The notes: generated from the letters alone by a model not told the origin. A stretch of DNA of 64,000 nucleotides from Archaeoglobus sulfaticallidus PM70-1 (GCF_000385565.1 NC_021169.1:1904571-1968570); one strand, 5' to 3'; shown: positions 1 to 64,000, counted from the stretch's first letter. Made by a program: numbers and translations.

Positions 1-1
1 C

Positions 2-1027
2 AGAGACTCACAGCTCAGGAGGATTTCAGCGAATCTTAAGCCAGCTATCCGAAAAACTCAGCCAGTAAACATGCTCTGCTTAGGCCCTCCCGGAACTGGA
101 AAAACTTCTGCCATAAAACTGATTTTCAGAGAACTTGAGGATTTCGATGTTATCCCCGTTTATGCTAACTGTCAGCTTCTTGGCTCCAAGCAGGCAGTAT
201 TCGGCAAGATATTCGAAGCTCTCTACGGATACAAGCCACCATCATATGGCATCCCTTTTGCCAAGCTGTATGCGTCGATTTTGAACAAAGTCCTTGAGAT
301 CGACAAGGTGCTTGTGGTTGCGCTTGACGATATAAACCTCCTTCTGAATGATACCCAGATAAACGATGTGCTGTATGCGATACTCAAGGCGTATGAAGAG
401 GTTGATGGGGTAAAAACAGGAGTTATAGCGATAGGAACTGATTTAAAGCTAAATGCGAGGCTCGATGAGAGAGTTGGCTCGATATTTCACCCTGATGAAA
501 TTCTTTTCCCACCATACGGCTTGGAAGAAATATTCGAGATCTTGAAAAACAGATGTCTTGTGGGCTTTTACAGAAATGTCATCAGCGACGCGGTCATAGA
601 GAGGGTTGCAGAGCTGACATACGAGACCGGAGATCTGAGGGTTGGTTTGTATCTCCTGAAAATGGCGGGAATATCCGCAGAAGAAAGAGGCTCAAGGAAG
701 ATATCCATAGAGGATGTTGAAAAAGCCTTTAGCAAGAGCAAAGTTGTTTTGCTGAAGAAGTGCATCTCAATGCTCAACCAGGAAGAGAGGGAGATTTTAA
801 AGCAGATATATCAGCAAGACGACATTTCTACTGGTGAAATGTACAAAAAGGTCCGCAAAGATCACAAAATTGGATACACGAAGTTCTACAATATTATCTC
901 AAAGCTCGAGAACCTGAGGCTGATAGACTTATCATACTTAAAGAGGGGTAAGGGCAGAACCAGGTCTATCGTAAGGAGATTCGACAGAGAAACGGTTTTA
1001 GGGGCGTTGAAGGAGTTTGCAATATGA
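2..1027 (+). CDS. cdc6: Orc1/Cdc6 origin-recognition ATPase, 5' end cut by window
   Basis: Replication initiator of the archaeal Orc1/Cdc6 family, which binds origin boxes and loads the MCM helicase. The frame stays open to the left edge of the window. Codons before the first ATG (base 71) read as the usual lead-in to the AAA+ core (RRISANLKPAIRKTQPVN), so the real start lies outside and base 71 is not the start. Walker A is GPPGTGKT. Walker B is VLVVALDDIN. A sensor/arginine-finger region follows, and the last third (from about base 760) is a winged-helix domain with REILKQIYQQ and KFYNIISKLENLRLI. No origin recognition boxes were recognised downstream, so an origin would more likely lie upstream of the gene. 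Confidence 0.93.
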   Translation, partial: RDSQLRRISANLKPAIRKTQPVNMLCLGPPGTGKTSAIKLIFRELEDFDVIPVYANCQLLGSKQAVFGKIFEALYGYKPPSYGIPFAKLYASILNKVLEIDKVLVVALDDINLLLNDTQINDVLYAILKAYEEVDGVKTGVIAIGTDLKLNARLDERVGSIFHPDEILFPPYGLEEIFEILKNRCLVGFYRNVISDAVIERVAELTYETGDLRVGLYLLKMAGISAEERGSRKISIEDVEKAFSKSKVVLLKKCISMLNQEEREILKQIYQQDDISTGEMYKKVRKDHKIGYTKFYNIISKLENLRLIDLSYLKRGKGRTRSIVRRFDRETVLGALKEFAI

Positions 1028-1093
1028 AACTGATTTTCGGAAGATTTCAACCTTTCACAACTCGGGCTCGTTCTCCGGACGACTGAGAGGTTA

Positions 1094-1126
1094 CGAGGTT
1101 TCCTCGGGGTGACTGACGAGAGTCAC
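1094..1126. repeat. Pair of small perfect hairpins
   Basis: Two adjacent inverted repeats lie in the 230-base gap after cdc6. CGAGG/CCTCG (1094-1098 and 1102-1106) has a 3-base loop, and GTGACT/AGTCAC (1109-1114 and 1121-1126) has a 6-base loop. The ten bases ending at 1098 (GGTTACGAGG) also occur in the 3' hairpin of the second IS element (about 37009-37018). The block may therefore be transposon-derived, but this link is weak. Confidence 0.4.
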
Positions 1127-1224
1127 ACAAAAAGAAAAGCTTTGCAGGGGAGTTGTAGAATAAAATCGATTGGAGGCTGGAAAATGCATGAGGAATGGAT
1201 TGAAAGTGAAGTGCCCGTGAGCAT

Positions 1225-1250
1225 GTCTTGCAAGCAACGGGAAGATAAAA
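1225..1250 (-). mobile_element. Relic left end of an IS200/IS605-type element
   Basis: These 26 bases are identical to 22326-22351, the end upstream of tnpB in the IS element at 20.8-22.3 kb. A diverged version forms the left end of the second element (38586-38605). Read on the minus strand, all three show TTTA(T/A) followed by CTT(C/T)CCGTTGC, the pattern expected of a target/TAM flank next to a transposon left end. No tnpA or tnpB lies beside this copy. It is a solo end, or the end of a short non-autonomous derivative. Confidence 0.7.
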
Positions 1251-1258
1251 AGAGAAAA

Positions 1259-2263
1259 TCAACCCTCAGGTAGAACTTCAAGCTCTTCTGGATGGGGGTA
1301 GTTATACTTTTTCCAGTATCCAAAGTTTGGAATCCACTTCAAACAGTTAAGCTCCTTGACATCGATGTTCTTCTTTAATATCATAACCTTCACAGACCCA
1401 AGCTTTGGATCCTTGTAGACTGATGTGAGCTTCTTTATCTCATCGCTGAACTCTTCTACAAGACCAAGCGTGCTCTTCATTATGTGCATGTAGTTCGTCA
1501 GGCCAAACACTTCCAGACCCATTTTTCTAGCAACATTGGCAACAATAGGTATGTTAAGCGGAATCCTCATCCTCATCTTTCCTGGGGAGGCATATGGATC
1601 GTGAGTGTGGACTGTCTCATCATAGCATGTGATTGCATCACAGAGCTCCTCGCTCATGTAGTCCGTTATAACCATAAATCCTGTTGAGAGTTTTTTACAC
1701 AGCTGCTGAATGAGCTTTAAAGCCTCAATGCTGAGATAAACCTTCTTAGAGGGATCTATCTTTTCCAGAACATCCGAAAATTCGTCAAAGAGGGATTTAT
1801 CTATGTCTTCTATTTTCTCCTCAAACCTTCCGTTCTTGAAATCAACAAAAACCTGCTTGTTAGATAGCAGGATGTGTGATGGCAGCGCACTCAAAATCCG
1901 GCTGATAAGGATTACACCCTCACATGACTCCACTTCATCGAACTTGCACACCCTGACCCCTGGCGGGATTTTATCCGGTTTGTTAAAAGCACTCTCAACC
2001 AGATAGTATTCTGCGTTTACAAGCTTTGTGAGTCTTTTAAGCAGTCTCGAACTCGTCATCCCAAAATCGTATATGCTACCACCACAGATCTCCACCATCT
2101 CGTTCAGGCAGTTGGCAATCGTTTTCGCGAGGTAGTCCATGAACTCGGATGAGAATTTCAGCTCAAAGGCAAACTCCCTGCTCATCGATAGCTCCATGTA
2201 CCTGCTGAAGGGTATCGAACCTTCCTTTTTTATTATTTCTGCAATCTCCTCGAATTTCGCCAT
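1259..2263 (-). CDS. MidA/NDUFAF7-like SAM-dependent methyltransferase
   Basis: Resembles the MidA family (COG1565, DUF185), whose eukaryotic member NDUFAF7 methylates an arginine of a respiratory complex I subunit. The N-terminus has the family pattern GSIPFSRYMELSM, and the middle reads VFVDFKNGRFEEKIEDID. It is about 334 aa, near the family norm, although the glycine-rich SAM loop is weak here (ICGGSIYDFGMTSSRLL). The start at 2263 is chosen because GGAGG sits six bases before this ATG; an upstream ATG in frame has no such site. It directly follows a small zinc-ribbon gene on the same strand (16-base gap). The substrate is unknown. Confidence 0.65.
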   Translation of the reverse strand: MAKFEEIAEIIKKEGSIPFSRYMELSMSREFAFELKFSSEFMDYLAKTIANCLNEMVEICGGSIYDFGMTSSRLLKRLTKLVNAEYYLVESAFNKPDKIPPGVRVCKFDEVESCEGVILISRILSALPSHILLSNKQVFVDFKNGRFEEKIEDIDKSLFDEFSDVLEKIDPSKKVYLSIEALKLIQQLCKKLSTGFMVITDYMSEELCDAITCYDETVHTHDPYASPGKMRMRIPLNIPIVANVARKMGLEVFGLTNYMHIMKSTLGLVEEFSDEIKKLTSVYKDPKLGSVKVMILKKNIDVKELNCLKWIPNFGYWKKYNYPHPEELEVLPEG

Positions 2264-2279
2264 AACCAACCTCCCAACC

Positions 2280-2450
2280 CTAAAGCTTCTCAAAAAACAT
2301 TCCCTGTTTTTTAGTCAGCCTCCTACCGCCACAAAACGGGCAAAAGAGGTTGGGTATGTGAAGGGTTCCCGAATAGCTCGTTGTCCTACGAACAACCAGA
2401 TCGAATTCTGAGCCACATCTCGTGCAGTAAAGATTTTCAAGCTTTCCCAT
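2280..2450 (-). CDS. 56-aa double-CxxC zinc-ribbon protein
   Basis: Small open frame encoding 56 residues with CTRC near residue 9 and CPFCGG near residue 37, the two knuckles of a zinc ribbon. It has a stop at 2280-2282 and sits 16 bases before the MidA-like gene. A TATA-like box lies 28 bases upstream of the ATG with no clear ribosome-binding site, typical of a leaderless archaeal transcript. No family was recognised. Such ribbons are often nucleic-acid or protein-binding adaptors, but no function is claimed. Confidence 0.65.
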   Translation of the reverse strand: MGKLENLYCTRCGSEFDLVVRRTTSYSGTLHIPNLFCPFCGGRRLTKKQGMFFEKL

Positions 2451-2470
2451 GTTTGTTTAATGTTGTAAGA

Positions 2471-2484
2471 GGGTATATAAAAAA
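2471..2484 (-). promoter_or_regulatory. TATA box for zinc-ribbon/MidA-like unit
   Basis: TTTATATACC on the minus strand, centred about 28 bases before the ATG at 2450. This spacing suits a transcript starting at or next to the start codon. Confidence 0.5.
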
Positions 2485-2506
2485 CTTTTCTAAATTAACT
2501 CATCAT

Positions 2507-3283
2507 TCAGTACTTCCATCTCGGCTCCCTCTTCTCAAGGAAGGCCTTTATCCCCTCCACGGCATCCTCAGAGGAGCTCTGAAGAGATATGACCTCTGTC
2601 GCGTATTCTAAGGCAAGGAAGTCCTCCATCTGTATCTGCCTGTAGAACATTCTCTTTCCAGATTCAAGGGCTGTGAAGCTGTAGCCAGACAGCTTTCTGG
2701 CCAACTCCATTGTGGCACTCTCCAGCTCTTCTACCGGAACGATTTTGTTGAGCAGACCCCACTCATAAGCCTGCTTTGCGGTTATGAACTCTCCGGTAAT
2801 CGCCATTTCATAAGCCCTCTTCCTTCCAACAGCTCTGCTCACAAACACAACAGGAGTGCTGCAGAACAGACCTATCTTGACTCCTGGGAGAGAGAACAGT
2901 GCATTTTCTTCAGCCACAGCGAGATCGCATGCAGAGACAAGTTGACAGCCAGCCGCAGCGGCCATCCCATGAACCTGTGCTATGTATGTCTGAGGAGCGT
3001 TTCTTATGGCCAGCATAACGCTGAAGCACTTCCTGAATAGCTTCTCTACTTCGATGGGATGATTCAGGATTTCATTAAGATCGTGTCCGGAAGAAAATAT
3101 CTTCCCAGCTCCTTTTATAATAACAACCTTAACTTTTCTTTCAGCAGCTAGATCGTTCACGAGGCTTTCAAGTTCATCCAGCAGATCATATGAAAGTGCA
3201 TTCCTTTTTTCAGGCCTGTTGAGTGTTATGATGCCTATTCTGTCCTTCTCTTCATAAACCAGGTTCCTGAATTCCCTTTTCAT
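2507..3283 (-). CDS. Enoyl-CoA hydratase/isomerase family protein (ECHDC3-like)
   Basis: 258-aa crotonase-fold protein. NRPEKRNALS near the N-terminus and HGMAAAAGCQLVSACDLAVA give the CoA/oxyanion-hole pattern, and ITAKQAYEWGLLNKIVP is the usual later signature. The segment GVKIGLFCSTPVVFVSRAVG is characteristic of the ECHDC3 subgroup, in which the usual second catalytic glutamate is replaced. The exact reaction is therefore uncertain. It most likely acts in acyl-CoA metabolism, which Archaeoglobus encodes extensively. It is a single gene, not obviously in an operon. Confidence 0.85.
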   Translation of the reverse strand: MKREFRNLVYEEKDRIGIITLNRPEKRNALSYDLLDELESLVNDLAAERKVKVVIIKGAGKIFSSGHDLNEILNHPIEVEKLFRKCFSVMLAIRNAPQTYIAQVHGMAAAAGCQLVSACDLAVAEENALFSLPGVKIGLFCSTPVVFVSRAVGRKRAYEMAITGEFITAKQAYEWGLLNKIVPVEELESATMELARKLSGYSFTALESGKRMFYRQIQMEDFLALEYATEVISLQSSSEDAVEGIKAFLEKREPRWKY

Positions 3284-3380
3284 AGCGATTAATGGTTAAA
3301 AAATTTTAAAAATTTATCGATTTTTGGTTTATACTGGATCAACTCTGCTTTTCGTAAGTAGGGTCATCATGCTGCACGAC

Positions 3381-3974
3381 TCAGATCTTAACCAATCTGT
3401 ACACTTCAACAGCGATCTGTTTGTATTCCTTCACATGAAACTCATAAGTCCTTTTGAGTGGTATTTCGAATCTCCACAGGTGTGTTATCTTGAATCCCTT
3501 TTCTTCCGAAACTTTCCTTATGAATCTCTCACTTCCAGCCGAGTGTATTGAGTATATAACTTCCGATAGCTCAAAAGCCTTCAAAATGAAATACCTGTCT
3601 GCATGCCTTCTCTGTATCCCGAAAGGTGGGTTCATTATCGTGGTAAAATCCCTTTTTTTCAGCCACAGACTTTTGATATCTGCTCGAATCAGATCAATGT
3701 CAACTCCAAACTTCTCAGCATTCTTTTTTGCTATTTTCAGGGCGGACATATCTATATCTACACCAACTACCCTCGCTGATAGCAGAGAGCAGGCAATGGA
3801 GATCATTCCAGTACCGCAGCCAAGATCGAGCACATCCACCAGATCCCCCATTAGTCTGGCATTGATGGCTATAAACGATGCCAGAGAGGGGGGAGTAACA
3901 TACTGTTCCAGATGGATCTTGGGTTTCTCAAACCCGGAAACTTTCTCGAGTTCAATCTCAAGGCTTTTCTTCAC
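3381..3974 (-). CDS. METTL5-like rRNA adenine N6-methyltransferase
   Basis: 197-aa class I methyltransferase (COG2263-like). It shows the SAM loop VLDLGCGTGMISIA, acidic motif VVGVDID, and the catalytic NPPF motif in TTIMNPPFGIQRRHADR, which marks amino-methylation of adenine. QYVTPPSLAS before the SAM loop and VIYSIHSAG after NPPF match the METTL5 group, which methylates small-subunit rRNA in eukaryotes. The length is normal. It stands alone and the substrate is inferred from family only. Confidence 0.82.
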   Translation of the reverse strand: MKKSLEIELEKVSGFEKPKIHLEQYVTPPSLASFIAINARLMGDLVDVLDLGCGTGMISIACSLLSARVVGVDIDMSALKIAKKNAEKFGVDIDLIRADIKSLWLKKRDFTTIMNPPFGIQRRHADRYFILKAFELSEVIYSIHSAGSERFIRKVSEEKGFKITHLWRFEIPLKRTYEFHVKEYKQIAVEVYRLVKI

Positions 3975-4126
3975 AACATTAAATCTGTGGCGATGCTATA
4001 ACCATTTTTCGATTGTTGAAGCTGGATGGAGCTGAACCAATGAGTTATGCATGCAAAAAAGAGATAAGCTTTAATATTCGATCTTTTTTCAACTATTAAA
4101 ACCAACAAAAATTTAAAAATAAAAAA

Positions 4127-5278
4127 TTACTTTTCTACAAGCCTCCCAGTTTTTCTTGCATGCATGTAAGCAAGGCCTCTATACATCAGGTGTGCGAACT
4201 TGGAGTATGGTGCATATGCGAGCAGCATAAAAACCAGTACCAAGTGCACCATGTACAGCGGATACGCTATCTCCGCAGCATTGGCAAATCTAAGTATCTC
4301 CATGAGTATTCCAGTTATAATAACCAGATAGAGGTCGGTTATGAAGAACCAGTCCTGATAGCTTGGCTTTCCAGCTCTGTCAGAGTTAGCTAACCTCGTA
4401 TAAACGATCCAGGTCATTCCACCGAAGATCAGCAGGAAACCGATGTTGCCGATTATCTTCACGGGATCATAGACTGGCAGGGCCAATTCCTTGACACCCA
4501 GAAGATACATGTACGCCACAGCACCGAGCGTGGAGATACCAAGAAGGATGAAGCCATAAAACGCTCCAAGGTGGGCATAGTACCTGTACTTGTTCTCAGA
4601 GCACTCGGCAAACCTCGAGTGCTTGAGGATCAGCCTCAGAGCATTCCAGAACTCATACCAGAACCCTCCAGCTTTCATCGTGGTTTTTCCTTCCAGACCT
4701 CTCTCGACCTCATAGACCATGCCGGATGACATACCTATCGCTTTCCAATACTTGTAGAAACTTATCAGAGCCACCACGATCACATAGGCTCCCAGCAGCA
4801 TTCCCGCTACCTCTATGGCGAGGTGATTTATGAAGTTACCATACACAACACCCTCGCCCTCTGGCTGGAGCAGAACCCCCGGAATCTGCAGGAAAGCATA
4901 CAGCAGAATTATTGGAATTGCGATCAGTATCGGCAGGTAAACGGGTGATGTAAACAACTTGCCCATGAACTTGGGAGTTGAGTACTCATAGAATATGTAG
5001 TTCCTTATCGCATTCAGAGCCTCTCCAGGTTTTGCCCCTCTCGGGCAGTTTATCGAGCAGTCATTGCACTGATGGCAAAGCCATATATCTGGATCCTTCA
5101 GCAGCTTATCCTTGAGCCCCCACTGCGCCCAGATCATCTCCTTTCTGGGATATGGATTATCATCGGGAGAAAGAGGGCAGACCACAGAACATGTAGCACA
5201 CTGGAAGCACTTCTTGAGAGATGATCCTCCCATCTTCATTAAATCCTTAACAAAGTTAATATCAGGATTTAGTTTCAT
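4127..5278 (-). CDS. qmoC: Quinone-interacting membrane-bound oxidoreductase subunit QmoC
   Basis: Membrane subunit of the Qmo complex, which passes electrons from menaquinol toward APS reductase. The N-terminal HdrC-like part binds two [4Fe-4S] clusters (C24, C27, C30, C34 and C68, C71, C74, C78). From about residue 105 the protein is a cytochrome-b-type integral membrane domain with several hydrophobic helices and histidines in helices, like HdrE/NarI. It has 383 aa, full length for the family. GGGGTGGT lies four bases before the ATG. It is last in qmoABC, 29 bases after qmoB. Confidence 0.95.
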   Translation of the reverse strand: MKLNPDINFVKDLMKMGGSSLKKCFQCATCSVVCPLSPDDNPYPRKEMIWAQWGLKDKLLKDPDIWLCHQCNDCSINCPRGAKPGEALNAIRNYIFYEYSTPKFMGKLFTSPVYLPILIAIPIILLYAFLQIPGVLLQPEGEGVVYGNFINHLAIEVAGMLLGAYVIVVALISFYKYWKAIGMSSGMVYEVERGLEGKTTMKAGGFWYEFWNALRLILKHSRFAECSENKYRYYAHLGAFYGFILLGISTLGAVAYMYLLGVKELALPVYDPVKIIGNIGFLLIFGGMTWIVYTRLANSDRAGKPSYQDWFFITDLYLVIITGILMEILRFANAAEIAYPLYMVHLVLVFMLLAYAPYSKFAHLMYRGLAYMHARKTGRLVEK

Positions 5279-5307
5279 GCCACCACCCCTCGTAAAAAAT
5301 TGGTAAA

Positions 5308-7557
5308 TTAGAACCCTTTATACGGGTTCGGGCCAAATTCATCCTCAATTCTCTCAACGAACTCCTGTATTATCTGCGGGATCTTGTCGTACTCAGATAT
5401 CGGAAGCTGTACAACCTGTACTCTCTCTGCTTCGAGAGCCAATCTCTGCAGTGTCTCCTGAACATTCTCCATTCTCCTGTTGGCCAGCTCACTGCCCTTA
5501 ATGAAGTGGCACTGGTAGTCGTCTCCATACTTGCATCCTATGAGGATAACTCCATCGATACCTCTGGACAGTGCATCTGCCACCCAGACAACATTGAATG
5601 AACCCAAGCACCTCACCGGGATTATCCTGACATCGGGGTGCCACTCCATTCTGTTGAGTGCTGCCATGTCAAAGGCCGGATATGCGTCATTCTCACAAAC
5701 GAAAGCTAGGAACCTCAGGCCCTCATCCTCATCCTCTGGCACATAGATGCTCTTCACCATGGAACCGATCATGTCAACATTGTAGTTCTTGAACGAGATG
5801 ATTCTCTCCGGGCAGGCTCCCATACAGACTCCACATCTCCTGCATCTGTTCGGATTCGGCTTTGGAGTCCCCTTCTCGTCCTCATCGAGTGCACCGAATG
5901 GACACTCCTCAGTACACCTCTTACACTGCGTACACCTCTGCAGGAAGAACTCCGGATAGCTGAGATCTCCAACTCTTGGGAATGTTGCTGCTCCTCTGCT
6001 TATAAGCTCCAGAGCCTGTACAGCCTTCAATGCTGCACCTGTAGCATCCTCCTCACTCTCAGCAACACCCATTGGCTGTCTGAATGGTCCGGCAGCATAG
6101 ATAGCTGTCCTCTGGGTCTCATACGGGAAGCATATGAAGTTAGAGTCCGGGAAGCCGTACTTCAATGCCGGAAGTTCTGGACCCTTTCTGTATGTGAGGT
6201 TGAGGATTCCTCCCACCTCTTCAATAGCCTCTGCAAGCTTCTCCTCTGCCTCTTCAGTCTCTCCAGCCTCTCCTTCTTTAGCTTCGCCCTCTTCCTTGGC
6301 TTCAAGCATATCCGCGATTTTCTTGAGCCTTGACACCATACCGGTCGCGAGCACGACCAGATCAACCTCTACCTCAATGTCCTCTCCGAGCAGGGTATTG
6401 GCAACCTCCACAAGCATGCCGTTGTCGGTTTTGGTTATGCTCTTTATTTCACCCTTTGTCAGGAATACTCCAGGGTCCTCCTGAACCCTCTTGTAGAAGT
6501 CCTCGTACTCTCCGGGGGTTCTCATGTCCTTGTAGAATATGAAAGCCTGACCATCGTTGAGCTCCCTGACATAGAGAGCCTGTTTCAGCGAGACCATACA
6601 GCAGATGCTTGAGCAGTAGGGCAGATGCTCCGGATCTCTCTGCCCGGCACACTGGATGAACGCAACCCTCTTTGCCGGCTCTCCTGTTGAGGGAACAATT
6701 ATCTTCCCGTTCTCCTTGACCATCTCTTCAAGCATGACATTCGTTATCACATCAGGATACTTTCCGAATCCAAGGTTCTCGAGCTTTGTTGCATCGTATG
6801 GCTCCCAGCCAACAGCCACAACTATCGAGCCAACCCTTACCTCTTCCTGATTTCCGTTCTGGTTTATCACGACATCGAACAGACCCGGCTGACCGGAGAT
6901 CTTCTCTACATATGCTGAGGTATAGACTTTTATCCTGTCATTCTCCATGACCTGCTTTATCTTCTCATCAATGTCTGGCTCTCTTGGCTCTCTGAATGGT
7001 GGCTCGTTTGGTGTTATCTTTGCGAACTTCTTGACCCATCCTCCAAGCTCCGCCTCCTTCTCAACGAGAACCACATCGTAACCAGCATTCGCAGCCTCTA
7101 TTGCAGATGTCAGGCCAGTTACACCACCACCGATGACAAGAACGGTCTTTGTGATCTCCTCCTTGTATGGCTCCGGAAACTCCATCTTCTGGGCTTTAAC
7201 TATGCCCATTCTGATGTAATCTTCAGCAAGCATCTGGGTTTTCGGATCGTTTGGCTTGTGGCTCCATGCGACATGCTCTCTCAGGTTAACCCTCTCAACA
7301 ATAACATTCGGGAAGTCGAAGGTGTCGTAGTTCACTCTTGGTGAACAGGCTGCTATTATGATCGTGTTTACTCCCTCTTCAATATCTTTCTTGATAAGCT
7401 CTACACCCTCCTTACCGCAGAGATATTCATGGGTTTTTGCAGGAACGCTGAACTCCTCATCTGCAACCTCTTTAAGCTTCTCAACATCTATTGAATTGCC
7501 AATATCACAGCCGGTGCAGATATAGAGCATATAATTCTTCTCAAACTCTTCAGCCAT
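5308..7557 (-). CDS. qmoB: Qmo complex flavin/iron-sulfur subunit QmoB (HdrA-MvhD fusion)
   Basis: Large soluble subunit of Qmo, about 749 aa. An HdrA-like FAD domain starts with VLVIGGGVTGLTSAIEAANAG. The ferredoxin section has CTQCKRCTEECP and CRRCGVCMGACP. The last about 140 residues are an MvhD-like domain (FVCENDAYPAFDMAAL, GCKYGDDYQCHFIKGS). The start at 7557 is favoured because GAGGTGAT lies just before it; an in-frame ATG 18 bases earlier overlaps the end of qmoA. A charged Glu/Lys/Ala-rich insert of about 35 residues (KEEGEAKEGEAGETEEAEEK) interrupts the flavoprotein domain and is a likely surface loop. Confidence 0.95.
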   Translation of the reverse strand: MAEEFEKNYMLYICTGCDIGNSIDVEKLKEVADEEFSVPAKTHEYLCGKEGVELIKKDIEEGVNTIIIAACSPRVNYDTFDFPNVIVERVNLREHVAWSHKPNDPKTQMLAEDYIRMGIVKAQKMEFPEPYKEEITKTVLVIGGGVTGLTSAIEAANAGYDVVLVEKEAELGGWVKKFAKITPNEPPFREPREPDIDEKIKQVMENDRIKVYTSAYVEKISGQPGLFDVVINQNGNQEEVRVGSIVVAVGWEPYDATKLENLGFGKYPDVITNVMLEEMVKENGKIIVPSTGEPAKRVAFIQCAGQRDPEHLPYCSSICCMVSLKQALYVRELNDGQAFIFYKDMRTPGEYEDFYKRVQEDPGVFLTKGEIKSITKTDNGMLVEVANTLLGEDIEVEVDLVVLATGMVSRLKKIADMLEAKEEGEAKEGEAGETEEAEEKLAEAIEEVGGILNLTYRKGPELPALKYGFPDSNFICFPYETQRTAIYAAGPFRQPMGVAESEEDATGAALKAVQALELISRGAATFPRVGDLSYPEFFLQRCTQCKRCTEECPFGALDEDEKGTPKPNPNRCRRCGVCMGACPERIISFKNYNVDMIGSMVKSIYVPEDEDEGLRFLAFVCENDAYPAFDMAALNRMEWHPDVRIIPVRCLGSFNVVWVADALSRGIDGVILIGCKYGDDYQCHFIKGSELANRRMENVQETLQRLALEAERVQVVQLPISEYDKIPQIIQEFVERIEDEFGPNPYKGF

Positions 7558-7561
7558 ACAA

Positions 7562-8830
7562 TCACCTCTTAGCAATCTGAATACCTTTCAGAGCTGCTGC
7601 AGTTGACTCCTCAACAGCAGTTGCCACATCACTTGGCTTCTTGGCAACTCCGGCAACATATATACCCGGAGAAGACAGAGCAAATCCGTAGCTGTCGAGC
7701 TTAAGCTCTTTTATCGGTAGATTGACTCCAGAGAGTTCCGGCTGCATTCCTGTGGCGAGAACTACCATCTCAACCTCAGTCCTCGTTTTCTCTCCAGTGA
7801 GCGTGTTCTCTGCAACAACGATCAGATTTCCGTTCTCTCCTTCTTCAATCTTCGCAACCTTTCCCTTGACAAAGACTATGTTCTCGTCCTCGCTTACGGT
7901 TGCATAGAAATCCTCGAACCTTCCAGGGGCCCTTATATCTATGTAGAAGATGTAAACCTTTGCATCAGGATACTGCTCTCTGATGTAAGTAGCCTGCTTC
8001 ATCGAAGCTAGGCAGCAAATTGCAGAGCAGTATGGCAGATGGTTCTCATCTCTCGATCCAGCACACTGCACAAACGCTATGGTATTTGGCTCCTTTCCAT
8101 CGCTCGGTCTGACAATCTTGCCCTTTGTCGGCCCATTGTATGATGCCAGCCTCTCCATCATAACATTCGTTATGACATTCGGATACTTTCCAAAGCCAAG
8201 GTTCGTCAGCTTTGTAGCATCGTATGGCTTCCAGCCAGTCGCGACGATGATCGATTCAGCCTTTATGTTGATCGTCTTTTCTTCCATGCTGAAATCTATT
8301 GCATCATACTTGCATGCAGAAACGCACTTCGCACACTCATCCTTCTTACAAACACTGTCATCAATCACATACTTCATCGGAAATGCTAGATCGTGTGGCA
8401 GATAGATTGCTTTCGTTTTATCCATGCCGTAGTTGAAATCATTGTCTCTCTCTACCGGACAGACCTTGGCACACTCTCCACATGCCGTGCATTTAGATAT
8501 ATCCACATACCTTGGCTTTATCCTAACAGTCACATCGAAGTTTCCCGGGCTACCGCTGACATCAACAACCTCACTCATCGTCAGGAACTTTATCTTCGGA
8601 TTTGTTCTTATCCTCCTGAAAAGGATTTCAAGTCCGCAGTATGGTGGACAGAGCTTCGGGAAATACTTGTAAAGCTGTGCTACCCTACCTCCAAGATATG
8701 GATTTCTCTCCACAACATATACATCATATCCAGCTTCAGAGGCTTCGAGCGCTGCACTCAGTCCTGCGATGCCCCCTCCTATAACCAAAATGTTCCCACT
8801 TAGCTGACCAGAAGGAATATTCTCTCTCAT
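7562..8830 (-). CDS. qmoA: Qmo complex flavoprotein subunit QmoA (HdrA-like)
   Basis: 422-aa HdrA-related FAD protein, the subunit thought to contact APS reductase. It has a dinucleotide-binding motif near the N-terminus (ILVIGGGIAGLSAALEA). A Cys-rich stretch CTACGECAKVCP and CKKDECAKCVSACK forms a cluster-binding insert, and ATGMQPELSG is found near the end. GGAGG lies upstream of the ATG. QmoB starts four bases after the stop, implying translational coupling. Confidence 0.95.
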   Translation of the reverse strand: MRENIPSGQLSGNILVIGGGIAGLSAALEASEAGYDVYVVERNPYLGGRVAQLYKYFPKLCPPYCGLEILFRRIRTNPKIKFLTMSEVVDVSGSPGNFDVTVRIKPRYVDISKCTACGECAKVCPVERDNDFNYGMDKTKAIYLPHDLAFPMKYVIDDSVCKKDECAKCVSACKYDAIDFSMEEKTINIKAESIIVATGWKPYDATKLTNLGFGKYPNVITNVMMERLASYNGPTKGKIVRPSDGKEPNTIAFVQCAGSRDENHLPYCSAICCLASMKQATYIREQYPDAKVYIFYIDIRAPGRFEDFYATVSEDENIVFVKGKVAKIEEGENGNLIVVAENTLTGEKTRTEVEMVVLATGMQPELSGVNLPIKELKLDSYGFALSSPGIYVAGVAKKPSDVATAVEESTAAALKGIQIAKR

Positions 8831-9046
8831 ACTATGCCTCCTTAATTTTTACCCCCCTTTTCTACCATCACGCCCGATAATTTTAAAAGTTTTATCTTGT
8901 TTTTCAAGATTAACTATACTAGTATCCATTTTATAGACAATCCATTTCAGAACTGAAGAAAAATAAAAAAATCTCGTTCTCGGGGGTTTAAAGGTTTTAA
9001 AAAAATTGGGAGTAACCCTCAACCCCCGATCACACATTCTACCGCC
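8831..9046 (-). promoter_or_regulatory. aprA-qmoA gap: terminator-like T run and qmoA promoter
   Basis: On the minus strand a long T-rich run (plus 8961-8971) follows aprA and can end its transcript. Further on, TCTATAAAAT (about 8927-8936) is a TATA-like box roughly 100 bases before qmoA. qmoABC thus appears to have its own promoter as well as possible read-through from aprBA. Confidence 0.45.
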
Positions 9047-10963
9047 TTATTCTGGTACAATCTGGATGTATGGTCTCTCGATGACTTCCCACTCGTCAGT
9101 CTGTGGGTTGTATCTGACATTAACGAACTTTCTCCAGTTGGCGTCGTCGAGCTCTGGATAGTCTGCTCTGTAGTAGTATCCTGGATATCTTGTCTCCTTC
9201 CTTGCAAGGATTGTTCTTGCATGCGCCTCAGCAACCCACATTCTGTGGATGTTCTCCCAGACTCTCTGCAACTCGTGGAGGTCCTCAGCAGCAAGCTTCT
9301 CACTATCCTCCTTCAGGAACTGCAGGAGCTTGAGGCCCTGCTCGATCATCTTCTCGCTGGTGGTATAGTAGGTTGAGATACCACCAACATACTCATCCAT
9401 GATCTTCTGCAGTCTGAACATGAACATCTTTGGTCTGATGTAGTTCGGATTGATCTCTGGTCTTGTTGTGGCATCCTTGTACTGCTCGTAGAGGTTCAGT
9501 GGTCTGTAAACGATTTCCTTGAGTTTCTTGATTCTCTCTTCACTAACTGCTGGTGTGTAGTCCTTGTGGTCTCTTGCGAATTTGACTGCTGCCTTTCCGG
9601 CGATTCTTCCCTCTGTGAATGAACCGCTTGAGAACTTGTGACCGCTTGCTCCAGCACCATCACCGCAGGTGAAGAGACCCATGACTGTGGTCATTCTGTT
9701 GTACAGTGCCGGGAACGCATCCTTGTACTCATCCGGCATTGCATCGGATGGACCGCAGACCCAAGCACCGCTTGCACCAGCATGTGAGCCTATGAAGTAT
9801 GGCTCGGATGGCATGATCTCAGATGGCTCAACTGCTGGGTCGATGTTCATTGATGCCCAGAGCAGAGCCTGGGTGATTGTCATGTCGAGGAAGTCCTCCC
9901 AAGCCTCAGCCTCGAGTTCCTTGAATTTCTTCTTCCTCTCCTTCTCGTCCGGGATCTCCTCAGCAAGTGCCTGGATAGCCTCTGGTGTCCTCATGTAGAT
10001 CGGTCCTTTGCCCTCTCTCATGTCGAGGAGCATTGCATGGTTTCTCAGGCAGGTTGGCATTGGCTTCATTGAGCCGTATGGCTGGAACTTCTCAACTTCA
10101 GCCTTTCTTGTGACCATGTACTCCTCGCCAAATGCGTTTGTCGCCTTGCACTTAAAGAGCAGGAACCAAGCACCGACTGGACCATAACCATCCTTGTATC
10201 TTGCTGGAACGAATCTGACATCCATGCAAGTCAGCTCAGCACCAACCTGTGCCATTAATGCATAGGTAGATCCAGCGTTCCAAGGTGGATACCAAGCTCT
10301 ACCGAGACCCTCACCGGTTGATCTCGGTCTGAAAACGTGGACTGCTCCACCCATCGCACAGATGACTGCCTTTGCCTTGAACACATAGAACTTGTCCTCT
10401 CTAACGCTGAAACCAACTGCACCGCAAACTCTGTTCGGATCGTTATCATCTGTGAGCAGGTGTGTGATCATAACTCTCTCATAGATGTTCTCTGGGTCGA
10501 GAACGCTCTTTGCCGCCTCAGCAACGATTACCTTATAGCTCTCACCGTTTATCATTACCTGCCATGGGCCCTCTCTTACATACTTGCCGTCCTTATCCTT
10601 CCAGATTGGGAGCCCCCACTTCTCGAAGAGGTGGACACTTGAGTCAACATGTCTTGCAACATCGTAAACGAGATCCTCTCTAACAATACCCATCAGGTCA
10701 GTTCTGACATACTTCACAAAGTCCTCGGGCGTCCACTGCCCGTAGCTTGCCCTACCACTCATTCCGAGGTAGGTGTTGATGGCTGAGAGACCCATTGCAA
10801 CTGCACCGCTTCTATCGATAGCAGCCTTATCTACAAGGACAACTTTCATGCCGAGTGGTTTTGCCCAGTAGCATGCTTCAACTGCGGCACCACATCCAGA
10901 CATTCCACCGCCAAGAATCAAAACATCTGCTTCAACTTCCTTTATTTCAGCCTCGTATGGCAT
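9047..10963 (-). CDS. aprA: Adenylylsulfate (APS) reductase alpha subunit
   Basis: Catalytic FAD subunit of dissimilatory APS reductase, which converts APS to sulfite and AMP in the cytoplasm. The FAD loop GGGMSGCG is at residues 18-25. VDKAAIDRSGAVAMGLSA, GAVHVFRPRSTGEG and GDGAGASGHKFSSGSFTEG are family hallmarks. It has 638 aa, the usual length. It sits 20 bases after aprB with GGAGGTGT just before the ATG. It will work as AprAB with electrons supplied by Qmo encoded next door. Confidence 0.98.
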   Translation of the reverse strand: MPYEAEIKEVEADVLILGGGMSGCGAAVEACYWAKPLGMKVVLVDKAAIDRSGAVAMGLSAINTYLGMSGRASYGQWTPEDFVKYVRTDLMGIVREDLVYDVARHVDSSVHLFEKWGLPIWKDKDGKYVREGPWQVMINGESYKVIVAEAAKSVLDPENIYERVMITHLLTDDNDPNRVCGAVGFSVREDKFYVFKAKAVICAMGGAVHVFRPRSTGEGLGRAWYPPWNAGSTYALMAQVGAELTCMDVRFVPARYKDGYGPVGAWFLLFKCKATNAFGEEYMVTRKAEVEKFQPYGSMKPMPTCLRNHAMLLDMREGKGPIYMRTPEAIQALAEEIPDEKERKKKFKELEAEAWEDFLDMTITQALLWASMNIDPAVEPSEIMPSEPYFIGSHAGASGAWVCGPSDAMPDEYKDAFPALYNRMTTVMGLFTCGDGAGASGHKFSSGSFTEGRIAGKAAVKFARDHKDYTPAVSEERIKKLKEIVYRPLNLYEQYKDATTRPEINPNYIRPKMFMFRLQKIMDEYVGGISTYYTTSEKMIEQGLKLLQFLKEDSEKLAAEDLHELQRVWENIHRMWVAEAHARTILARKETRYPGYYYRADYPELDDANWRKFVNVRYNPQTDEWEVIERPYIQIVPE

Positions 10964-10983
10964 GATTACACCTCCAAATAAAT

Positions 10984-11427
10984 TTACTTCTTAAATACTG
11001 GGAACTCTACTTCAAGTGTATCCGGCTCTGAGAACAGCAACTCGCTGTCGAGATCCTCTGGCTTTGCCTCTGGGAATCCATCGTGGGCTTTGATTGAACC
11101 CTCTGGGGTTGTCCTGATTGGGAATTTGAACCTCTTTACTGTGCCGTTTCTGAACTGGACTGTCCACATGATTGAATCACTACCCCTTAGGGGTGTAACT
11201 CTCGCACCCAGTGGAGCAAAGTCTGCATAACATCTTACCTCAATAGCACCCTGTGGGCAGATCTTCACACAGTTGTAGCACTCCCAGCACATCTCTGGCT
11301 CTCTGTTGTATGCTTTCTCCTTCTCCTTATCCAATACCATAAGGTCGTTTGGGCAGATGTACTGGCAAGCTGTCTTATCCAATGCCTTACATCCATCACA
11401 CTTTTCCGGGTTTACATAACTTGGCAT
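10984..11427 (-). CDS. aprB: APS reductase beta subunit
   Basis: 147-aa iron-sulfur subunit that wires electrons to the FAD of AprA. Two [4Fe-4S] sites are visible: C10, C13, C21, C25 and C47, C50, C53, C57. The C-terminal tail (about residues 95-147) is the extended arm that wraps around AprA in this family. GGAGGTGA lies six bases before the ATG. A TATA box in the gap upstream suggests an aprBA promoter inside the sat cluster. Confidence 0.97.
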   Translation of the reverse strand: MPSYVNPEKCDGCKALDKTACQYICPNDLMVLDKEKEKAYNREPEMCWECYNCVKICPQGAIEVRCYADFAPLGARVTPLRGSDSIMWTVQFRNGTVKRFKFPIRTTPEGSIKAHDGFPEAKPEDLDSELLFSEPDTLEVEFPVFKK

Positions 11428-11490
11428 TTTTTCACCTCCAACTCCAAATTCCGAACTCCAACTTTCCCGATTTTAGGAGCGTCATAAATT

Positions 11491-11505
11491 AGTTATATAA
11501 AATTC
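11491..11505 (-). promoter_or_regulatory. TATA box upstream of aprB
   Basis: TTTTATATAAC on the minus strand in the 89-base gap between the small conserved gene and aprB. It lies about 70 bases before the aprB ATG, leaving a leader of about 45 bases that ends with GGAGGTGA. Confidence 0.5.
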
Positions 11506-11516
11506 TAAAAAATTTA

Positions 11517-11888
11517 TTAAATATCTGATGTGTCAATGTCCGGTGGTGGTATGTACTCGGACTCTTTGGCTGCGAGTTCCTTGATCTCATCGATTTTCTC
11601 GAATACTGCCTCTACAACATCAGCACCGAGACTCTTCTTGTTAACAACTTCCTGGAACAGGGCTCTCCTGAATGCCACAGGAAGATCTTCAAGGAAACTT
11701 CTCGAATCTATTCTTGCATTTGGAAACTCTGCAAGGATTTTCTGAGAAACCTCCTCTGGAACCTCTATGATCAGCTGCTTAACCTGGCCACCAAAGAGAT
11801 ATGCAAGTTTATTCTCGAGTCCCGTGCCTTTGATCGCCTCAAGCCTCTGGTCATCGAGCAGAATGCCTATATAGTGTACCATTTTCAT
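11517..11888 (-). CDS. Conserved small protein between sat and aprBA
   Basis: About 121-124 aa, soluble, no cysteines, no membrane segment. It begins MVHYIGILLDDQRLEAIKG and ends in a proline/aspartate-rich tail. A gene of this kind sits at the same place (sat-orf-aprBA) in Archaeoglobus fulgidus and has no assigned function. Its stop-start overlap with sat (TGATG) implies co-translation. Three starts are possible (GTG 11891, ATG 11888, ATG 11882). GGGGTGAT is best spaced for 11882, but 11888 is the coupled one. No fold was recognised. A role in APS or sulfite handling is only inference from position. Confidence 0.8.
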   Translation of the reverse strand: MKMVHYIGILLDDQRLEAIKGTGLENKLAYLFGGQVKQLIIEVPEEVSQKILAEFPNARIDSRSFLEDLPVAFRRALFQEVVNKKSLGADVVEAVFEKIDEIKELAAKESEYIPPPDIDTSDI

Positions 11889-13252
11889 CACCCCTTGCTA
11901 ACCTCCATTGGAGGTACATCCACTTCAAGCGTCTTGTCCTTCTCTGCGAGATACTTCGGATTCACGAATGGATATCCATAGACCTTCCACCATTTGACAA
12001 TTGCCTTGTAAACCTCAGGCCTCATGATTATGTTCGGTGGGAAGATACCCTCTGCGACCATTCCTCTTATGAAGCTTCCACTGAGTTTCTGCTTCTGATC
12101 GACATGTCCACAGGTCTCACTGTACGCCATCTCTCCACACTTGGGGCAGTACCAGAACTCTGCCATGTTTTGCGGGATGATTTTCAATCCATAATCAACT
12201 TCATTTGGTGGAGCTTCAAATCCAAAGCTTGGAATACCCTTCGTCCATAGGATCTGGGTTGCATACATGTCGTAGTACTCACCAACTGCTGCGTGGTCTC
12301 TACCAAACATGTGATGCGTGCATCCCATGTTCTGCCTGATTATACCGTGCAGCAGTGACTCGATCGGGTTACCGTATCTCATGTCCCAGAGCGTGAATGT
12401 GACCATATGCCTCTCGGGTTTGATGTAACCAAACCTGTTAACGGCAGCGTGACCCTCAAGAATCGCCTCATCTGGGTAGTCTCCTCTTCTCTTGGCACCG
12501 ATAATGGCGTTTACGAGGATACCCCTGCACGGCTCGACATCTCCAGTGTATGCAGCGTTCTTCATCAGAGCCTCGTGACCAACATGCGGAACATTTCTCG
12601 TCTGGTGGGCTATAGCTGTTCTCCAGCCCTTCTTCTTGAATTCCTCTCTGCATTTAGCTGGTGGGAACCAGAACTTGTTGTATGGATCTCTGAACTTTGG
12701 CTCGTTTACTATCGTGTACTTTCCAGCGAGAACCACAGGGTTCATGGACCTGTAGATCATGTAGCCTGGATGCTTTTTGTCGAATGGAACCTTAACAACC
12801 TCGGGATTCCTTTCGGGAGTTCCAAAAGTTCTGGTTGCTATATCAACTGGATCGATCTTGTAAATCTCATCGATGTCAAGAACTGCAAAGGGCTGGCCTT
12901 TCAATCTGAGCAAAAGCCTATCTCCCTCACCAACACCGAGATTCTTGTAGTCCTCTTCACTTATATCGAACACGAGCGGGTATGGAAATACCCATTCGTT
13001 CAGCAACCTTCTCTCTTCAAGAACTCTCTCTACCTCGTTTCTGACCATTGAACCCTCAACAGGGCTGAAGAATCCATAGCAGATCGACATTATCTCTCTG
13101 TAAACATTCCTTATCGGCACGCCATCGAGCATGGTTGGTTTTATATCGTAGGTAACGCAGCCATCAGCCATCTTTTTAGCACGATCCGGATTCCTAACGA
13201 CTCTATCAACTAAGTTGCCACCATGAGGTGGTGGTGTTCTCAATAACGCCAT
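11888..13252 (-). CDS. sat: Dissimilatory ATP sulfurylase
   Basis: Activates sulfate with ATP to APS and pyrophosphate, the first step of sulfate respiration. Near residue 216 it shows HQTRNVPHVGH, the substrate loop, and later GRDHAAVGEYY, the second ATP/sulfate motif. A Cys/His cluster (FWYCPKCG ... ETCGH) fits the zinc site of archaeal Sat. It has 454 aa, full length, without an APS kinase domain. It is first in the minus-strand cluster sat-orf-aprB-aprA-qmoABC. Confidence 0.97.
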   Translation of the reverse strand: MALLRTPPPHGGNLVDRVVRNPDRAKKMADGCVTYDIKPTMLDGVPIRNVYREIMSICYGFFSPVEGSMVRNEVERVLEERRLLNEWVFPYPLVFDISEEDYKNLGVGEGDRLLLRLKGQPFAVLDIDEIYKIDPVDIATRTFGTPERNPEVVKVPFDKKHPGYMIYRSMNPVVLAGKYTIVNEPKFRDPYNKFWFPPAKCREEFKKKGWRTAIAHQTRNVPHVGHEALMKNAAYTGDVEPCRGILVNAIIGAKRRGDYPDEAILEGHAAVNRFGYIKPERHMVTFTLWDMRYGNPIESLLHGIIRQNMGCTHHMFGRDHAAVGEYYDMYATQILWTKGIPSFGFEAPPNEVDYGLKIIPQNMAEFWYCPKCGEMAYSETCGHVDQKQKLSGSFIRGMVAEGIFPPNIIMRPEVYKAIVKWWKVYGYPFVNPKYLAEKDKTLEVDVPPMEVSKG

Positions 13253-13292
13253 CTAATCAAACCCCCCCTTTCCAACAAAATCTAAATTATCT

Positions 13293-13306
13293 AAACTATA
13301 TAAGTT
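13293..13306 (-). promoter_or_regulatory. sat promoter TATA box
   Basis: ACTTATATAGTT on the minus strand, about 48 bases before the sat ATG, in the AT-rich 280-base gap shared with the divergent DUF1786 gene. No inverted-repeat operator was seen in that gap. For the divergent gene, TTTAAATC near 13505-13513 lies about 25 bases from its ATG. Confidence 0.5.
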
Positions 13307-13533
13307 TTTCGAATAATATCTACACGATTAATCATATATTAGCCCAATAACACCTGCACCTCTAAAATAAAAGCTATTTGGGGTTTTAAACTATAGCTAA
13401 TTCATTTTAATAGCCACATGAATGGATAAAATGCCAACAAAAACAAGTACTGTTTAATTAATTACTTTTATCATTTCGAATTTTTCGAAATACCTATCGC
13501 AAAATGTTTAAATCGGATATATAGCATAACAAT

Positions 13534-14577
13534 ATGGAAGCTCTGACGGTTGATGTCGGCACCGGGACTCAAGATGTTCTTTTATATGACAGTAGCAAAA
13601 ACATAAGAAACTGTCTGAAGATGATCCTTCCTTCTCCAACAAAGGTTGTTGCAGAAAGAATAAGGGTATGCACGGAATCCGGAAAGAACATCATGCTTAC
13701 CGGCTACACGATGGGGGGTGGACCATGCACCCGTTATGCCAGGAAACATATTGAGAGGGGACTTAGAATATTTGCCTTCCCAAAGCCTGCATTGACATTC
13801 AATGATGACTTACAGAAGGTAAGAGAGATGGGTGTCGAGATCGTTGAGTCAGAGATGGAGGATGCTGAGAGAATAGAAATGAGAGATGCATTCATGCCAG
13901 AATTCGAGGCTTTTTTCAAAAACCTGAGTGTCAGCATTCCGGATAAAATCTTCTTTTCCGTTCAGGATCACGGATTCTCGCCAGACATGAGCAACAGGAA
14001 ATTCAGGTTTATGGTGTTTGAGAGAACAGCCAGAAAAGGTAGTATTTACTCTTTCTTTTACAGGGATGTCCCTGAATACTTCAACAGGATGAGGAGCGTT
14101 GTTGAATCGATTGAGGATTATGGCAGGTCAGTAGGAAGGGAGTTCGAGGTATTCATTATCGATACGGTATTCTCCGCTGTGATTGGAGCTATGGTTGACT
14201 GCAAAGAATTTCCTGCTTTGATAGTTAACTTCGGTAACTCGCACACGATTGGGGCAGTTGTGGATGAAGATGGTACGATATACTCACTCTTCGAGCATCA
14301 CACATTTGCTATGAAGCAAAAAGGCTTAGAGGGTATCAACAGATTCATTGAGAGATTTGTTAGGGGAGAGATAAGCAATGAAGATGTTTTCAACGAGGGT
14401 GGACATGGAGCGTATGTGGATGAGGTGGTCGATGTTAAGGATAGAGTTTGCACAGGCCCGAATTCCCATCTATGCAAGTACAGAACAGCAAACCCAGCTG
14501 GAGACACGATGATAACAGGAAACATTGGAATGCTCAAGGCTTATTGTGAGCTGACAGGAGAGGAGTTGGTAATATAG
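13534..14577 (+). CDS. DUF1786 actin-fold protein (COG4012-like)
   Basis: 347 aa. The start MEALTVDVGTGTQDVLLYD is an ASKHA (actin/hsp70/sugar kinase) phosphate-1 loop. A second nucleotide-type motif ALIVNFGNSHTIGAVVDEDG appears near residue 230. A Gly/Cys stretch TMGGGPCTRYA and NPAGDTMITGNIG mark the DUF1786 family, which is found mainly in methanogens and Archaeoglobi. Some databases label it as a pyruvate-formate-lyase activator, but there is no radical-SAM motif here and that label should not be used. It lies just before the cofG/cofH/ahbC run on the same strand. Function unknown. Confidence 0.8.
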   Translation: MEALTVDVGTGTQDVLLYDSSKNIRNCLKMILPSPTKVVAERIRVCTESGKNIMLTGYTMGGGPCTRYARKHIERGLRIFAFPKPALTFNDDLQKVREMGVEIVESEMEDAERIEMRDAFMPEFEAFFKNLSVSIPDKIFFSVQDHGFSPDMSNRKFRFMVFERTARKGSIYSFFYRDVPEYFNRMRSVVESIEDYGRSVGREFEVFIIDTVFSAVIGAMVDCKEFPALIVNFGNSHTIGAVVDEDGTIYSLFEHHTFAMKQKGLEGINRFIERFVRGEISNEDVFNEGGHGAYVDEVVDVKDRVCTGPNSHLCKYRTANPAGDTMITGNIGMLKAYCELTGEELVI

Positions 14578-14609
14578 GATTTAGGCATAATATGTGAGCA
14601 TACTTAACG

Positions 14610-14620
14610 CTATTTATAAA
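14610..14620 (+). promoter_or_regulatory. TATA box before leader ORF and cofG
   Basis: CTATTTATAAAG lies about 25 bases before an expected transcript start near 14641, just upstream of the GGAGATGA site of the 25-codon ORF. Confidence 0.5.
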
Positions 14621-14650
14621 GCTTTTACAGACTCTTTATGCGGAGATGAC

Positions 14651-14728
14651 ATGAAACCAAATTCGGTTAGAAGCAATCAGCTCAAAAAAGTTGAGTCGGG
14701 AATTGAAATCGAATATTTAATAATGTAA
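14651..14728 (+). CDS. Possible 25-aa leader peptide upstream of cofG
   Basis: Short frame starting MKPNSVRSNQLKKV and ending in LIM-stop. It is preceded by a strong GGAGATGA site five bases before the ATG and by a well-placed TATA box, so it looks translated from a short-leader mRNA. The stop lies 42 bases before the first possible cofG start. The length is too small to judge by homology. It could be a regulatory leader peptide or chance; no family was recognised. Confidence 0.35.
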   Translation: MKPNSVRSNQLKKVESGIEIEYLIM

Positions 14729-14770
14729 TGTAAGAGAGCAATAAAACAAAAACCTTAACTAAAGCAAAGG

Positions 14771-15769
14771 ATGTTGTTGAGTGATATGATCGTCACATTC
14801 TCATGGAATGTTTTCATCCCCCTCACCACAGCCTGCAGAAACAGATGTCATTACTGTGGCTTCAGGAGTGATAATCCGGAACTGATGGGGATTTCGGAGG
14901 TTAAGGAATTGCTGAACAAAGCCAAAAATGCCAGTGAAGCACTTTTTACTTTTGGTGAAAAGGCGGATGAAGTTAAGGGGGTCCGGGAGAGGCTAAAGTC
15001 TATGGGCTTTAGTGATTTTGTTGACTATGTTGTGGAGATGAATAGACTCGCAATATCGAAATCCAAACTTCCTCACACGAATGCTGGTATACTCAGCTAT
15101 TCAGAGTTAAAGAGGCTAAAACCATACAACGCGTCAATGGGCCTCATGCTCGAACAGGCTGTTGAACTCGATTGCCATTCTGAAAGTCCGGGTAAAAAGC
15201 CCGAGGTAAGAATAAAAACGATAAAGGATGCAGGAAAGCTTAAGATTCCATTTACAACAGGAATACTCGTTGGAATTGGAGAAAGCTTTTACGATGACCT
15301 TTACTCTCTGGAGGTTATTGCTGAATTGCATAAAAACTATGAACACATTCAGGAGTGCATAATCCAGAACTTCAAGCCCAAAAAAGGCACTCCAATGGAG
15401 AGAATGGAAAGCCCATCTGCAGACAGGATGCTGAAAATTGTCAAGGAGGCGCGGGAGATTTTGCCCGATGATATAACAATCCAGATCCCTCCAAATCTTG
15501 TGAGAGATATACTCCCATTCATAAAAGCTGGAGCAGGAGATCTTGGTGGGATTTCAGATACAACAATAGATTATATAAACCCGGAAGAGCCTTGGCCATC
15601 GATCGAAGAAATCGAAAGATGTTTAAATGGAGCGTATGTCCTAAGAGAGAGGTTACCGATATATCCGAGGTATATAAAGATGGAGTGGGGTGGGGAAGAG
15701 GTTTCGGAACTCATATCCAGAATGTCAGATGATGAGGGCTACAGAAAAGATGGTTATAGGGGGAGTTGA
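14771..15769 (+). CDS. cofG: 7,8-didemethyl-8-hydroxy-5-deazariboflavin synthase subunit CofG
   Basis: Radical-SAM half of FO synthase. With CofH it condenses a tyrosine-derived fragment with the ribityl-pyrimidine intermediate to form FO, the chromophore of coenzyme F420. The radical-SAM cysteines are C22, C26 and C29 (ACRNRCHYCGFR), next to the N-terminus as in CofG. QNFKPKKGTPM and the terminal GGISDTTIDYINPE are CofG signatures. It has 332 aa, a normal length. cofH begins at the base after its stop. The start could also be the ATG at 14786. Confidence 0.95.
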   Translation: MLLSDMIVTFSWNVFIPLTTACRNRCHYCGFRSDNPELMGISEVKELLNKAKNASEALFTFGEKADEVKGVRERLKSMGFSDFVDYVVEMNRLAISKSKLPHTNAGILSYSELKRLKPYNASMGLMLEQAVELDCHSESPGKKPEVRIKTIKDAGKLKIPFTTGILVGIGESFYDDLYSLEVIAELHKNYEHIQECIIQNFKPKKGTPMERMESPSADRMLKIVKEAREILPDDITIQIPPNLVRDILPFIKAGAGDLGGISDTTIDYINPEEPWPSIEEIERCLNGAYVLRERLPIYPRYIKMEWGGEEVSELISRMSDDEGYRKDGYRGS

Positions 15770-16786
15770 ATGCTCGCACAGTATCTTTCCCTGCTGTCCG
15801 ATCCATTCGAGACTTTTAAAATTGCAGATGAGATAAGAAAAGAAGTTAACGGAGATAATGTCTCATTCGTAGTCAACAGAAACATAAACTTTACAGATCT
15901 TTGCGTAAACCGCTGTAAATTCTGCTCTTTCAGAAACAGAAAGAGGTTTTTGCTGAGCAGAGAAGATATAAAAAGAAAGGTTGAGGAGGCTGTGGAATAC
16001 GGTTGCACCGAGGTTTGCATCCAGGGTGGGTTGCTGGAGGGCGCAGACATTGATTTCTATATAGGAATACTTCAGGCGGTTAGAGATGTTTCGGAGAAGA
16101 TTCACATCCATGCGTTCTCTCCGATGGAAGTTCTGCATGCATCCAGGAACAGCAACATGCATTATGAAGATGTCCTCAGAGAGTTGAAAAAAGCCGGTCT
16201 GGATTCGATGCCAGGAACTGCAGCGGAGATACTCGACGATGGGATCAGAAATGAGATTTGCCCGGAAAAGCTGAAAACGAAAGAGTGGATAGAGATAATC
16301 AAAGCAGCCCACAGAAACGGGATTCCAACCACAGCAACGATGATGTATGGACATATAGACAGCTGGGATGATAGAATCAGGCATCTTCTCATAATAAAGA
16401 AGATTCAGCAGGAAACGGGAGGGATTACGGAGTTCATACCTCTGCCGTTCATGTCCAAGAACAATCCTCTTGGAGCAGTTTCCAAAGGCTCCTCAGGATT
16501 CGATGATCTGCTTGTGATAGCCATATCAAGGATAATCCTCCATCCTGAGATTCAGAACATACAGGCATCATGGGTCAAACTCGGGAAGAAGCTCGTTCAG
16601 GCTGCTTTATTTACCGGAGCCAACGATGTTGGTGGCACTCTCATCGAGGAGAATATATCGAAATCTGCTGGATCAACATCAGGAGAGTTCATGGATGTCG
16701 AGGAAATCCTGACCCTCATAAGGATGTGTGGCAGAATCCCAGTTCAGAGGAACACTGTATATGAAACGCTGAGAACATTTGAGTGA
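15770..16786 (+). CDS. cofH: FO synthase subunit CofH
   Basis: Second radical-SAM subunit of FO synthase for F420 biosynthesis. Motif NINFTDLCVNRCKFCSF places the cluster cysteines at 45, 49 and 52. HIHAFSPMEV, PGTAAEILDD and TATMMYGHIDSWDD are typical of the CofH/MqnC group. The direct pairing with cofG, stop against start, settles it as CofH rather than MqnC. It has 338 aa. Confidence 0.94.
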   Translation: MLAQYLSLLSDPFETFKIADEIRKEVNGDNVSFVVNRNINFTDLCVNRCKFCSFRNRKRFLLSREDIKRKVEEAVEYGCTEVCIQGGLLEGADIDFYIGILQAVRDVSEKIHIHAFSPMEVLHASRNSNMHYEDVLRELKKAGLDSMPGTAAEILDDGIRNEICPEKLKTKEWIEIIKAAHRNGIPTTATMMYGHIDSWDDRIRHLLIIKKIQQETGGITEFIPLPFMSKNNPLGAVSKGSSGFDDLLVIAISRIILHPEIQNIQASWVKLGKKLVQAALFTGANDVGGTLIEENISKSAGSTSGEFMDVEEILTLIRMCGRIPVQRNTVYETLRTFE

Positions 16787-16795
16787 TGTGAAACC

Positions 16796-17965
16796 ATGAT
16801 CAGCCTAACAAAGATGCTCACCGGAAAGGCTACGGTTTCTGAAAGAATTACCTACTGCGGTGATAAAAGCTTCATACCGGAAAGGCTGAAGAATTTAAGG
16901 AAGAAAATCTCTCCAGTAGTTGTTCTGAATTTAACGAGGAAGTGCAACCTCAGATGTGTTCACTGCTATGCCGATGCTAGCAGCCATTCCAGCAAGGAGC
17001 TTACAACAGAAGAGATAAAAGCTGTTATCGATGATCTGGCTGAGATGAAAATTCCTGTCCTGCTTTTCAGCGGTGGAGAGCCATTGATTAGGAAAGATAT
17101 TTTCGAACTTGCGGAGTATGCAAATGACAAGGGAATCAACTGCTCCCTCTCAACAAACGGCACACTCATAACTGAAGAGATCGCAGACATGCTGAAATCC
17201 TGTTTTATCTATGTCGGGGTCAGCCTCGATGGTTTGAAGGATGTAAACGACAGGTTCAGAGGTGTGGAGGGGAGCTTCGAGAGGGCATTGCAGGGACTGA
17301 TCAATGCGAGAGATGCAGGGATAATGACAGGGATAAGGTTTACAGTCACAAGATACAACCAGAACGACATAGATCCGATAATAAACTTGCTTGCGGAAAA
17401 CGACATTCCCAGGTTCTGTTTATATCATCTCGTACCCTCTGGCAGGGCTGATTTTAAAGATGATATAAGCAAAGAGGAGAGAAGGAAGATAATAGAATAT
17501 CTCATGAGAAAATCTGTTGAGCTTGTAGATGAAGGTTTCAAAACCGAAATACTTACAGTGGATAACCCTGTAGATGGTGTTTTCGCCTACCTGAAAATGA
17601 GGGACGAGAACCCTGACTATGCAGAAAAAATTCTGGAGTTCCTGAGATACAGGGGTGGAGATGGCAGTGGTGAAAGAATAGCCAACATCGACATGTATGG
17701 ATACGTCCATCCGAACCAATTCTGGTGGGATTACAGCTGTGGGAATGTCAAGGAGAGGAAATTCAGCGAGATCTGGCTGAATCCCAATGAATTGCTGATA
17801 AAGCTCAGGAATAAAGAGAAATATTTGAGAGGAAAATGCGGGATGTGTAATTTTAAAGATGTCTGCGGTGGATTCAGACTGAGGGCTTTGAGATATGGAG
17901 ATCTATGGGGAGAAGATCCGGATTGCTACCTTAGCATGGAAGAGATCTCTCAGAAAGGTTTTTAA
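16796..17965 (+). CDS. ahbC: Radical-SAM heme biosynthesis enzyme, AhbC type
   Basis: 389 aa. The radical-SAM core has C50, C54 and C57 in RKCNLRCVHCYAD, then LLFSGGEPLIRKD and SLDGLKDVNDRFRG. The C-terminal auxiliary-cluster region reads KCGMCNFKDVCGG followed by DLWGEDPDCYL. The N-terminal MISLTKMLTGK and the overall order match AhbC (12,18-didecarboxysiroheme deacetylase) of the alternative siroheme-to-heme route used by sulfate reducers and archaea. AhbD is the close alternative. It starts ten bases after cofH, so it probably shares the transcript. Confidence 0.75.
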   Translation: MISLTKMLTGKATVSERITYCGDKSFIPERLKNLRKKISPVVVLNLTRKCNLRCVHCYADASSHSSKELTTEEIKAVIDDLAEMKIPVLLFSGGEPLIRKDIFELAEYANDKGINCSLSTNGTLITEEIADMLKSCFIYVGVSLDGLKDVNDRFRGVEGSFERALQGLINARDAGIMTGIRFTVTRYNQNDIDPIINLLAENDIPRFCLYHLVPSGRADFKDDISKEERRKIIEYLMRKSVELVDEGFKTEILTVDNPVDGVFAYLKMRDENPDYAEKILEFLRYRGGDGSGERIANIDMYGYVHPNQFWWDYSCGNVKERKFSEIWLNPNELLIKLRNKEKYLRGKCGMCNFKDVCGGFRLRALRYGDLWGEDPDCYLSMEEISQKGF

Positions 17966-17978
17966 AGTTCCGGGATAA

Positions 17979-18049
17979 GATTGTCCTGCCCACCAGCCAT
18001 GCGTCCCCTGATGGGAGATGATGGGGATTCCACAGGGTGGGCAACAATC
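17979..18049 (+). ncRNA. Candidate H/ACA-type guide RNA
   Basis: Between ahbC and the FGGY relic, the plus strand folds as an archaeal single-hairpin H/ACA RNA. The lower stem is GCCCACC/GGTGGGC (17988-17994 with 18036-18042). The open pocket has nine bases on the left (17995-18003) and eight on the right (18028-18035). The upper stem is TCCCC/GGGGA (18004-18008 with 18023-18027). The apex carries CTGA ... ATGATG, which can form the U.U, G.A and A.G pairs of a K-loop bound by L7Ae. ACA (18044-18046) follows the lower stem by one base, 16 bases from the pocket top, which matches the known 14-16 rule. An outer GATTGT/ACAATC pairing also exists. The target is not identified. Confidence 0.55.
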
Positions 18050-18091
18050 CTATGCGTTTGTGATTGCTCTTAATTACTCTAATCGCTCCAA

Positions 18092-18600
18092 TCACCAATT
18101 CAAAGCCATGTAAACCTTCTTCAGCTTTTTATATGCATTAACATATTCTTTGAATGGCCTCGCGTATGACCTCATGTATCTCCCAGCGTTCTCAGGCTTG
18201 AGTACCTGATCGACCTCGGATTTAGAGATGGCATCATCAAAATTTTTGGATTTACCAAGAGAGACCAACGCCATTGCTGCCAGCCCCCTCAACCCGACCT
18301 GATCTGGACTTTTCATCCTCCTAACCGGTTTGTTGATGACATCAGCTATTATCTGGCACCATACATCAAACAGAGCCATGTGTGCGCTAAACAGATAGCA
18401 GATACCTCAGCCTTTGACTCTTCAACGACACTCTTTCCAAGTTCAATAACAGTCCCCCACAAACTGCTGGGATCCTGCTCAGCCCTGTCACCTAGATAAT
18501 CGATTTTTGCCTTCGTGGATTTTGATGACCAGAGGAGAATAGCTTCCAGATCCATTACCGCACATTTTATCGAAGTTGTACCGATATCAAGCAAGAACAT
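18092..18600 (-). pseudogene. FGGY-family carbohydrate kinase, internally deleted
   Basis: The first about 75 codons (from 18600) are a sugar-kinase N-terminus (MFLLDIGTTSIKCAVMDLEA). After a frame break near 18350-18385, the remaining about 95 codons are the C-terminal end of the same family (WCQIIADVINKPVRR, GLRGLAAMALVSLG, FDDAISKSEVDQVLKPE). The family is about 480-500 aa, so roughly 280-300 middle residues are missing. No substrate or catalytic region remains and the product cannot be active. Confidence 0.85.
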
Positions 18601-18654
18601 TCATCAAAAGAATAGGTTAAAATTAATTTTTTTCTTTATTTGATTACTATTTGA

Positions 18655-19296
18655 TTACAAAAACATCTTTGCAAAACGAAGTGATCGTTGGATGTGCTCA
18701 TTTCCTTCACCGATAACGACATCCTCATGTCCCGGATACAGGTTTCTCACATCTAAATTCGACAGCTTTTTTATTGATTCTATAAGTTCGTATGCACTCC
18801 CCCCCGGAAGATCCACCCTTCCAAAACTGCCATGGGCGAAAACTGTATCTCCGCTGAAAAGCCATTTTTTCTCTTTCTCGTACAGACAGATACTCCCAGG
18901 AGAGTGCCCGGGTGTGTGAATTATCTCCAGCTCGATATCTCCCAAATCAAATCTTTCTCCACCCCTGACAACAATATCCGGCTCGAATGGCCTGAATTTC
19001 ACACCGAAAAATGAGACCTGGGATCTAACCAGCGCCATCTCACTTTCGTGGATGACTACCCTTGTATCTTCAAACCAGCCCTTCCAGTCGCTTACCGCAG
19101 AGGCGTGGTCGAAATGAGAGTGAGTCAGGAAGATGTAGGCAATATCCTTCGGATTTATGTACCTCCTGACCTCATCCACCAAGTATGCTGCATCTCCCCC
19201 AGTATCTATGAGCGCTGGAACTTCTGAGAGAATAAGATATACATTCGCAGCCAACGGAGGAGTTACGATCTGCACAGGCTTAATATCGCTATTCAT
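18655..19296 (-). CDS. MBL-fold metallohydrolase (glyoxalase II-like)
   Basis: 213 aa with the metal-binding sequence THSHFDHASAV, then IIHTPGHSPGSICLY, LFSGDTVFAHGSFGRVD and a final YPGHED histidine. These are all zinc ligands of the metallo-beta-lactamase fold. Size and motifs fit glyoxalase II or a persulfide/thioester hydrolase. The substrate cannot be told from sequence. It is cytoplasmic (no signal) and monocistronic. Confidence 0.88.
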   Translation of the reverse strand: MNSDIKPVQIVTPPLAANVYLILSEVPALIDTGGDAAYLVDEVRRYINPKDIAYIFLTHSHFDHASAVSDWKGWFEDTRVVIHESEMALVRSQVSFFGVKFRPFEPDIVVRGGERFDLGDIELEIIHTPGHSPGSICLYEKEKKWLFSGDTVFAHGSFGRVDLPGGSAYELIESIKKLSNLDVRNLYPGHEDVVIGEGNEHIQRSLRFAKMFL

Positions 19297-19336
19297 GGAT
19301 TAAAAAAAGGTATGGCTCTTAAAAAACTTTTGATTT

Positions 19337-19654
19337 CTAAAATCCCTGTATTGCTTGTACCGAGAGGGACAGCAAGAGATGGGTTAGCACTCCTGCCAAA
19401 ACTGAAATTCCCAGATTCTCCCATCTCCTGTATGTCACAAAAACGAACAGTATAGCAACTAAGCCTACACCCAAATCCCTGAAAACTATTGGGAATGATA
19501 TAAAGCTCGTTACGAACAGTGCAGAGATTAAAGCTGTTGATGAATATGCCAGAAACTCTTCAAACCTCTCAGACCTTATTTTCCCGAACTTCATTGGGAG
19601 GAATCTGGTGAGATATGTTCCTGCCGCCACAAGCACTATTGCTAGAAGCTTCAT
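19337..19654 (-). CDS. azlD: AzlD-family branched-chain amino acid transport subunit
   Basis: 105 aa with three or four hydrophobic helices and the AzlD signature TYLTRFLPMKFGK. It is the small partner of AzlC and overlaps its end by four bases (ATGA type), so the two are co-translated. Family members export branched-chain amino acids or analogues; the exact substrate here is unknown. Confidence 0.88.
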   Translation of the reverse strand: MKLLAIVLVAAGTYLTRFLPMKFGKIRSERFEEFLAYSSTALISALFVTSFISFPIVFRDLGVGLVAILFVFVTYRRWENLGISVLAGVLTHLLLSLSVQAIQGF

Positions 19655-20283
19655 CTTCTCAACCTCATAGCAATTAGCGGACTCACAACTCCTGCCAGCA
19701 GAATGCCGATTGAAGAATACCCGAAGTAGTGGAATATGAGCGCTATTAGTCCACCCATTATTGCTGAGAGTCTATATTTCTTGAGGTTTGGAATCAAAAG
19801 AACGAGGAACAGTGCTGTAAGGGAGAAAACGAGTGATGGTGTTAAGGTTTTGTTCGAAATAAGGAATGCCCCTCCAACGATCCCAATAGCAGTACCAAGG
19901 ACCCATGCCGAATATGAACCCAACTCCAGGCCCCAGAGGAATCTTTCATCTCTAGGAGCCGTAAGCGATCGTGCAAACACCTCGTCAGTTAACCCAAACG
20001 CGGTTATACATGGTTTCTTAATTTCAAAGTTCTGAGAGACTATGTATCCATACACTATGTGTCTCAAATTCAGGAATATCGGTATGAAAACTGCATTCAC
20101 AAAGGAGTAGGGCATCAGCGAGATTAACGCGAATTGGCTCGCTCCGGCAAATACCAAAGCAGATGTCAGCAAAGTCTCCACCTTGCTGAAACCGAGAGCT
20201 AATGCAATTATTCCGAATGTCATCGCTACCGGGACATATCCAATAACTATTGGTATGCTGGCGATCAACCCTTTTCTGAACAT
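19651..20283 (-). CDS. azlC: AzlC-family branched-chain amino acid exporter
   Basis: 210 aa, five or six membrane helices. AzlC hallmarks are IPIVIGYVPVAMTFGI, VFAGASQFALISLM and LNLRHIVYGY, followed by TDEVFA. It is the large subunit of the AzlCD pair, first in the two-gene operon. Confidence 0.9.
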   Translation of the reverse strand: MFRKGLIASIPIVIGYVPVAMTFGIIALALGFSKVETLLTSALVFAGASQFALISLMPYSFVNAVFIPIFLNLRHIVYGYIVSQNFEIKKPCITAFGLTDEVFARSLTAPRDERFLWGLELGSYSAWVLGTAIGIVGGAFLISNKTLTPSLVFSLTALFLVLLIPNLKKYRLSAIMGGLIALIFHYFGYSSIGILLAGVVSPLIAMRLRR

Positions 20284-20819
20284 CGCATTCCCCCAAACCT
20301 CGATTTAATCTTGATTGAAATACCCATCTGCATTCCTCCAAATTGCTTTCGTATTTGATCATCTATGATTCAAGAAGGTTACTCTGATAACAAAATCAAA
20401 AACTATACTTTTATTTCAACCCACTTATCCTCATTTTCAGAAACTCTGACCCTGACAACATCTAAACCTCCCTTTTTAAGTTCATCACTGTATTTCTCCT
20501 GTGATCAAAACAACATCACTGTCCAGTGTATCACTTGTAAATTACATCCAGAGAAACGGATAAAAAGCTGTCTTACACCAACAAAAATTCCCTCACCCTG
20601 AATTGATTCAAATATCTCACTACTTGCCTCCATTTTTGTATCATCTCCCTATCTGGTATTACCGGACATATAGAAATTTTACCTATTTTATATACCATAC
20701 ACAACATTGCTGAAGCAGTTACTGATAGTTAAAGATTATGGATTCAAATATATCGTCTTCTGTTTTTTGTTCTTAAATCCAAGCATGAGATCTGAGTGAA
20801 TAACCAATTAGAGCGTGTT
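20284..20819. other. Gap between azlC and IS element
   Basis: About 540 bases with no intact gene. It holds the queE/queD scar at 20403-20633 and an AT-rich stretch up to the IS right end. Nothing else was recognised. Confidence 0.6.
20403..20633 (-). pseudogene. queE-queD deletion scar (7-deazaguanine biosynthesis relic)
   Basis: From 20633 the minus strand encodes 42 residues beginning [19 protein letters not shown] and including [12 protein letters not shown]. This is the N-terminus of QueE (7-carboxy-7-deazaguanine synthase) up to just before its radical-SAM CxxxCxxC. After a stop (20505-20507) the same frame continues with YSDELKKGGLDVVRVRVSE and ends at 20403. This tail resembles the C-terminus of QueD (6-carboxytetrahydropterin synthase), a frequent queE neighbour. 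The simplest reading is one deletion running from early queE to late queD. The QueE part is clear, the QueD part moderate. Confidence 0.7.
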
Positions 20820-22345
20820 GTGAATCACCCCTCGCTCGCGCAAGGGGCTTCGGGATGGGTTTGAACCGTCAGGTTCCTTACCATCCCAAGGGGGACACAA
20901 CCCCTTACTACTCCTATCTGTCCCAGCACGGCAGATTCGGAGCTACCTCTCAGCCTGTGGAAGACTCTTAACCTGATTATTTGTTTGAGGCCAGACGCCG
21001 TATCCCTCAAAACATGATTCGTCTGGCCAATCTCGTACAGGTACTTTTTCAGGATGTTTCTTGCGGAGTTGACATCTGCGTTGATGATGCCGATCACGGA
21101 TTTGAACAGACCCCTCTTTACCCTTTTTCGAGGTTCATAGTGCTCCTTAGAAGGATGTTCGTGCTTAACGGAGTCCACACCGGATGTGTATTCTTCACTT
21201 ATCTCTATGACATTCCCGAATTTGTATTGAAGGTGCTTCACCACTTTTCCGTGAGGAAGCAGGGAGAACATCTGGTTTACGAGGTCGGGCAACTTGCTTT
21301 CCTTGTTCTTGGATGTGTGGACGTTTCCTATAACGATCCTTGTCACCTGTCTCCTGGCAAGCTCCACAATCAGGTTTGATACACGGTGAGAGAAATCTCT
21401 CAGCAAATTTCTCACCCGCTTCCAGAGCTTGGCAATTCTTTCGTTGAGTTTGTGGTGTGGTAAGCCCTCTTTCAGGTTGTCTCTTCTAGACTGCAATCTG
21501 GAGATTTTCTTGAGGTATTTTCTTAGAAGGGACATTAGACCTCTGCCATCGATGATGTATGATGTGGGGTGGTCCTCGATAACGATGACTGCAAAGTTGG
21601 AGGTGTTGAAGTCGATGCTCATCAACCTCTCTTTTTCTGGTTGTTGGGTTTGCTCTTGCTCCACTGAATATATGATCCCCATCTGGTAGAATATCCTGCC
21701 AGAGTACTTGAGAGGTGTGATCTGGATGTTTCTTACATCATACTGAGTTAAGTCGATACCAGTATCAATCCACAAGTACTTCTTGTCAAAACCGTACTCT
21801 CCTCTGAGATACGCCTTCAACTGTTTTGGTATGGATAACCTGATCTTACTCCCGAGCACCTTGAAACCTGTTTTATCGTAGATAATGGTATGATGTGGTC
21901 TCTTCTTATCCATGAATCCTGGCCTTCTTACGGGAGAACTGTAATTCTCAGGATTCTTCAGGTAGTCAAAATACGTCATCCAGCCCTCAACGAGCTGACC
22001 CATGAGGATTTGGGCTGACCTTGAGTGAATGTTTCTGACGAAGAAGTTGTCTTTGAGTTTGTTGTAGATGTCGTAAACGTTGAACTTGAGGTTTCCGTTT
22101 ATGAGGTGGTAGTTGACGATGTTCCATACTTTGCCAGCGTTGTAACAGAGGTTGCCGATGACTATCTCCTGCTCCTTAGTCAGTTTGGGCTGAACGACTA
22201 TGCATCGGTTTTCCTGCACGTACATACGTCTGCGTTTGAGCAAATATATGTTGAGAGTGGTGTGAAAGTGGAAAGGATATATTCCCACCCACTTCCCCTT
22301 GCGTATCCCCTCCCTCGCGGAAGGAGTCTTGCAAGCAACGGGAAG
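20820..22345 (-). mobile_element. IS200/IS605-family element, tnpB only (IS1341-like)
   Basis: About 1.53 kb carrying tnpB but no tnpA. The left end (high-coordinate side) reads TTTTAT then CTTCCCGTTGC on the minus strand and has a 26-base copy at 1225-1250. The right end has a GC-rich hairpin (CCCCT...AGGGG, 20827-20845) and ends GATTCAC. The other element in this window ends GTTCAC. Boundaries are inferred from comparing the two copies and the relic. Without tnpA it must depend on a transposase elsewhere. Confidence 0.75.
20825..22225 (-). CDS. tnpB: TnpB-family RNA-guided nuclease homolog (IS1341 type)
   Basis: About 466 aa. RuvC-I is seen as LMSIDFNTSNFAVIVI, and a late INADVNSARNILKK carries the last RuvC aspartate. 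The region between has EEYTSGVDS and KRVKRGLFKS in place of a CxxC zinc finger, as in IS1341 proteins. At the second RuvC motif the sequence is RIVIGNVHTSKNK, with no glutamate at the usual place, so cleavage activity is doubtful. The start is set at the Met preceding YVQENRCIVVQPK, where family similarity begins; an in-frame ATG at 22288 would add 21 unrelated residues. The last residues run into the right-end hairpin. Confidence 0.85.
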   Translation of the reverse strand: MYVQENRCIVVQPKLTKEQEIVIGNLCYNAGKVWNIVNYHLINGNLKFNVYDIYNKLKDNFFVRNIHSRSAQILMGQLVEGWMTYFDYLKNPENYSSPVRRPGFMDKKRPHHTIIYDKTGFKVLGSKIRLSIPKQLKAYLRGEYGFDKKYLWIDTGIDLTQYDVRNIQITPLKYSGRIFYQMGIIYSVEQEQTQQPEKERLMSIDFNTSNFAVIVIEDHPTSYIIDGRGLMSLLRKYLKKISRLQSRRDNLKEGLPHHKLNERIAKLWKRVRNLLRDFSHRVSNLIVELARRQVTRIVIGNVHTSKNKESKLPDLVNQMFSLLPHGKVVKHLQYKFGNVIEISEEYTSGVDSVKHEHPSKEHYEPRKRVKRGLFKSVIGIINADVNSARNILKKYLYEIGQTNHVLRDTASGLKQIIRLRVFHRLRGSSESAVLGQIGVVRGCVPLGMVRNLTVQTHPEAPCASEG

Positions 22346-22424
22346 ATAAAATCAATATCTTGTGTTCTGAGATTCCACCAACTAACCAGAAAATTTGAAA
22401 GATGGGTGTTTAAGATGGTTTAAA

Positions 22425-22982
22425 TTACTTCCTAACAATTGTCAGCTTTCTCGATCCAGAAATTATTTCCACCGGGATATTCTGAGCCTCAAACATCCCT
22501 TCGAGAAAGATTTTTAGTATGTTCTGCTCGCTTTGAGTGGATAAAATTATGGTAAATACCCTACCGTTAGCCTTTACCTTGAACCAGTTTCCAAGCTCCA
22601 GAAACTTCAGAATCTCTTGGATGTCGTTTATCCCCATCTTTTTGTTCTGAATGCCCTTGTTGTAACCTATCTCTCTGATGTACTCAAAAAACTCATCAGA
22701 AGCTCTTTTGTTTAGCTCGTCAAGAATCTTTATCCACATCTCAATGTCAACCAATACATGCTCTTCGCTCTCCAGCATCTCTCCGATCTGCTTGAGCTTT
22801 TTTATGTCGAGGTACCTTATTGCCTTCTTTATCTCATAGTATGCCTTGATAGCTTCCCTTATAGTCTCCGATGCATTCCTGTCCTCTTCTCTGGCAAGAA
22901 GCTCTACCATCTTCTCTGTCTCAGCATCCAGGGCTATAGAGAGTCTTGATATGTTTCTAGCCCTTCTTTCCTTAGCTATCAA
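22425..22982 (-). CDS. Ribbon-helix-helix regulator with C-terminal sensor-like domain
   Basis: About 185 aa. The N-terminus (SRLSIALDAETEKMVELL ... NASETIREAIKAYYE) is a CopG/MetJ-type RHH DNA-binding fold. The remainder is an uncharacterised alpha/beta domain ending SGSRKLTIVRK. GGAGGTG lies inside the end of the upstream DUF1634 gene and points to a TTG start at 22982, directly after that gene's TAA; an ATG at 23003 is also in frame. It is last in a tauE/73-aa/DUF1634 operon whose promoter has repeated operator-like sites, so autoregulation of the transporter operon is a fair inference. Confidence 0.75.
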   Translation of the reverse strand: MIAKERRARNISRLSIALDAETEKMVELLAREEDRNASETIREAIKAYYEIKKAIRYLDIKKLKQIGEMLESEEHVLVDIEMWIKILDELNKRASDEFFEYIREIGYNKGIQNKKMGINDIQEILKFLELGNWFKVKANGRVFTIILSTQSEQNILKIFLEGMFEAQNIPVEIISGSRKLTIVRK

Positions 22983-22983
22983 T

Positions 22984-23505
22984 TTAATGGACACCTCCCA
23001 CATTCATGATTAAAGGCCTGAGTATCGCATACACGAACTCTATCGTTATAATGACCAGCAGAACCCTCAGTGCACCGTGAGCCTTCGGTATTGCGAACAG
23101 GAATCCTACCAGAGGTGTCAGAGCTAATATCGTTATTCCCAGAATAACGATGTTCTCCGGATCCATCAGATCAGACAGGAACCATGAATAACCGTTGATT
23201 TCCGTTCCCTTGACATCTTTCCAGAATGCTACGGCTGGCTCATTCCATCTCGCTGCCTCATTGCTTGGGTTGTCCTTGGGGCTTATGCCAACGAAGTAGA
23301 ATACCGATGCGATTATGATTACTGCAAGTCCAACATTGCACAGAATTCTCATGACATCTCCAAAGACCCCGTTAACCGGATCAATCGTTATCTTTTCCGG
23401 TACTGTCTCTTTCATCGGTGCTAAAGCCTCTTTCGGGTGAATAGGTTCCATTGTGTCTGCCAGTTCATCAACACTCGGTACGATCTCTTTTATCTTACTT
23501 CCCAT
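22984..23505 (-). CDS. DUF1634 membrane protein, TauE partner
   Basis: About 173 aa. A soluble N-terminal tail contains DELADTMEPIHPKEALAPM. Then come three or four membrane helices (LCNVGLAVIIIASVFYFVG, IVILGITILALTPLVGFLFA, LRVLLVIITIEFVYAILRP), the DUF1634 layout. DUF1634 genes usually sit beside TauE/SafE permeases, as here. GAGGTGAT upstream favours the ATG at 23505. Its tail motif recurs in the 73-aa protein encoded just upstream. Confidence 0.82.
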   Translation of the reverse strand: MGSKIKEIVPSVDELADTMEPIHPKEALAPMKETVPEKITIDPVNGVFGDVMRILCNVGLAVIIIASVFYFVGISPKDNPSNEAARWNEPAVAFWKDVKGTEINGYSWFLSDLMDPENIVILGITILALTPLVGFLFAIPKAHGALRVLLVIITIEFVYAILRPLIMNVGGVH

Positions 23506-23538
23506 AAACATCACCTCGATTACTTCAAATATCCCAAA

Positions 23539-23760
23539 CTATCTCAACTTTTTATGAAATAGAGCACTCAACCCACAATAAATCACATATTTCGGCACAT
23601 CGACCTCTTTTCTGGCCTCCTGCTTGACAGATACACCTGATTCCATAGACGGGGCCAGAGCCTCTCCAGCGTACAGTGGATCCATCGTATCTGCCAGTTC
23701 ATCTAAACTTGGAAATAAATTTTTTATATTATTCACAATTTTTTTAATTCCGTATTCCAA
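23539..23760 (-). CDS. 73-aa protein sharing the DUF1634 N-terminal tail
   Basis: Starts at TTG (23760), which has GAGGAGGTGA at good spacing. Residues 12-38 (IKNLFPSLDELADTMDPLY ... EALAP) closely copy the N-terminal tail of the DUF1634 protein encoded next. After that the sequence (VSVKQEARKEVDVPKY) is different and lacks the membrane helices. It may be a truncated duplicate or a soluble paralog that mimics the tail. It lies between tauE and the DUF1634 gene in the same operon. Confidence 0.6.
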   Translation of the reverse strand: MEYGIKKIVNNIKNLFPSLDELADTMDPLYAGEALAPSMESGVSVKQEARKEVDVPKYVIYCGLSALFHKKLR

Positions 23761-23772
23761 GCTTTCACCTCC

Positions 23773-24771
23773 TCACCACTTAAAAACACCCATCGAAGAC
23801 AGTCCCTGAATTATGTTCACAATAGCAGACAGTCCAATTAGGCCGATGACCAAGTACTTGATGACCTTCGGCTTAGTTCTGACTGCGATTCTCGAGCCTA
23901 TTCTCGATCCAATACCTATTCCAAGTACTGTAGGTACAACGATCAATGGCAGTACTGCACCTTTCGACAGATACACCCACAGCGATGCTGAATCGTTTAT
24001 TGCTAGGATTACCATACTCGTAGCCACCGCTGCCTTGAGTGGAACTCCCATGATCAGGTTCAGGACTGGAACATTTGCCCATCCAGCACCGAGTCCAAAC
24101 ATTCCTGCAACGAATCCAACTCCAGCGAAAAACAGTAAACCTATTGGCAGGTTTCCTACCCTGTACTCCACAACCCTGTTGAGTGTTGGCTCATACCATT
24201 CGCCATATATGTTAAGCATTTTCGAGAGTCTGTCCTGCTTTTTAGTCTCTGGATACTCGACATTCTTCGATGTGGCCAAAGCTGCGAGCATTATGAATAG
24301 AACAACACCTAAGCTAACTTTTACATAACTTGAGCCTTGCGGGAATGCATTTGATATCCACAGCCCAAATACACTGCCCATTATTGAGAAAATTGTTGAA
24401 ACCACTACCAACGGTGCTGCAACCTTAAAGTTGGCCAATCCTTTCTTTGTGAAGTGTGGTGCTGAACTTAGGGCTGTAGTCAGGGCAGCAACAAGCCCAG
24501 CTCCTCTAATGAAGTCAACATGAAACGGCAGTATAGCCATGCCAAGTCCTACGAATATAACTCCACCACCAACACCAGACATTGGACCGAGTATACCTAT
24601 GACGAATGTGAACAGGAAAAGGAAGATAACCCACTCAGACCACAACGAGACCCCCATCGCACCCCCCTGAAGGAAAAACCATGCTAAAATTCCTGCAATC
24701 AGTATTATCGCTGAAATGGCTGCCAGAACTGTCTGCCTACTCTTTTTGGCACTTTTAAGTTCTGTAACCAT
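23773..24771 (-). CDS. TauE/SafE-family anion permease
   Basis: 332 aa, about eight hydrophobic helices. It has the duplicated glycine motifs of this family: GPMSGVGGGVIFVGLGMA in the first half and AGMFGLGAGWANVPVLNLI in the second. Members export or import sulfite, sulfoacetate, taurine-derived or other organosulfur anions. In a sulfate reducer a sulfur anion is plausible but unproven. It is the first gene of a four-gene operon ending with an RHH regulator. The promoter TATA box is flanked by two TTTGACACA repeats. Confidence 0.88.
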   Translation of the reverse strand: MVTELKSAKKSRQTVLAAISAIILIAGILAWFFLQGGAMGVSLWSEWVIFLFLFTFVIGILGPMSGVGGGVIFVGLGMAILPFHVDFIRGAGLVAALTTALSSAPHFTKKGLANFKVAAPLVVVSTIFSIMGSVFGLWISNAFPQGSSYVKVSLGVVLFIMLAALATSKNVEYPETKKQDRLSKMLNIYGEWYEPTLNRVVEYRVGNLPIGLLFFAGVGFVAGMFGLGAGWANVPVLNLIMGVPLKAAVATSMVILAINDSASLWVYLSKGAVLPLIVVPTVLGIGIGSRIGSRIAVRTKPKVIKYLVIGLIGLSAIVNIIQGLSSMGVFKW

Positions 24772-24782
24772 ATGAGCCGTTT

Positions 24783-24821
24783 TGTGTCAAATTGTATATA
24801 AAACTTGTGATATGTGTCAAA
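24783..24821 (-). promoter_or_regulatory. TATA box flanked by direct repeats (tauE operator)
   Basis: TTTGACACA occurs twice on the minus strand (24783-24791 and 24813-24821), exactly 30 bases apart. The TATA-like box TTTTATATAC lies between the two. Direct repeats on one helix face suit a ribbon-helix-helix repressor. Confidence 0.5.
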
Positions 24822-24852
24822 AATAAACAAAACAAAATTAATAAAATCTAAT

Positions 24853-24871
24853 TTGTTACAAATTGTTACAA
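24853..24871. promoter_or_regulatory. Two tandem TTGTTACAA palindromes
   Basis: The 9-base palindrome TTGTTACAA appears at 24853-24861 and 24863-24871, ten bases apart (one helical turn). It lies between the divergent tauE operon and the small RHH gene at 24.9 kb, a likely operator for the rightward gene. Confidence 0.45.
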
Positions 24872-24917
24872 ATCAAGTTTTAAAGGTCGTTAACGAGATA
24901 CAAAATCACGAAAAAAC

Positions 24918-25283
24918 ATGAAAGACATTAATATATCTCAAAAAAACGAAAATTACTTAAAGTATTATGAATTAAAACACATTATGGGTATGGCTAATAG
25001 AAGAGGTAATAATGGGAATGTATTGAACCTAAGAATTAAGACTGATAATAAGTTTGAAGAAAAGTTCATAAAGGTTAAAGAGGAACTCGGACTCAACTCA
25101 AATGCTGAGGTGGTGAGGTACCTGGTCAACAAATACTATAAAGAACTTCTCGAGAAGGGTTCGCTCCTGATTTTGCCAATACCGAAGATTTTGCCCAGAA
25201 TTGCAGATTTAATTAATATTTCGGTAGATTTTTCCATGTTCGATGTTGTTAACCTATTACCAGGACTCTGTCTGAGCTTCTGA
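24918..25283 (+). CDS. Small ribbon-helix-helix-like DNA-binding protein
   Basis: 121 aa if the first ATG is used. The recognisable part starts near residue 30 with NVLNLRIKTDNKFEEKFIKV and continues LGLNSNAEVVRYLVNKYYKE, the strand-helix-helix pattern of RHH regulators. The tail (residues 80-121) is hydrophobic. An ATG at residue 23 or 25 could be the true start because the first 22 residues are poorly conserved in type. Tandem palindromes lie just upstream. It precedes the aldehyde oxidoreductase gene by about 90 bases, so it may control that gene or itself. Confidence 0.6.
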   Translation: MKDINISQKNENYLKYYELKHIMGMANRRGNNGNVLNLRIKTDNKFEEKFIKVKEELGLNSNAEVVRYLVNKYYKELLEKGSLLILPIPKILPRIADLINISVDFSMFDVVNLLPGLCLSF

Positions 25284-25373
25284 TAACCGATATGCACAAT
25301 AGCACATATCAACCTAATTTTATCATGGGAAAGCAATTTATAGTAGTTAAACTATCTACTTTTGGGTGAAAAT

Positions 25374-27215
25374 ATGGGAGGTTACATGGGAAAAATTCTA
25401 AGAGTTGATCTGTCCTCTGGAACAACGAAAATAGAGCCAATTAGTGAAGAAATCGCAAGGAAATACCTTGGTGGAAAGGGTTATGCCACTTACATGATTT
25501 ATCAGAAGCTTAAAAGCCTCGAAAAGGAGGGAATTTATCCTGCTGACATCGATCCATTAGGCGAATTCAACGATCTGATTTTTGCCACCGGACCTGCAAC
25601 GGGCATTGCAGGTTTTCCAGAACCTGGGAGATATCATGTAATGACTGTAAGATCCCCGCTGACAGGTTCGATAGGCAGTGCAAACTCAGGCGGTAAGTTC
25701 GGCCCGTACATGAAGTTTGCCGGCTTTGATATCATTGTCGTTGAAGGAAAATCTGACAAGCCGGTATATCTGGAGGTCGTGGACGGTTCTGCCGAGATTA
25801 AGGACGCGTCCGATCTGTGGGGTAGAAATGTATTCGACACAACCAGAATCCTGAGCGACAGGGTTGGAAGAAGATGCAGTGTCGCGTGCATAGGGCCTGC
25901 TGGAGAGAATCTCGTGCTTTTCGCGAACATAATGAACGATGAACATAGGGCTGCTGGAAGAACTGGGGTCGGAGCGGTTATGGGATCAAAGAAGCTCAAA
26001 GCAATAGTATGTGCTGGAAACACAAGACCGAAGCCAGAGGATCCAGAGAAATTCAGGGAAGAGTCCAAGAAAGCAAACGATAAAATAAAGCAGAATCCAC
26101 TGACAGGAGAGGGATTGACCAAGTATGGGACAGCGATTCTTGTTAATGTGATAAACAACGCTGGCTCTCTACCATTCAAGAACTGGCAGACCGGATACAA
26201 TCCGGAAGCGGATAAGATCAGTGGTGAGACCCTTGCCGAGAAATACCTGATAAAGAACCACGGATGCTGGGGATGCACGATTACATGCGGAAGGGTCACC
26301 AAGGTTGAAAGCGGACCGTATCAGATCCTTTACAGCGAGGGTCCAGAGTACGAGTCAATATGGTCTCTGGGAAATGCTACTGGTGTGACTGACCTAGAAG
26401 CGATCATCAAGGCCAACCACTTCTGCGATGAATACGGGCTGGACACGATATCGATGGGTTCAACAATTGCATGTGCAATGGAGCTTTACGAAAAAGGATC
26501 GATTCCAGAGGAGTACTTGCAGGGAGTTGATCTGAGCTTTGGAAACTCTTCAGCTTTGGTTGAGATGGTCTGGAGGACGGCCTTCAAAGCAGGATTCGGA
26601 AAGTATCTCGCCCTTGGATCAAAGAGGCTTGCTGAGATGTTCGGTCATCCTGAGCTATCGATGAGCGTCAAAGGACTGGAGATGCCAGCCTATGATCCGA
26701 GGGGCATCAAGGGAATTGGTCTGACCTATGCCACAGCGAACAGAGGAGGATGCCATGTTACCGGATACACGGTAGCTCCTGAGATTGCTGGATTGCCTGA
26801 AAAAATCGATCCCCTCACAGAGGAGGGGAAGGCACAGTGGGTCAAGGCATTCCAGGACTTCACCTGTGTGGTTAACTCAACGGTTAACTGCCTGTTCACA
26901 ACATTCGCGATTGGAGCTGAGGACTTCGCTCCAATGCTTTCTGCAGTAACCGGATGGGACTTCAGCGTTGAAGAACTCATGAAGATTGGAGAGAGAATAT
27001 ACAACCTCGAGAGGGTCATCATCAACAAGTTCGGGTTCGATGCCAAAGATGATACACTGCCTCCAAGGCTCCTGAAAGAGGCTCTGCCAGAGGGTGCTGC
27101 CAAGGGACATGTTGTCGATCTCGATAAGATGAAGAAGGAGTACTACGAGATTAGAGGATGGGTTGATGGAGTTCCAACGGAAGAAAAGTTGAAGGAGCTT
27201 GAGATTGAACTATAA
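25374..27215 (+). CDS. Tungsten-dependent aldehyde:ferredoxin oxidoreductase family enzyme
   Basis: About 613 aa AOR family, oxidising aldehydes to acids with ferredoxin as acceptor. GGYMGKILRVDLSSGTTKIE opens the protein. LGGKGYATYMIY and GPATGIAGFPEPGRYHV contact the bis-pterin tungsten cofactor. The [4Fe-4S] cysteines lie in CWGCTITCGR, with a distal Cys in STVNCLFTTFA. The start at ATG 25374 is preferred (GGGTGA upstream). A TATA box is near 25335-25345. The substrate subtype (AOR, FOR or GAPOR-like) cannot be settled; length and motifs fit AOR/FOR. Confidence 0.92.
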   Translation: MGGYMGKILRVDLSSGTTKIEPISEEIARKYLGGKGYATYMIYQKLKSLEKEGIYPADIDPLGEFNDLIFATGPATGIAGFPEPGRYHVMTVRSPLTGSIGSANSGGKFGPYMKFAGFDIIVVEGKSDKPVYLEVVDGSAEIKDASDLWGRNVFDTTRILSDRVGRRCSVACIGPAGENLVLFANIMNDEHRAAGRTGVGAVMGSKKLKAIVCAGNTRPKPEDPEKFREESKKANDKIKQNPLTGEGLTKYGTAILVNVINNAGSLPFKNWQTGYNPEADKISGETLAEKYLIKNHGCWGCTITCGRVTKVESGPYQILYSEGPEYESIWSLGNATGVTDLEAIIKANHFCDEYGLDTISMGSTIACAMELYEKGSIPEEYLQGVDLSFGNSSALVEMVWRTAFKAGFGKYLALGSKRLAEMFGHPELSMSVKGLEMPAYDPRGIKGIGLTYATANRGGCHVTGYTVAPEIAGLPEKIDPLTEEGKAQWVKAFQDFTCVVNSTVNCLFTTFAIGAEDFAPMLSAVTGWDFSVEELMKIGERIYNLERVIINKFGFDAKDDTLPPRLLKEALPEGAAKGHVVDLDKMKKEYYEIRGWVDGVPTEEKLKELEIEL

Positions 27216-27256
27216 TTTATATTTTTATTTGTTTTTGACTATTTCCAGATCATAAC

Positions 27257-27274
27257 CTGCCGTTTTGCCGGCAG
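27257..27274. terminator. Hairpin downstream of the AOR gene
   Basis: CTGCCG/CGGCAG with a 6-base loop lies about 40 bases after the AOR stop. T-rich runs stand before and after it (TTTATATTTTTATTTG; GTTTCTGG). It may be a terminator or a processing stem for converging transcripts. Confidence 0.35.
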
Positions 27275-27372
27275 TTTCTGGCTGTTTCACTACCTCGTTG
27301 GGTGTAAGTAGATTAAGTGAATAGAGATGCTAATAAGTGCGTCTTTTGCAGTTACATCCCAAGATCACTATT

Positions 27373-27891
27373 TTACCACTTCTCCAAATGTACTCGATCC
27401 CCCCTGTACCTATCTGCCTCATAAAAGTCATCATCTGATTCCGGATAACCCAGAGACACCAGACTGAAAACCACAACTCCATCTGGAACCTCAAGAAGCT
27501 CGGCTATCGATTTCATCCTGTCCTCTACAGGATAGACCCCGAGCCATACTGATCCGATCCCAAGCATTCTCGCAGAGAGCAGAATGTTCTGGGTTGCAGC
27601 AGAGCAGTCCTGAACCCACATATCGTGTTTGTACTTGGATAAGCTGAGTTCCGCACAGACAGCAATTGCCGCATCCGCACTGGCAAGCATCTTCCCATAG
27701 GGATGAGTTTCTGCGAGCTTTTTCAGCCTCTCCTTATCCCTGACTACAATAAAGTGCCAGGGCTGTTCATTTCCAGCAGAGGGAGCAAGCATGGCAGCTT
27801 TGAGTATCTTCTCAATCTTCACATCCTTAATCTTTCTTCCGGAGTATTTCCTTATGCTCCTCCTCGTGTATATCATTTCCAAGCAGTCCAT
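27373..27891 (-). CDS. Nitroreductase-family FMN protein
   Basis: About 172 aa. YTRRSIRKYSGRKI is the FMN-phosphate motif and AAMLAPSAGNEQPWHFIVVRD the second flavin contact. It also has GIGSVWLGVYP and SLGYPESD at the C-terminus, normal for small nitroreductases acting on NAD(P)H and varied electron acceptors. The ATG at 27891 is chosen because a TATA box (27911-27920) lies 24 bases upstream, fitting a leaderless transcript; the longer frame would start inside that promoter. Confidence 0.88.
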   Translation of the reverse strand: MDCLEMIYTRRSIRKYSGRKIKDVKIEKILKAAMLAPSAGNEQPWHFIVVRDKERLKKLAETHPYGKMLASADAAIAVCAELSLSKYKHDMWVQDCSAATQNILLSARMLGIGSVWLGVYPVEDRMKSIAELLEVPDGVVVFSLVSLGYPESDDDFYEADRYRGDRVHLEKW

Positions 27892-27929
27892 GATATGCAA
27901 TTGCTTTAGCCATATATAAGCTGTTGTGC

Positions 27930-27945
27930 ATGCGATGCATCGCAT
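27930..27945. promoter_or_regulatory. 16-base perfect palindrome between divergent genes
   Basis: ATGCGATGCATCGCAT is a perfect palindrome ten bases upstream of the nitroreductase TATA box. It also lies about 40-50 bases upstream of the ThyA-like start. A dimeric regulator controlling one or both genes is a reasonable inference. Confidence 0.45.
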
Positions 27946-27984
27946 TCTGTTACCTCACGAAAAACTATTTCCGTGTTGCAATCT

Positions 27985-29277
27985 ATGAGGGAGGTAATGA
28001 TAGTATCCAGAACGTGGGAGCAGGCAAAAGAGATGCTTTTGAAAAAAATAGTAAGCGAGGGTAAAAAATACCTCTCGAGGTTTGGCGATACGCTGAGGTG
28101 TGAGCCCAGCTTAGTTGTTGTTGAAAAGCCCGATTACTTCTTTGATATTGAACATGACTTCTCCGGCTGGACTTTCTGTGGAGAGAGCTATTTAAGCAGG
28201 GTGGAGAAAGTTCTGGATATTTGTGCCGAGAAAATAAAAAGTAGCCCGTATACAAGGAGGGTCTCGATACCGATATGGATGCCAAAAGATCATCACTGCA
28301 GAAACCCACCAGCGATAACGGAGATCTCACTTCTTCCTGTGAAGGAACTGCATGCCACTGCATACATCAGATCCCTCGATGCGTATAACTTCTTCATGCA
28401 TAACGCTGACTTCATAACCTTTGTTCTGGACTATGTGGCTGAAAAAGCAGGTTTTGATGTTGGCAGTGCCGGGTTCATCGCTTCCATCCCTCACATTTAT
28501 TTAAGAGACCTGAAGCACATCGATCTTGATTCTGATTATGAGGAAATCACAGGTTTTCACCCTCTCGCAGTCCACCTGAAAGAGGATTACCTCTCCACAG
28601 CATGGCATTCTGCGATGGAGGTGGTATACCACAACGGCATGACGAAAAGGACAGAATGGGGCGAGATCTTCGAGGGTCAGAAGGAGAGCAAATTCGTCCA
28701 GAGGCTCTTTATTGAGGTTAAAAACCCATACGAGCATCAGATTCACGATAAAGCTCCGTTCACGAAGAAGTACGCAATAGACTACGCCCACGACTACATG
28801 ATATGCGCTAAATTCATTGACAGGCCGGTTAACGAGAGAATCCTGAAAGAGGGTGAGACCTACACCTATGCTGAGAGAGCCAGGTACTGCGAAAGAGATG
28901 ATCTGATAGTGGATCAGCTTTACACGGTAATCGAGAAGCTGAAACAGGACAGGTACAGAAGGGACTGCTATGTCGGGATCTCGAGGATCTGGGATTTAAA
29001 AAGCGATGAGCCCCCATGCCTGAGAGGATATCAATTCGTTGGTGATCATGATCACCTCAAAGGGATATTCTACATGAGATCAAATGACATCTATGGAGCC
29101 ATGCACGCCAATGCCTACGCTTTCTCAACGCTAACGCAGTATGTTGCCGAGCTTACTGGATTTCAAAGGCATAAATACTACCATTTTGCAGTCGATGCAC
29201 ACATATATGGCGAGTTCCTGAAAGCTGTGAAGGAAATACTCGAGCCAGAGACACCGAGCTTCTTTGATAAAACTTAG
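27985..29277 (+). CDS. Thymidylate synthase-family protein with a second, degenerate TS domain
   Basis: About 430 aa. The C-terminal half looks like ThyA: TKRTEWGEIFEGQKESKF, then EPPCLRGYQFV with the catalytic PPC, FYMRSNDIYGAMHANAY and DAHIYGEFL. The N-terminal half repeats part of this (NPPAITEISLL, AYIRSLDAYNFFMHNAD, PHIYLRD) but has Ala where the catalytic Cys should be. It may make dTMP or modify another pyrimidine. The start is uncertain: GTG 27973, ATG 27985 and ATG 27997 are all in frame, and a GGGAGGT site at 27989 is too close to the last. Monocistronic. Confidence 0.7.
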   Translation: MREVMIVSRTWEQAKEMLLKKIVSEGKKYLSRFGDTLRCEPSLVVVEKPDYFFDIEHDFSGWTFCGESYLSRVEKVLDICAEKIKSSPYTRRVSIPIWMPKDHHCRNPPAITEISLLPVKELHATAYIRSLDAYNFFMHNADFITFVLDYVAEKAGFDVGSAGFIASIPHIYLRDLKHIDLDSDYEEITGFHPLAVHLKEDYLSTAWHSAMEVVYHNGMTKRTEWGEIFEGQKESKFVQRLFIEVKNPYEHQIHDKAPFTKKYAIDYAHDYMICAKFIDRPVNERILKEGETYTYAERARYCERDDLIVDQLYTVIEKLKQDRYRRDCYVGISRIWDLKSDEPPCLRGYQFVGDHDHLKGIFYMRSNDIYGAMHANAYAFSTLTQYVAELTGFQRHKYYHFAVDAHIYGEFLKAVKEILEPETPSFFDKT

Positions 29278-29312
29278 ACCATATCAAAAATCAATAAATC
29301 TTTAATAAATAT

Positions 29313-29849
29313 ATGAAACATCCAATTTCTGTGAACTCGCACGATCACGAGCATGTAAAGAGAGTATTAAACCTAGCATTGTACATAGCCGAGAGAGAGG
29401 GTGGAGATATAGCGATCGTGAAGAAAGCTGCCGAACTGCACGACATAGCGAGGGATAAAGAAAACCACGCAGTAGAGGGGGCCAAAATTGCAAGAGAGAT
29501 TCTGAAAGAAGAGGGATTCGATAGGGAGTTCATTGACAGGGTTGCCCACTGCATCGAAGCACATTCCTTCTCATCTGGCATTGAGCCTAAAACGCTTGAG
29601 GCTAAAATACTCAGTGATGCGGACAAGCTTGATGCGATGGGTGCTATTGGAGTTGTAAGGGCATTTCAGTACTCCTTTGAGAATGGTAGAAGTTTAGAAG
29701 ACACACTGAAACATTTTGATGAGAAGCTGCTGAAACTCTATGACTGTCTCTACACAAATACAGCAAAGAAAATTGGAATGGAAAGGCACAGATTCATGAA
29801 GGAGTTCTATGAAAGAATTAAAAAAGAGCTAAAGGGTTGCAGGCTGTAA
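29313..29849 (+). CDS. HD-domain phosphohydrolase
   Basis: 178 aa. HDHEHVKRVLNLALYIAERE, then AAELHDIARDKENHA (HD doublet), HCIEAHSF and ILSDADKLDAMGAIG give the metal-binding H...HD...H...D set of the HD superfamily. Small stand-alone HD proteins of this kind hydrolyse nucleotides or phosphoesters; the substrate is unknown. It lies 35 bases after the ThyA-like gene, so a nucleotide-linked role is possible. Confidence 0.88.
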   Translation: MKHPISVNSHDHEHVKRVLNLALYIAEREGGDIAIVKKAAELHDIARDKENHAVEGAKIAREILKEEGFDREFIDRVAHCIEAHSFSSGIEPKTLEAKILSDADKLDAMGAIGVVRAFQYSFENGRSLEDTLKHFDEKLLKLYDCLYTNTAKKIGMERHRFMKEFYERIKKELKGCRL

Positions 29850-29875
29850 GTTAAAGCTATCAGAAGTTAAAGCTA

Positions 29876-31546
29876 TCAGAAAACCCATGTCGCCAGTGCG
29901 CCATCCAAGAACCTGACTTTCTCAAAGCCCTTGTTCATCAGGAGTCTGGCTGCTTCATAGCTCCTCGTACCGATCGCACATATCGTCACGATCTCCTTGT
30001 CCTTTGGAAGTTCATCGAGCCTGTTTCTGAGTTCTGAGAGCGGGATGTTGTGTACCTCGTACCCCTCTATTCTCCTCGCCTCGAACTCCTTCTGGCTCCT
30101 GACATCAAGCAGATACAGATCCTCTCCAGCATCAAGTCTCCTTTTCAGCTCGACTGGAGTTATTCCGTTGAGTAATCCATCCAGTTTGTTCTTTATGATG
30201 TTTCCTGCATGAATTACATGATCCAGAGCTGCGGAGAATGGTGGAGCATAAGCAAGATCAACCTCAGCCAGATCATCAACAGTCGCCCCTCTGTGGATGG
30301 CCATTGCAATGACATCAATTCTCTTATCTATAACTCCAAGTCCAAAAGCCTGAGCACCAAGGACTTTTCTTGTTCTCCTGTCAGCAATGAGTTTGAGTCT
30401 GATGGGCTTGAAACCCGGGTAGTAGTGTGCTCTGTCAGGACCGGGAGAAATCGCTATAACTGGATCAAAGCCCGCCTCTCTTGCCTGTTTTTCAGTCAGT
30501 CCCGTTCTGCCCGCATCTGCATTGAAAACCCTGAAAATGCTTGTGCAGAGAACACCCCTCCATTTCGATTTTCCGCCGGTGATATTATCACCTATGATTC
30601 TTCCATGCTTGTTTGCAGTTGAGCCAAGAGGAGTATAGACATGCTTGCCTGTGAGTAGATTTATGTTTTCCACACAGTCCCCGCCAGCATAGATAAAAGG
30701 GTCCGAGGTCTGGAGGTACTCATTTACTTTAATAGCACCTTTCTCTGTTAGCTCAAGTCCTGCACTTTCAGCAAGCTCTGTCCTCGGCTCCACACCTATA
30801 GATATGATTACAAGCTCTGCAGGCAGTATCTTTTCATTAACTCTAACCGCTTTAACCTTTCCATCTTCTGTTATAAACTCCTGGACAGTCGTAGATGTCA
30901 GTACTTTTACACCTTCTCTTATTATACATTTTCTGACAAGTTCTGCCATTTCAAAATCAAAGGAGTTCCATAAAAGCTGGTTTTTTAGTTCAACGATCGT
31001 CACATCAATATCGAGTCTTTCAAGAGCCTCAGCAGTCTCCAGACCTATCAATCCACCACCGATGATTACGGCACTCTCAATGGACTCATTCATCCACATT
31101 TCTGTAATCTTCAAAGCATCCTCTGCTGATGTGAGTGAGAAAATTCCATCTGCATCCACCCCCTTCACACTCAGTCTTACTGGTTTTGCTCCGGTCGCGA
31201 GTACCAGGTAGTCATAGTTCAGCTCGTCATCTCTTCCATTTCTGGAAATTTTGACAGCCTTTCTTTTTCTGTCAATACTGAGAGCTTCTGTTTTTGTCAG
31301 CACATTGATATTCTTTACTTTTTTGAAGTATTCCTCGTCTCTGACATCTCCACTCAGGGTTTCCATGAGATTGGATATGTCGTGAACGAAACCCTCGACA
31401 TAGTATGGCAGACCACATCTTCCAAGAGAAGGATATTCGCCTTTTTCAATAACTGTGATCTCAGCTTCCTCGTCTCTCCTTCTCGCTCTTGAAGCTGCTT
31501 TGAGTCCTGCAGCACCCCCACCTACTACTACGATTTCTCTGCCCAT
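29876..31546 (-). CDS. CoA-disulfide reductase/NAD(P)H sulfur reductase with rhodanese domain
   Basis: 556 aa. A pyridine-nucleotide disulfide oxidoreductase core comes first (VVVGGGAAGLKAASRARRR, catalytic Cys in GRCGLPYYVEGF, second dinucleotide motif VIIGGGLIGLETAEAL, FIYAGGDCVE). It is fused to a rhodanese domain from about residue 455 (LYLLDVRSQKEFEARRI) with active Cys in VTICAIGTRSYEAA. Such CoADR-RHD fusions reduce CoA-disulfide, CoA-persulfide or elemental sulfur with NAD(P)H. A sulfur-cycling role fits the sulfur-rich gene set here. Monocistronic on the minus strand. Confidence 0.9.
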   Translation of the reverse strand: MGREIVVVGGGAAGLKAASRARRRDEEAEITVIEKGEYPSLGRCGLPYYVEGFVHDISNLMETLSGDVRDEEYFKKVKNINVLTKTEALSIDRKRKAVKISRNGRDDELNYDYLVLATGAKPVRLSVKGVDADGIFSLTSAEDALKITEMWMNESIESAVIIGGGLIGLETAEALERLDIDVTIVELKNQLLWNSFDFEMAELVRKCIIREGVKVLTSTTVQEFITEDGKVKAVRVNEKILPAELVIISIGVEPRTELAESAGLELTEKGAIKVNEYLQTSDPFIYAGGDCVENINLLTGKHVYTPLGSTANKHGRIIGDNITGGKSKWRGVLCTSIFRVFNADAGRTGLTEKQAREAGFDPVIAISPGPDRAHYYPGFKPIRLKLIADRRTRKVLGAQAFGLGVIDKRIDVIAMAIHRGATVDDLAEVDLAYAPPFSAALDHVIHAGNIIKNKLDGLLNGITPVELKRRLDAGEDLYLLDVRSQKEFEARRIEGYEVHNIPLSELRNRLDELPKDKEIVTICAIGTRSYEAARLLMNKGFEKVRFLDGALATWVF

Positions 31547-31581
31547 TTAATCACCTTATAAAAAAATAAAAAAGATAGATA

Positions 31582-32070
31582 TTAATTCATAATTTCTTTT
31601 ATCTTCTTTGCAATGGGTTTTAACCTGTAATGGAACTCTTCTGACTCAAACTTCTGTTCGTGTAACTGTTCATCTCTATCAATCAATCCAAAAACCCTTG
31701 CTTTTCTGCTGAGATTGGCGAGAGCCTCGTGGAAATCCCTTCTTTTCATCATGATTCTGAGGTCGATTTCGGTCTTTGACAACCAGTTCTCTGTCGAAAG
31801 AGTTTCGAGGAGAAGCCTCTCATTCTCTCCGAGACTGGCTATGAAATCTCTGATTCTCTTTTCTTCATCCCCATCAATCTCGCATTTTATTTCTTTTCTC
31901 TCTCCATCTTTCTGCGATGTAAAAACACCATATTCAAGAAGGGACTTCATCAAGCTGTCCACTCTCTCAAGGTTATCGACCGTGGTGCAACATGGAATCT
32001 CGGTTTCTCCAATCCTGATCTTTTGAACGGTTTCACCTACGATGGCATATTCGGGTTCGATTTTCCTCAT
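31582..32070 (-). CDS. Predicted winged-helix regulator, uncharacterised
   Basis: About 162 aa. There is no clear family in the N-terminal 60 residues (two adjacent Cys in EIPCCTTVDN). The C-terminal half (ENERLLLETLSTENWLSKTE ... RRDFHEALANLSRKARVFGL) is a winged-helix-like array. GGGGGT before the ATG at 32070 decides this start over an in-frame ATG at 32103. A perfect 22-base palindrome overlaps the TATA box upstream, so self-repression is likely. It is divergent from the SQR gene cluster and may control it. Confidence 0.6.
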   Translation of the reverse strand: MRKIEPEYAIVGETVQKIRIGETEIPCCTTVDNLERVDSLMKSLLEYGVFTSQKDGERKEIKCEIDGDEEKRIRDFIASLGENERLLLETLSTENWLSKTEIDLRIMMKRRDFHEALANLSRKARVFGLIDRDEQLHEQKFESEEFHYRLKPIAKKIKEIMN

Positions 32071-32114
32071 TTTTTTACCCCCATAATAATCTGTTCCATC
32101 CACTATTAAATTTT

Positions 32115-32136
32115 TCTAATAATATATATTATTAGA
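32115..32136. promoter_or_regulatory. 22-base perfect palindrome over a TATA box
   Basis: Eleven bases TCTAATAATAT followed by their exact reverse complement. It lies 45-66 bases upstream of the wHTH start and includes the AATATATATT TATA-like core. This is a strong operator candidate for a dimeric regulator. Confidence 0.6.
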
Positions 32137-32434
32137 CCATAATAAAATTTTAAAGCCAGAAACGGTCAAATTCTTTTAAAGTAAATTTCACAAGTTTTCA
32201 GAAAATAAGAGTTAATCTTCTCAGATTGATCTGTGTTAAAAGTTGTGAGTAAAAAAAGATTTAATAAATCTATGCTTTTTGAAAATTAAAACATTTTTAT
32301 CGTTACACATATAATCCAATAAATTTCTTAAAAATTATAACAATTTTATTTATAATTCAATTGATTGATTTTATTGGTTTTTACACCGTGATGTTTATAT
32401 ACTATCAATAAATGGTTATTACTGGTGAATCAAT
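32137..32434. promoter_or_regulatory. AT-rich intergenic region before sqr
   Basis: About 300 bases with no gene. The sqr promoter is likely TTTATATAC near 32394-32402, roughly 35 bases before its ATG. No additional long inverted repeats were found. Confidence 0.5.
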
Positions 32435-33586
32435 ATGGCGAGAATTCTGATTGTGGGCGGTGGTAGCGCAGGCATAATGACTGCTGCAAGACTTAGAAAT
32501 GCTTTATCCATGGATGAAGCGGAGATCACTATTGTTGACAGAAGTGACAAACACTATTATCAGCCTGGATATACATTGATTCCCTTTGGTCTTGAGGAAG
32601 TCGAGAACCTGATAAAACCGATGAAAGATGTCATACCAGCAGGCTGCAACTTTATACAGGATGAAGTGGTCTCTTTTAACTTCGATAACAATTATGTTGA
32701 AACGAAGGGTGGAAAAAGGCTTGAGTATGACTACTTGGTCTTGGCAACAGGAGCAAAACTGGTTATGGAGGAAATTGAAGGCCTTGCCGAAAATCTCTAC
32801 AAGAACGGAGTCCACACCTTTTATACGCTTGAGGGAGCAATTAAACTAAAGGAGGCTCTTGAAGAGTTTGAGGGAGGAGACTTTGTAACCATCCAGGCAC
32901 CGATTCCATTCAAGTGCCCTGGCGCCCCGATAAAATTCACACTTCTCGCAGATGACTACTTCAGAAGAAGGGGCATCAGAAACAATGTTAACATAACCAT
33001 CACATCTGCACTCCCGGCAATATTCTCACGAGAGCCCTATGCATCAAAGCTTGACGCGATGTTCAGGGACAGAAACATAAACACCAAGAGTGGCTTTACA
33101 CCATCTGAGATCGATCCGGAGGAGAAAGTTGTAAGATCGTGGGAAGGTGATGAGCTGCATTATGACCTCTTGGTCGTAGTGCCACCAAATGAGGGAGAAT
33201 CGATTTATGAAGGAACGGGGATTGCCGACGCCACAAACTTCGTGATGGCAGACAAACACAAACTTCAGCTGGAGAAGTACCCGAATGTTTTTGTTATCGG
33301 AGATTGTGCAAACTACCCCACATCCAAGACGGCATCTGGAGCGAGAAAGCAGGCTGAAGTTCTTGTTAAGAACCTTCTTGCTGTGATGAAGGGAGAGGAA
33401 CCAAAGGCAAGATACACAGGACACATAATCTGTCCGATAATAACAAGATTTGGAAAAGCAATGTTTGCCGAATTCGATTATGAAAAATCAATCTCTCCAG
33501 CCCAGGAGATGTGGAGCAACTGGGTTATCAAGGTTTACATGCTCAGACCCATGTACTGGAGCTTGATGCTTAGAGGACTGCTGTAA
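32435..33586 (+). CDS. sqr: Sulfide:quinone oxidoreductase family flavoprotein
   Basis: 383 aa. FAD motif ILIVGGGSAGIMTAARLR, then KHYYQPGYTLIPFG and YLVLATGAKL. The two redox cysteines are in FKCPGAP and ICPIITRFG. The end (WSNWVIKVYMLRPMYWSLM) is an amphipathic membrane-anchoring helix. This is the SQR/FCSD fold that oxidises sulfide or another sulfur species and reduces quinone on the cytoplasmic face. It is followed after about 20 bases by a DUF1641 gene, a usual companion. Direction in vivo is unclear in an organism that makes sulfide. Confidence 0.85.
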   Translation: MARILIVGGGSAGIMTAARLRNALSMDEAEITIVDRSDKHYYQPGYTLIPFGLEEVENLIKPMKDVIPAGCNFIQDEVVSFNFDNNYVETKGGKRLEYDYLVLATGAKLVMEEIEGLAENLYKNGVHTFYTLEGAIKLKEALEEFEGGDFVTIQAPIPFKCPGAPIKFTLLADDYFRRRGIRNNVNITITSALPAIFSREPYASKLDAMFRDRNINTKSGFTPSEIDPEEKVVRSWEGDELHYDLLVVVPPNEGESIYEGTGIADATNFVMADKHKLQLEKYPNVFVIGDCANYPTSKTASGARKQAEVLVKNLLAVMKGEEPKARYTGHIICPIITRFGKAMFAEFDYEKSISPAQEMWSNWVIKVYMLRPMYWSLMLRGLL

Positions 33587-33605
33587 CCCGCAAGGGGTGT
33601 TACTG

Positions 33606-34442
33606 ATGGAAAGCAAGACTTTGGGCTCTCTGGACGGTGAGATCGTTTATACAATTGAGGCAACCAAGGATTTAATCCAGGAACTACTACCAAAGCTCAA
33701 AGAACTCTCAGAGGAAATCACACCGCTTTTAACCGAATTCAGGAAGAATGTTGACCGAGATGAAACCGTCATCCTTCTTACAAAACTTACAGAGAACATT
33801 GACACAATGCTAAAGCTGATAAACCTGATGGAAGCAGGGAGAGACTTTCTGGAAGAAGGTATACCAAACTTCAAAGAACTCTCAGAGGAAATCACACCGC
33901 TTTTAACCGAATTCAGGAAGAATGTTGACCGAGATGAAACCGTCATCCTTCTTACAAAACTTACAGAGAACATTGACACAATGCTAAAGCTGATAAACCT
34001 GATGGAAGCAGGGAGAGACTTTCTGGAAGAAGGTATACCAAACTTCAAAGAACTCTCAGAGGAAATCACACCGAAAATTAATCGTCTGAGAACTTTGCTT
34101 GATGATGATGAGACATGGAAGTTCATTGAATATGCTCTTGTCATGAAGGGCCCACTTACGAGGTTCATGGAATCAATGATGGTTGATGAGGAGGGCAGTA
34201 TTAACCTCGACTCGATTGAGAAAACCTTCGAAATGCTATCAGAACTTGCAACAATCGTGAAGCAACCATCTTTACAGAAAATGATTGAAGGTGTGGTGGA
34301 GGGTTTCAAAAAGCTTGATGAGGAGGAAATAAAGAAAGTCTCTACCTTTGGGATTCTCTCGGCAATGAGGGACGAAGATGTCCAGAGAGGTATTGGAGCT
34401 GTTTTCACGATTTTGAAAGCCCTTGGGAGGGCTTTGAAATAA
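33606..34442 (+). CDS. DUF1641-family protein with exact internal duplication
   Basis: 278 aa from ATG 33606, which has AGGGGTG seven bases upstream. DUF1641 proteins (COG2427-like) are about 220 aa, helical, and found beside SQR-type flavoproteins; function is unknown. Residues around 31-147 hold two identical 58-residue units (LLTEFRKNVDRDETVILL ... EAGRDFLEEGIPNF) plus the first ten residues of a third. Removing one unit restores the usual size, so this is a recent in-frame expansion. The C-terminal half (about residues 155-278) carries the conserved DUF1641 core ending in VFTILKALGRAL. Confidence 0.85.
   Translation: MESKTLGSLDGEIVYTIEATKDLIQELLPKLKELSEEITPLLTEFRKNVDRDETVILLTKLTENIDTMLKLINLMEAGRDFLEEGIPNFKELSEEITPLLTEFRKNVDRDETVILLTKLTENIDTMLKLINLMEAGRDFLEEGIPNFKELSEEITPKINRLRTLLDDDETWKFIEYALVMKGPLTRFMESMMVDEEGSINLDSIEKTFEMLSELATIVKQPSLQKMIEGVVEGFKKLDEEEIKKVSTFGILSAMRDEDVQRGIGAVFTILKALGRALK
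33697..34073 (+). repeat. Perfect 174-bp tandem duplication (2.2 copies)
   Basis: Copy 1 is 33697-33870, copy 2 is 33871-34044, and a 29-base partial third copy runs to 34073. The copies are identical base for base, including third codon positions, and in frame (58 codons). The junction shows short similarity (ACCAAAGC versus ACCAAACT). Confidence 0.95.
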
Positions 34443-34629
34443 TTTTTTTTGTTTATTTTTTAGCAACTATAATTTTATAAATCATAACTTCTGGCCTTTT
34501 TAAAATAAGAAAAATTTATAAAATCGATAGCATTCAAACGATTGTTCAAATAAATAAAAAGTTGGAATTTATTATGAAAACAAAATACTTAAATAACTAG
34601 TTCTATGGAGTAAAACAGGGGTGTTTTGA

Positions 34630-35295
34630 ATGAATGGATGGGAATATTTTGTTGGAGTCGTGATGCCATACATAGCCATGTCAATTTTCGTCATAGCTGC
34701 AATTTATAAGGTTATAAGATGGGCAACAGCACCAAAGAATCTGGATTGGGAACTATTTCCCGTTCCGGAATCAAAAGGTAAGCAGATAGCAGAGATGCTT
34801 AGGGAAATAATAGTACTCTATCAAGTTTACAATTATAACAGAAAAATATGGTTTCAGTCCCTTCTACTTCACTACGGACTTTATGCTCTAGGACTGTGGC
34901 TCGTTCTGACAGTAATCGGAGTTAATGTGTATTATCTCGGTGTTCTCGGTGCAGTAGGTGTTTTGATTGGATCTGTTTTGCTCTTCTTAACGAGGTTATC
35001 GAATTCAGAGATGAAAATGATCTCCAATGCGACACAGTACATAAACCTGCTGCTGTTGATGATAACTTCAGGACTTGCACTGTATGCGGACTTCTTCAAT
35101 TTCAAGATAAGGGACTACTTCCTCAGCATACTAACCGGATCACCAAACTACCAGATATTCGACAAACCGGAGTTCTTCTTAGCATTGTTCTTCGTTGAGA
35201 TCTTCGTGCTCTACCTCCCGCTGAGTTCGATGGTCCACTTTTTCGCGAAATACTACACATGGGATAAGATCAGATGGGGAGGTAGCTCACACTGA
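34630..35295 (+). CDS. Cytochrome b-type membrane subunit (NarI/HdrE/DsrM-like)
   Basis: 221 aa, five predicted helices. Histidines in SLLLHYGLYALGLW and SSMVHFFAKYYTWDKIRW are likely heme b ligands of the NarI-like fold. It pairs with the HdrD-like protein encoded 11 bases later, so the two should form a membrane quinone/thiol oxidoreductase related to HdrDE, DsrMK or TmcBC. Menaquinol is the probable electron donor. A TATA-rich gap precedes it. Confidence 0.85.
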   Translation: MNGWEYFVGVVMPYIAMSIFVIAAIYKVIRWATAPKNLDWELFPVPESKGKQIAEMLREIIVLYQVYNYNRKIWFQSLLLHYGLYALGLWLVLTVIGVNVYYLGVLGAVGVLIGSVLLFLTRLSNSEMKMISNATQYINLLLLMITSGLALYADFFNFKIRDYFLSILTGSPNYQIFDKPEFFLALFFVEIFVLYLPLSSMVHFFAKYYTWDKIRWGGSSH

Positions 35296-35306
35296 GGTGG
35301 TGTATC

Positions 35307-36701
35307 ATGGCTGAAGAGAAGATGAGAAGGGTTTTTGATGAATTCAGAGCATTATCTGATGAAATTCTCAAGCCGGATGAACCGAAAAAGGAGAAGTTCA
35401 TTCAGGCTTTCAAGAAGATGCTTGATAAGGAAGAAAACTGGACTTTCTGGCTGCCACTTCTGACATCCCTGGACTTGTGTGTGAAATGCAACACATGTGC
35501 TGAAGCCTGTCCATTCTATACCGCAAGCGGAAAGAAGCCGATATACCACCCGGTTTACAGATCCGACATGCTGAGAAGGATCTATAAGAAGTATTTCACC
35601 CTGAGCGGTAAAATATTCGGAGGATTGGTGGGAGCTAGGGATGTTACTGAGGAGGACATCAATGCTCTTGCAGAATCCGCCTACAGATGCAGTGTTTGCA
35701 GAAGATGTGCCTATGTCTGTCCGATAGGGGTTGACAACGGCCTGATTACGAGAGAAGTGAGGAAGATGCTTTACGAGATAGGCATAGCCCCAGATGAGAT
35801 ATATCTCAAAGGAACGCTTTACCAGAAAGAATTCGGAAACGCAACCAAAACACCTGCTGAAGCCTTCCTCAACACACTCGACTTTATAAAAGAGGACTTG
35901 GAGGACGAGAAGGGTATAGAGGTAGAAATACCGGTGGATAAGGTGGGAGCAGATTACCTGATAATAAACAACGCTGGAGACTATTTCGCTTTCCTTGACA
36001 CGATAATCGGACAGGTGGAAGTTCTTAACGCTGCTGGAATCGACTGGACATACAACACACCCTTTAAAAATGGAACGAACGATGTTGTCAACTATGGACT
36101 GTTCTTCAGTGATAAGGAACTTGTGGATATTGGAAAACTACACTTGGAAGTTGTCAAGAAGCTGAAGCCGAAGACGGTTGTTGTTGGTGAATGTGGACAT
36201 GCTTATGAGGCTATGAAGTTCCTGTACAAGGACATATTCCCAGAGTGGAAGAATGTCAGGGTTATCAGCATAATCGAGCTTTTCGATGAGCTCATAAGGA
36301 CTGGAAAGATAAAGGTCGATCCAGAGAAGAACCCACAGCCAGTAACCTACCACGACCCATGTAAGCTTGGAAGGCTCGGAGGGCTTTACGAGGAACCAAG
36401 AAGGATCCTCAAGGCTGTATGTAAGGACTTCAGAGAGATGCAGCCGAACAGAGAGATGAGTGTCTGCTGTGGTGGTGGAGGTGGATTTGCAATAATGCAC
36501 AAGGACGACTTCATGACCTTCAGGATGGAGACATACGGCAAGATCAAAGCAAATCAGATCAAGGAAACTGGAGCTGAGGTCCTCGCTCTGGCCTGCTCCA
36601 ACTGTAAGGGACAGTTCAGAGAGATCATAAACTGGCACAAACTAGATGTTGAGTGGAAGGGTATAGCAGAACTCGTAGCAAATGCGCTCGTATATGAGTA
36701 A
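35307..36701 (+). CDS. HdrD/DsrK/TmcB-like iron-sulfur protein
   Basis: 464 aa. Two [4Fe-4S] sites are CVKCNTCAEACP and CSVCRRCAYVCP. The C-terminal CCG domain has YHDPCKLGRLGG, SVCCGGGGGF and LALACSNCKGQF, the ligands of the special cluster that handles disulfides in HdrD. The first CCG-like region is degenerate, with only GECGHAYEAM visible, closer to TmcB/DsrK than to true HdrD. GGTGG lies upstream of the ATG. Acts with the cytochrome b subunit. The cytoplasmic partner disulfide (DsrC trisulfide or other) is unknown. Confidence 0.87.
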   Translation: MAEEKMRRVFDEFRALSDEILKPDEPKKEKFIQAFKKMLDKEENWTFWLPLLTSLDLCVKCNTCAEACPFYTASGKKPIYHPVYRSDMLRRIYKKYFTLSGKIFGGLVGARDVTEEDINALAESAYRCSVCRRCAYVCPIGVDNGLITREVRKMLYEIGIAPDEIYLKGTLYQKEFGNATKTPAEAFLNTLDFIKEDLEDEKGIEVEIPVDKVGADYLIINNAGDYFAFLDTIIGQVEVLNAAGIDWTYNTPFKNGTNDVVNYGLFFSDKELVDIGKLHLEVVKKLKPKTVVVGECGHAYEAMKFLYKDIFPEWKNVRVISIIELFDELIRTGKIKVDPEKNPQPVTYHDPCKLGRLGGLYEEPRRILKAVCKDFREMQPNREMSVCCGGGGGFAIMHKDDFMTFRMETYGKIKANQIKETGAEVLALACSNCKGQFREIINWHKLDVEWKGIAELVANALVYE

Positions 36702-36796
36702 ATTTTTTTATCTTTATTTTATTGGACTAGTCTAACAATTTGTTCTAACCGAACCAAAATGCATATAAATCAATTGTTTGAATGATTACAATGCAC

Positions 36797-36869
36797 AGCC
36801 CCGTGGGGTAGCGGTCAATCCTGTCGGACTCTGGATCCGACGACTCCGGTTCGAATCCGGACGGGGCTA
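36797..36869 (+). tRNA. tRNA-Gln (CUG anticodon)
   Basis: Acceptor stem AGCCCCG/CGGGGCT with discriminator A. Anticodon stem TCGGA/TCCGA encloses the 7-base loop CTCTGGA, giving anticodon CTG after the conserved T33. The T arm is CCGG-TTCGAAT-CCGG. The 3' CCA is not encoded. A TATA box (GCATATAAAT, 36761-36770) lies about 30 bases upstream. A T run follows at about 36880. Confidence 0.95.
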
Positions 36870-36928
36870 TGCAACCTCAGTTTTTTAAAGCCTTAACTCT
36901 TCCAACCTTTTATCGCAAAATAGAGACT

Positions 36929-38083
36929 TTACAGTAAGTGAACTACTCCGTCCTCGGACGGAGCTTCCTGCTTCACAGAGGAGACTTGCCCCTCGATAAC
37001 CGCTTTGGCGGTTACGAGGAGTAGAGGTCCCCTCTCCACAGGCTGACAGGGCCGTCCCAGCCCCCGTGAGAGTATTCTACATGCTGAGATGTAGTCTCTT
37101 AACGGGTCATCAAACGACAGACCTTCAGAAGTCCCCTTGGGGCTCACCCTAACCACTCTCCTACCAGCTCTTTCAGCCTTGTAGGAGAGCAGCTGGATGA
37201 ACTTGCCCCAAGAGGCATCTAATATACGTTGAGCAAGCGTTTTACCTGCTCTAACCATGTTTTGAATTCGTAGATCTTCGACGGCTATGACATCGTAGTT
37301 ATCGACGTAAAAACGAGAAAGCTTATGTAAGAAGTCGTTGCGTTGATTGACAAGCTTCTCGTAAGCTTTTGCTAACTTGATTCTGCATTTTTCCCAGTTC
37401 TTTGAACCCTTTTGCTTCCTTGATAAATCCCTCTGAAGCCTTTTTATCCTCTTTAGTGTTTTCTCATAGAAGCAAGGATTCTCTACTTGTCTTCCATCGG
37501 TGTCTGCGAGGAAGTACCTTACTCCAACGTCTATTCCTACAACTTTGCCAGTTGGTGCTAGAGGCTTGGCCCCAACTTCTGCCTGAACTATTGCAAACCA
37601 CTTTCCAGATTTCGTTCTCTTGATTATTACACCCTTGACCTTGCCTTCAATGCAACGGTGAATCCTAATCGGAATTTCGCCAACCTTTGACAGGATTAGT
37701 TTCTTCCTCTCAAAGTCTATCTTGAATCCCGACTGGTTGAAGTTTAGGGTTTTGAAGGAGTTTCCTGTCTTATACCTTAGCCATCCAACCTTCTTTCCCC
37801 TCTTCCTCAGCTCTTTCAGGGCTTTGATGTTTGACCATAGCTGATAGTTTACCATTTATAGGACTTTTGAGTAGACTTTGTTCAGTTCTGGCTTCTCCTC
37901 TTGCTTGAGTTTAATGATAAGAGCTTGAGTGTCTGTTCGCTTAATCTTCCTTCCTTCTTTCCTTGCTTTGTTGACTTCTTCAAGTAAGCGGTTGTAAAGC
38001 CAGCGACACAGCTCAAGCTGCTCTTCAAGAATGTTCTGGACTGTCTTAGAAGGGTATATGCGGAATTTGTAGCTAATCAGCAT
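36929..38083 (-). pseudogene. tnpB: tnpB (RNA-guided nuclease homolog) broken by one nonsense codon
   Basis: From ATG 38083 (MLISYKFRIYPSK) the frame runs to a TAA at 37856-37858, then resumes without shift as MVNYQLWSNIKALKE and continues to 36929. The normal family residue at this spot is commonly Gln, so CAA to TAA is the likely change. RuvC Asp is in VVGIDVGVRYFLAD, Glu in VIAVEDLRIQNMV, and the last Asp probably in PLRDYISACRIL. The usual CxxC zinc finger is absent between VSPKGTSEGLS and PLRDY. A restart at 37855 could still make the C-terminal 308 aa. Confidence 0.85.
36938..37020 (-). ncRNA. Predicted right-end (omega) RNA scaffold of the IS element
   Basis: On the minus strand the tnpB 3' end contains a 12-base-pair hairpin (36991-37019; CCTCG-TAACCGC against GCGGTTA-CGAGG). 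It is followed by the 8-base-pair CTCCGTCC hairpin (36946-36963) that abuts the element end. In TnpB systems such transposon-end transcripts form the guide scaffold, and the guide is the flanking host DNA (here the bases just below 36938). This is inference from structure and position. Confidence 0.5.
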
Positions 38084-38489
38084 CGTTTTCACCCTGCGAT
38101 TCCACATACCTCTTCAGAACATCCAAAGTAACCTGTCCAGTCGTTGCCAAGAAGTAGGATGGAGACCAGAAAACATTCCTCCACAGCTTCTTCTTTACCT
38201 CTGGAAAATTTCGCCTTATTTCTCTTGAAGTTATTGTTTTCAGAGCGTTGATATATTTAGGAATGTTCAGTGTTGGCTTTGCTTTGAAGAGGATGTGAAC
38301 GTGATCGACATCGCATTCTATAGCAAGAACTTCAACCTCAAACGTTTCTGAGATTTCGTGAATTTTCTGTTTGAGGAAGTCTATGATTTCATCATTCGTA
38401 AAAACTTTCCTGCGATATTTTATTACGAAGATGAGGTGATAGTGAAGAGAATAGACAGAGTGAGCACCTCTGTCGAGTTTGTATTTCAT
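38073..38489 (-). CDS. tnpA: IS200/IS605 HUH transposase TnpA
   Basis: 138 aa Y1 transposase acting on single-stranded DNA. The HUH motif is in CDVDHVHILFKAKP and the catalytic tyrosine in LKRYVESQG. HSVYSLHYHLIFVIKYRRKV is the family opening. Full length and apparently intact, overlapping the tnpB start region by a few bases. It could in principle also mobilise the tnpA-less element at 20.8-22.3 kb if the ends are compatible. Confidence 0.93.
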   Translation of the reverse strand: MKYKLDRGAHSVYSLHYHLIFVIKYRRKVFTNDEIIDFLKQKIHEISETFEVEVLAIECDVDHVHILFKAKPTLNIPKYINALKTITSREIRRNFPEVKKKLWRNVFWSPSYFLATTGQVTLDVLKRYVESQGENDAD

Positions 38490-38599
38490 AGTTTTTAGTT
38501 TTTTGCTAAAACTATATAAAATTTACCTCCAGCCTCTCCCTCCCGTCTCCCCTGCTGTATCCTCTCGCTTGCGCAAGGGGACTTAGTAGCAACGGAAAG

Positions 38600-39532
38600 T
38601 TAAAGAATCATAATATTTAACCTTATGAAATTTTCTAGAATCTATTATTTCAGCTTAATCTTAACTAAAAATAAGTTTTCTTGATTTTATCACATATCCG
38701 TGCAAAATTCGGTGAAACAACGCTTTGCCAATATCTACAATAATACAACCACTTCAGGGGAGTATACAGTGTTCACCTCACTATCAAAAGTTAATACAGG
38801 TCACACATTTTCGCCTTGAATATCCTGATTTGGTTAACCCAACTTTCTTATCTCTTTTTTCAAGCCATTCTGCAAATGTTTTACCTTCAACATCCCTCTC
38901 ACCTTTCAACCTGCTTATACACCTTTTCAACTCAATTTTTATAACCAAAAATTCATGAATAGTCAATACTCTCTCACCCATCATATCTTATTAATCTCCA
39001 CAACTCCCGTCATTCAGCAAAAGCTCTCCCTTACGGTATTTCTCTTTCTCAAAATCGATAGAAACAGTATTTTACTATCAAAATGATATATAACCTTCAG
39101 AATTTCGCACCTTGTCAGCCACTTTTCTCTATCCGTATTGCATGTGGCAATTGGTGGGCATGCTGTTGCAAGTATTGCCCCAGCAGAAAAACCGTTAATA
39201 GACATCAATTAGTTCTTCTTTACAGGGTTTAAAGTTGAGGAATTGGAAGGGTATCAACGGGAATGGCTTTCTTTCCTTATTGAATGCTCAAACAGAACGA
39301 GCAATTTTGGATTTATGAACTGCTGGGGGAAGTATTTCCCAGTTAGCAATGATAAGGTTATAGAAATGCTCAAAAGAGCTAAAGAAAGCATGAATCTTGC
39401 CCTATCCGTAAAGTTATGTCAGATTGATAATGATATTTCGACAGAAGGATGAACATAGAGGTTTGGAAATGATCGAATCCATGAAAATAGAATTTAGCAA
39501 AGTATAAAAGTCCCAATTTTTAACAAAATCCT
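38600..39532. other. Degraded DNA after the IS element
   Basis: About 930 bases with only short frames. On the minus strand a possible 60-aa gene is listed separately. On the plus strand a frame at about 39222-39452 (FKVEELEGYQREWLSFLI ... DKVIEMLKRAKESM) reads like coding sequence but has no clear start signal and no family. Another stretch near 39138-39214 (LHVAIGGHAVASIAPAEK) is similarly protein-like. The region appears to be gene relics. Confidence 0.45.
38784..38966 (-). CDS. Small basic protein, uncertain
   Basis: About 60 aa from a TTG at 38966 that has GGTGAGAG a few bases upstream (or 66 aa from ATG 38984). Sequence LKRCISRLKGERDVEGKTF is charged, with CVTC near the end. No family was recognised. 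It lies in degraded DNA and could be spurious. Confidence 0.3.
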   Translation of the reverse strand: MTIHEFLVIKIELKRCISRLKGERDVEGKTFAEWLEKRDKKVGLTKSGYSRRKCVTCINF

Positions 39533-39787
39533 ATGGAAGTTGTAATTTATAGAAACAAACCAGCAGGAGCACGATGTAATCAGTTAGCTGAAAATGTGTT
39601 AATGGCTATTGCTGATAACATCGATGAGATAGAAAAAGAGATAGTTGTAAAGATTCTATATGTCAAAGAAAAAGTGGTTGCGCCAGCAATTGAGGTAGAG
39701 GGTAGAATGTTAGGGGAAAATCTATCAATGGAAGAGATCATAAACAATTTTTCTCCCGAAAGAATCGCTGAAACTATTAAGAGTTAA
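39533..39787 (+). CDS. 84-aa thioredoxin-like protein, single cysteine
   Basis: MEVVIYRNKPAGARCNQL opens with a strand-loop-Cys-helix, and VAPAIEVEGRMLGENLSMEE has the thioredoxin-fold cis-proline and following strand. It resembles small thioredoxin_3/glutaredoxin-like proteins but keeps only one Cys (C15). A TATA box (AGTATAAAAG) lies about 28 bases before the ATG, so it appears expressed and leaderless. Function unknown; redox activity would need a partner thiol. Confidence 0.6.
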   Translation: MEVVIYRNKPAGARCNQLAENVLMAIADNIDEIEKEIVVKILYVKEKVVAPAIEVEGRMLGENLSMEEIINNFSPERIAETIKS

Positions 39788-40147
39788 TTTAAGTTTAATA
39801 CCTAAATAATAAAAATATATTTTTTAGGCTTTAATGAAGGGAGAGTATAGATACTATGAGTCTCATTCCCTGACGGGGCCATTTTATGCTGTTTTATCCA
39901 TAATTTGAAACGGTCTGCTTTTTATTGCATTCGCACCATACTGACCACATCCTGATTTTTCTGCAAGATAAGATTGTCAACAATCCCTGATTTCCCACCA
40001 TTGGCTGATTCTGTCACCAAACATCAACAGATACAGCTAAATTTGAAAATGATGGTAAGATTGCAGAGATACTTGGAATACGTTCAGTAGTTAACAAGTA
40101 GCCAGCATTCAATCCAAAAGCTAAATAGATAGACAACAACCTGAAAA
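39788..40147. other. Non-coding or degraded gap
   Basis: 360 bases with no supported gene. Short protein-like stretches occur on both strands (for example plus 40030-40100, KFENDGKIAEILGIRSVVN, ending at a stop), probably relics. No promoter or operator for the downstream metal transporter could be picked with confidence. Confidence 0.4.
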
Positions 40148-41137
40148 ATGAAACACCGACCATACAGAAAAGATAAAAACACAGCAGGTTCACAGAAATT
40201 CATGCACAAGATCACCTGGATGTTCACGCTTGCCTTAATGATCGCCCTGATATCACCCGTTTCCGCACTGAAGATCGTATGCACGAATCCTGATTTTGCA
40301 CAGATAGTCAAGGAAATTGCCGAAGATGCTGAAGTAGAGTCTTTAATGCCAAGCGGCAGCGATCCTCATACTTTCTCCGTCACCAAGGAGGATATGCTGC
40401 TGCTGGAATCCGCCGATCTAATCGTTCTAACGAATTCAGAACTGCTCAACTTCGAGGTTAAAATAAAAGAGCAGTATGGCGACAAAACCCTGGATTTCGA
40501 GGATTATAGAGAATACGGAGCCAAGCTGCTTTACTTCGATGACTATAAGAACCTCCACGGTTACTGGCTCTATCTTGATAACGCGTTAGCCATAGCGAAA
40601 GCCATAGAAGATAGGCTTGAGATCCTAAAGCCAGAGTTGAGAGATACTTACAGAATTAACCTCAAAGCCTTCGAGAGAGAAATTTTAAGCCTCAAAGAAG
40701 TTAGCGGGATCAGCAAAGAAAGAGATATGAGATGTGTTGCCGTAATCCCTGGAGTCACATACATCATGAAGAACGCTGGTGTTGATACTGGAGCGATCTT
40801 GCTCGAAGAAGGTAGTGGGTTCGTTAGCGGTAAAGAGTACTCGGACATCCAGTCCAAGCTTAAAAGCTCGGAGTTCAAATGCATAGTTGTCCCAGCATCG
40901 ATGAAGGACTCCAAGGCAGGAGAGATAGCTTTGCAGCTTTCAAGAGACACAGGAAAGCCAGTGGTCTATGTGAAGTTCGTTTCCGGAGATAGCTCCTTCC
41001 TTGCACAGCATATCTACAACCTCATGCAGTTCAACATAGAAAAGGCTGAAGAGAAATCAGAGGACTTCACCCTGCCGTTAATTGTGCTAGCCATAATAGA
41101 AGCAGTTATAATCGTATGGTTGAGGTTGAGAGGATGA
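40148..41137 (+). CDS. Metal ABC transporter substrate-binding protein (ZnuA/TroA-like)
   Basis: 329 aa, or 311 aa if the ATG at 40202 is used. A signal segment (ITWMFTLALMIALISPVSA) is followed by the cluster A-I binding fold: IVCTNPDFAQIVKEIAED, SGSDPHTFS with a metal His, LHGYWLYLDNA, and an acidic ligand near VKFVSGDSSF. It ends with a membrane helix (LPLIVLAIIEAVIIVWL) that tethers it outside. It binds zinc or manganese by family. First of three overlapping genes forming an importer. Confidence 0.88.
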   Translation: MKHRPYRKDKNTAGSQKFMHKITWMFTLALMIALISPVSALKIVCTNPDFAQIVKEIAEDAEVESLMPSGSDPHTFSVTKEDMLLLESADLIVLTNSELLNFEVKIKEQYGDKTLDFEDYREYGAKLLYFDDYKNLHGYWLYLDNALAIAKAIEDRLEILKPELRDTYRINLKAFEREILSLKEVSGISKERDMRCVAVIPGVTYIMKNAGVDTGAILLEEGSGFVSGKEYSDIQSKLKSSEFKCIVVPASMKDSKAGEIALQLSRDTGKPVVYVKFVSGDSSFLAQHIYNLMQFNIEKAEEKSEDFTLPLIVLAIIEAVIIVWLRLRG

Positions 41138-41910
41138 AGGCAATAGTTGCAGAGGATGTAACTTTCGCGTACGATACCAAGACCGTGCTATCAGATGTCA
41201 ACTTCGAGATAGAAAAGGGAGAGTTCGTTGCAATCACTGGAGCGAATGGTTCTGGAAAAACAACTCTGCTCAGGCTGATAACCGGAATTCTAAAACCGAT
41301 TAAAGGCAAGATACTTGTCTTCGGAGTTGATACAAATGATAGAGAGAGAGTTCAGAAGTACATAGGGCTCATGCCCCAGAAAGAACATATATCCTCCAAC
41401 TTCCCACTTTCCGTAAAAGATGTTGTCCTGATGGGCCTGAGCGCTAGAAAGGGGGTTGAAAGAAAACTGAGCAGAGAAGATATAGAACTCGCAAAGGAGA
41501 ACCTGAGACTGGTTGGCTTAGAGAGCTTATGGGACAGAAGGTTCAACGAGCTGAGCGGTGGACAGCGGCAGAGGGTTTTGCTTGCGAGAGCTTTAGCTGT
41601 AAAGCCGGAGATACTCCTGCTCGATGAGCCGTTCAATGGTGTGGATGTTCCCAGCCAGAACAGGATAATCGATTTAATCTATGAACTCACGCGAGATGGC
41701 CTGACAGCGATAATGGTTGTGCACAACATAAATCCCTTGCTGCACAAGATTGACAAGGCCATGCTGCTGAGGAATAGAATGATCGCTTTTGGAAAGCCAG
41801 AGGAAGTGTTTACCTCAAAATATCTGTTCGAAGCTTATGGGGCGGAAATACCGCTGATCAGTTGCGAAGAAGGTTGTAGGCATCCAATTTACGGGGATGT
41901 ACATGGGTGA
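41134..41910 (+). CDS. Metal ABC transporter ATP-binding protein (ZnuC-like)
   Basis: About 258 aa ATPase. Walker A GANGSGKTT, signature LSGGQRQRVLLARAL, Walker B ILLLDEPFNGVD and the switch His in IMVVHNINPL. The start ATG at 41134 overlaps the stop of the binding-protein gene (ATGA). The C-terminus has CEEGCRHPIYGDVHG, possibly metal-binding. Works with the preceding and following genes. Confidence 0.93.
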   Translation: MKAIVAEDVTFAYDTKTVLSDVNFEIEKGEFVAITGANGSGKTTLLRLITGILKPIKGKILVFGVDTNDRERVQKYIGLMPQKEHISSNFPLSVKDVVLMGLSARKGVERKLSREDIELAKENLRLVGLESLWDRRFNELSGGQRQRVLLARALAVKPEILLLDEPFNGVDVPSQNRIIDLIYELTRDGLTAIMVVHNINPLLHKIDKAMLLRNRMIAFGKPEEVFTSKYLFEAYGAEIPLISCEEGCRHPIYGDVHG

Positions 41911-42697
41911 TCTGTTGCTTGAGCCTTTCGTTGTAAGGGCATTAATTGCGATACTCATAATCGCAATAAATGCGAGTATTGCCGGATCATTTACGGTATT
42001 CAGAAATGTTTCATTTCTCATAGCCGGAGCGAGCCATTCCGCCCTGGCAGGATATGCTCTGCTGATCCTTCTTTCAGGCTACGGAATACATCTCAACCCG
42101 TATTTTGGCAGCATAGCCTTCGCTCTAGCCATAGCCTACCTCGCAGGCAGGAGCAAGGAAACCAATACTGCCATAGGCATAGCCTTTGCTATGTCGATGA
42201 GTCTCGCCATCCTGTTCATCTCGATGACGAAGGAGTATGCATCAAAGGTCTGGACGATCCTAGTCGGAGACCTGTTCCTTCTAACAAATCAGGACATATA
42301 TCTCATGATTTTGATGACCATCCTGATAGTAATCGCCTCAGCAATCTACTACAGAGCTTTTCTGTTCATCTCCTTCGATCCAGAAGGTGCTGAAGCTTTT
42401 GGAATCAATGTAAAGCTCTATAACTACATCCTGCTCTCGATGATATCCCTGTCAACCATAATCCTGCTTAAAGGTGTGGGAGCAATTCTCGTTTTCGCGA
42501 TGCTTGTCGCCCCATCGGCCTCAGCCAACCTGATTGCAAGGAACATAAGAGAAGTTTTTGTATGTTCCTTTCTGATTGCACTAACGAGCATGCTGTTCAG
42601 CCTAATAATATCCTTCTTCATCGAGCTATCACCAAGTGCCCTGGCATCCCTGATAGCCTCCACAGCCTACTTCATCGCAAGCTTTAGAAAGGAATAG
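41903..42697 (+). CDS. Metal ABC transporter permease (ZnuB/TroC-like)
   Basis: About 264 aa with seven or eight helices. NASIAGSFTVFRNVSFLIAG and AGASHSALAGYALL match the ABC-3 permease family for zinc/manganese. The ATG at 41903 is preferred over 41897 because GGGGA lies upstream at good distance. It overlaps the end of the ATPase gene by eight bases. Confidence 0.92.
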   Translation: MGDLLLEPFVVRALIAILIIAINASIAGSFTVFRNVSFLIAGASHSALAGYALLILLSGYGIHLNPYFGSIAFALAIAYLAGRSKETNTAIGIAFAMSMSLAILFISMTKEYASKVWTILVGDLFLLTNQDIYLMILMTILIVIASAIYYRAFLFISFDPEGAEAFGINVKLYNYILLSMISLSTIILLKGVGAILVFAMLVAPSASANLIARNIREVFVCSFLIALTSMLFSLIISFFIELSPSALASLIASTAYFIASFRKE

Positions 42698-42737
42698 GCT
42701 CGAAGTTTTTATATATTAAGCCAGGAAGCTTGCAGTG

Positions 42738-44177
42738 ATGAGAGTCCTTGTTGTGGATGCTGGTGGAAGGGGTAACGCCATAGCTCACGCTTTCTCCAGA
42801 AGTGAAACTGTCAAGGAGGTTTATGTCGCTCCAGGAAATGGTGGTAGTGAGTTTTTTGATAAATGCAGGATAGCTGAACTGAACGGAAAGAAAATACCCT
42901 CAATAAGGGCGGTAGACGAGATCGTCGAGTTCGCAAAAAAGAGCGAAGTTGATCTCGTTTTCGTTGGGCCAGAGGAGCCGCTCAGCCTGGGACTTGTGGA
43001 CAGGCTTGAAGAGGAGGGAATAAATGCTGTCGGCCCGAGAAAGCAAGAGACAATTCTTGAAGCAAGCAAATGCTGGGCGAAGGATTTCATGAGGAAGATT
43101 GGGGTCCCAATCCCAGAGTACTGGAACTTCGATGATGCTGAGAGTGCAAAGGAGTTCGTAAAGGAGTTCTACAGGGAAAATCCAGACAAAAATCTGGTTG
43201 TGAAGGCTGATGGACTTGCTGCAGGGAAGGGAGTCTATGTGTGCGATTCGGTCGATGAATGCCTGAAGGCAATTGACGAGATAATGATTGAAAAGAAGTT
43301 CGGGTCGGCTGGAAACAAGATATGCATTGAAGAGCGATTATACGGCATAGAGGTTGCATTCACAGCATTGAGCGATGGTAAAAATGCTGTCTGCTTCGGG
43401 CATGCAAAGGACTACAAGAGGGCGTTCGATCCGGACGATCTGGAAGGGCTCAGGAATTTCTACATAGGCTATAACAAGAAGTTCATAAGCCTTGATGCCG
43501 CGAAAAAGCTCTTTGAGGAAGGGAAACTGCTCAATCCAAATACTGGAGGTATGGGAGCGGTATCACCACATCCATTCCTGAATGAAGAGCTTGAAAGCAG
43601 AATAATGGATGAGGTTGTAAATCCGATAATCAGGAAGTTCAGAGAGCTTGAAGGAAAGGAGTTCAGGGGCGTGCTCTACCCTGTCATCATGCTTGTGAGA
43701 GAGGGAGATGAATTTGTGCCGAAAGTCCTCGAGATAAATGTAAGGGACTGCGATCCCGGGGCAGAGGCCAAGCTTCCGAGGCTCAAAAGCGATATTGCTG
43801 AGCTTTCCATGGCAATTCTTGAAGGAAGGCTAAAAGATGTAGAGGTAGAGTTCTCGAACAGGTATTGCGTTGCCGTCTGCGCTGTAAGCGGGTTTTTGAA
43901 AGGAAGAGAGGGCTTAAAGCCCGGATATCCATCAGACCACTACACAAACCAGCCGATTACTGGCATCGAGACTGCTATGAGCGAGGACACATTCATTTAC
44001 GCCAACGGCATCTCAAAGGCAAACGGCTATCAGACAACTGGAGGGAGGGTGCTTACAGTATCATCGTTAGCCGATAGTCTTGAAGAGGCTAGAAAGAAGT
44101 CATATGATGCCCTCTCAAAGATTAGCTTCCCGGGAATGAGGTACCGGAAGACGATAGGGATGGATGTTCCGGATTAG
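42738..44177 (+). CDS. purD: Phosphoribosylamine-glycine ligase (GAR synthetase)
   Basis: 479 aa ATP-grasp enzyme of purine synthesis making GAR from phosphoribosylamine, glycine and ATP. MRVLVVDAGGRGNAIAHAF and VGPEEPLSLGLVDRLEE open the protein. VVKADGLAAGKGVYVC is the ATP-grasp loop, PNTGGMGAVSPHPF and VLEINVRDCDPGAEA the active site. Start at ATG 42738; a GTG one codon earlier is also in frame. A TATA box (TTTATATATT) is near 42705. Confidence 0.95.
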   Translation: MRVLVVDAGGRGNAIAHAFSRSETVKEVYVAPGNGGSEFFDKCRIAELNGKKIPSIRAVDEIVEFAKKSEVDLVFVGPEEPLSLGLVDRLEEEGINAVGPRKQETILEASKCWAKDFMRKIGVPIPEYWNFDDAESAKEFVKEFYRENPDKNLVVKADGLAAGKGVYVCDSVDECLKAIDEIMIEKKFGSAGNKICIEERLYGIEVAFTALSDGKNAVCFGHAKDYKRAFDPDDLEGLRNFYIGYNKKFISLDAAKKLFEEGKLLNPNTGGMGAVSPHPFLNEELESRIMDEVVNPIIRKFRELEGKEFRGVLYPVIMLVREGDEFVPKVLEINVRDCDPGAEAKLPRLKSDIAELSMAILEGRLKDVEVEFSNRYCVAVCAVSGFLKGREGLKPGYPSDHYTNQPITGIETAMSEDTFIYANGISKANGYQTTGGRVLTVSSLADSLEEARKKSYDALSKISFPGMRYRKTIGMDVPD

Positions 44178-44265
44178 ATATGGTAGCAGATTGCCAAAAA
44201 TTCAGGATAGCTGAAATTCCAGAGACAATAATAAAAACAATAAAATAATTTTTAAAATTTTTAAA

Positions 44266-46143
44266 TCATAGCTTCAAAGCCAGGTCTGCTGCCTGCCTTA
44301 TTGCATCCAGAGCCTTTGCCGGACACTCGCAGTCTCCTATTCTGTAAACCTCAACATCCTTGAGCTCATCATAAAGCCCATCTGCGGGCTTCGTACCAAC
44401 CGCTATGATGGCGGTATCGCACTCAAGCTCTTTCCTCTCTCCTTGAGACTCAACAACAACCGAATTCTTTTTGATCTCCACGGCCTTCGTGTTTGTCAGC
44501 ATCTTCACGCCCTTCTCTCTCAGATACAGCAGAACATTCCATCTTGTGGAGATTCCTATGTCATTTCCTATTTTCGGCAGCATCTCCACGATCGTTACAT
44601 CTTTGCCATTCTCGGCAAGCATGGCTGCTGTGGAGCAACCAACACCACCGCCACCAATTATAACAGCCCTATCTCCAACTTCTGCACCATCCAGTACCTC
44701 AAATGCCGTAATGGCATTCTCAACTCCCGGAATCTGCGGAATTATTGGTTCAGCCCCAACCGCAACGATAACAGCATCAGGATTAAGCTCAAGAACCTTC
44801 TCAGCAGTAGCCTCCTCATACCTGATCTGAACCTCTCTCTTTGGCAAAACTCTCTCGAAATACTCGGGAATTGCCGAGAACTCCCGTCCATACGGAGACT
44901 TTGCTGCAAAGATCAGCTGTCCTCCCAGCCTTTTCTTCTCAAAAAGAATTACCTCATGTCCCTTCTCAGCCAGCATCTCAGCAGCTTTGCATCCTGCCGG
45001 TCCTCCTCCAACAACGACTATCCTCTTCTTCACATCAGCCTTTAAATTCCTGAACTCCTTCTCCCTGCCAACCGCAGGATTTACCAAACAGGTTATGGGC
45101 TTCCCCCGAAATGCATAATCCATGCATCCCTGATTGCAGGCAACACAGACCCTTATCTCATCCATTCTTCCTTCCATAACTTTTCTCGGCAGTTCTGGAT
45201 CTGCGAGCAAAGCCCTCATCATCGAGACCATATCAGCCTTACCTTCCTGAAGGATTTTCTCCGCAAGCTCAGGTGTGTTGATCCTGTTTGAGGCAATTAC
45301 AGGAACATCCACAGCGCTCTTTATGCCCTCCGCAAGATACACAAACCCACCTCTTGGAACGAACATAGTTATGAGCGGTCTCTTGGACTCATGCCAGCCA
45401 GCAGTCACATTGAAGTAAGCGGATCCCGCAGACTCCAGTATTTTCGCTATCTTCTTCATATCTTCAAGCGTATTTCCACCTTCAACAAACTCATCACCAG
45501 ATATCCTGCATCCTACGGGAAAATTCCCGCATTTTTCCTTGATCCTCTCGATTATCTCAACAGCGAATCTGGCTCTGTTCTCCAGGCTACCCCCATACTC
45601 ATCCGTCCTTTTGTTCGTTGCCGGACTTAAAAACTGGCTTATGAGGTATCCAGCAGAACATATCAGCTCAACCGCATCAAAACCGGCCTTTTTAGCCCTC
45701 AAGGCAGCTTCAGCAAACTCATCCTCAATCTTCAAAATCTCATCCTTTGTTAAGGCTTTGGGCTTTCTCCTCGTGAATATCGGAGGTGGAATGTCCGAGG
45801 CTGAAACTGGCTGAGAGTCGGAGAGCGATATCTCATACCTCCCCGGATGCCATAGCTGAACCGCACATTTAACATCATACTCGTGAAAAACATCGGCGAG
45901 CTTCTTCAATCCATCTATATACCTGTCATCGTGTATCGCAAGCCCTCCAAAAAACTGCGGCTCTATTTTTGCAACGCCGACAACAACATACCCCACACCG
46001 TTCATCGCCCTCTCTCGATAAAACTCGATTAGCTTCTTAGTTACCGCACCATCAACAGTCCAGAAATTGCTACCAACTGCGGGCATAACTATTCTGTTCT
46101 TGATTTCCATTCCACCAACTTCTACTGGTTCAAGGAGTTTCAT
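44266..46143 (-). CDS. Old-yellow-enzyme/2,4-dienoyl-CoA reductase-type flavoprotein
   Basis: About 625 aa. The N-terminal TIM-barrel FMN domain (NRIVMPAVGSNFWTVDG, CAVQLWHPGRYEI, GGSLENRARFAVEII) is followed by a [4Fe-4S] motif CVACNQGCMDYAFRGKPITC. A C-terminal FAD/NAD(P)H domain comes last (VVVGGGPAGCKAAEMLAEKG, AVIIGGGGVGCSTAAML). This is the FadH/trimethylamine-dehydrogenase architecture, which reduces enones or enoyl-CoAs. The ATG at 46143 begins just before the conserved barrel; a longer in-frame start at 46191 adds 16 unlike residues. It follows a wHTH gene on the same strand. Confidence 0.88.
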   Translation of the reverse strand: MKLLEPVEVGGMEIKNRIVMPAVGSNFWTVDGAVTKKLIEFYRERAMNGVGYVVVGVAKIEPQFFGGLAIHDDRYIDGLKKLADVFHEYDVKCAVQLWHPGRYEISLSDSQPVSASDIPPPIFTRRKPKALTKDEILKIEDEFAEAALRAKKAGFDAVELICSAGYLISQFLSPATNKRTDEYGGSLENRARFAVEIIERIKEKCGNFPVGCRISGDEFVEGGNTLEDMKKIAKILESAGSAYFNVTAGWHESKRPLITMFVPRGGFVYLAEGIKSAVDVPVIASNRINTPELAEKILQEGKADMVSMMRALLADPELPRKVMEGRMDEIRVCVACNQGCMDYAFRGKPITCLVNPAVGREKEFRNLKADVKKRIVVVGGGPAGCKAAEMLAEKGHEVILFEKKRLGGQLIFAAKSPYGREFSAIPEYFERVLPKREVQIRYEEATAEKVLELNPDAVIVAVGAEPIIPQIPGVENAITAFEVLDGAEVGDRAVIIGGGGVGCSTAAMLAENGKDVTIVEMLPKIGNDIGISTRWNVLLYLREKGVKMLTNTKAVEIKKNSVVVESQGERKELECDTAIIAVGTKPADGLYDELKDVEVYRIGDCECPAKALDAIRQAADLALKL

Positions 46144-46191
46144 ACCAAAAATTGGAAATAATTGATTAAAAGGATTCCGATTTTTAGACAT

Positions 46192-46809
46192 TTATTTTTT
46201 AAATCTGTAATATAAAAATATCAAAATAAGCAATACGCCTGCAAGCAAGAAAGATGCCGCCACAGGATCATATGGCAGTCCGTACCCAACCTCCTTTTCG
46301 CTCAGGACAAAGGGTGTGATTTTTACAGGACTTGGCATGGGTGTTGAAGTGGGGGGCGGGGTTGGTGCAGGGGTCGGTGTGGGTGTAGGTGTAGGGACAG
46401 GGGTGGGGGTTGGGGTTGCTGCTGGCACAGCAGTTGGCACTTTTTCAACCTCTCTGACCACAGGTGTTACCATTTCAGGGGCTGCTGAAGGTCTCTGCAT
46501 CCTGTGCAGCAGTCTGAAAGCAGAGAAGATTATGGACATAACCCCTGTAACCAGCAGAGAAGCCATTTTTATCATATCCCTTCTAACGAGCTTTCTGCCC
46601 TCATCTGTAAGCTCATAGTACACCCACTTCCTGCCGTCTTCAACTCTCCTAACAACCCCCATCTCCATTAGCTTCTCCATGTGGTATGCAAGAGTGGATT
46701 TGGAGTAGCCTGTTTTCTTTGAGAGCTCAGAAATGGTGTGAGGGCGTTCTTCAAGTTTCGTGAGAATTCTGCTTCTTGAAGTTGTGAATATATCTCTGAT
46801 TCTTAGCAC
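46192..46809 (-). CDS. Membrane-tethered winged-helix regulator with Pro/Thr linker
   Basis: 205 aa. The N-terminal wHTH (SRILTKLEERPHTISELS, GYSKSTLAYHMEKLMEMGVV, RKWVYYELTDEGRKL) is MarR/ArsR-like. A hydrophobic segment at residues 83-98 follows. Then a low-complexity TPTPTP linker (about residues 118-160) leads to a second membrane helix (VAASFLLAGVLLILIFLYY). The wHTH should be cytoplasmic and the linker may lie outside the membrane. It ends 48 bases before the OYE-type gene and may regulate it. Confidence 0.7.
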   Translation of the reverse strand: MLRIRDIFTTSRSRILTKLEERPHTISELSKKTGYSKSTLAYHMEKLMEMGVVRRVEDGRKWVYYELTDEGRKLVRRDMIKMASLLVTGVMSIIFSAFRLLHRMQRPSAAPEMVTPVVREVEKVPTAVPAATPTPTPVPTPTPTPTPAPTPPPTSTPMPSPVKITPFVLSEKEVGYGLPYDPVAASFLLAGVLLILIFLYYRFKK

Positions 46810-46914
46810 ATCACCAAAATTTTTGATATTAGAGAAAAATTTTTTGGTTTTGGAAGAAAAAATAAAAATTGGCTATATTCCATCAGCAAAAAGCTTAACA
46901 ATACTCCAGCATAG

Positions 46915-48878
<1,964 letters not shown>

Positions 48879-48933
48879 GATTAAAATGTGGGGGTGGGGG
48901 ATAAGAAATTTCCCAAAATAGGTTATAGGGAAA

Positions 48934-49054
48934 GCCGACAGCTTCCGTGTTTCCCGTGCCCTCTCGGAACACAGTACCGCACGGAACGGAGCGGGGCTTA
49001 ACTTCCGGGTTCGGAATGAGTCCGGGTGTTTCCCCCGATCCTATGGCCGTCGGC
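48934..49054 (-). rRNA. 5S ribosomal RNA
   Basis: 121 bases read on the minus strand. Terminal helix GCCGAC/GTCGGC, universal loop sequence CCCGGACTCATTCCGAACCC, then GGAAGTTAAGCCCC, all standard for archaeal 5S rRNA. It is not next to 16S or 23S genes, as in Archaeoglobus, where 5S stands alone. Confidence 0.96.
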
Positions 49055-49076
49055 AAAATACTCCTGTACTGATGGG

Positions 49077-49088
49077 TATAAATATATT
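49077..49088 (-). promoter_or_regulatory. 5S rRNA promoter TATA box
   Basis: AATATATTTATA on the minus strand, centred about 27 bases before the 5S 5' end. Confidence 0.65.
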
Positions 49089-49134
49089 TTGGTAGCTCAG
49101 AGTTCTTTCATGCTCGATCATTAAATGAATCATA

Positions 49135-49611
49135 TCAGTACTTCATTATCTGATCGAACTCGACAAACTCGCTCGAAAGCTCTTCATCCTGTCCGGCTTC
49201 ATCAAGAACCTTCTCATCCACATATATCGGAGATGCCATTCTCACAGCTATTGCGATGCTATCGCTTGGCCTCGCATCAAGCTCGATTTCGTGATTATTC
49301 TGAGATAAAACTATTCTCGCATAGAATGTGTTGTCAACCAGATCATCGATGATTATCCTGACGACTTTCGTTCTGAGCTTTTTCAGAATCTCGGTAAGCA
49401 GATCATGTGTCATCGGGCGGGACATTGTTTTATTCCTGAGTGCAGAATGTATGGCCATTGCCTCCGTGTTTCCGATGTATATCGGCAGATATCTCCCATC
49501 TTCAGCCCTCAGAACAACAACAGAGGATAATCCAAAAACACTCTGCACTGCAAACACACCAAATACTTCAGCAAGTTTTTCCATATCAACCAATCTTTTT
49601 GAAAGATACAT
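49135..49611 (-). CDS. Bifunctional nuclease domain (DUF151) protein
   Basis: 158 aa BFN family. VVVLRAEDGRYLPIYIGNTE, then RPMTHDLLTEILKKL and ARPSDSIAIAVRMASPIYV are the conserved blocks. Family members show DNase/RNase activity in vitro; the in vivo role is unknown. The start may instead be ATG 49584, which has GGTTGAT close upstream. Acidic C-terminus (DEELSSEFVEFD). Confidence 0.88.
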   Translation of the reverse strand: MYLSKRLVDMEKLAEVFGVFAVQSVFGLSSVVVLRAEDGRYLPIYIGNTEAMAIHSALRNKTMSRPMTHDLLTEILKKLRTKVVRIIIDDLVDNTFYARIVLSQNNHEIELDARPSDSIAIAVRMASPIYVDEKVLDEAGQDEELSSEFVEFDQIMKY

Positions 49612-49757
49612 ATTGATAGTTTTTGTGTTTGGCAGCTTGACCGTGTTCTCCCGAAGTTATTTCCCACTTCAACTAACCTCGACGAGAAAGCATAAAGTGG
49701 ATAATAAGAGAAAAAGAGAAAAGTGCACCCGCAATTGTTAGCTTGATCGCAGCTAAA

Positions 49758-50792
49758 TCAATCGCGAAGCTCTCTAAAGTATGGCACGATCTCCTCACCA
49801 TAAATCCTAAGAGTTTCCTTGGGATCCGGGCCAATGTTTATCAGGATGAAATGTTCAACTCCTGCCTTAATGAAAGCTTCTATTTTTTCGATGCACTCCT
49901 CCCTGTTACCCATTATTGAGAAATCGTTCGAGACCTCGACCGGAATTTTCGGAATGAGTTCGTAAAGCTTGTTCTCCATGCTCTCTCCGGGAATCAGTTC
50001 CTTGAAGTAGAACTCATCACCGATTTCGTCTATATCAACATCATATCCAGCCTCTCTGATCTTCTTTAGAGACCCAAGCAGCATAACAACAGGATACATC
50101 CTGACAAAATTCAGGTCCTCCTCCCTGTCAGATATTGCCGTATATATCTGAAGTGCCATCTCCGGCTTGTCTCTCTTCGCTTTTCTTGCGGAGCTGATAA
50201 CCTCTTCTGCATTCTTTTTGTAAGTTTTCGGGCTCTCACATATCGGAATCCATCCATCAGCAATCTCTCCTGTAAGTTCTCTTGTCTTCCTCCCGTTTGC
50301 TCCGATGTAAATTGGAATGTACCTTTTAGGCCTAATTTGCAGATAAGCCCCCCTCAGCTTGAAAAACTCTCCATCATAGTCCACCTTTTCCCCACCCCAC
50401 AGCAGTCTGCATACCTCGATAAACTCCCTCATTTTCTTTACCGGCTTTCTCCACTCGATTCCAAATGGATCGAGGTTCATCGACTCTCCAGCTCCAATTC
50501 CAACGCTGATTCCAGCAGATAGGTGGTCTATTGTTGCTATCATCTGAGCAAATATAGATGGATGCCTCCTATGCGGGCATGTTACAGCGCTGCCCATTCT
50601 GAGCTTCGTTTTTGTCGATAATGCAGAGATTACCGTCCATACATCTGGACAGAAACCCTTCGGATACATCAGCGTGTGATCTGGGAACCATATAGAGTCG
50701 AATGGATATTTTTCAACCCTCTCCACAAGCCTGAAAATCCTCTCTATAGGCTCTGGAGCAGGATATGGCATGAGCAGGCTGAATTTTACCAT
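49758..50792 (-). CDS. LLM-class F420-dependent oxidoreductase
   Basis: About 344 aa luciferase-like barrel. FDSIWFPDHTLMYP, LRMGSAVTCPHRRHP, SVGIGAGESMNLDPFG and YIPIYIGANGRKT are hallmarks of the family that includes methylenetetrahydromethanopterin reductase (Mer) and F420-dependent alcohol or glucose-6-phosphate dehydrogenases. Similarity to Mer is partial, so the substrate is left open. The ATG at 50792 has an AT-rich TATA-like sequence about 25 bases upstream. F420 can come from the cofGH pathway encoded in the same window. Confidence 0.85.
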   Translation of the reverse strand: MVKFSLLMPYPAPEPIERIFRLVERVEKYPFDSIWFPDHTLMYPKGFCPDVWTVISALSTKTKLRMGSAVTCPHRRHPSIFAQMIATIDHLSAGISVGIGAGESMNLDPFGIEWRKPVKKMREFIEVCRLLWGGEKVDYDGEFFKLRGAYLQIRPKRYIPIYIGANGRKTRELTGEIADGWIPICESPKTYKKNAEEVISSARKAKRDKPEMALQIYTAISDREEDLNFVRMYPVVMLLGSLKKIREAGYDVDIDEIGDEFYFKELIPGESMENKLYELIPKIPVEVSNDFSIMGNREECIEKIEAFIKAGVEHFILINIGPDPKETLRIYGEEIVPYFRELRD

Positions 50793-50884
50793 GGTATCAA
50801 TCAAGATCAATAATATTTAAATTTTAAGATTTAAAAAAGGCTCATTCTCAAAAATAATTTATAATTTCAGCCATACATGATCCT

Positions 50885-51811
50885 GTGGAGTACTCTACAA
50901 AAATAGATGTGGATGACAACATCGTTGAGATTTCCGAACTTCTAAAAGGATGGGTCAGTGGTGAGGAATTGGCCAGAAAACTGAATGTTAGCAGAACAGC
51001 AGTATGGAAAAAAATAAAGAGACTGCGGAACATGGGGTATGTCATTGAGGGAGCTAAAGGGAAGGGTTACAGGATAGTTTCCGAGCCAAAATTTTCTCCA
51101 ATTTCTGTTGTAAGGTCTGTGAGAGGTTCACTTATCAAAACGGTTTACTACTATGATGTCCTCGACTCCACAAACAACAAAGCACGAGAACTTCCTGAGA
51201 ACAGTCTCGTTATCGCGGAAGAGCAGATCATGGGTAAGGGCAGACTGGGAAGGAAATGGTTCAGCAAGAAAGGCGGGCTATACTTTTCCATAGCTCTCAA
51301 GCCAGAGATGAACCTAGAAGATATTCCAAAGCTTACCCTCACCTCTGGAGTTGCTGTTGCCAGAGCGCTTGAAGAGTATCAGGCAAGACTCAAATGGCCC
51401 AACGATGTGCTAATCAATGGCAAAAAGGTTTGTGGGATTCTATCGGAGATAGTCGGAGAGATCGAGAACTTTAAGGTTATAGTCGGCATAGGGATAAATG
51501 TGGAAAATGCCGTTCCTGATTATGCAACGAACCTCAAAAATCTCAACTCAGAGGTTAACAGAGCAGAAATCTTAAAGGATGTAATCGAGCAATTTACAAA
51601 GTACTACAAAATGCTTCTTTCTAGGGAATGGAATAAAATTAGGTTTGAGTGGCTGGAGCTTTCTGACACGATAGGAAAGTTTGTAGAGGTAAAGGCCGGA
51701 AACAGAACCTATAGAGGGAAAGCTATTGATATGGATTACGACGGTGGATTGATTGTTGAGACCGAAGAAGGTACTGAAAAAGTATTCTCCGGGGATTGCT
51801 TTTACATTTAA
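50885..51811 (+). CDS. birA: Biotin-[acetyl-CoA carboxylase] ligase/repressor
   Basis: 308 aa with three BirA domains. An N-terminal wHTH (WVSGEELARKLNVSRTAVWK) comes first. The ligase has MGKGRLGRKWFS, LKWPNDVLINGKKVCGIL and VIVGIGINVEN. A C-terminal SH3-like cap (YRGKAIDMDYDGGLIVET) ends it. The wHTH suggests it also represses biotin genes. Start is a GTG with a TATA-like sequence about 27 bases upstream, i.e. leaderless. Confidence 0.93.
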   Translation: MEYSTKIDVDDNIVEISELLKGWVSGEELARKLNVSRTAVWKKIKRLRNMGYVIEGAKGKGYRIVSEPKFSPISVVRSVRGSLIKTVYYYDVLDSTNNKARELPENSLVIAEEQIMGKGRLGRKWFSKKGGLYFSIALKPEMNLEDIPKLTLTSGVAVARALEEYQARLKWPNDVLINGKKVCGILSEIVGEIENFKVIVGIGINVENAVPDYATNLKNLNSEVNRAEILKDVIEQFTKYYKMLLSREWNKIRFEWLELSDTIGKFVEVKAGNRTYRGKAIDMDYDGGLIVETEEGTEKVFSGDCFYI

Positions 51812-51817
51812 CACCAT

Positions 51818-52510
51818 CTAAAATATCTCTGCCCCTTCCATAACAGTAATGCCCCTGTCAGTTATCATGTAGGGTACCGGTTTGCGTGAGTGCCTGATCC
51901 TCCTCATTTTAACCACTTCTAGAGCAAGAACCGGTTCTTCGAGTGGATGTTTTCTTATTATCTTCAGATTTATCGCCCCATCAGACATGTACTCCATTAT
52001 GCCATATTTGGTGGATTCTCCGCTTTTGTCAGACTCCGATGTCAGGATAGCTGTTGCTCCGGATTGCTTGATTATGTCTCTGAGGGATGATATGGCAAGC
52101 CACCGCTCTTTCTCATCAAATAAACTTTCCAGGATGCTCAGGCTATCGATAACAATTCTCCTGACATTCATCCTCTTAAAAACATTCAAAAGCTCGTTTG
52201 TCACCTTCTCGAGAGACTCCTTGACCATCACCACATCCAGCCTGATGATCTCCAGCTTATCATTGAAAGGCTCAAGATCCATTCCAAAGCTTTTGGCACT
52301 CTCAAGTATGCTATCCTCATCTTCATCAAGGCTTATGAAAACGGATTTCTCGTTATTCTTCAAACCTTCATATATGAAATGCAAACCAAAAGTAGTCTTT
52401 CCAGTACCGTAACTACCGTAAACCACTACAGTATGCCCCTCAGGGATGCCGCCACCAATAATACTGTCGAGTCCCTCTATTCCTGTGGATAACATGGCTT
52501 TATATATCAT
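51818..52510 (-). CDS. KaiC-like RecA-fold ATPase D (P-loop intact)
   Basis: About 230 aa single-domain KaiC-family protein. Walker A is GSYGTGKTTFGLHF, catalytic acidic pair in SVFISLDEDEDS, Walker B in VRRIVIDSLSILE. The C-terminal MITDRGITVMEG matches the ending of protein A in this cluster (DITDEGIVFKEG). GGTGAT four bases upstream decides the ATG at 52510. Last of four tandem KaiC-like genes. The target of its ATP cycle is unknown. Confidence 0.85.
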   Translation of the reverse strand: MIYKAMLSTGIEGLDSIIGGGIPEGHTVVVYGSYGTGKTTFGLHFIYEGLKNNEKSVFISLDEDEDSILESAKSFGMDLEPFNDKLEIIRLDVVMVKESLEKVTNELLNVFKRMNVRRIVIDSLSILESLFDEKERWLAISSLRDIIKQSGATAILTSESDKSGESTKYGIMEYMSDGAINLKIIRKHPLEEPVLALEVVKMRRIRHSRKPVPYMITDRGITVMEGAEIF

Positions 52511-52523
52511 GCTAATCACCGGC

Positions 52524-53303
52524 CTATACTATCCTCTGGAGCCTTGATATTATAAATCCTTCCGACGGGTCAAATGAGATGTCAAACCTCATTATCCCCC
52601 GTCTTTCAAGAATTGGTAGTGCACCTAGAAGTTTCCTTATAAACATTGATCTCTTAACCATTTCTTTTCCGTGTAAAAACTCAAAAACGATGACACCATC
52701 TGATGAGCTGATCAGTTCCTCCTCCTTGGCTTTTCCCACAACATCCTTGGTCATGAGACAGTAAACAAGCATGTTCTTCTTGATTATGAACTTTCTTAAT
52801 CCTGTAACGAAATCAACGAGATCTCTCCAGCTAAGCTCATTTCCACCAAGGACATCAGTTTTTCTCACCAGATCTATGAAGGAGTCGATCAAAAGAACAC
52901 TGTTATCTCCAACCTTTTCGAATCCATCGAAGAGATTTCTCAATAAATCTCCTTTTTTTAGAGCAGATAGGCCGACCTCAACATCAAGCCACGACAGTGG
53001 AACAACAGTTTTGGCAAAAAAATCTTTTGAGAAGCTCTTTATATCAATCTTATCTATCCATTCATTCCCGGATTTGGGAAATGTCAGCGTGAGCTCTCTT
53101 TTGATTTCATCAACGGTTGATGAAATCGCAAAATAATAGAGATTTTCAAATCCACTTTTAGCCAGTTTCATCAATGTCGTTAAGGCAAATTCTCTTCCTC
53201 CGGCTCCAACCTCTTCAAGCAGAAAAATCAATCCTGAGGGTAGACCTCCAATCTGACTGTCGAAAACATCAATTCCTGTTTTAAATTCGGCAAATTCAGT
53301 CAA
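52524..53303 (-). CDS. KaiC-like protein C (P-loop degenerate)
   Basis: About 259 aa with the KaiC fold order (TGIDVFDSQIGGLPSGLIFL at the start, VGDNSVLLIDSFIDLV as Walker B) but EEVGAGGREFALT where GxxxxGKT/S should be. ATP hydrolysis is therefore unlikely. The TTG at 53303 is favoured, six bases after GAGGTGA; it lies within the end of gene B. It may pair with intact paralogs A or D as a structural or regulatory subunit. Confidence 0.75.
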   Translation of the reverse strand: MTEFAEFKTGIDVFDSQIGGLPSGLIFLLEEVGAGGREFALTTLMKLAKSGFENLYYFAISSTVDEIKRELTLTFPKSGNEWIDKIDIKSFSKDFFAKTVVPLSWLDVEVGLSALKKGDLLRNLFDGFEKVGDNSVLLIDSFIDLVRKTDVLGGNELSWRDLVDFVTGLRKFIIKKNMLVYCLMTKDVVGKAKEEELISSSDGVIVFEFLHGKEMVKRSMFIRKLLGALPILERRGIMRFDISFDPSEGFIISRLQRIV

Positions 53304-53871
53304 TCTCAATCACCTCATCAACCATTAGAGCTAGCTGAGAGTAGTATGTTTCATCAAGCTCTTTTTCAACAGAAAACAGTGCTCCGAAAAATCCCTTTAC
53401 CCTTATTTTCGCAGTAATGTACCTTATAAATTTCAGCAGTGTTTCAAAGGATTTGTATAGCGATATCGTGGACAGTGAATCAAGATATATGAATCTGTTC
53501 TCAGTCCGAATCAGATCCATTGCCCTCTCTATAGATACCTGCATTAGAGTTGGATCCGGAGAGTTGATGTATATGCATCTATCAGTATCTATTTCTTCTC
53601 CTCCAGTCTGGCGGGTTATGCTGTCGATAAAGATCAATTTATTCAGATCTATTCCCTCTTTTTGCATTATCTTTTTCATGGACGCATAGGGTCTATTGAG
53701 CGTGACATAGATTCCCTCGGCTTTCTGGCACAGATACTTTGTTATCTCTAGGCTAACGTTCAGATACTTTTTAGCCGGAGCTTTAATCAGTATAACTTCT
53801 GCACCGGATGCAATTGCACTCTCAAGCTCTTCAATCAGATTTGTAGATGTAGCTGTAGTCTCTTCTGACAT
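53296..53871 (-). CDS. KaiC-like protein B (no P-loop)
   Basis: About 191 aa RecA-like core. AEVILIKAPAKKYLNVSLEI stands where the P-loop strand should be, without GKT/S. GIYVTLNRPYASMKKIM and IDLNKLIFIDSITR follow, and NRFIYLDSLSTISLYKS matches Walker B. It lacks the usual N-terminal TGIxxLDxxxGGG entry. It begins inside the end of gene A (41-base overlap) and ends inside the start of gene C, so all are co-translated. Confidence 0.72.
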   Translation of the reverse strand: MSEETTATSTNLIEELESAIASGAEVILIKAPAKKYLNVSLEITKYLCQKAEGIYVTLNRPYASMKKIMQKEGIDLNKLIFIDSITRQTGGEEIDTDRCIYINSPDPTLMQVSIERAMDLIRTENRFIYLDSLSTISLYKSFETLLKFIRYITAKIRVKGFFGALFSVEKELDETYYSQLALMVDEVIEID

Positions 53872-54547
53872 ACCATCCCTCTTTGAAAACAATACCCTCA
53901 TCAGTTATATCGTATGGAATCCACTCCAGCGGATGTGAACTTCTGTATTTCTTCAGAATTCTCATTGCCCTTTCATAACCATTTTCCGTGTGTAGCAGGT
54001 CAAGAAAGATAACCGATTCTGAAAGGTTCTTCGTCTCACTCCAGTCACCCATCATGGGTGCTTCCTCTATGAACAGGGCAGTTATATCATTTTTATAACA
54101 CAAATCAGCCATATACTTTATAACTCTCCTGAAAAGAACCGGATCTGCTAATGCTTTATCAAGATCTGTTACCGTATCAAAAACAATCATATCAACATCC
54201 TCTGGCTTCATTTTGATTGTTGTAATGACTGCTTGTTCTATCCTCTCCCTCGTTACGGGCATCATATATTTCGCATCAACCCTTATGAACCTCCAGTGTA
54301 TCTTATCGTAAACATCCTCCATGAACCTGAATTTCTTGAGGTACGTTTCACAGCTTCTTTTAACAAGAGTTGTTGCAAGATATGCCACCCCCATCCCATT
54401 CTTAGCCCCCTCTGCGGCCCAGTGTGACGCAAGAATTGTCTTCCCAATACCGCTCCTGCCCGTTACCAGGTTTACAGTGTTCTCGTCAAGACCGCCGCCA
54501 ATGGCATCATCCAGCCTTTTAAGACCAAACTTTAGCTTCATTTTCAT
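53831..54547 (-). CDS. KaiC-like RecA-fold ATPase A (P-loop intact)
   Basis: About 238 aa. LKRLDDAIGGGLDENTVNLV leads to Walker A GRSGIGKTILASHWAAEG. VDMIVFDTVTDLDKAL is Walker B, and MRILKKYRSSHPLEWIPYDI is a C-terminal KaiC-like segment. GTGGGG upstream supports the ATG at 54547 over an in-frame upstream start at 54613 with a hydrophobic extra stretch. First of four overlapping KaiC-like genes, promoter shared as a divergent region with purE. Confidence 0.82.
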   Translation of the reverse strand: MKMKLKFGLKRLDDAIGGGLDENTVNLVTGRSGIGKTILASHWAAEGAKNGMGVAYLATTLVKRSCETYLKKFRFMEDVYDKIHWRFIRVDAKYMMPVTRERIEQAVITTIKMKPEDVDMIVFDTVTDLDKALADPVLFRRVIKYMADLCYKNDITALFIEEAPMMGDWSETKNLSESVIFLDLLHTENGYERAMRILKKYRSSHPLEWIPYDITDEGIVFKEGWYVRRDYSYIYKSD

Positions 54548-54697
54548 CCCCACTGTATTCTCATAATGAGGGAATAAAAATTTTACTATTAGAATAAATA
54601 ACACACAATTCAAAATGGTTAACTTTTGTTGACATAAAGATATATAATCATTTTTAATTTTAGAAAATGTTTTCTTTAAATTGCGGAAGTATAGGTT
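54548..54697. promoter_or_regulatory. Divergent promoter region, KaiC-like cluster / purE
   Basis: 150 AT-rich bases. GATATATAATC near 54637-54650 is a TATA-like box for purE on the plus strand. T/A-rich runs around 54570-54600 could serve the leftward cluster. No clear operator repeat. Confidence 0.4.
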
Positions 54698-55153
54698 ATG
54701 AAGGCCATACTCATTATGGGCTCAAAAGCAGATATAAACTTCTGCAAAAAAATAGCTGATAAGCTAGCATTTTTTGGAATTGATTGTGAAATGAAGGTAG
54801 CTTCAGCCCACAAAACACCGATGAGAGTTCTGGAGATCATAAGGGAGTTTGAAAACGAAGATGTTGTATTTGTCACTGTTGCTGGGAGAAGCAATGCATT
54901 AAGCGGCTTCGTGGATGCGAACACGACAAAGCCTGTGATAGCCTGTCCGCCAGTAAGTGAGAGCTTTGCCGGGATGGATATACTATCCTCGCTGAGAATG
55001 CCATCAGGAGTCGCGCCAATGGTTGTTCTCGAACCAGAAAATTGCGCACTAGCTGTTGCGAAAATATTTGGAATCAAAAACGAAAACATCAGAAAGAAAA
55101 TCTTGGAATATCAGGTAAACAAAAAGAGGGAGATAGAGGAGGCAGAGATCTGA
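54698..55153 (+). CDS. purE: AIR carboxylase, class II PurE
   Basis: 151 aa. MGSKADINFCKKI, VASAHKTPMRVLEI and the loop VAGRSNALSGFVDANTT are the PurE active site. AGRSN rather than AGGAAHLPG marks the class II type that carboxylates AIR directly with CO2 instead of using PurK. Together with purD it shows de novo purine synthesis. Confidence 0.93.
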   Translation: MKAILIMGSKADINFCKKIADKLAFFGIDCEMKVASAHKTPMRVLEIIREFENEDVVFVTVAGRSNALSGFVDANTTKPVIACPPVSESFAGMDILSSLRMPSGVAPMVVLEPENCALAVAKIFGIKNENIRKKILEYQVNKKREIEEAEI

Positions 55154-55195
55154 CACACCGCAATCTTTTTAAATTGATTCCTAAAGCATTGATTC

Positions 55196-55378
55196 ATGGG
55201 TAAAACAGGCACAACAACATGGATCAGGATAAAGGGGAGGAAAGATCAGGTCAGGCTTGTTCCGGGTAAGTGGCAGCACTACAAGCCAACCGGACCAAAC
55301 CAGAAATACGATTCCAAGGGTAGAAGGAGAAGGAGACTCAAGAGATCTCAGAAATCGATACTGGGTGTAAGAGGATAA
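55196..55378 (+). CDS. DUF5350-type small basic protein
   Basis: 60 aa, very basic: KTGTTTWIRIKGRKDQVRLV then GRRRRRLKRSQKS. It fits the DUF5350 family found in methanogens and Archaeoglobi. It probably binds RNA or DNA, judging by charge only. A TATA-like TTTTTAAATTG lies about 25 bases upstream, and it sits 42 bases after purE. Confidence 0.8.
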   Translation: MGKTGTTTWIRIKGRKDQVRLVPGKWQHYKPTGPNQKYDSKGRRRRRLKRSQKSILGVRG

Positions 55379-55391
55379 TTAGATAATTAAT

Positions 55392-55733
55392 TTATTCAAT
55401 CCATTCAGTATCGTTTTCTTCCCAGTTATATTTAAACACGAGTACTTTGAAGCTGTTCTGTGAGCTGTTCACAACCCAGTGTATGCTCTCTGGCTTGCAC
55501 AGAAAGATGTCACCCTCTTTAGCATCGTACTCAGTATCCTCAATTCCGAGTTTTGCCTCTCCCTTGAGTATGTAGAAAACCTCGGTTTGCTTTCTGTGAT
55601 AGTGCTTCTTTACTGTAGCTCCAGCAGGAATCTCAACCATCTGAACGAATGAAGTCTCGGATATGTCAAATACCCTCGCTGTTATGTAGCTTCCCTTTTC
55701 CTCCCATTTTGCCTTGCTAAAATCGAACTTCAT
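55392..55733 (-). CDS. Cupin-domain protein
   Basis: 113 aa single cupin barrel. PAGATVKKHYHRKQTEVFYI gives the HxH...E metal set and PESIHWVVNSS the distal His. Small single-domain cupins may be isomerases or binding proteins; substrate unknown. Start overlaps the phosphoesterase stop by four bases, so it is third in the lhr operon. Confidence 0.88.
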   Translation of the reverse strand: MKFDFSKAKWEEKGSYITARVFDISETSFVQMVEIPAGATVKKHYHRKQTEVFYILKGEAKLGIEDTEYDAKEGDIFLCKPESIHWVVNSSQNSFKVLVFKYNWEENDTEWIE

Positions 55734-56473
55734 ACTAACCCCCTTGCAATTTCTTCTTTCAGTTTTTTCAACTTACCAAAGAAATAAACCTTATCCTCTA
55801 TCGCGAAAATATCTATTCTTTCCTCATCGAACTCCAGCATAGGTGAGAGAAAGCTGTCGGAGCTCAGGATATCGCTTCCCTTAACCATGCTCGAAAACGC
55901 TGGAAGGACAAGAACTTCTTTACCGGATAAATATCTAAGGTAGCATGGGTATGTGTACTGAGCAAAGTCCTGCCTGATCCTGATCACAGGATGTTCATGC
56001 CCGATTATTATTTTCCTGCCATCCATAATCTCATGCCCATGAGCTATCACCCACTCCCCAATCCTGATCTCTCTTTCAAGCGGTATATCGTATTTAGCGA
56101 GTATAGCTAAGAGATAGTTGTCGTGGTTCCCCCTCACAACCCTCAGTTCTCCAAGCTTACTGATTTCCTCAATGAAATAAGTCACATCATCCCACTCATA
56201 CGGCATGTTTTTGCTGAACTCGTGCTTCATGTCTCCTGCCACAATCAGCCTTTTCACTCCGTATCTCTCAAATATATCCCTGACCCGATCGACTACCTCA
56301 TCTATCTGAAGCCTTGGAATGACACCATATGCTGTCTGTTCTATCCCAAGATGCAGATCAGCTATAACCGCAGAATCCTCAACTATTACCGCCTTTTCTG
56401 GTGTTAATTCAACATCGAGCAAGTCAGGCAAGATATCACCCGTTAAGCTCGATAACCTGTGTGATTTTCTCAT
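55730..56473 (-). CDS. Lhr-associated metallophosphoesterase
   Basis: About 247 aa calcineurin-like phosphoesterase. VIADLHLGIEQTAYG, LIVAGDMKHEFS, VRGNHDNYLL and VIAHGHEIMDGRKIIIGHEHP give the full D-H / GD / GNHD / GH / GHxH metal set. This archaeal subgroup is regularly coded next to Lhr helicase, as here, suggesting joint action in DNA repair. The ATG overlaps the end of lhr by 38 bases; a TTG about 45 bases later, after GGGTGAT, is an alternative start. Confidence 0.88.
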   Translation of the reverse strand: MRKSHRLSSLTGDILPDLLDVELTPEKAVIVEDSAVIADLHLGIEQTAYGVIPRLQIDEVVDRVRDIFERYGVKRLIVAGDMKHEFSKNMPYEWDDVTYFIEEISKLGELRVVRGNHDNYLLAILAKYDIPLEREIRIGEWVIAHGHEIMDGRKIIIGHEHPVIRIRQDFAQYTYPCYLRYLSGKEVLVLPAFSSMVKGSDILSSDSFLSPMLEFDEERIDIFAIEDKVYFFGKLKKLKEEIARGLV

Positions 56474-59060
56474 ATAAGCTCTGAATTACCTTCTTCCTGT
56501 CCTCCATCAGAACTATGTCCTCCTCTCCCAGCACGAAGATATTCAAAGCGAACGGACTCGGGAAGGGTATGCGCGTGAGCTTTATTTCCTTTTTCTCAAG
56601 CTTGGTAAGAAAATCAATCGCATTACCCAGATCCATTGAGTCCTCCATTATCTCTCTATATGTCTCCTTGAGGACTGGAAAGTTTCTGCCAAATTTCTTC
56701 TTTATTAGCCTAAGTAAAGAATCAGCACTCAGCTGCTGTCTCCAGACACTCTTCTCCCTGCCCAGATAGTTCCTCAGCACCATTAAAGATCTAACCGCCA
56801 CATGCCTGAACCTTCTTCTCAGAATCTCTGTTCTGTCAAGCGCCTTTATCAGATCCTCCTCGAAGTTTTCAACGTTCATCAATTCCAGTATTTCATCGAA
56901 GCTCAGCACCTTTCGCCTTGGAAGTTTCAGCATGAAGCCATTATCGTTTACAGCTATCTTCACGCTACAGTTTTTCTTCAGGCCAGCCCGATATGCCAGA
57001 ACCCTTGAAATCGCACTGTTTGCCCTTCTGCCTATCAAGGAGTGAAATACATAACATTCATTCCCCTCGTCCTGAAAGTTCTCGATAAGAAATCTCCTAT
57101 CAGTTGGGATATAGCTGAAAACCTTCTGTTCATAGAAATATCGAACTATAGCCTCAGCAGAGTCGCGCTCAAGCATGTACTTCTTTCTCAGATACCAGAC
57201 AGCATCCTCAAACTCGAGCAGCTCGGAGCCCAGCAACTCCTCAACTTCTCTCCTGAACCTCTGTATTCTGAGGGCGAGATCATAGCTCAGCGGAAGCTGT
57301 TCGGAAAACCAGCTTGGCACAGTTGGTTTCTCACCCTCAACCTCCTCAACGATTAGATTCATTCCTCGAGACTTCAAAAACCTGAAGGTCCTCCCGGCTA
57401 AAACGAATATATCTCCCTTTATCAGCCTCTCTGCGAATTCTTCCTCCACCTTCCCAACCCGCTTGCCGTCTTTCGTTATAACTTTGACTGCAACCTCATC
57501 GGGTATCGTTCCGGTATTCAGATAGTAAATCGGCCTTACGAGCTTCCCTCTTTTGCCAAAGGTGCCCTCCTTCTCATCAAGCCAGATTTTCCCGTAAACC
57601 CTGTTCTTCTCGAAATCAGAGTATCCTGCCAGATATCTCAGAACCTCCAGAAACTCATCTTTTGTCAGATTCCTATAGGGGTAGCTTCTTCGAATGACCT
57701 TCAACGCCTCATCTATACCCCACTTTCTTTCAATAGCCATCCCAACCACATGCTGGCACAGCACATCCAAAGGTTTCTCGGGTATTTTTATGCGGTCAAG
57801 CCTTCTGTTCAGGGCTTCATAGGTCAGAACGGTGCATTCAACCAGATCGTCGTGATCAACAACCACAACCCTCCCAACAGACACCTCATGCAGCTTATGC
57901 CCGCTCCGCCCTATTCGCTGGAGTGCTCGATTTATGCTCTTTGGAGAGCCAAGGAGTACCACAAGATCTATGTATCCTATATCTATGCCCAGCTCGAGGC
58001 TTGTAGAGGAAACAACACACCTCAGCTCGCCATTCTTCAACTCATCCTCAACCTCGAGCCTGACATTTTTTGAGAGAGAAGAGTGATGTGCCTTTATTGG
58101 AAAGTCGCTTCCAAGCTTTTTCTTTAGGTTGTAAACAACCCTCTCCGTAGCACTCCTCGTGTTCGTGAATATCAGCGTTGTTTTTGATGATTTAACCAAA
58201 TCCGCAAGAGTGTTGTAAAGCTTTTCGCTGATCTGCTCTGAACTTTCTCTGAAAAAGTCCTTGACTGGAGAGATCACCTTTATGTCTATCGGTTTGAGAA
58301 AGCTGACATCAGCGATTATGCAATCCCTCACCTTGCCATTCTCAAACCCAACTAGGAACTTTGCAACCTCTTCAAGAGGGTGGATGGTGGCTGACAGACC
58401 TATTCTCACCATTCTGCCTTCCTGGATCTCTTGAAGCCTTTCTATAGATAGGGAGAGATGAGTACCTCTCTTGTTCTCAGCAATCGCATGTATTTCATCA
58501 ACAATCAAAAAATCGAGGTTGCTGAGGTGCTTTGAAAACTTCGGACTGACAAGAATAATCGAGAGGGTTTCAGGGGTGGTTATCAGGATGTGAGGTGGTT
58601 TTCTCACCTGTCTCTGCCTCTCTGATGGATCAGTGTCTCCAGTTCTCACACCTATCCGTATCTTCTGGAGCTTCAGGCCTTTGCTTTCGGCAATCTCATA
58701 TATCTCCTTCAGCGGCTCCTCCAGATTTTTCCGTATATCATTGTTGAGAGCTTTTAGCGGAGAAACATAGAGCGTATAAACCTTGTCTTCAAGCCTGTTT
58801 TTCTCTGCAAGGTCTATAAGCATGCTTATTGAAGCCAGAAAAGCTGCAAGGGTTTTTCCACTTCCTGTGGGTGAGGAGATCAGGATGTTGTTCCTGTTCA
58901 GAGCCTCAACTATCGCATGCTTCTGAGGAGGGGTAAAAGATCTATACTTGCCCTTAAACCACTCCACAACCAGAGGGTGGAGGAATTTTTCTATCTCTTC
59001 ATCTGAATACTCCTTCCCCTCAACTATACCTCTGCTACCTCTGCTTCCAGAAACATCCAT
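56436..59060 (-). CDS. lhr: Lhr-type superfamily 2 DNA helicase
   Basis: 874 aa. Q-motif FTPPQKHAI, Walker A ISSPTGSGKT, DEIHAIAENKRGTHL (DEIH box), SAT motif IGLSATIHP, TSLELGIDIGYIDLV and QRIGRSGHKLHEV are the helicase core. The C-terminal Lhr winged-helix and extended domains follow from about residue 430. Lhr-core proteins unwind branched DNA/RNA-DNA structures 3' to 5' and act in repair. First of lhr-phosphoesterase-cupin. Confidence 0.95.
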   Translation of the reverse strand: MDVSGSRGSRGIVEGKEYSDEEIEKFLHPLVVEWFKGKYRSFTPPQKHAIVEALNRNNILISSPTGSGKTLAAFLASISMLIDLAEKNRLEDKVYTLYVSPLKALNNDIRKNLEEPLKEIYEIAESKGLKLQKIRIGVRTGDTDPSERQRQVRKPPHILITTPETLSIILVSPKFSKHLSNLDFLIVDEIHAIAENKRGTHLSLSIERLQEIQEGRMVRIGLSATIHPLEEVAKFLVGFENGKVRDCIIADVSFLKPIDIKVISPVKDFFRESSEQISEKLYNTLADLVKSSKTTLIFTNTRSATERVVYNLKKKLGSDFPIKAHHSSLSKNVRLEVEDELKNGELRCVVSSTSLELGIDIGYIDLVVLLGSPKSINRALQRIGRSGHKLHEVSVGRVVVVDHDDLVECTVLTYEALNRRLDRIKIPEKPLDVLCQHVVGMAIERKWGIDEALKVIRRSYPYRNLTKDEFLEVLRYLAGYSDFEKNRVYGKIWLDEKEGTFGKRGKLVRPIYYLNTGTIPDEVAVKVITKDGKRVGKVEEEFAERLIKGDIFVLAGRTFRFLKSRGMNLIVEEVEGEKPTVPSWFSEQLPLSYDLALRIQRFRREVEELLGSELLEFEDAVWYLRKKYMLERDSAEAIVRYFYEQKVFSYIPTDRRFLIENFQDEGNECYVFHSLIGRRANSAISRVLAYRAGLKKNCSVKIAVNDNGFMLKLPRRKVLSFDEILELMNVENFEEDLIKALDRTEILRRRFRHVAVRSLMVLRNYLGREKSVWRQQLSADSLLRLIKKKFGRNFPVLKETYREIMEDSMDLGNAIDFLTKLEKKEIKLTRIPFPSPFALNIFVLGEEDIVLMEDRKKVIQSLYEKITQVIELNG

Positions 59061-59120
59061 TTAAAGAAGTGTAGGTTATGATGTTTATAGGCTTTGTGAG
59101 GAAATGAAAATAAAAAATAA

Positions 59121-60704
59121 TCAGGTCTTCACTTCCTCAACGATTCTGACCTTCTGCTTTGTTACAAGGCTCACGGCTATGAATGTCACTGTCGATACCG
59201 GAAGTGCTACTACTATTGGATCCACGACTGTCCACGGAAACTGTGCGATCGTGTTAACTCCGAATATCAGCTTGCAGATACCGAGTTCACTTGCCTCTTT
59301 TGCATGCACGAATGTCAGGTAAATCAAAGAGATAGTAAAGCCGGCGAGAATGCTTGTGATCGCACCTTCTCTGCTCGCTTTGCTCCAGTACAGTCCACCG
59401 AGATATGCAGGAAGGAAGGATGAGGCACAGAGGGCAAAGAATATCGCAGTTCCTCTCGCGATGACACCGGGTGGGAGGATGTATGCCAGAAATATGCTGA
59501 AAACTATTCCTATGGCAATCGCTATTCTCGTTATTAGTATCGTCTTCTCATCATACCTACCCTTCATGAGTCCAGCCTGAAATACATCCCTGCCGAGTGC
59601 CGAGCCTATCGTATGGAATTGACTGCTGAGTGTTGACATTGCTGCTGCCAGAAGTGTCACGAGGAACAGCACAACGAACCAGTCCGGCATGAAGGAGTTT
59701 ATGAACGCAGGAATTATCTTGTCCACATTCCCACCAGCAACCGCAATGGATGGTTTTCCAACCGTTTCGAGGAAGTATGCATTGCTCAAAGCCCCAACAA
59801 TGAACGATGTTCCAACCATTATGAATATGAAGAAGGCTCCAATTGGAACTGCTCTATCGAGGTCCCTGTCACTGCCAACGGTCATAAGCCTGACTGCAAG
59901 CTGTGGTTGTGCGAGGACACCTATTCCAACTCCAAGAATCAGGGAGGATACGAGCACCCACCATGCTACCGAGCCCAGAGTTGGAAATGCTGTCCATCCG
60001 TTGTGGCCGGGAATCTTGGATGAGAATATTTCAACAGCCAGATCGTTGTAAGATGTTAGCGTTTCATGGGCAGGTATAACGCCACCAAAGAAAGCATACG
60101 TTGAGATCAGCAAGAAGATCATGCTCACAAGCATTATCCCGCCCTGAAATGCATCCGTGTATATGACCGCTATTAGCCCACCGTATACAACATACACGGC
60201 TATTATCACGGCCATTATCAGCAGTGCCATGTTGTAGTCGATAGAGAGCGATACCTCCATGAATCTCGATGCCCCTATCAGCACAACCCCTGCATACAGG
60301 GGCATGAATAAGAAGACCACCAGCCCGGCAAAAACCTGCAGGAATCTCGATCCGTACATCTTTCCAAGCAACTCCGGGAATGTCAAAGCCCCTGTTTTCA
60401 TTCCAAACCTTCTGACTCTCTTTCCAACCACAGCATACGCTATGAATATTCCCACAAGGATATTGAGGAATGTCAGCCATAAAAGCGGCATCCCGAATAA
60501 TCCAGCCACACCACCGAAACCAACAATGGCCGAAGTGGATATGAACGCTGCTCCATAAGATAAAGCCATTATCGCCGGATTTATTTTCCTGCCAGCAACG
60601 AGGTAATCCTCTGAGCTGTTTGTCGATTTAAATCCAAAGTACCCCAGATATATCGTCACTATCAGGTATATTGCAACAACCAGCGCCATCAACAGGAAAT
60701 CCAT
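59121..60704 (-). CDS. Sodium/solute symporter (SSS family)
   Basis: About 527 aa, twelve or thirteen membrane helices. GYFGFKSTNSSEDYLVAGRK, ALSYGAAFISTSAIVGFGG, AVRLMTVGSDRDLDRAV and AAAMSTLSSQFHTIGSALGRD are SSS signatures of the acetate/pantothenate/proline group. A short-chain monocarboxylate is a plausible substrate but not provable. Start at ATG 60704, where GGAGGGG lies upstream inside a 34-aa partner gene. Sodium-coupled uptake. Confidence 0.9.
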   Translation of the reverse strand: MDFLLMALVVAIYLIVTIYLGYFGFKSTNSSEDYLVAGRKINPAIMALSYGAAFISTSAIVGFGGVAGLFGMPLLWLTFLNILVGIFIAYAVVGKRVRRFGMKTGALTFPELLGKMYGSRFLQVFAGLVVFLFMPLYAGVVLIGASRFMEVSLSIDYNMALLIMAVIIAVYVVYGGLIAVIYTDAFQGGIMLVSMIFLLISTYAFFGGVIPAHETLTSYNDLAVEIFSSKIPGHNGWTAFPTLGSVAWWVLVSSLILGVGIGVLAQPQLAVRLMTVGSDRDLDRAVPIGAFFIFIMVGTSFIVGALSNAYFLETVGKPSIAVAGGNVDKIIPAFINSFMPDWFVVLFLVTLLAAAMSTLSSQFHTIGSALGRDVFQAGLMKGRYDEKTILITRIAIAIGIVFSIFLAYILPPGVIARGTAIFFALCASSFLPAYLGGLYWSKASREGAITSILAGFTISLIYLTFVHAKEASELGICKLIFGVNTIAQFPWTVVDPIVVALPVSTVTFIAVSLVTKQKVRIVEEVKT

Positions 60705-60705
60705 C

Positions 60706-60810
60706 TCAACCCCTCCATTTCCATACTCCATAAGCTATGCAGAATATTACAGAGAGTATCGTCATCAAGTATCCCAGTGCTGTCCACACATCTGCCATAC
60801 CCAGCATCAT
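60706..60810 (-). CDS. 34-aa symporter small accessory protein
   Basis: Single-helix protein: MADVWTALGYLMTILSV then FCIAYGVWKWRG. Small one-helix proteins of this look are coded directly before SSS symporters in other archaea and bacteria. AGGTGAT lies next to the ATGs (60810 or 60807). The stop is one base before the symporter ATG. Confidence 0.75.
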   Translation of the reverse strand: MMLGMADVWTALGYLMTILSVIFCIAYGVWKWRG

Positions 60811-61145
60811 ATCACCTTTGCTACTGTGTTACATTGATACACTATAACAAATTTAAAAATTTTTCGGCTGAAGCTGAAGATTGTAGGATCTCGAATAACT
60901 TTACACCTGAACAAACCTATGAGGTAAGTAAATTCATTGTGAAGGGGCCTGATAATTTAGAGTTGAGGCAAAGAATTGCTCTATTTCGAATGGAAAAGTT
61001 ATTTTGGCTGTATAATAAGGTGACTAATGAATATGCAGTAGTTAAATATATCAAACATAGCAAATTAGAACTGATCTCCAAGGATCTTCTCATTAGGCGG
61101 TTTCATCTGAGTATATCTAAGGATGAGAATTGCCAAGAAGATTAA
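60777..61145 (+). CDS. Uncertain small ORF
   Basis: Open frame whose later part (from about 60890, NNFTPEQTYEVSKFIVKG ... RMEKLFWLYNKVTNEYAVV) looks like real protein. Its first 30 codons overlap the symporter accessory gene on the other strand. The real start, if any, is probably a non-ATG codon near 60880, or the frame is a 5'-truncated relic. No family was recognised. Confidence 0.3.
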   Translation: MLSTHLPYPASYHLCYCVTLIHYNKFKNFSAEAEDCRISNNFTPEQTYEVSKFIVKGPDNLELRQRIALFRMEKLFWLYNKVTNEYAVVKYIKHSKLELISKDLLIRRFHLSISKDENCQED

Positions 61146-61247
61146 TATAAACACACTGTACTTTTTCACAGCAAATACCTCGTATAATACTCTCGCAAGA
61201 ACTAAATTTTGAAAAATAAAAAATTGAACCCCCATAAGCTCGTCTCA

Positions 61248-61550
61248 TTACCAGCAGACCCACCCACTGTAGCAATTAGCGTTTCCAGCAGGTTGACCTG
61301 TTGGAGCATACCCCTATCCACCCGTCATCAAATTCATTATCGGACAGAGCCAGTTGTAAAAGTCTCCATTGAATCCAGCATAGTTTCCTGTGCTTTGACC
61401 TGCAGGCTGGTAGCCATACCCCATCATTGGCATCCCGTAGCCCATCATTCCGTATCCATAGTTCCATCCAAGTGGATGGGCTGTTGCTGTATACACCAAA
61501 GCTACTGCAGCTATTGCCACAACCACAACACCAACCCTTTTCCAGTTCAT
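61248..61550 (-). pseudogene. Secreted Gly/Tyr/Met-rich protein with in-frame UAG
   Basis: From ATG 61550 a signal peptide (VGVVVVAIAAVALVYTATA) leads to a Gly/Tyr/Met repeat (YGYGMMGYGMPMMGYGYQ) and then QSTGNYAGFNGDFYNWLCP. A TAG at 61314-61316 stops it at 78 aa. The same frame continues as GYAPTGQPAGNANCYSGW to TAA at 61248. The tail has the same style and a Cys, so the TAG most likely replaced a Tyr codon. The 78-aa form may still be made. Exported surface or metal-binding role is only inferred. Confidence 0.65.
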
Positions 61551-61581
61551 CTCACATCACCTCAGTCAACAGGTTGCTCTC

Positions 61582-61603
61582 AGAGGCAAAGGATGTTGCC
61601 TCT
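61582..61603 (-). other. 8-bp hairpin upstream of the secreted protein gene
   Basis: AGAGGCAA (61582-61589) and TTGCCTCT (61596-61603) with a 6-base loop, about 30 bases before the ATG at 61550. It would sit in the 5' leader and could affect translation or stability, or end a transcript on the other strand. Confidence 0.4.
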
Positions 61604-62121
61604 TAAAACATAATACAAAAAAGACAATAGACATTTTAGAACGTTTCAAAGAGAATAGATATGTTTCATTTTGCTAGAATGATTGATGAAAGAGTGTTAA
61701 TGTTGTATTTTTGTTTTCCTGGAGATTCCCAGTGTATGGATTGACTGTGGAAGCTACTCAGCTTTTTGGAGATGCAAGTAACAAAACACAAACAATCTAA
61801 AAAACTAAAACACATTACTTCTTGAGGAAGAGTAAAATATTGAGGGTGTGGGAGCAAGAAGTACAATTATATATGTTAAAAAATTTAGTCAGGATGTGTT
61901 AGTAACAATTTCCCTTTTAAGTTTTTTCTAGATCTTTTTTCAGTACTTGCTTGCATACTAGCGCAGAAAAAAATACGTTTCCATAGAATAATTGGTTGAG
62001 TAGTTGATTGCAAAGTTCTCATGGATATGAGCTTATTCGAAGTGAAGTCTTTAAGTAGCATATTCTAAAATGTAGGTAGGATCTGTGGAACATCTTGAAT
62101 CACCGAACTACCAAAAAACTC
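61604..62121. other. Gap with no recognised gene
   Basis: About 520 AT-rich bases. A 66-codon minus frame (61666-61866) has no ribosome-binding site and unlikely composition. A TATA-like sequence (ATTATATATG) lies at about 61867-61876. Nothing else could be supported. Confidence 0.4.
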
Positions 62122-62517
62122 TCAAACTTCAGAATCTCGTTGTTTCAGGATATGCAGACCAAAGATTGTTATGGCGAATACTAACCCAAGTGCTATTATC
62201 TTGGTGTAATCCACTTCCTTGAGATCTAAGATAATAATCTCTCTCCCAAGAGCCGTTAAAACAGTAATCAGAAGTAGATTCGGGTCGATTATATCGTGAA
62301 TCAGAAATCGAAGGGTTAGCGCTAGGAGTTCGAGCAATATCAGAGAGACCATCACATGTTTTACAGCTTCTTCACTAAGGGCTGCAGGTTCGTGGAATGG
62401 GTCCTCGAGGAAGTTGTAAAAAACGTAAGCAAACCTCAATATGACCATAAACGCAATAATTAATGCAAGTATCTTAACAGGAATTTCTACGAGCTTTGCT
62501 TTTAAATCATTGTTCAT
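62122..62517 (-). CDS. PsiE-like membrane protein
   Basis: About 131 aa with four helices. KILALIIAFMVILRFAYVFY, VKHVMVSLILLELLALTLRFL, LLLITVLTALGREIIILDL and ALGLVFAITIFGLHIL fit the PsiE (phosphate-starvation-inducible) family, function unknown. GGAGGT seven bases upstream decides the ATG at 62517. Confidence 0.75.
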   Translation of the reverse strand: MNNDLKAKLVEIPVKILALIIAFMVILRFAYVFYNFLEDPFHEPAALSEEAVKHVMVSLILLELLALTLRFLIHDIIDPNLLLITVLTALGREIIILDLKEVDYTKIIALGLVFAITIFGLHILKQRDSEV

Positions 62518-62724
62518 ATCCAGTACCTCCATTAAAGTTTTAAAATATTGGTGGTGTTACATCTTCCGTGGGAGTTAAAAAAAGGCAGGGTTTTAACCCC
62601 ACCCATGCAGCTCCAGCTACAAATCCCACTGCAGATAACCATACAAATACAAGAGAATAAAAAGATTCTCATTCAGGAACTGGCATCTGCTTTGAAAGGA
62701 ATCTCATACCATATTCTTCGAGGA

Positions 62725-62915
62725 CTTCGAGTTTAAGCACATCTATGGAATATACTATATTACGAGAAAGGTAGAAGTTAAAAATGGTGATTTCGTATTG
62801 AAAGAAGAGGTTGAGGCTGCTTTCGAGAAGAGTGTAACACCTTTCGGCAATTCAGCTAAGGTGCCCTAAGAGGTATATTGGGTGGAGAGCCTATATGGTT
62901 GTTGTGAGGGATTAG
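62725..62915 (+). pseudogene. DUF2080 transposon-encoded protein relic (frameshift)
   Basis: Plus-strand frame FFEDFEFKHIYGIYYITRKV through VEAAFEKSVTPFGNSAKVP, closed by TAA at 62867-62869. After a one-base slip at the CCC run (62864-62866) it continues PKRYIGWRAYMVVVRD to TAG at 62915. SVTPFGNSAKVP...PKRYIGW is the DUF2080 signature, a short protein carried by archaeal mobile elements. No start codon remains. Confidence 0.65.
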
Positions 62916-63301
62916 GTGAGAGTTTTGTCCCAAAGCCAGCTGAAGATGTAAAAAATATTCTAACAACAATCAATTGGATTTCTTTTTTGTCATCAATTAA
63001 GCTGATTCAGAGAAAGAGAGGAACCACATGAAAACACTATGAGGGTTACTACATATTTATATACCACAATCTACATAAACAGGAAATGATAACTGAGCAC
63101 AAATACGCAAGTGTCTGGGCGCAAGAAATTAACCTCAGAACCTTTAAAATCGAGAAAAAACCACAAACGGGAGAGATTGCATATAGCAATATCTAAAGAA
63201 AATTATAATTTCCTTCGCAAACTCGAATTTCATTGATAATCCAGTATAAAGTTTAAATCTCAAATTCATCCAGATTTCGTGGTAGTTTCGCCAGTTTCCG
63301 T
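62916..63301. other. Gap before tRNA-Leu
   Basis: About 385 bases. It contains a possible 36-codon ORF (listed separately) with a TATA box, and TTTAAATC-type AT-rich sequence near 63250 that may serve the tRNA. Confidence 0.4.
63086..63196 (+). CDS. Possible 36-aa ORF
   Basis: MITEHKYASVWAQEINLRTF ending in AYSNI. A TATA box (TATTTATATACC, about 63052-63063) lies roughly 28 bases before the ATG, as for leaderless genes. No family, and short length makes chance likely. Confidence 0.25.
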   Translation: MITEHKYASVWAQEINLRTFKIEKKPQTGEIAYSNI

Positions 63302-63385
63302 GCGGGGGTTGCCGAGTCAGGAAAAGGCGCAAGGCTTAAGACCTTGTCCCGCAGGGGTCCGAGGGTTCAAATCCCTCCCCCCGCA
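63302..63385 (+). tRNA. tRNA-Leu (UAA anticodon)
   Basis: Long-variable-arm tRNA. Acceptor GCGGGGG/CCCCCGC, discriminator A, anticodon stem CAAGG/CCTTG with loop CTTAAGA (anticodon TAA), variable arm TCCCGCAGGGGTCC, T arm GAGGG-TTCAAAT-CCCTC. No intron is visible; CCA not encoded. Confidence 0.95.
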
Positions 63386-63431
63386 TTAATTTACCAGTAA
63401 ATAATAAATAGATTTAAGACTATCTATTCTT

Positions 63432-63968
63432 ATGCCAAGACCAAACAGAGGTAAAACTGAGACTGTTAAGAAACGAGCAATCTATGTTTATCTCCCATCC
63501 GAAGAGATGGCAGAAGAGTGGAAAAGAATAGCAAAGGAAAGAAACATTTCCATATCAAAATTTGTGGTTGAGTGCGTTCAGGAGTCGCTCTCAAAAGATG
63601 AATCGGATTTTGTTTCGAGAAAAGAGCTTCTTGACAGAGTTAAAAAACTTGAAGATGAGAATAAGGAGCTGAGAAAGGAGAACAGGATGCTTAAAAATCT
63701 TGTTGATAAGCTTGACGAGGAGTTGAAGATTTACAGAGCAAAACCCTTCCTCGAAAGTGAATTCGTTGGAAAGAGGGAATTCTCTGATGAGTTGATAGAT
63801 CTATTCAAAAGAAGGAAGTATGTGGAATACGAAGAGCTCTACTTACTCCTGAATGTTGATCCGGTAAATGACCAGGAACTGGTCAGGAGTTACCTCAGGC
63901 AGATAGAGGCACTCGAACAGTATGGCTTAATTGAGTCCACCGCGAGGGGGTGGAAATGGAAGCTCTGA
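63432..63968 (+). CDS. RHH / coiled-coil / winged-helix regulator next to tRNA-Leu
   Basis: 178 aa. Residues 15-55 (KRAIYVYLPSEEMAEEWKRI ... ISISKFVVECVQESL) form an RHH DNA-binding unit. Residues 60-105 are a heptad coiled coil (LDRVKKLEDENKELRKENR). The C-terminal third (SDELIDLFKRRKYVEYEELY ... YLRQIEALEQYGLIES) resembles a winged helix. It overlaps the next start codon by one base (TGATG), so the two are co-translated. Similar regulators accompany archaeal integrated elements, and the tRNA-Leu gene lies 47 bases upstream. Confidence 0.7.
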   Translation: MPRPNRGKTETVKKRAIYVYLPSEEMAEEWKRIAKERNISISKFVVECVQESLSKDESDFVSRKELLDRVKKLEDENKELRKENRMLKNLVDKLDEELKIYRAKPFLESEFVGKREFSDELIDLFKRRKYVEYEELYLLLNVDPVNDQELVRSYLRQIEALEQYGLIESTARGWKWKL

Positions 63969-64000
63969 TGCAGACCTCATTCCTTGAGGCTTTCAGAGAG
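63968..64000 (+). CDS. Start of next gene (partial, 11 codons)
   Basis: ATG overlapping the regulator stop, reading MQTSFLEAFRE before the window ends. The position downstream of a tRNA and a regulator suggests an integrase/recombinase, but 11 residues cannot show this. Confidence 0.4.
   Translation, partial: MQTSFLEAFRE

Follow-up and report, generated by a model that had tools for sequence, protein, structure and literature searches.

KaiC-like genes are numerous in archaea and, to our knowledge, a function has been established for almost none of them. In KaiC itself, the roles of the catalytic acid pair and of the inter-subunit K-x-R motif are established. The archaellum protein ArlH assembles into hexamers, autophosphorylates and binds ATP without hydrolysing it; whether it contacts the motor ATPase ArlI depends on its state (PMC8978795). 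Inactivated KaiC-like proteins (iKaiC) have already been described as archaeal signalling components (PMC5847659, citing Makarova et al. 2017) and KaiC-family genes of arCOG01171, 01172, 01173, 01174 and 01175 lie near type IV pilus (T4P) loci (Makarova et al. 2016; PMC4858521).

The window, a stretch of 64,000 nucleotides, belongs to an archaeal genome of one contig (2,076,931 bases) and carries four KaiC-like genes, here A, B, C and D, arranged head-to-tail on the minus strand, with A and D exactly where the original prediction had placed them. The genes and their diagnostic motifs are as follows.

53831-54547, minus strand: gene A, single-domain KaiC ATPase-like (238 aa; PF06745 88.1 bits, cut-off 26.6)
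54437-54460, minus strand: Walker A of A, GRSGIGKT (G/R/G/G/K/T invariant in 19 orthologs)
54368-54373, minus strand: T59-T60 of A, at or beside the catalytic-acid position of KaiC and D (no acid in 19/19 orthologs)
53296-53871, minus strand: gene B, truncated inactivated KaiC-like (191 aa; lacks the P-loop and the C-terminal K-M-R hairpin)
53761-53784, minus strand: degenerate P-loop of B, KAPAKKYL (P-loop in 0/27 orthologs)
52524-53309, minus strand: gene C, putative KaiC-fold pseudo-ATPase (261 aa, TTG start)
53187-53216, minus strand: altered P-loop of C, EEVGAGGREF (family motif GxxGAGxx[E/D]F in 82/82)
52623-52634, minus strand: KLLG of C, at the place of the trans-acting K-x-R-G of KaiC (from profile alignment to KaiC)
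51818-52510, minus strand: gene D, single-domain KaiC ATPase (230 aa; ATG at 52510, GTG at 52519 possible)
52394-52417, minus strand: Walker A of D, GSYGTGKT (K in 64/64 orthologs, T or S in 64/64)
52322-52327, minus strand: catalytic acid pair of D, D62-E63 in SLDEDED (E in 61/64)
51902-51910, minus strand: K-M-R of D, residues 201-203 (64/64; trans-acting nucleotide contact of KaiC rings)

Each start had been expected to overlap the preceding stop. This holds for two of the three junctions, as the beginning of B shares 41 nt with the end of A and that of C shares 14 nt with the end of B, but D begins 13 nt past C with the ATG at 52510 as its start and 4 nt past it with the GTG at 52519, so the C/D junction has no overlap. 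Named from their sequences, the downstream neighbour of the cluster appears to be a biotin-ligase-like gene and the upstream neighbour purE, and the cluster itself contains no gene with a sensory or output domain. A sigma-70 promoter scan, using a model that does not apply to archaea, gave chance-level results.

The proposal of two active and two dead genes was sustained only in part. As predicted, Walker A is intact in A and D and absent from B and C, but only D combines Walker A, the Walker B Asp (64/64 orthologs) and the catalytic acid pair, and D alone among the four looks able to hydrolyse ATP. Its orthologs (n = 64) keep GxxGxGK[TS], one of them with E replacing the middle Gly, and the window protein scored 197.2 bits against PF06745 (gathering score 26.6) and passed TIGR03880 KaiC_arch_3 (254.4 bits, cut-off 249.45). 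A scored 61.0 bits against this latter model, below its cut-off. Orthologs of A (n = 19) share GRSGxGKT, with S in the third place in 17 and N in two, and retain the Walker B Asp (19/19) and K-K-Y-R (R in 18/19), whereas a profile alignment of A with D pairs T59-T60 with either F-D or D-E in D. Because Walker A is kept and both catalytic acids are lost, A probably binds ATP without hydrolysing it.

B and C had been predicted to retain a RecA-like fold and Walker B despite the loss of Walker A, and both expectations were confirmed. AlphaFold models were confident for B (pLDDT 91.3, pTM 0.87) and C (pLDDT 93.4, pTM 0.91), and Foldseek matched the B model best to FlaH (4yds, E 7e-6), with further KaiC-like proteins, and the C model to KaiC-like PH0186 (2zts, E 6e-13) and to KaiC/FlaH; these models and structural matches together support a RecA/KaiC fold for both proteins. 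The Walker B Asp is present in 27/27 orthologs of B and 80/82 of C. With this predicted fold and the loss of catalytic motifs, B and C fit iKaiC in the broad sense. B ends before the C-terminal hairpin that bears the inter-subunit motif and scored below the cut-offs of DUF835 (22.0 of 33.1 bits), DUF7504 (20.8 of 27) and PF06745 (19.1 of 26.6). Outside Archaeoglobales, relatives of B are more widespread but weaker, occurring in methanogens and sometimes in several copies, with six to seven iKaiC copies in three methanogen genomes (G097, G215, G370). At another locus (L103, genome G039, 9061-10340), a distant B-like iKaiC passes DUF7504 with 51.1 bits and starts at the end of a predicted membrane-protein gene, possibly forming a sensor-adaptor pair.

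In C, the P-loop is a conserved altered motif rather than the product of simple decay. Across the 82 orthologs, G4 and G6 of the loop are kept, Lys is lost in 81 and Ser/Thr is mostly lost; all 82 have an acid (Glu in 80, Asp in two) with an invariant Phe right after it. The register of the loop was fixed by aligning the C profile to KaiC, and an initial register, with Lys kept and Thr replaced by Glu, was rejected since this alignment showed both Lys and Thr to be lost and the acid to be the next residue. We propose that the nucleotide site of C is unusable and that the protein has no plausible activity alone. The K-x-R-G motif is kept in 24/29 methanogen-type orthologs of C, whereas Archaeoglobi keep only K and haloarchaea mostly only R; loss of the Arg in the C of the window weakens the idea of a trans-acting finger for this genome. 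Window C fell below the PF06745 cut-off (13.0 bits, cut-off 26.6), which C orthologs of other groups pass (53.2 and 37.8 bits). Its best NCBIfam match was ArlH (E 4.7e-5), although the equivalog cut-off of that model (NF052589, 215 bits) was reached by neither D (58.4), A (38.5) nor C (23.2).

All four genes are under strong purifying selection, with pN of 0.08-0.20 against pS of 0.73-0.92 and pN/pS of roughly 0.09-0.27 in two within-genus comparisons, which marks them as true genes and not decaying copies. These ratios, together with motif conservation across genera, rule out that B and C are decaying pseudogenes. By hhalign profile comparison, A, C and D are clearly related to each other (A-D 99.7%, C-D 97.6%, A-C 97.0%), with B more remote (B-C 69%, E 4e-5). 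Two further candidate explanations were dropped. A PADLOC screen for anti-phage defence gave nothing relevant, the only match being a weak one of the mad8 P-loop to D (31.7 bits), and a mobile or viral origin was set aside as there was no phage match and one haloarchaeal megaplasmid match, to C.

Conservation of the A-B-C-D order, on which the original prediction had been staked, was found in 19 Archaeoglobales genomes spanning two families and seven genera. The four genes are nonetheless not a fixed set, as had been proposed, since A or both A and B are missing from several Archaeoglobaceae. Among the Archaeoglobales loci examined, seven genomes (genera g2 and g11) carry a B-C-D variant and genera g5, g6 and g9 carry C-D only. 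C-D is thus the constant core, and A and B have been gained or lost in individual lineages. A was detected in 18/392 genomes of the phylum, every one from Archaeoglobales, whilst the C family was detected in 208/392 at E 1e-15, a small number of these being weak matches to other KaiC-like proteins. A contig profile search with an Archaeoglobi-only C alignment returned Archaeoglobales only, the named matches being Archaeoglobus and Archaeoglobales MAGs. None of A to D was found in G003, a 99% complete genome of the same genus as the window. Irregular copies were also seen: at L105 (G023:C133, 895-1615) C is broken by stops or frameshifts beside an intact D, possibly through sequencing error, and G005 carries, besides its A-B-C-D locus, a second and diverged C-D copy (L106, G005:C200, 27-1495) in which C has an in-frame TAG, possibly reflecting MAG contamination.

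The distribution of C and D was consistent in all 31 genomes checked, in which neither was ever found apart from the other. A D ortholog scoring at least 264 bits was present in 20/20 C-bearing genomes, and in 11/11 genomes without C no D ortholog was detected (best score 172 bits). In haloarchaea, C stands alone at its locus and D lies unlinked elsewhere, with one per genome in 19/19 searched; these D orthologs scored 264-290 bits, the next KaiC reaching about 146 or lower, and the proteins (306-549 aa) carry an acidic N-terminal extension. In L253-L264 this extension is of low complexity and about 80-320 aa long, with a DWFERA-like start conserved in those read. Haloarchaeal C is annotated as 'HTR-like protein', as in Natrinema thermotolerans CP031304.1 (25.6% identity over 95%). 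The identification of CirA of Haloferax as a D ortholog was unsupported, CirA being a 27.5 kDa protein that sits among flagellar genes (PMC3941300), compared with 306-549 aa and an N-terminal extension for haloarchaeal D.

Gene neighbourhoods link the C-D pair to type IV pili, a connection absent from the original prediction. In 26 genomes from 10 methanogen-type families, counted over C-D loci outside Archaeoglobi and haloarchaea, C-D divergently adjoins a gene for a T4P ATPase, after which comes tadC. Of the three remaining loci of that kind, L185 and L189 sit at the edge of a contig and L169 is a second copy. The linked ATPase is FlaI/ArlI-like (388-400 bits, cut-off 550) and the linked TadC is ArlJ-like, also under its cut-off; scores below the archaellum cut-offs point to a non-archaellum pilus. 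Divergent adjacency can also mean co-regulation instead of physical contact.

In Archaeoglobi, including the genome of the window, the A-D cluster is not beside pilus genes. A TadC tree nevertheless placed a single orthologous T4P clade in 19/19 C-D-bearing Archaeoglobi against 2/9 without C-D (Fisher ~3e-5, calculated by hand, ignoring genome relatedness and with the clade delimited after the tree was seen). Both C-D and this clade are missing from G003, and two genomes (G014 and G025) carry the pilus TadC but lack C-D, indicating that the module is not obligatory. Archaeoglobi genomes carry up to several T4P TadC paralogs. In the window genome, the T4P locus (C1:1328288-1331897) lies ~625 kb from the cluster and contains pilins, a dockerin protein and an inactivated KaiC (DUF7125) of its own. 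This stand-alone DUF7125 iKaiC (L137, G000:C1:1320001-1340000, 13619-14341) is upstream of the pilus ATPase and has YANPMSMPE in place of the P-loop, with similar genes beside T4P in G026 and G032. At 1163-2918 of L137, a class III pilin-like gene (AVSPVIGVILMVAITVIL) has as neighbours a protein with a dockerin domain and what may be a surface protein of cohesin type.

The explanation we favour, with moderate confidence, is that A to D represent an Archaeoglobales expansion of an older C-D module that is likely a T4P regulator, acting in a manner akin to ArlH on ArlI. D would bind and hydrolyse ATP and serve as the switch, and C would support it structurally within a mixed ring or dimer; a C that carries K-x-R-G could also complete the adjacent D site. 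The nucleotide state of C-D would be read by the pilus ATPase/TadC platform, toggling assembly against another state. Within the one operon of Archaeoglobales, A and B may form a second switch/adaptor pair, A as an ATP-holding subunit, as in ArlH, and B as a truncated adaptor of the DUF835/DUF7504 kind. Subunit contacts, hetero-oligomer formation and pilus regulation are what we infer from these patterns, and the weakest step is to extend a T4P role to Archaeoglobi, in which the genes lie apart. More tentatively, C-D may be a dedicated hetero-oligomeric T4P-motor switch across Halobacteriota, in which a GxxGAGxxEF pseudo-ATPase gates one hydrolysing subunit, Archaeoglobales having four subunits, of which one hydrolyses, one holds ATP and two are nucleotide-free.

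A general signalling hub of KaiC and iKaiC without any tie to pili, in which the methanogen T4P neighbourhood reflects shared regulation, is possible but doubtful. Fusion of iKaiC to REC/PAS is an established archaeal theme (PMC5847659), the Archaeoglobi and haloarchaeal genes lie away from T4P loci, and B resembles DUF835/DUF7504, which are output domains of sensory proteins. Yet the divergent arrangement of C-D and ATPase-TadC is kept in 10 families, C-D and the T4P TadC clade have been lost jointly in several Archaeoglobi, and the cluster itself encodes neither sensory nor output domains. An association of the four products, as the original prediction had suggested, is plausible; that they build a single hetero-oligomeric ring of four subunits, active and inactive ones in a fixed order, is unlikely, even though the genes overlap in an order conserved in 19 genomes, KaiC-family proteins form hexamers and the inter-subunit position holds K-x-x-R in A and K-M-R in D. 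B lacks the hairpin that carries this motif, and many relatives have C-D without A and B, which precludes such a ring as the basic unit.

Similarly improbable is that the genes are tandem duplicates transcribed together whose products stay unassembled in separate roles, each serving for example a different pilus or archaellum system. The clear paralogy of A and D and the several T4P TadC paralogs of Archaeoglobi genomes would accommodate such a division of labour, but every genome checked has either both C and D or neither, and C is left without a plausible activity of its own. A KaiC-type clock or timer is highly improbable: D aligns over its full length to KaiC CI (E 1e-47), but it remains far from the circadian KaiC cut-off (TIGR02655, 95.4 bits, cut-off 546.25) and A to D are single-domain proteins, whereas circadian KaiC has two domains.

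The C-D module is common to methanogens, haloarchaea and Archaeoglobi, and work on it provides a KaiC-like gene with a testable partner (C) and target (the T4P ATPase/TadC pair). If the C-D module is indeed a T4P regulator, control of filament motors in the manner of ArlH would not be confined to the archaellum but would apply to ordinary pili of archaea as well; the reading would also bear on the role of the uncharacterised haloarchaeal 'HTR-like protein', an ortholog of C that is annotated by name only and unlinked from its D partner.

Like ArlH (FlaH), the proteins described here combine a single KaiC/RecA domain and predicted ATP binding with a tie to a VirB11/ArlI-type ATPase and a TadC/ArlJ-type platform, and ArlH is the best NCBIfam match of C and FlaH the top fold match of B. 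ArlH is, however, one gene within archaellum operons, whereas here a pseudo-ATPase/ATPase pair accompanies a non-archaellum T4P, and the scores of A, C and D are all far under the ArlH cut-off. With iKaiC (DUF835, DUF7504, DUF7125, DUF7090, MEDS), B and C share the KaiC fold and the lost P-loop, but iKaiC are usually fused to or near REC/PAS, while B and C stand alone in an operon with active KaiC and C bears its own invariant GxxGAGxxEF motif. Cyanobacterial KaiC resembles D in its fold and shares with it the Walker motifs, the pair of catalytic acids and K-M-R; it differs in having two domains and KaiA/KaiB partners, against single-domain A to D. The general association of KaiC with T4P, including VirB11/TadC operons of Methanomicrobia, is as in Makarova et al. 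2016 (PMC4858521), the accessible part of which makes no mention of C and D as a pair or of their co-occurrence, nor of the invariant pseudo-P-loop and the four-gene form of Archaeoglobi. Set against these sources, iKaiC proteins and KaiC-T4P neighbourhoods were known before, and the C-D module and its four-gene expansion look new.
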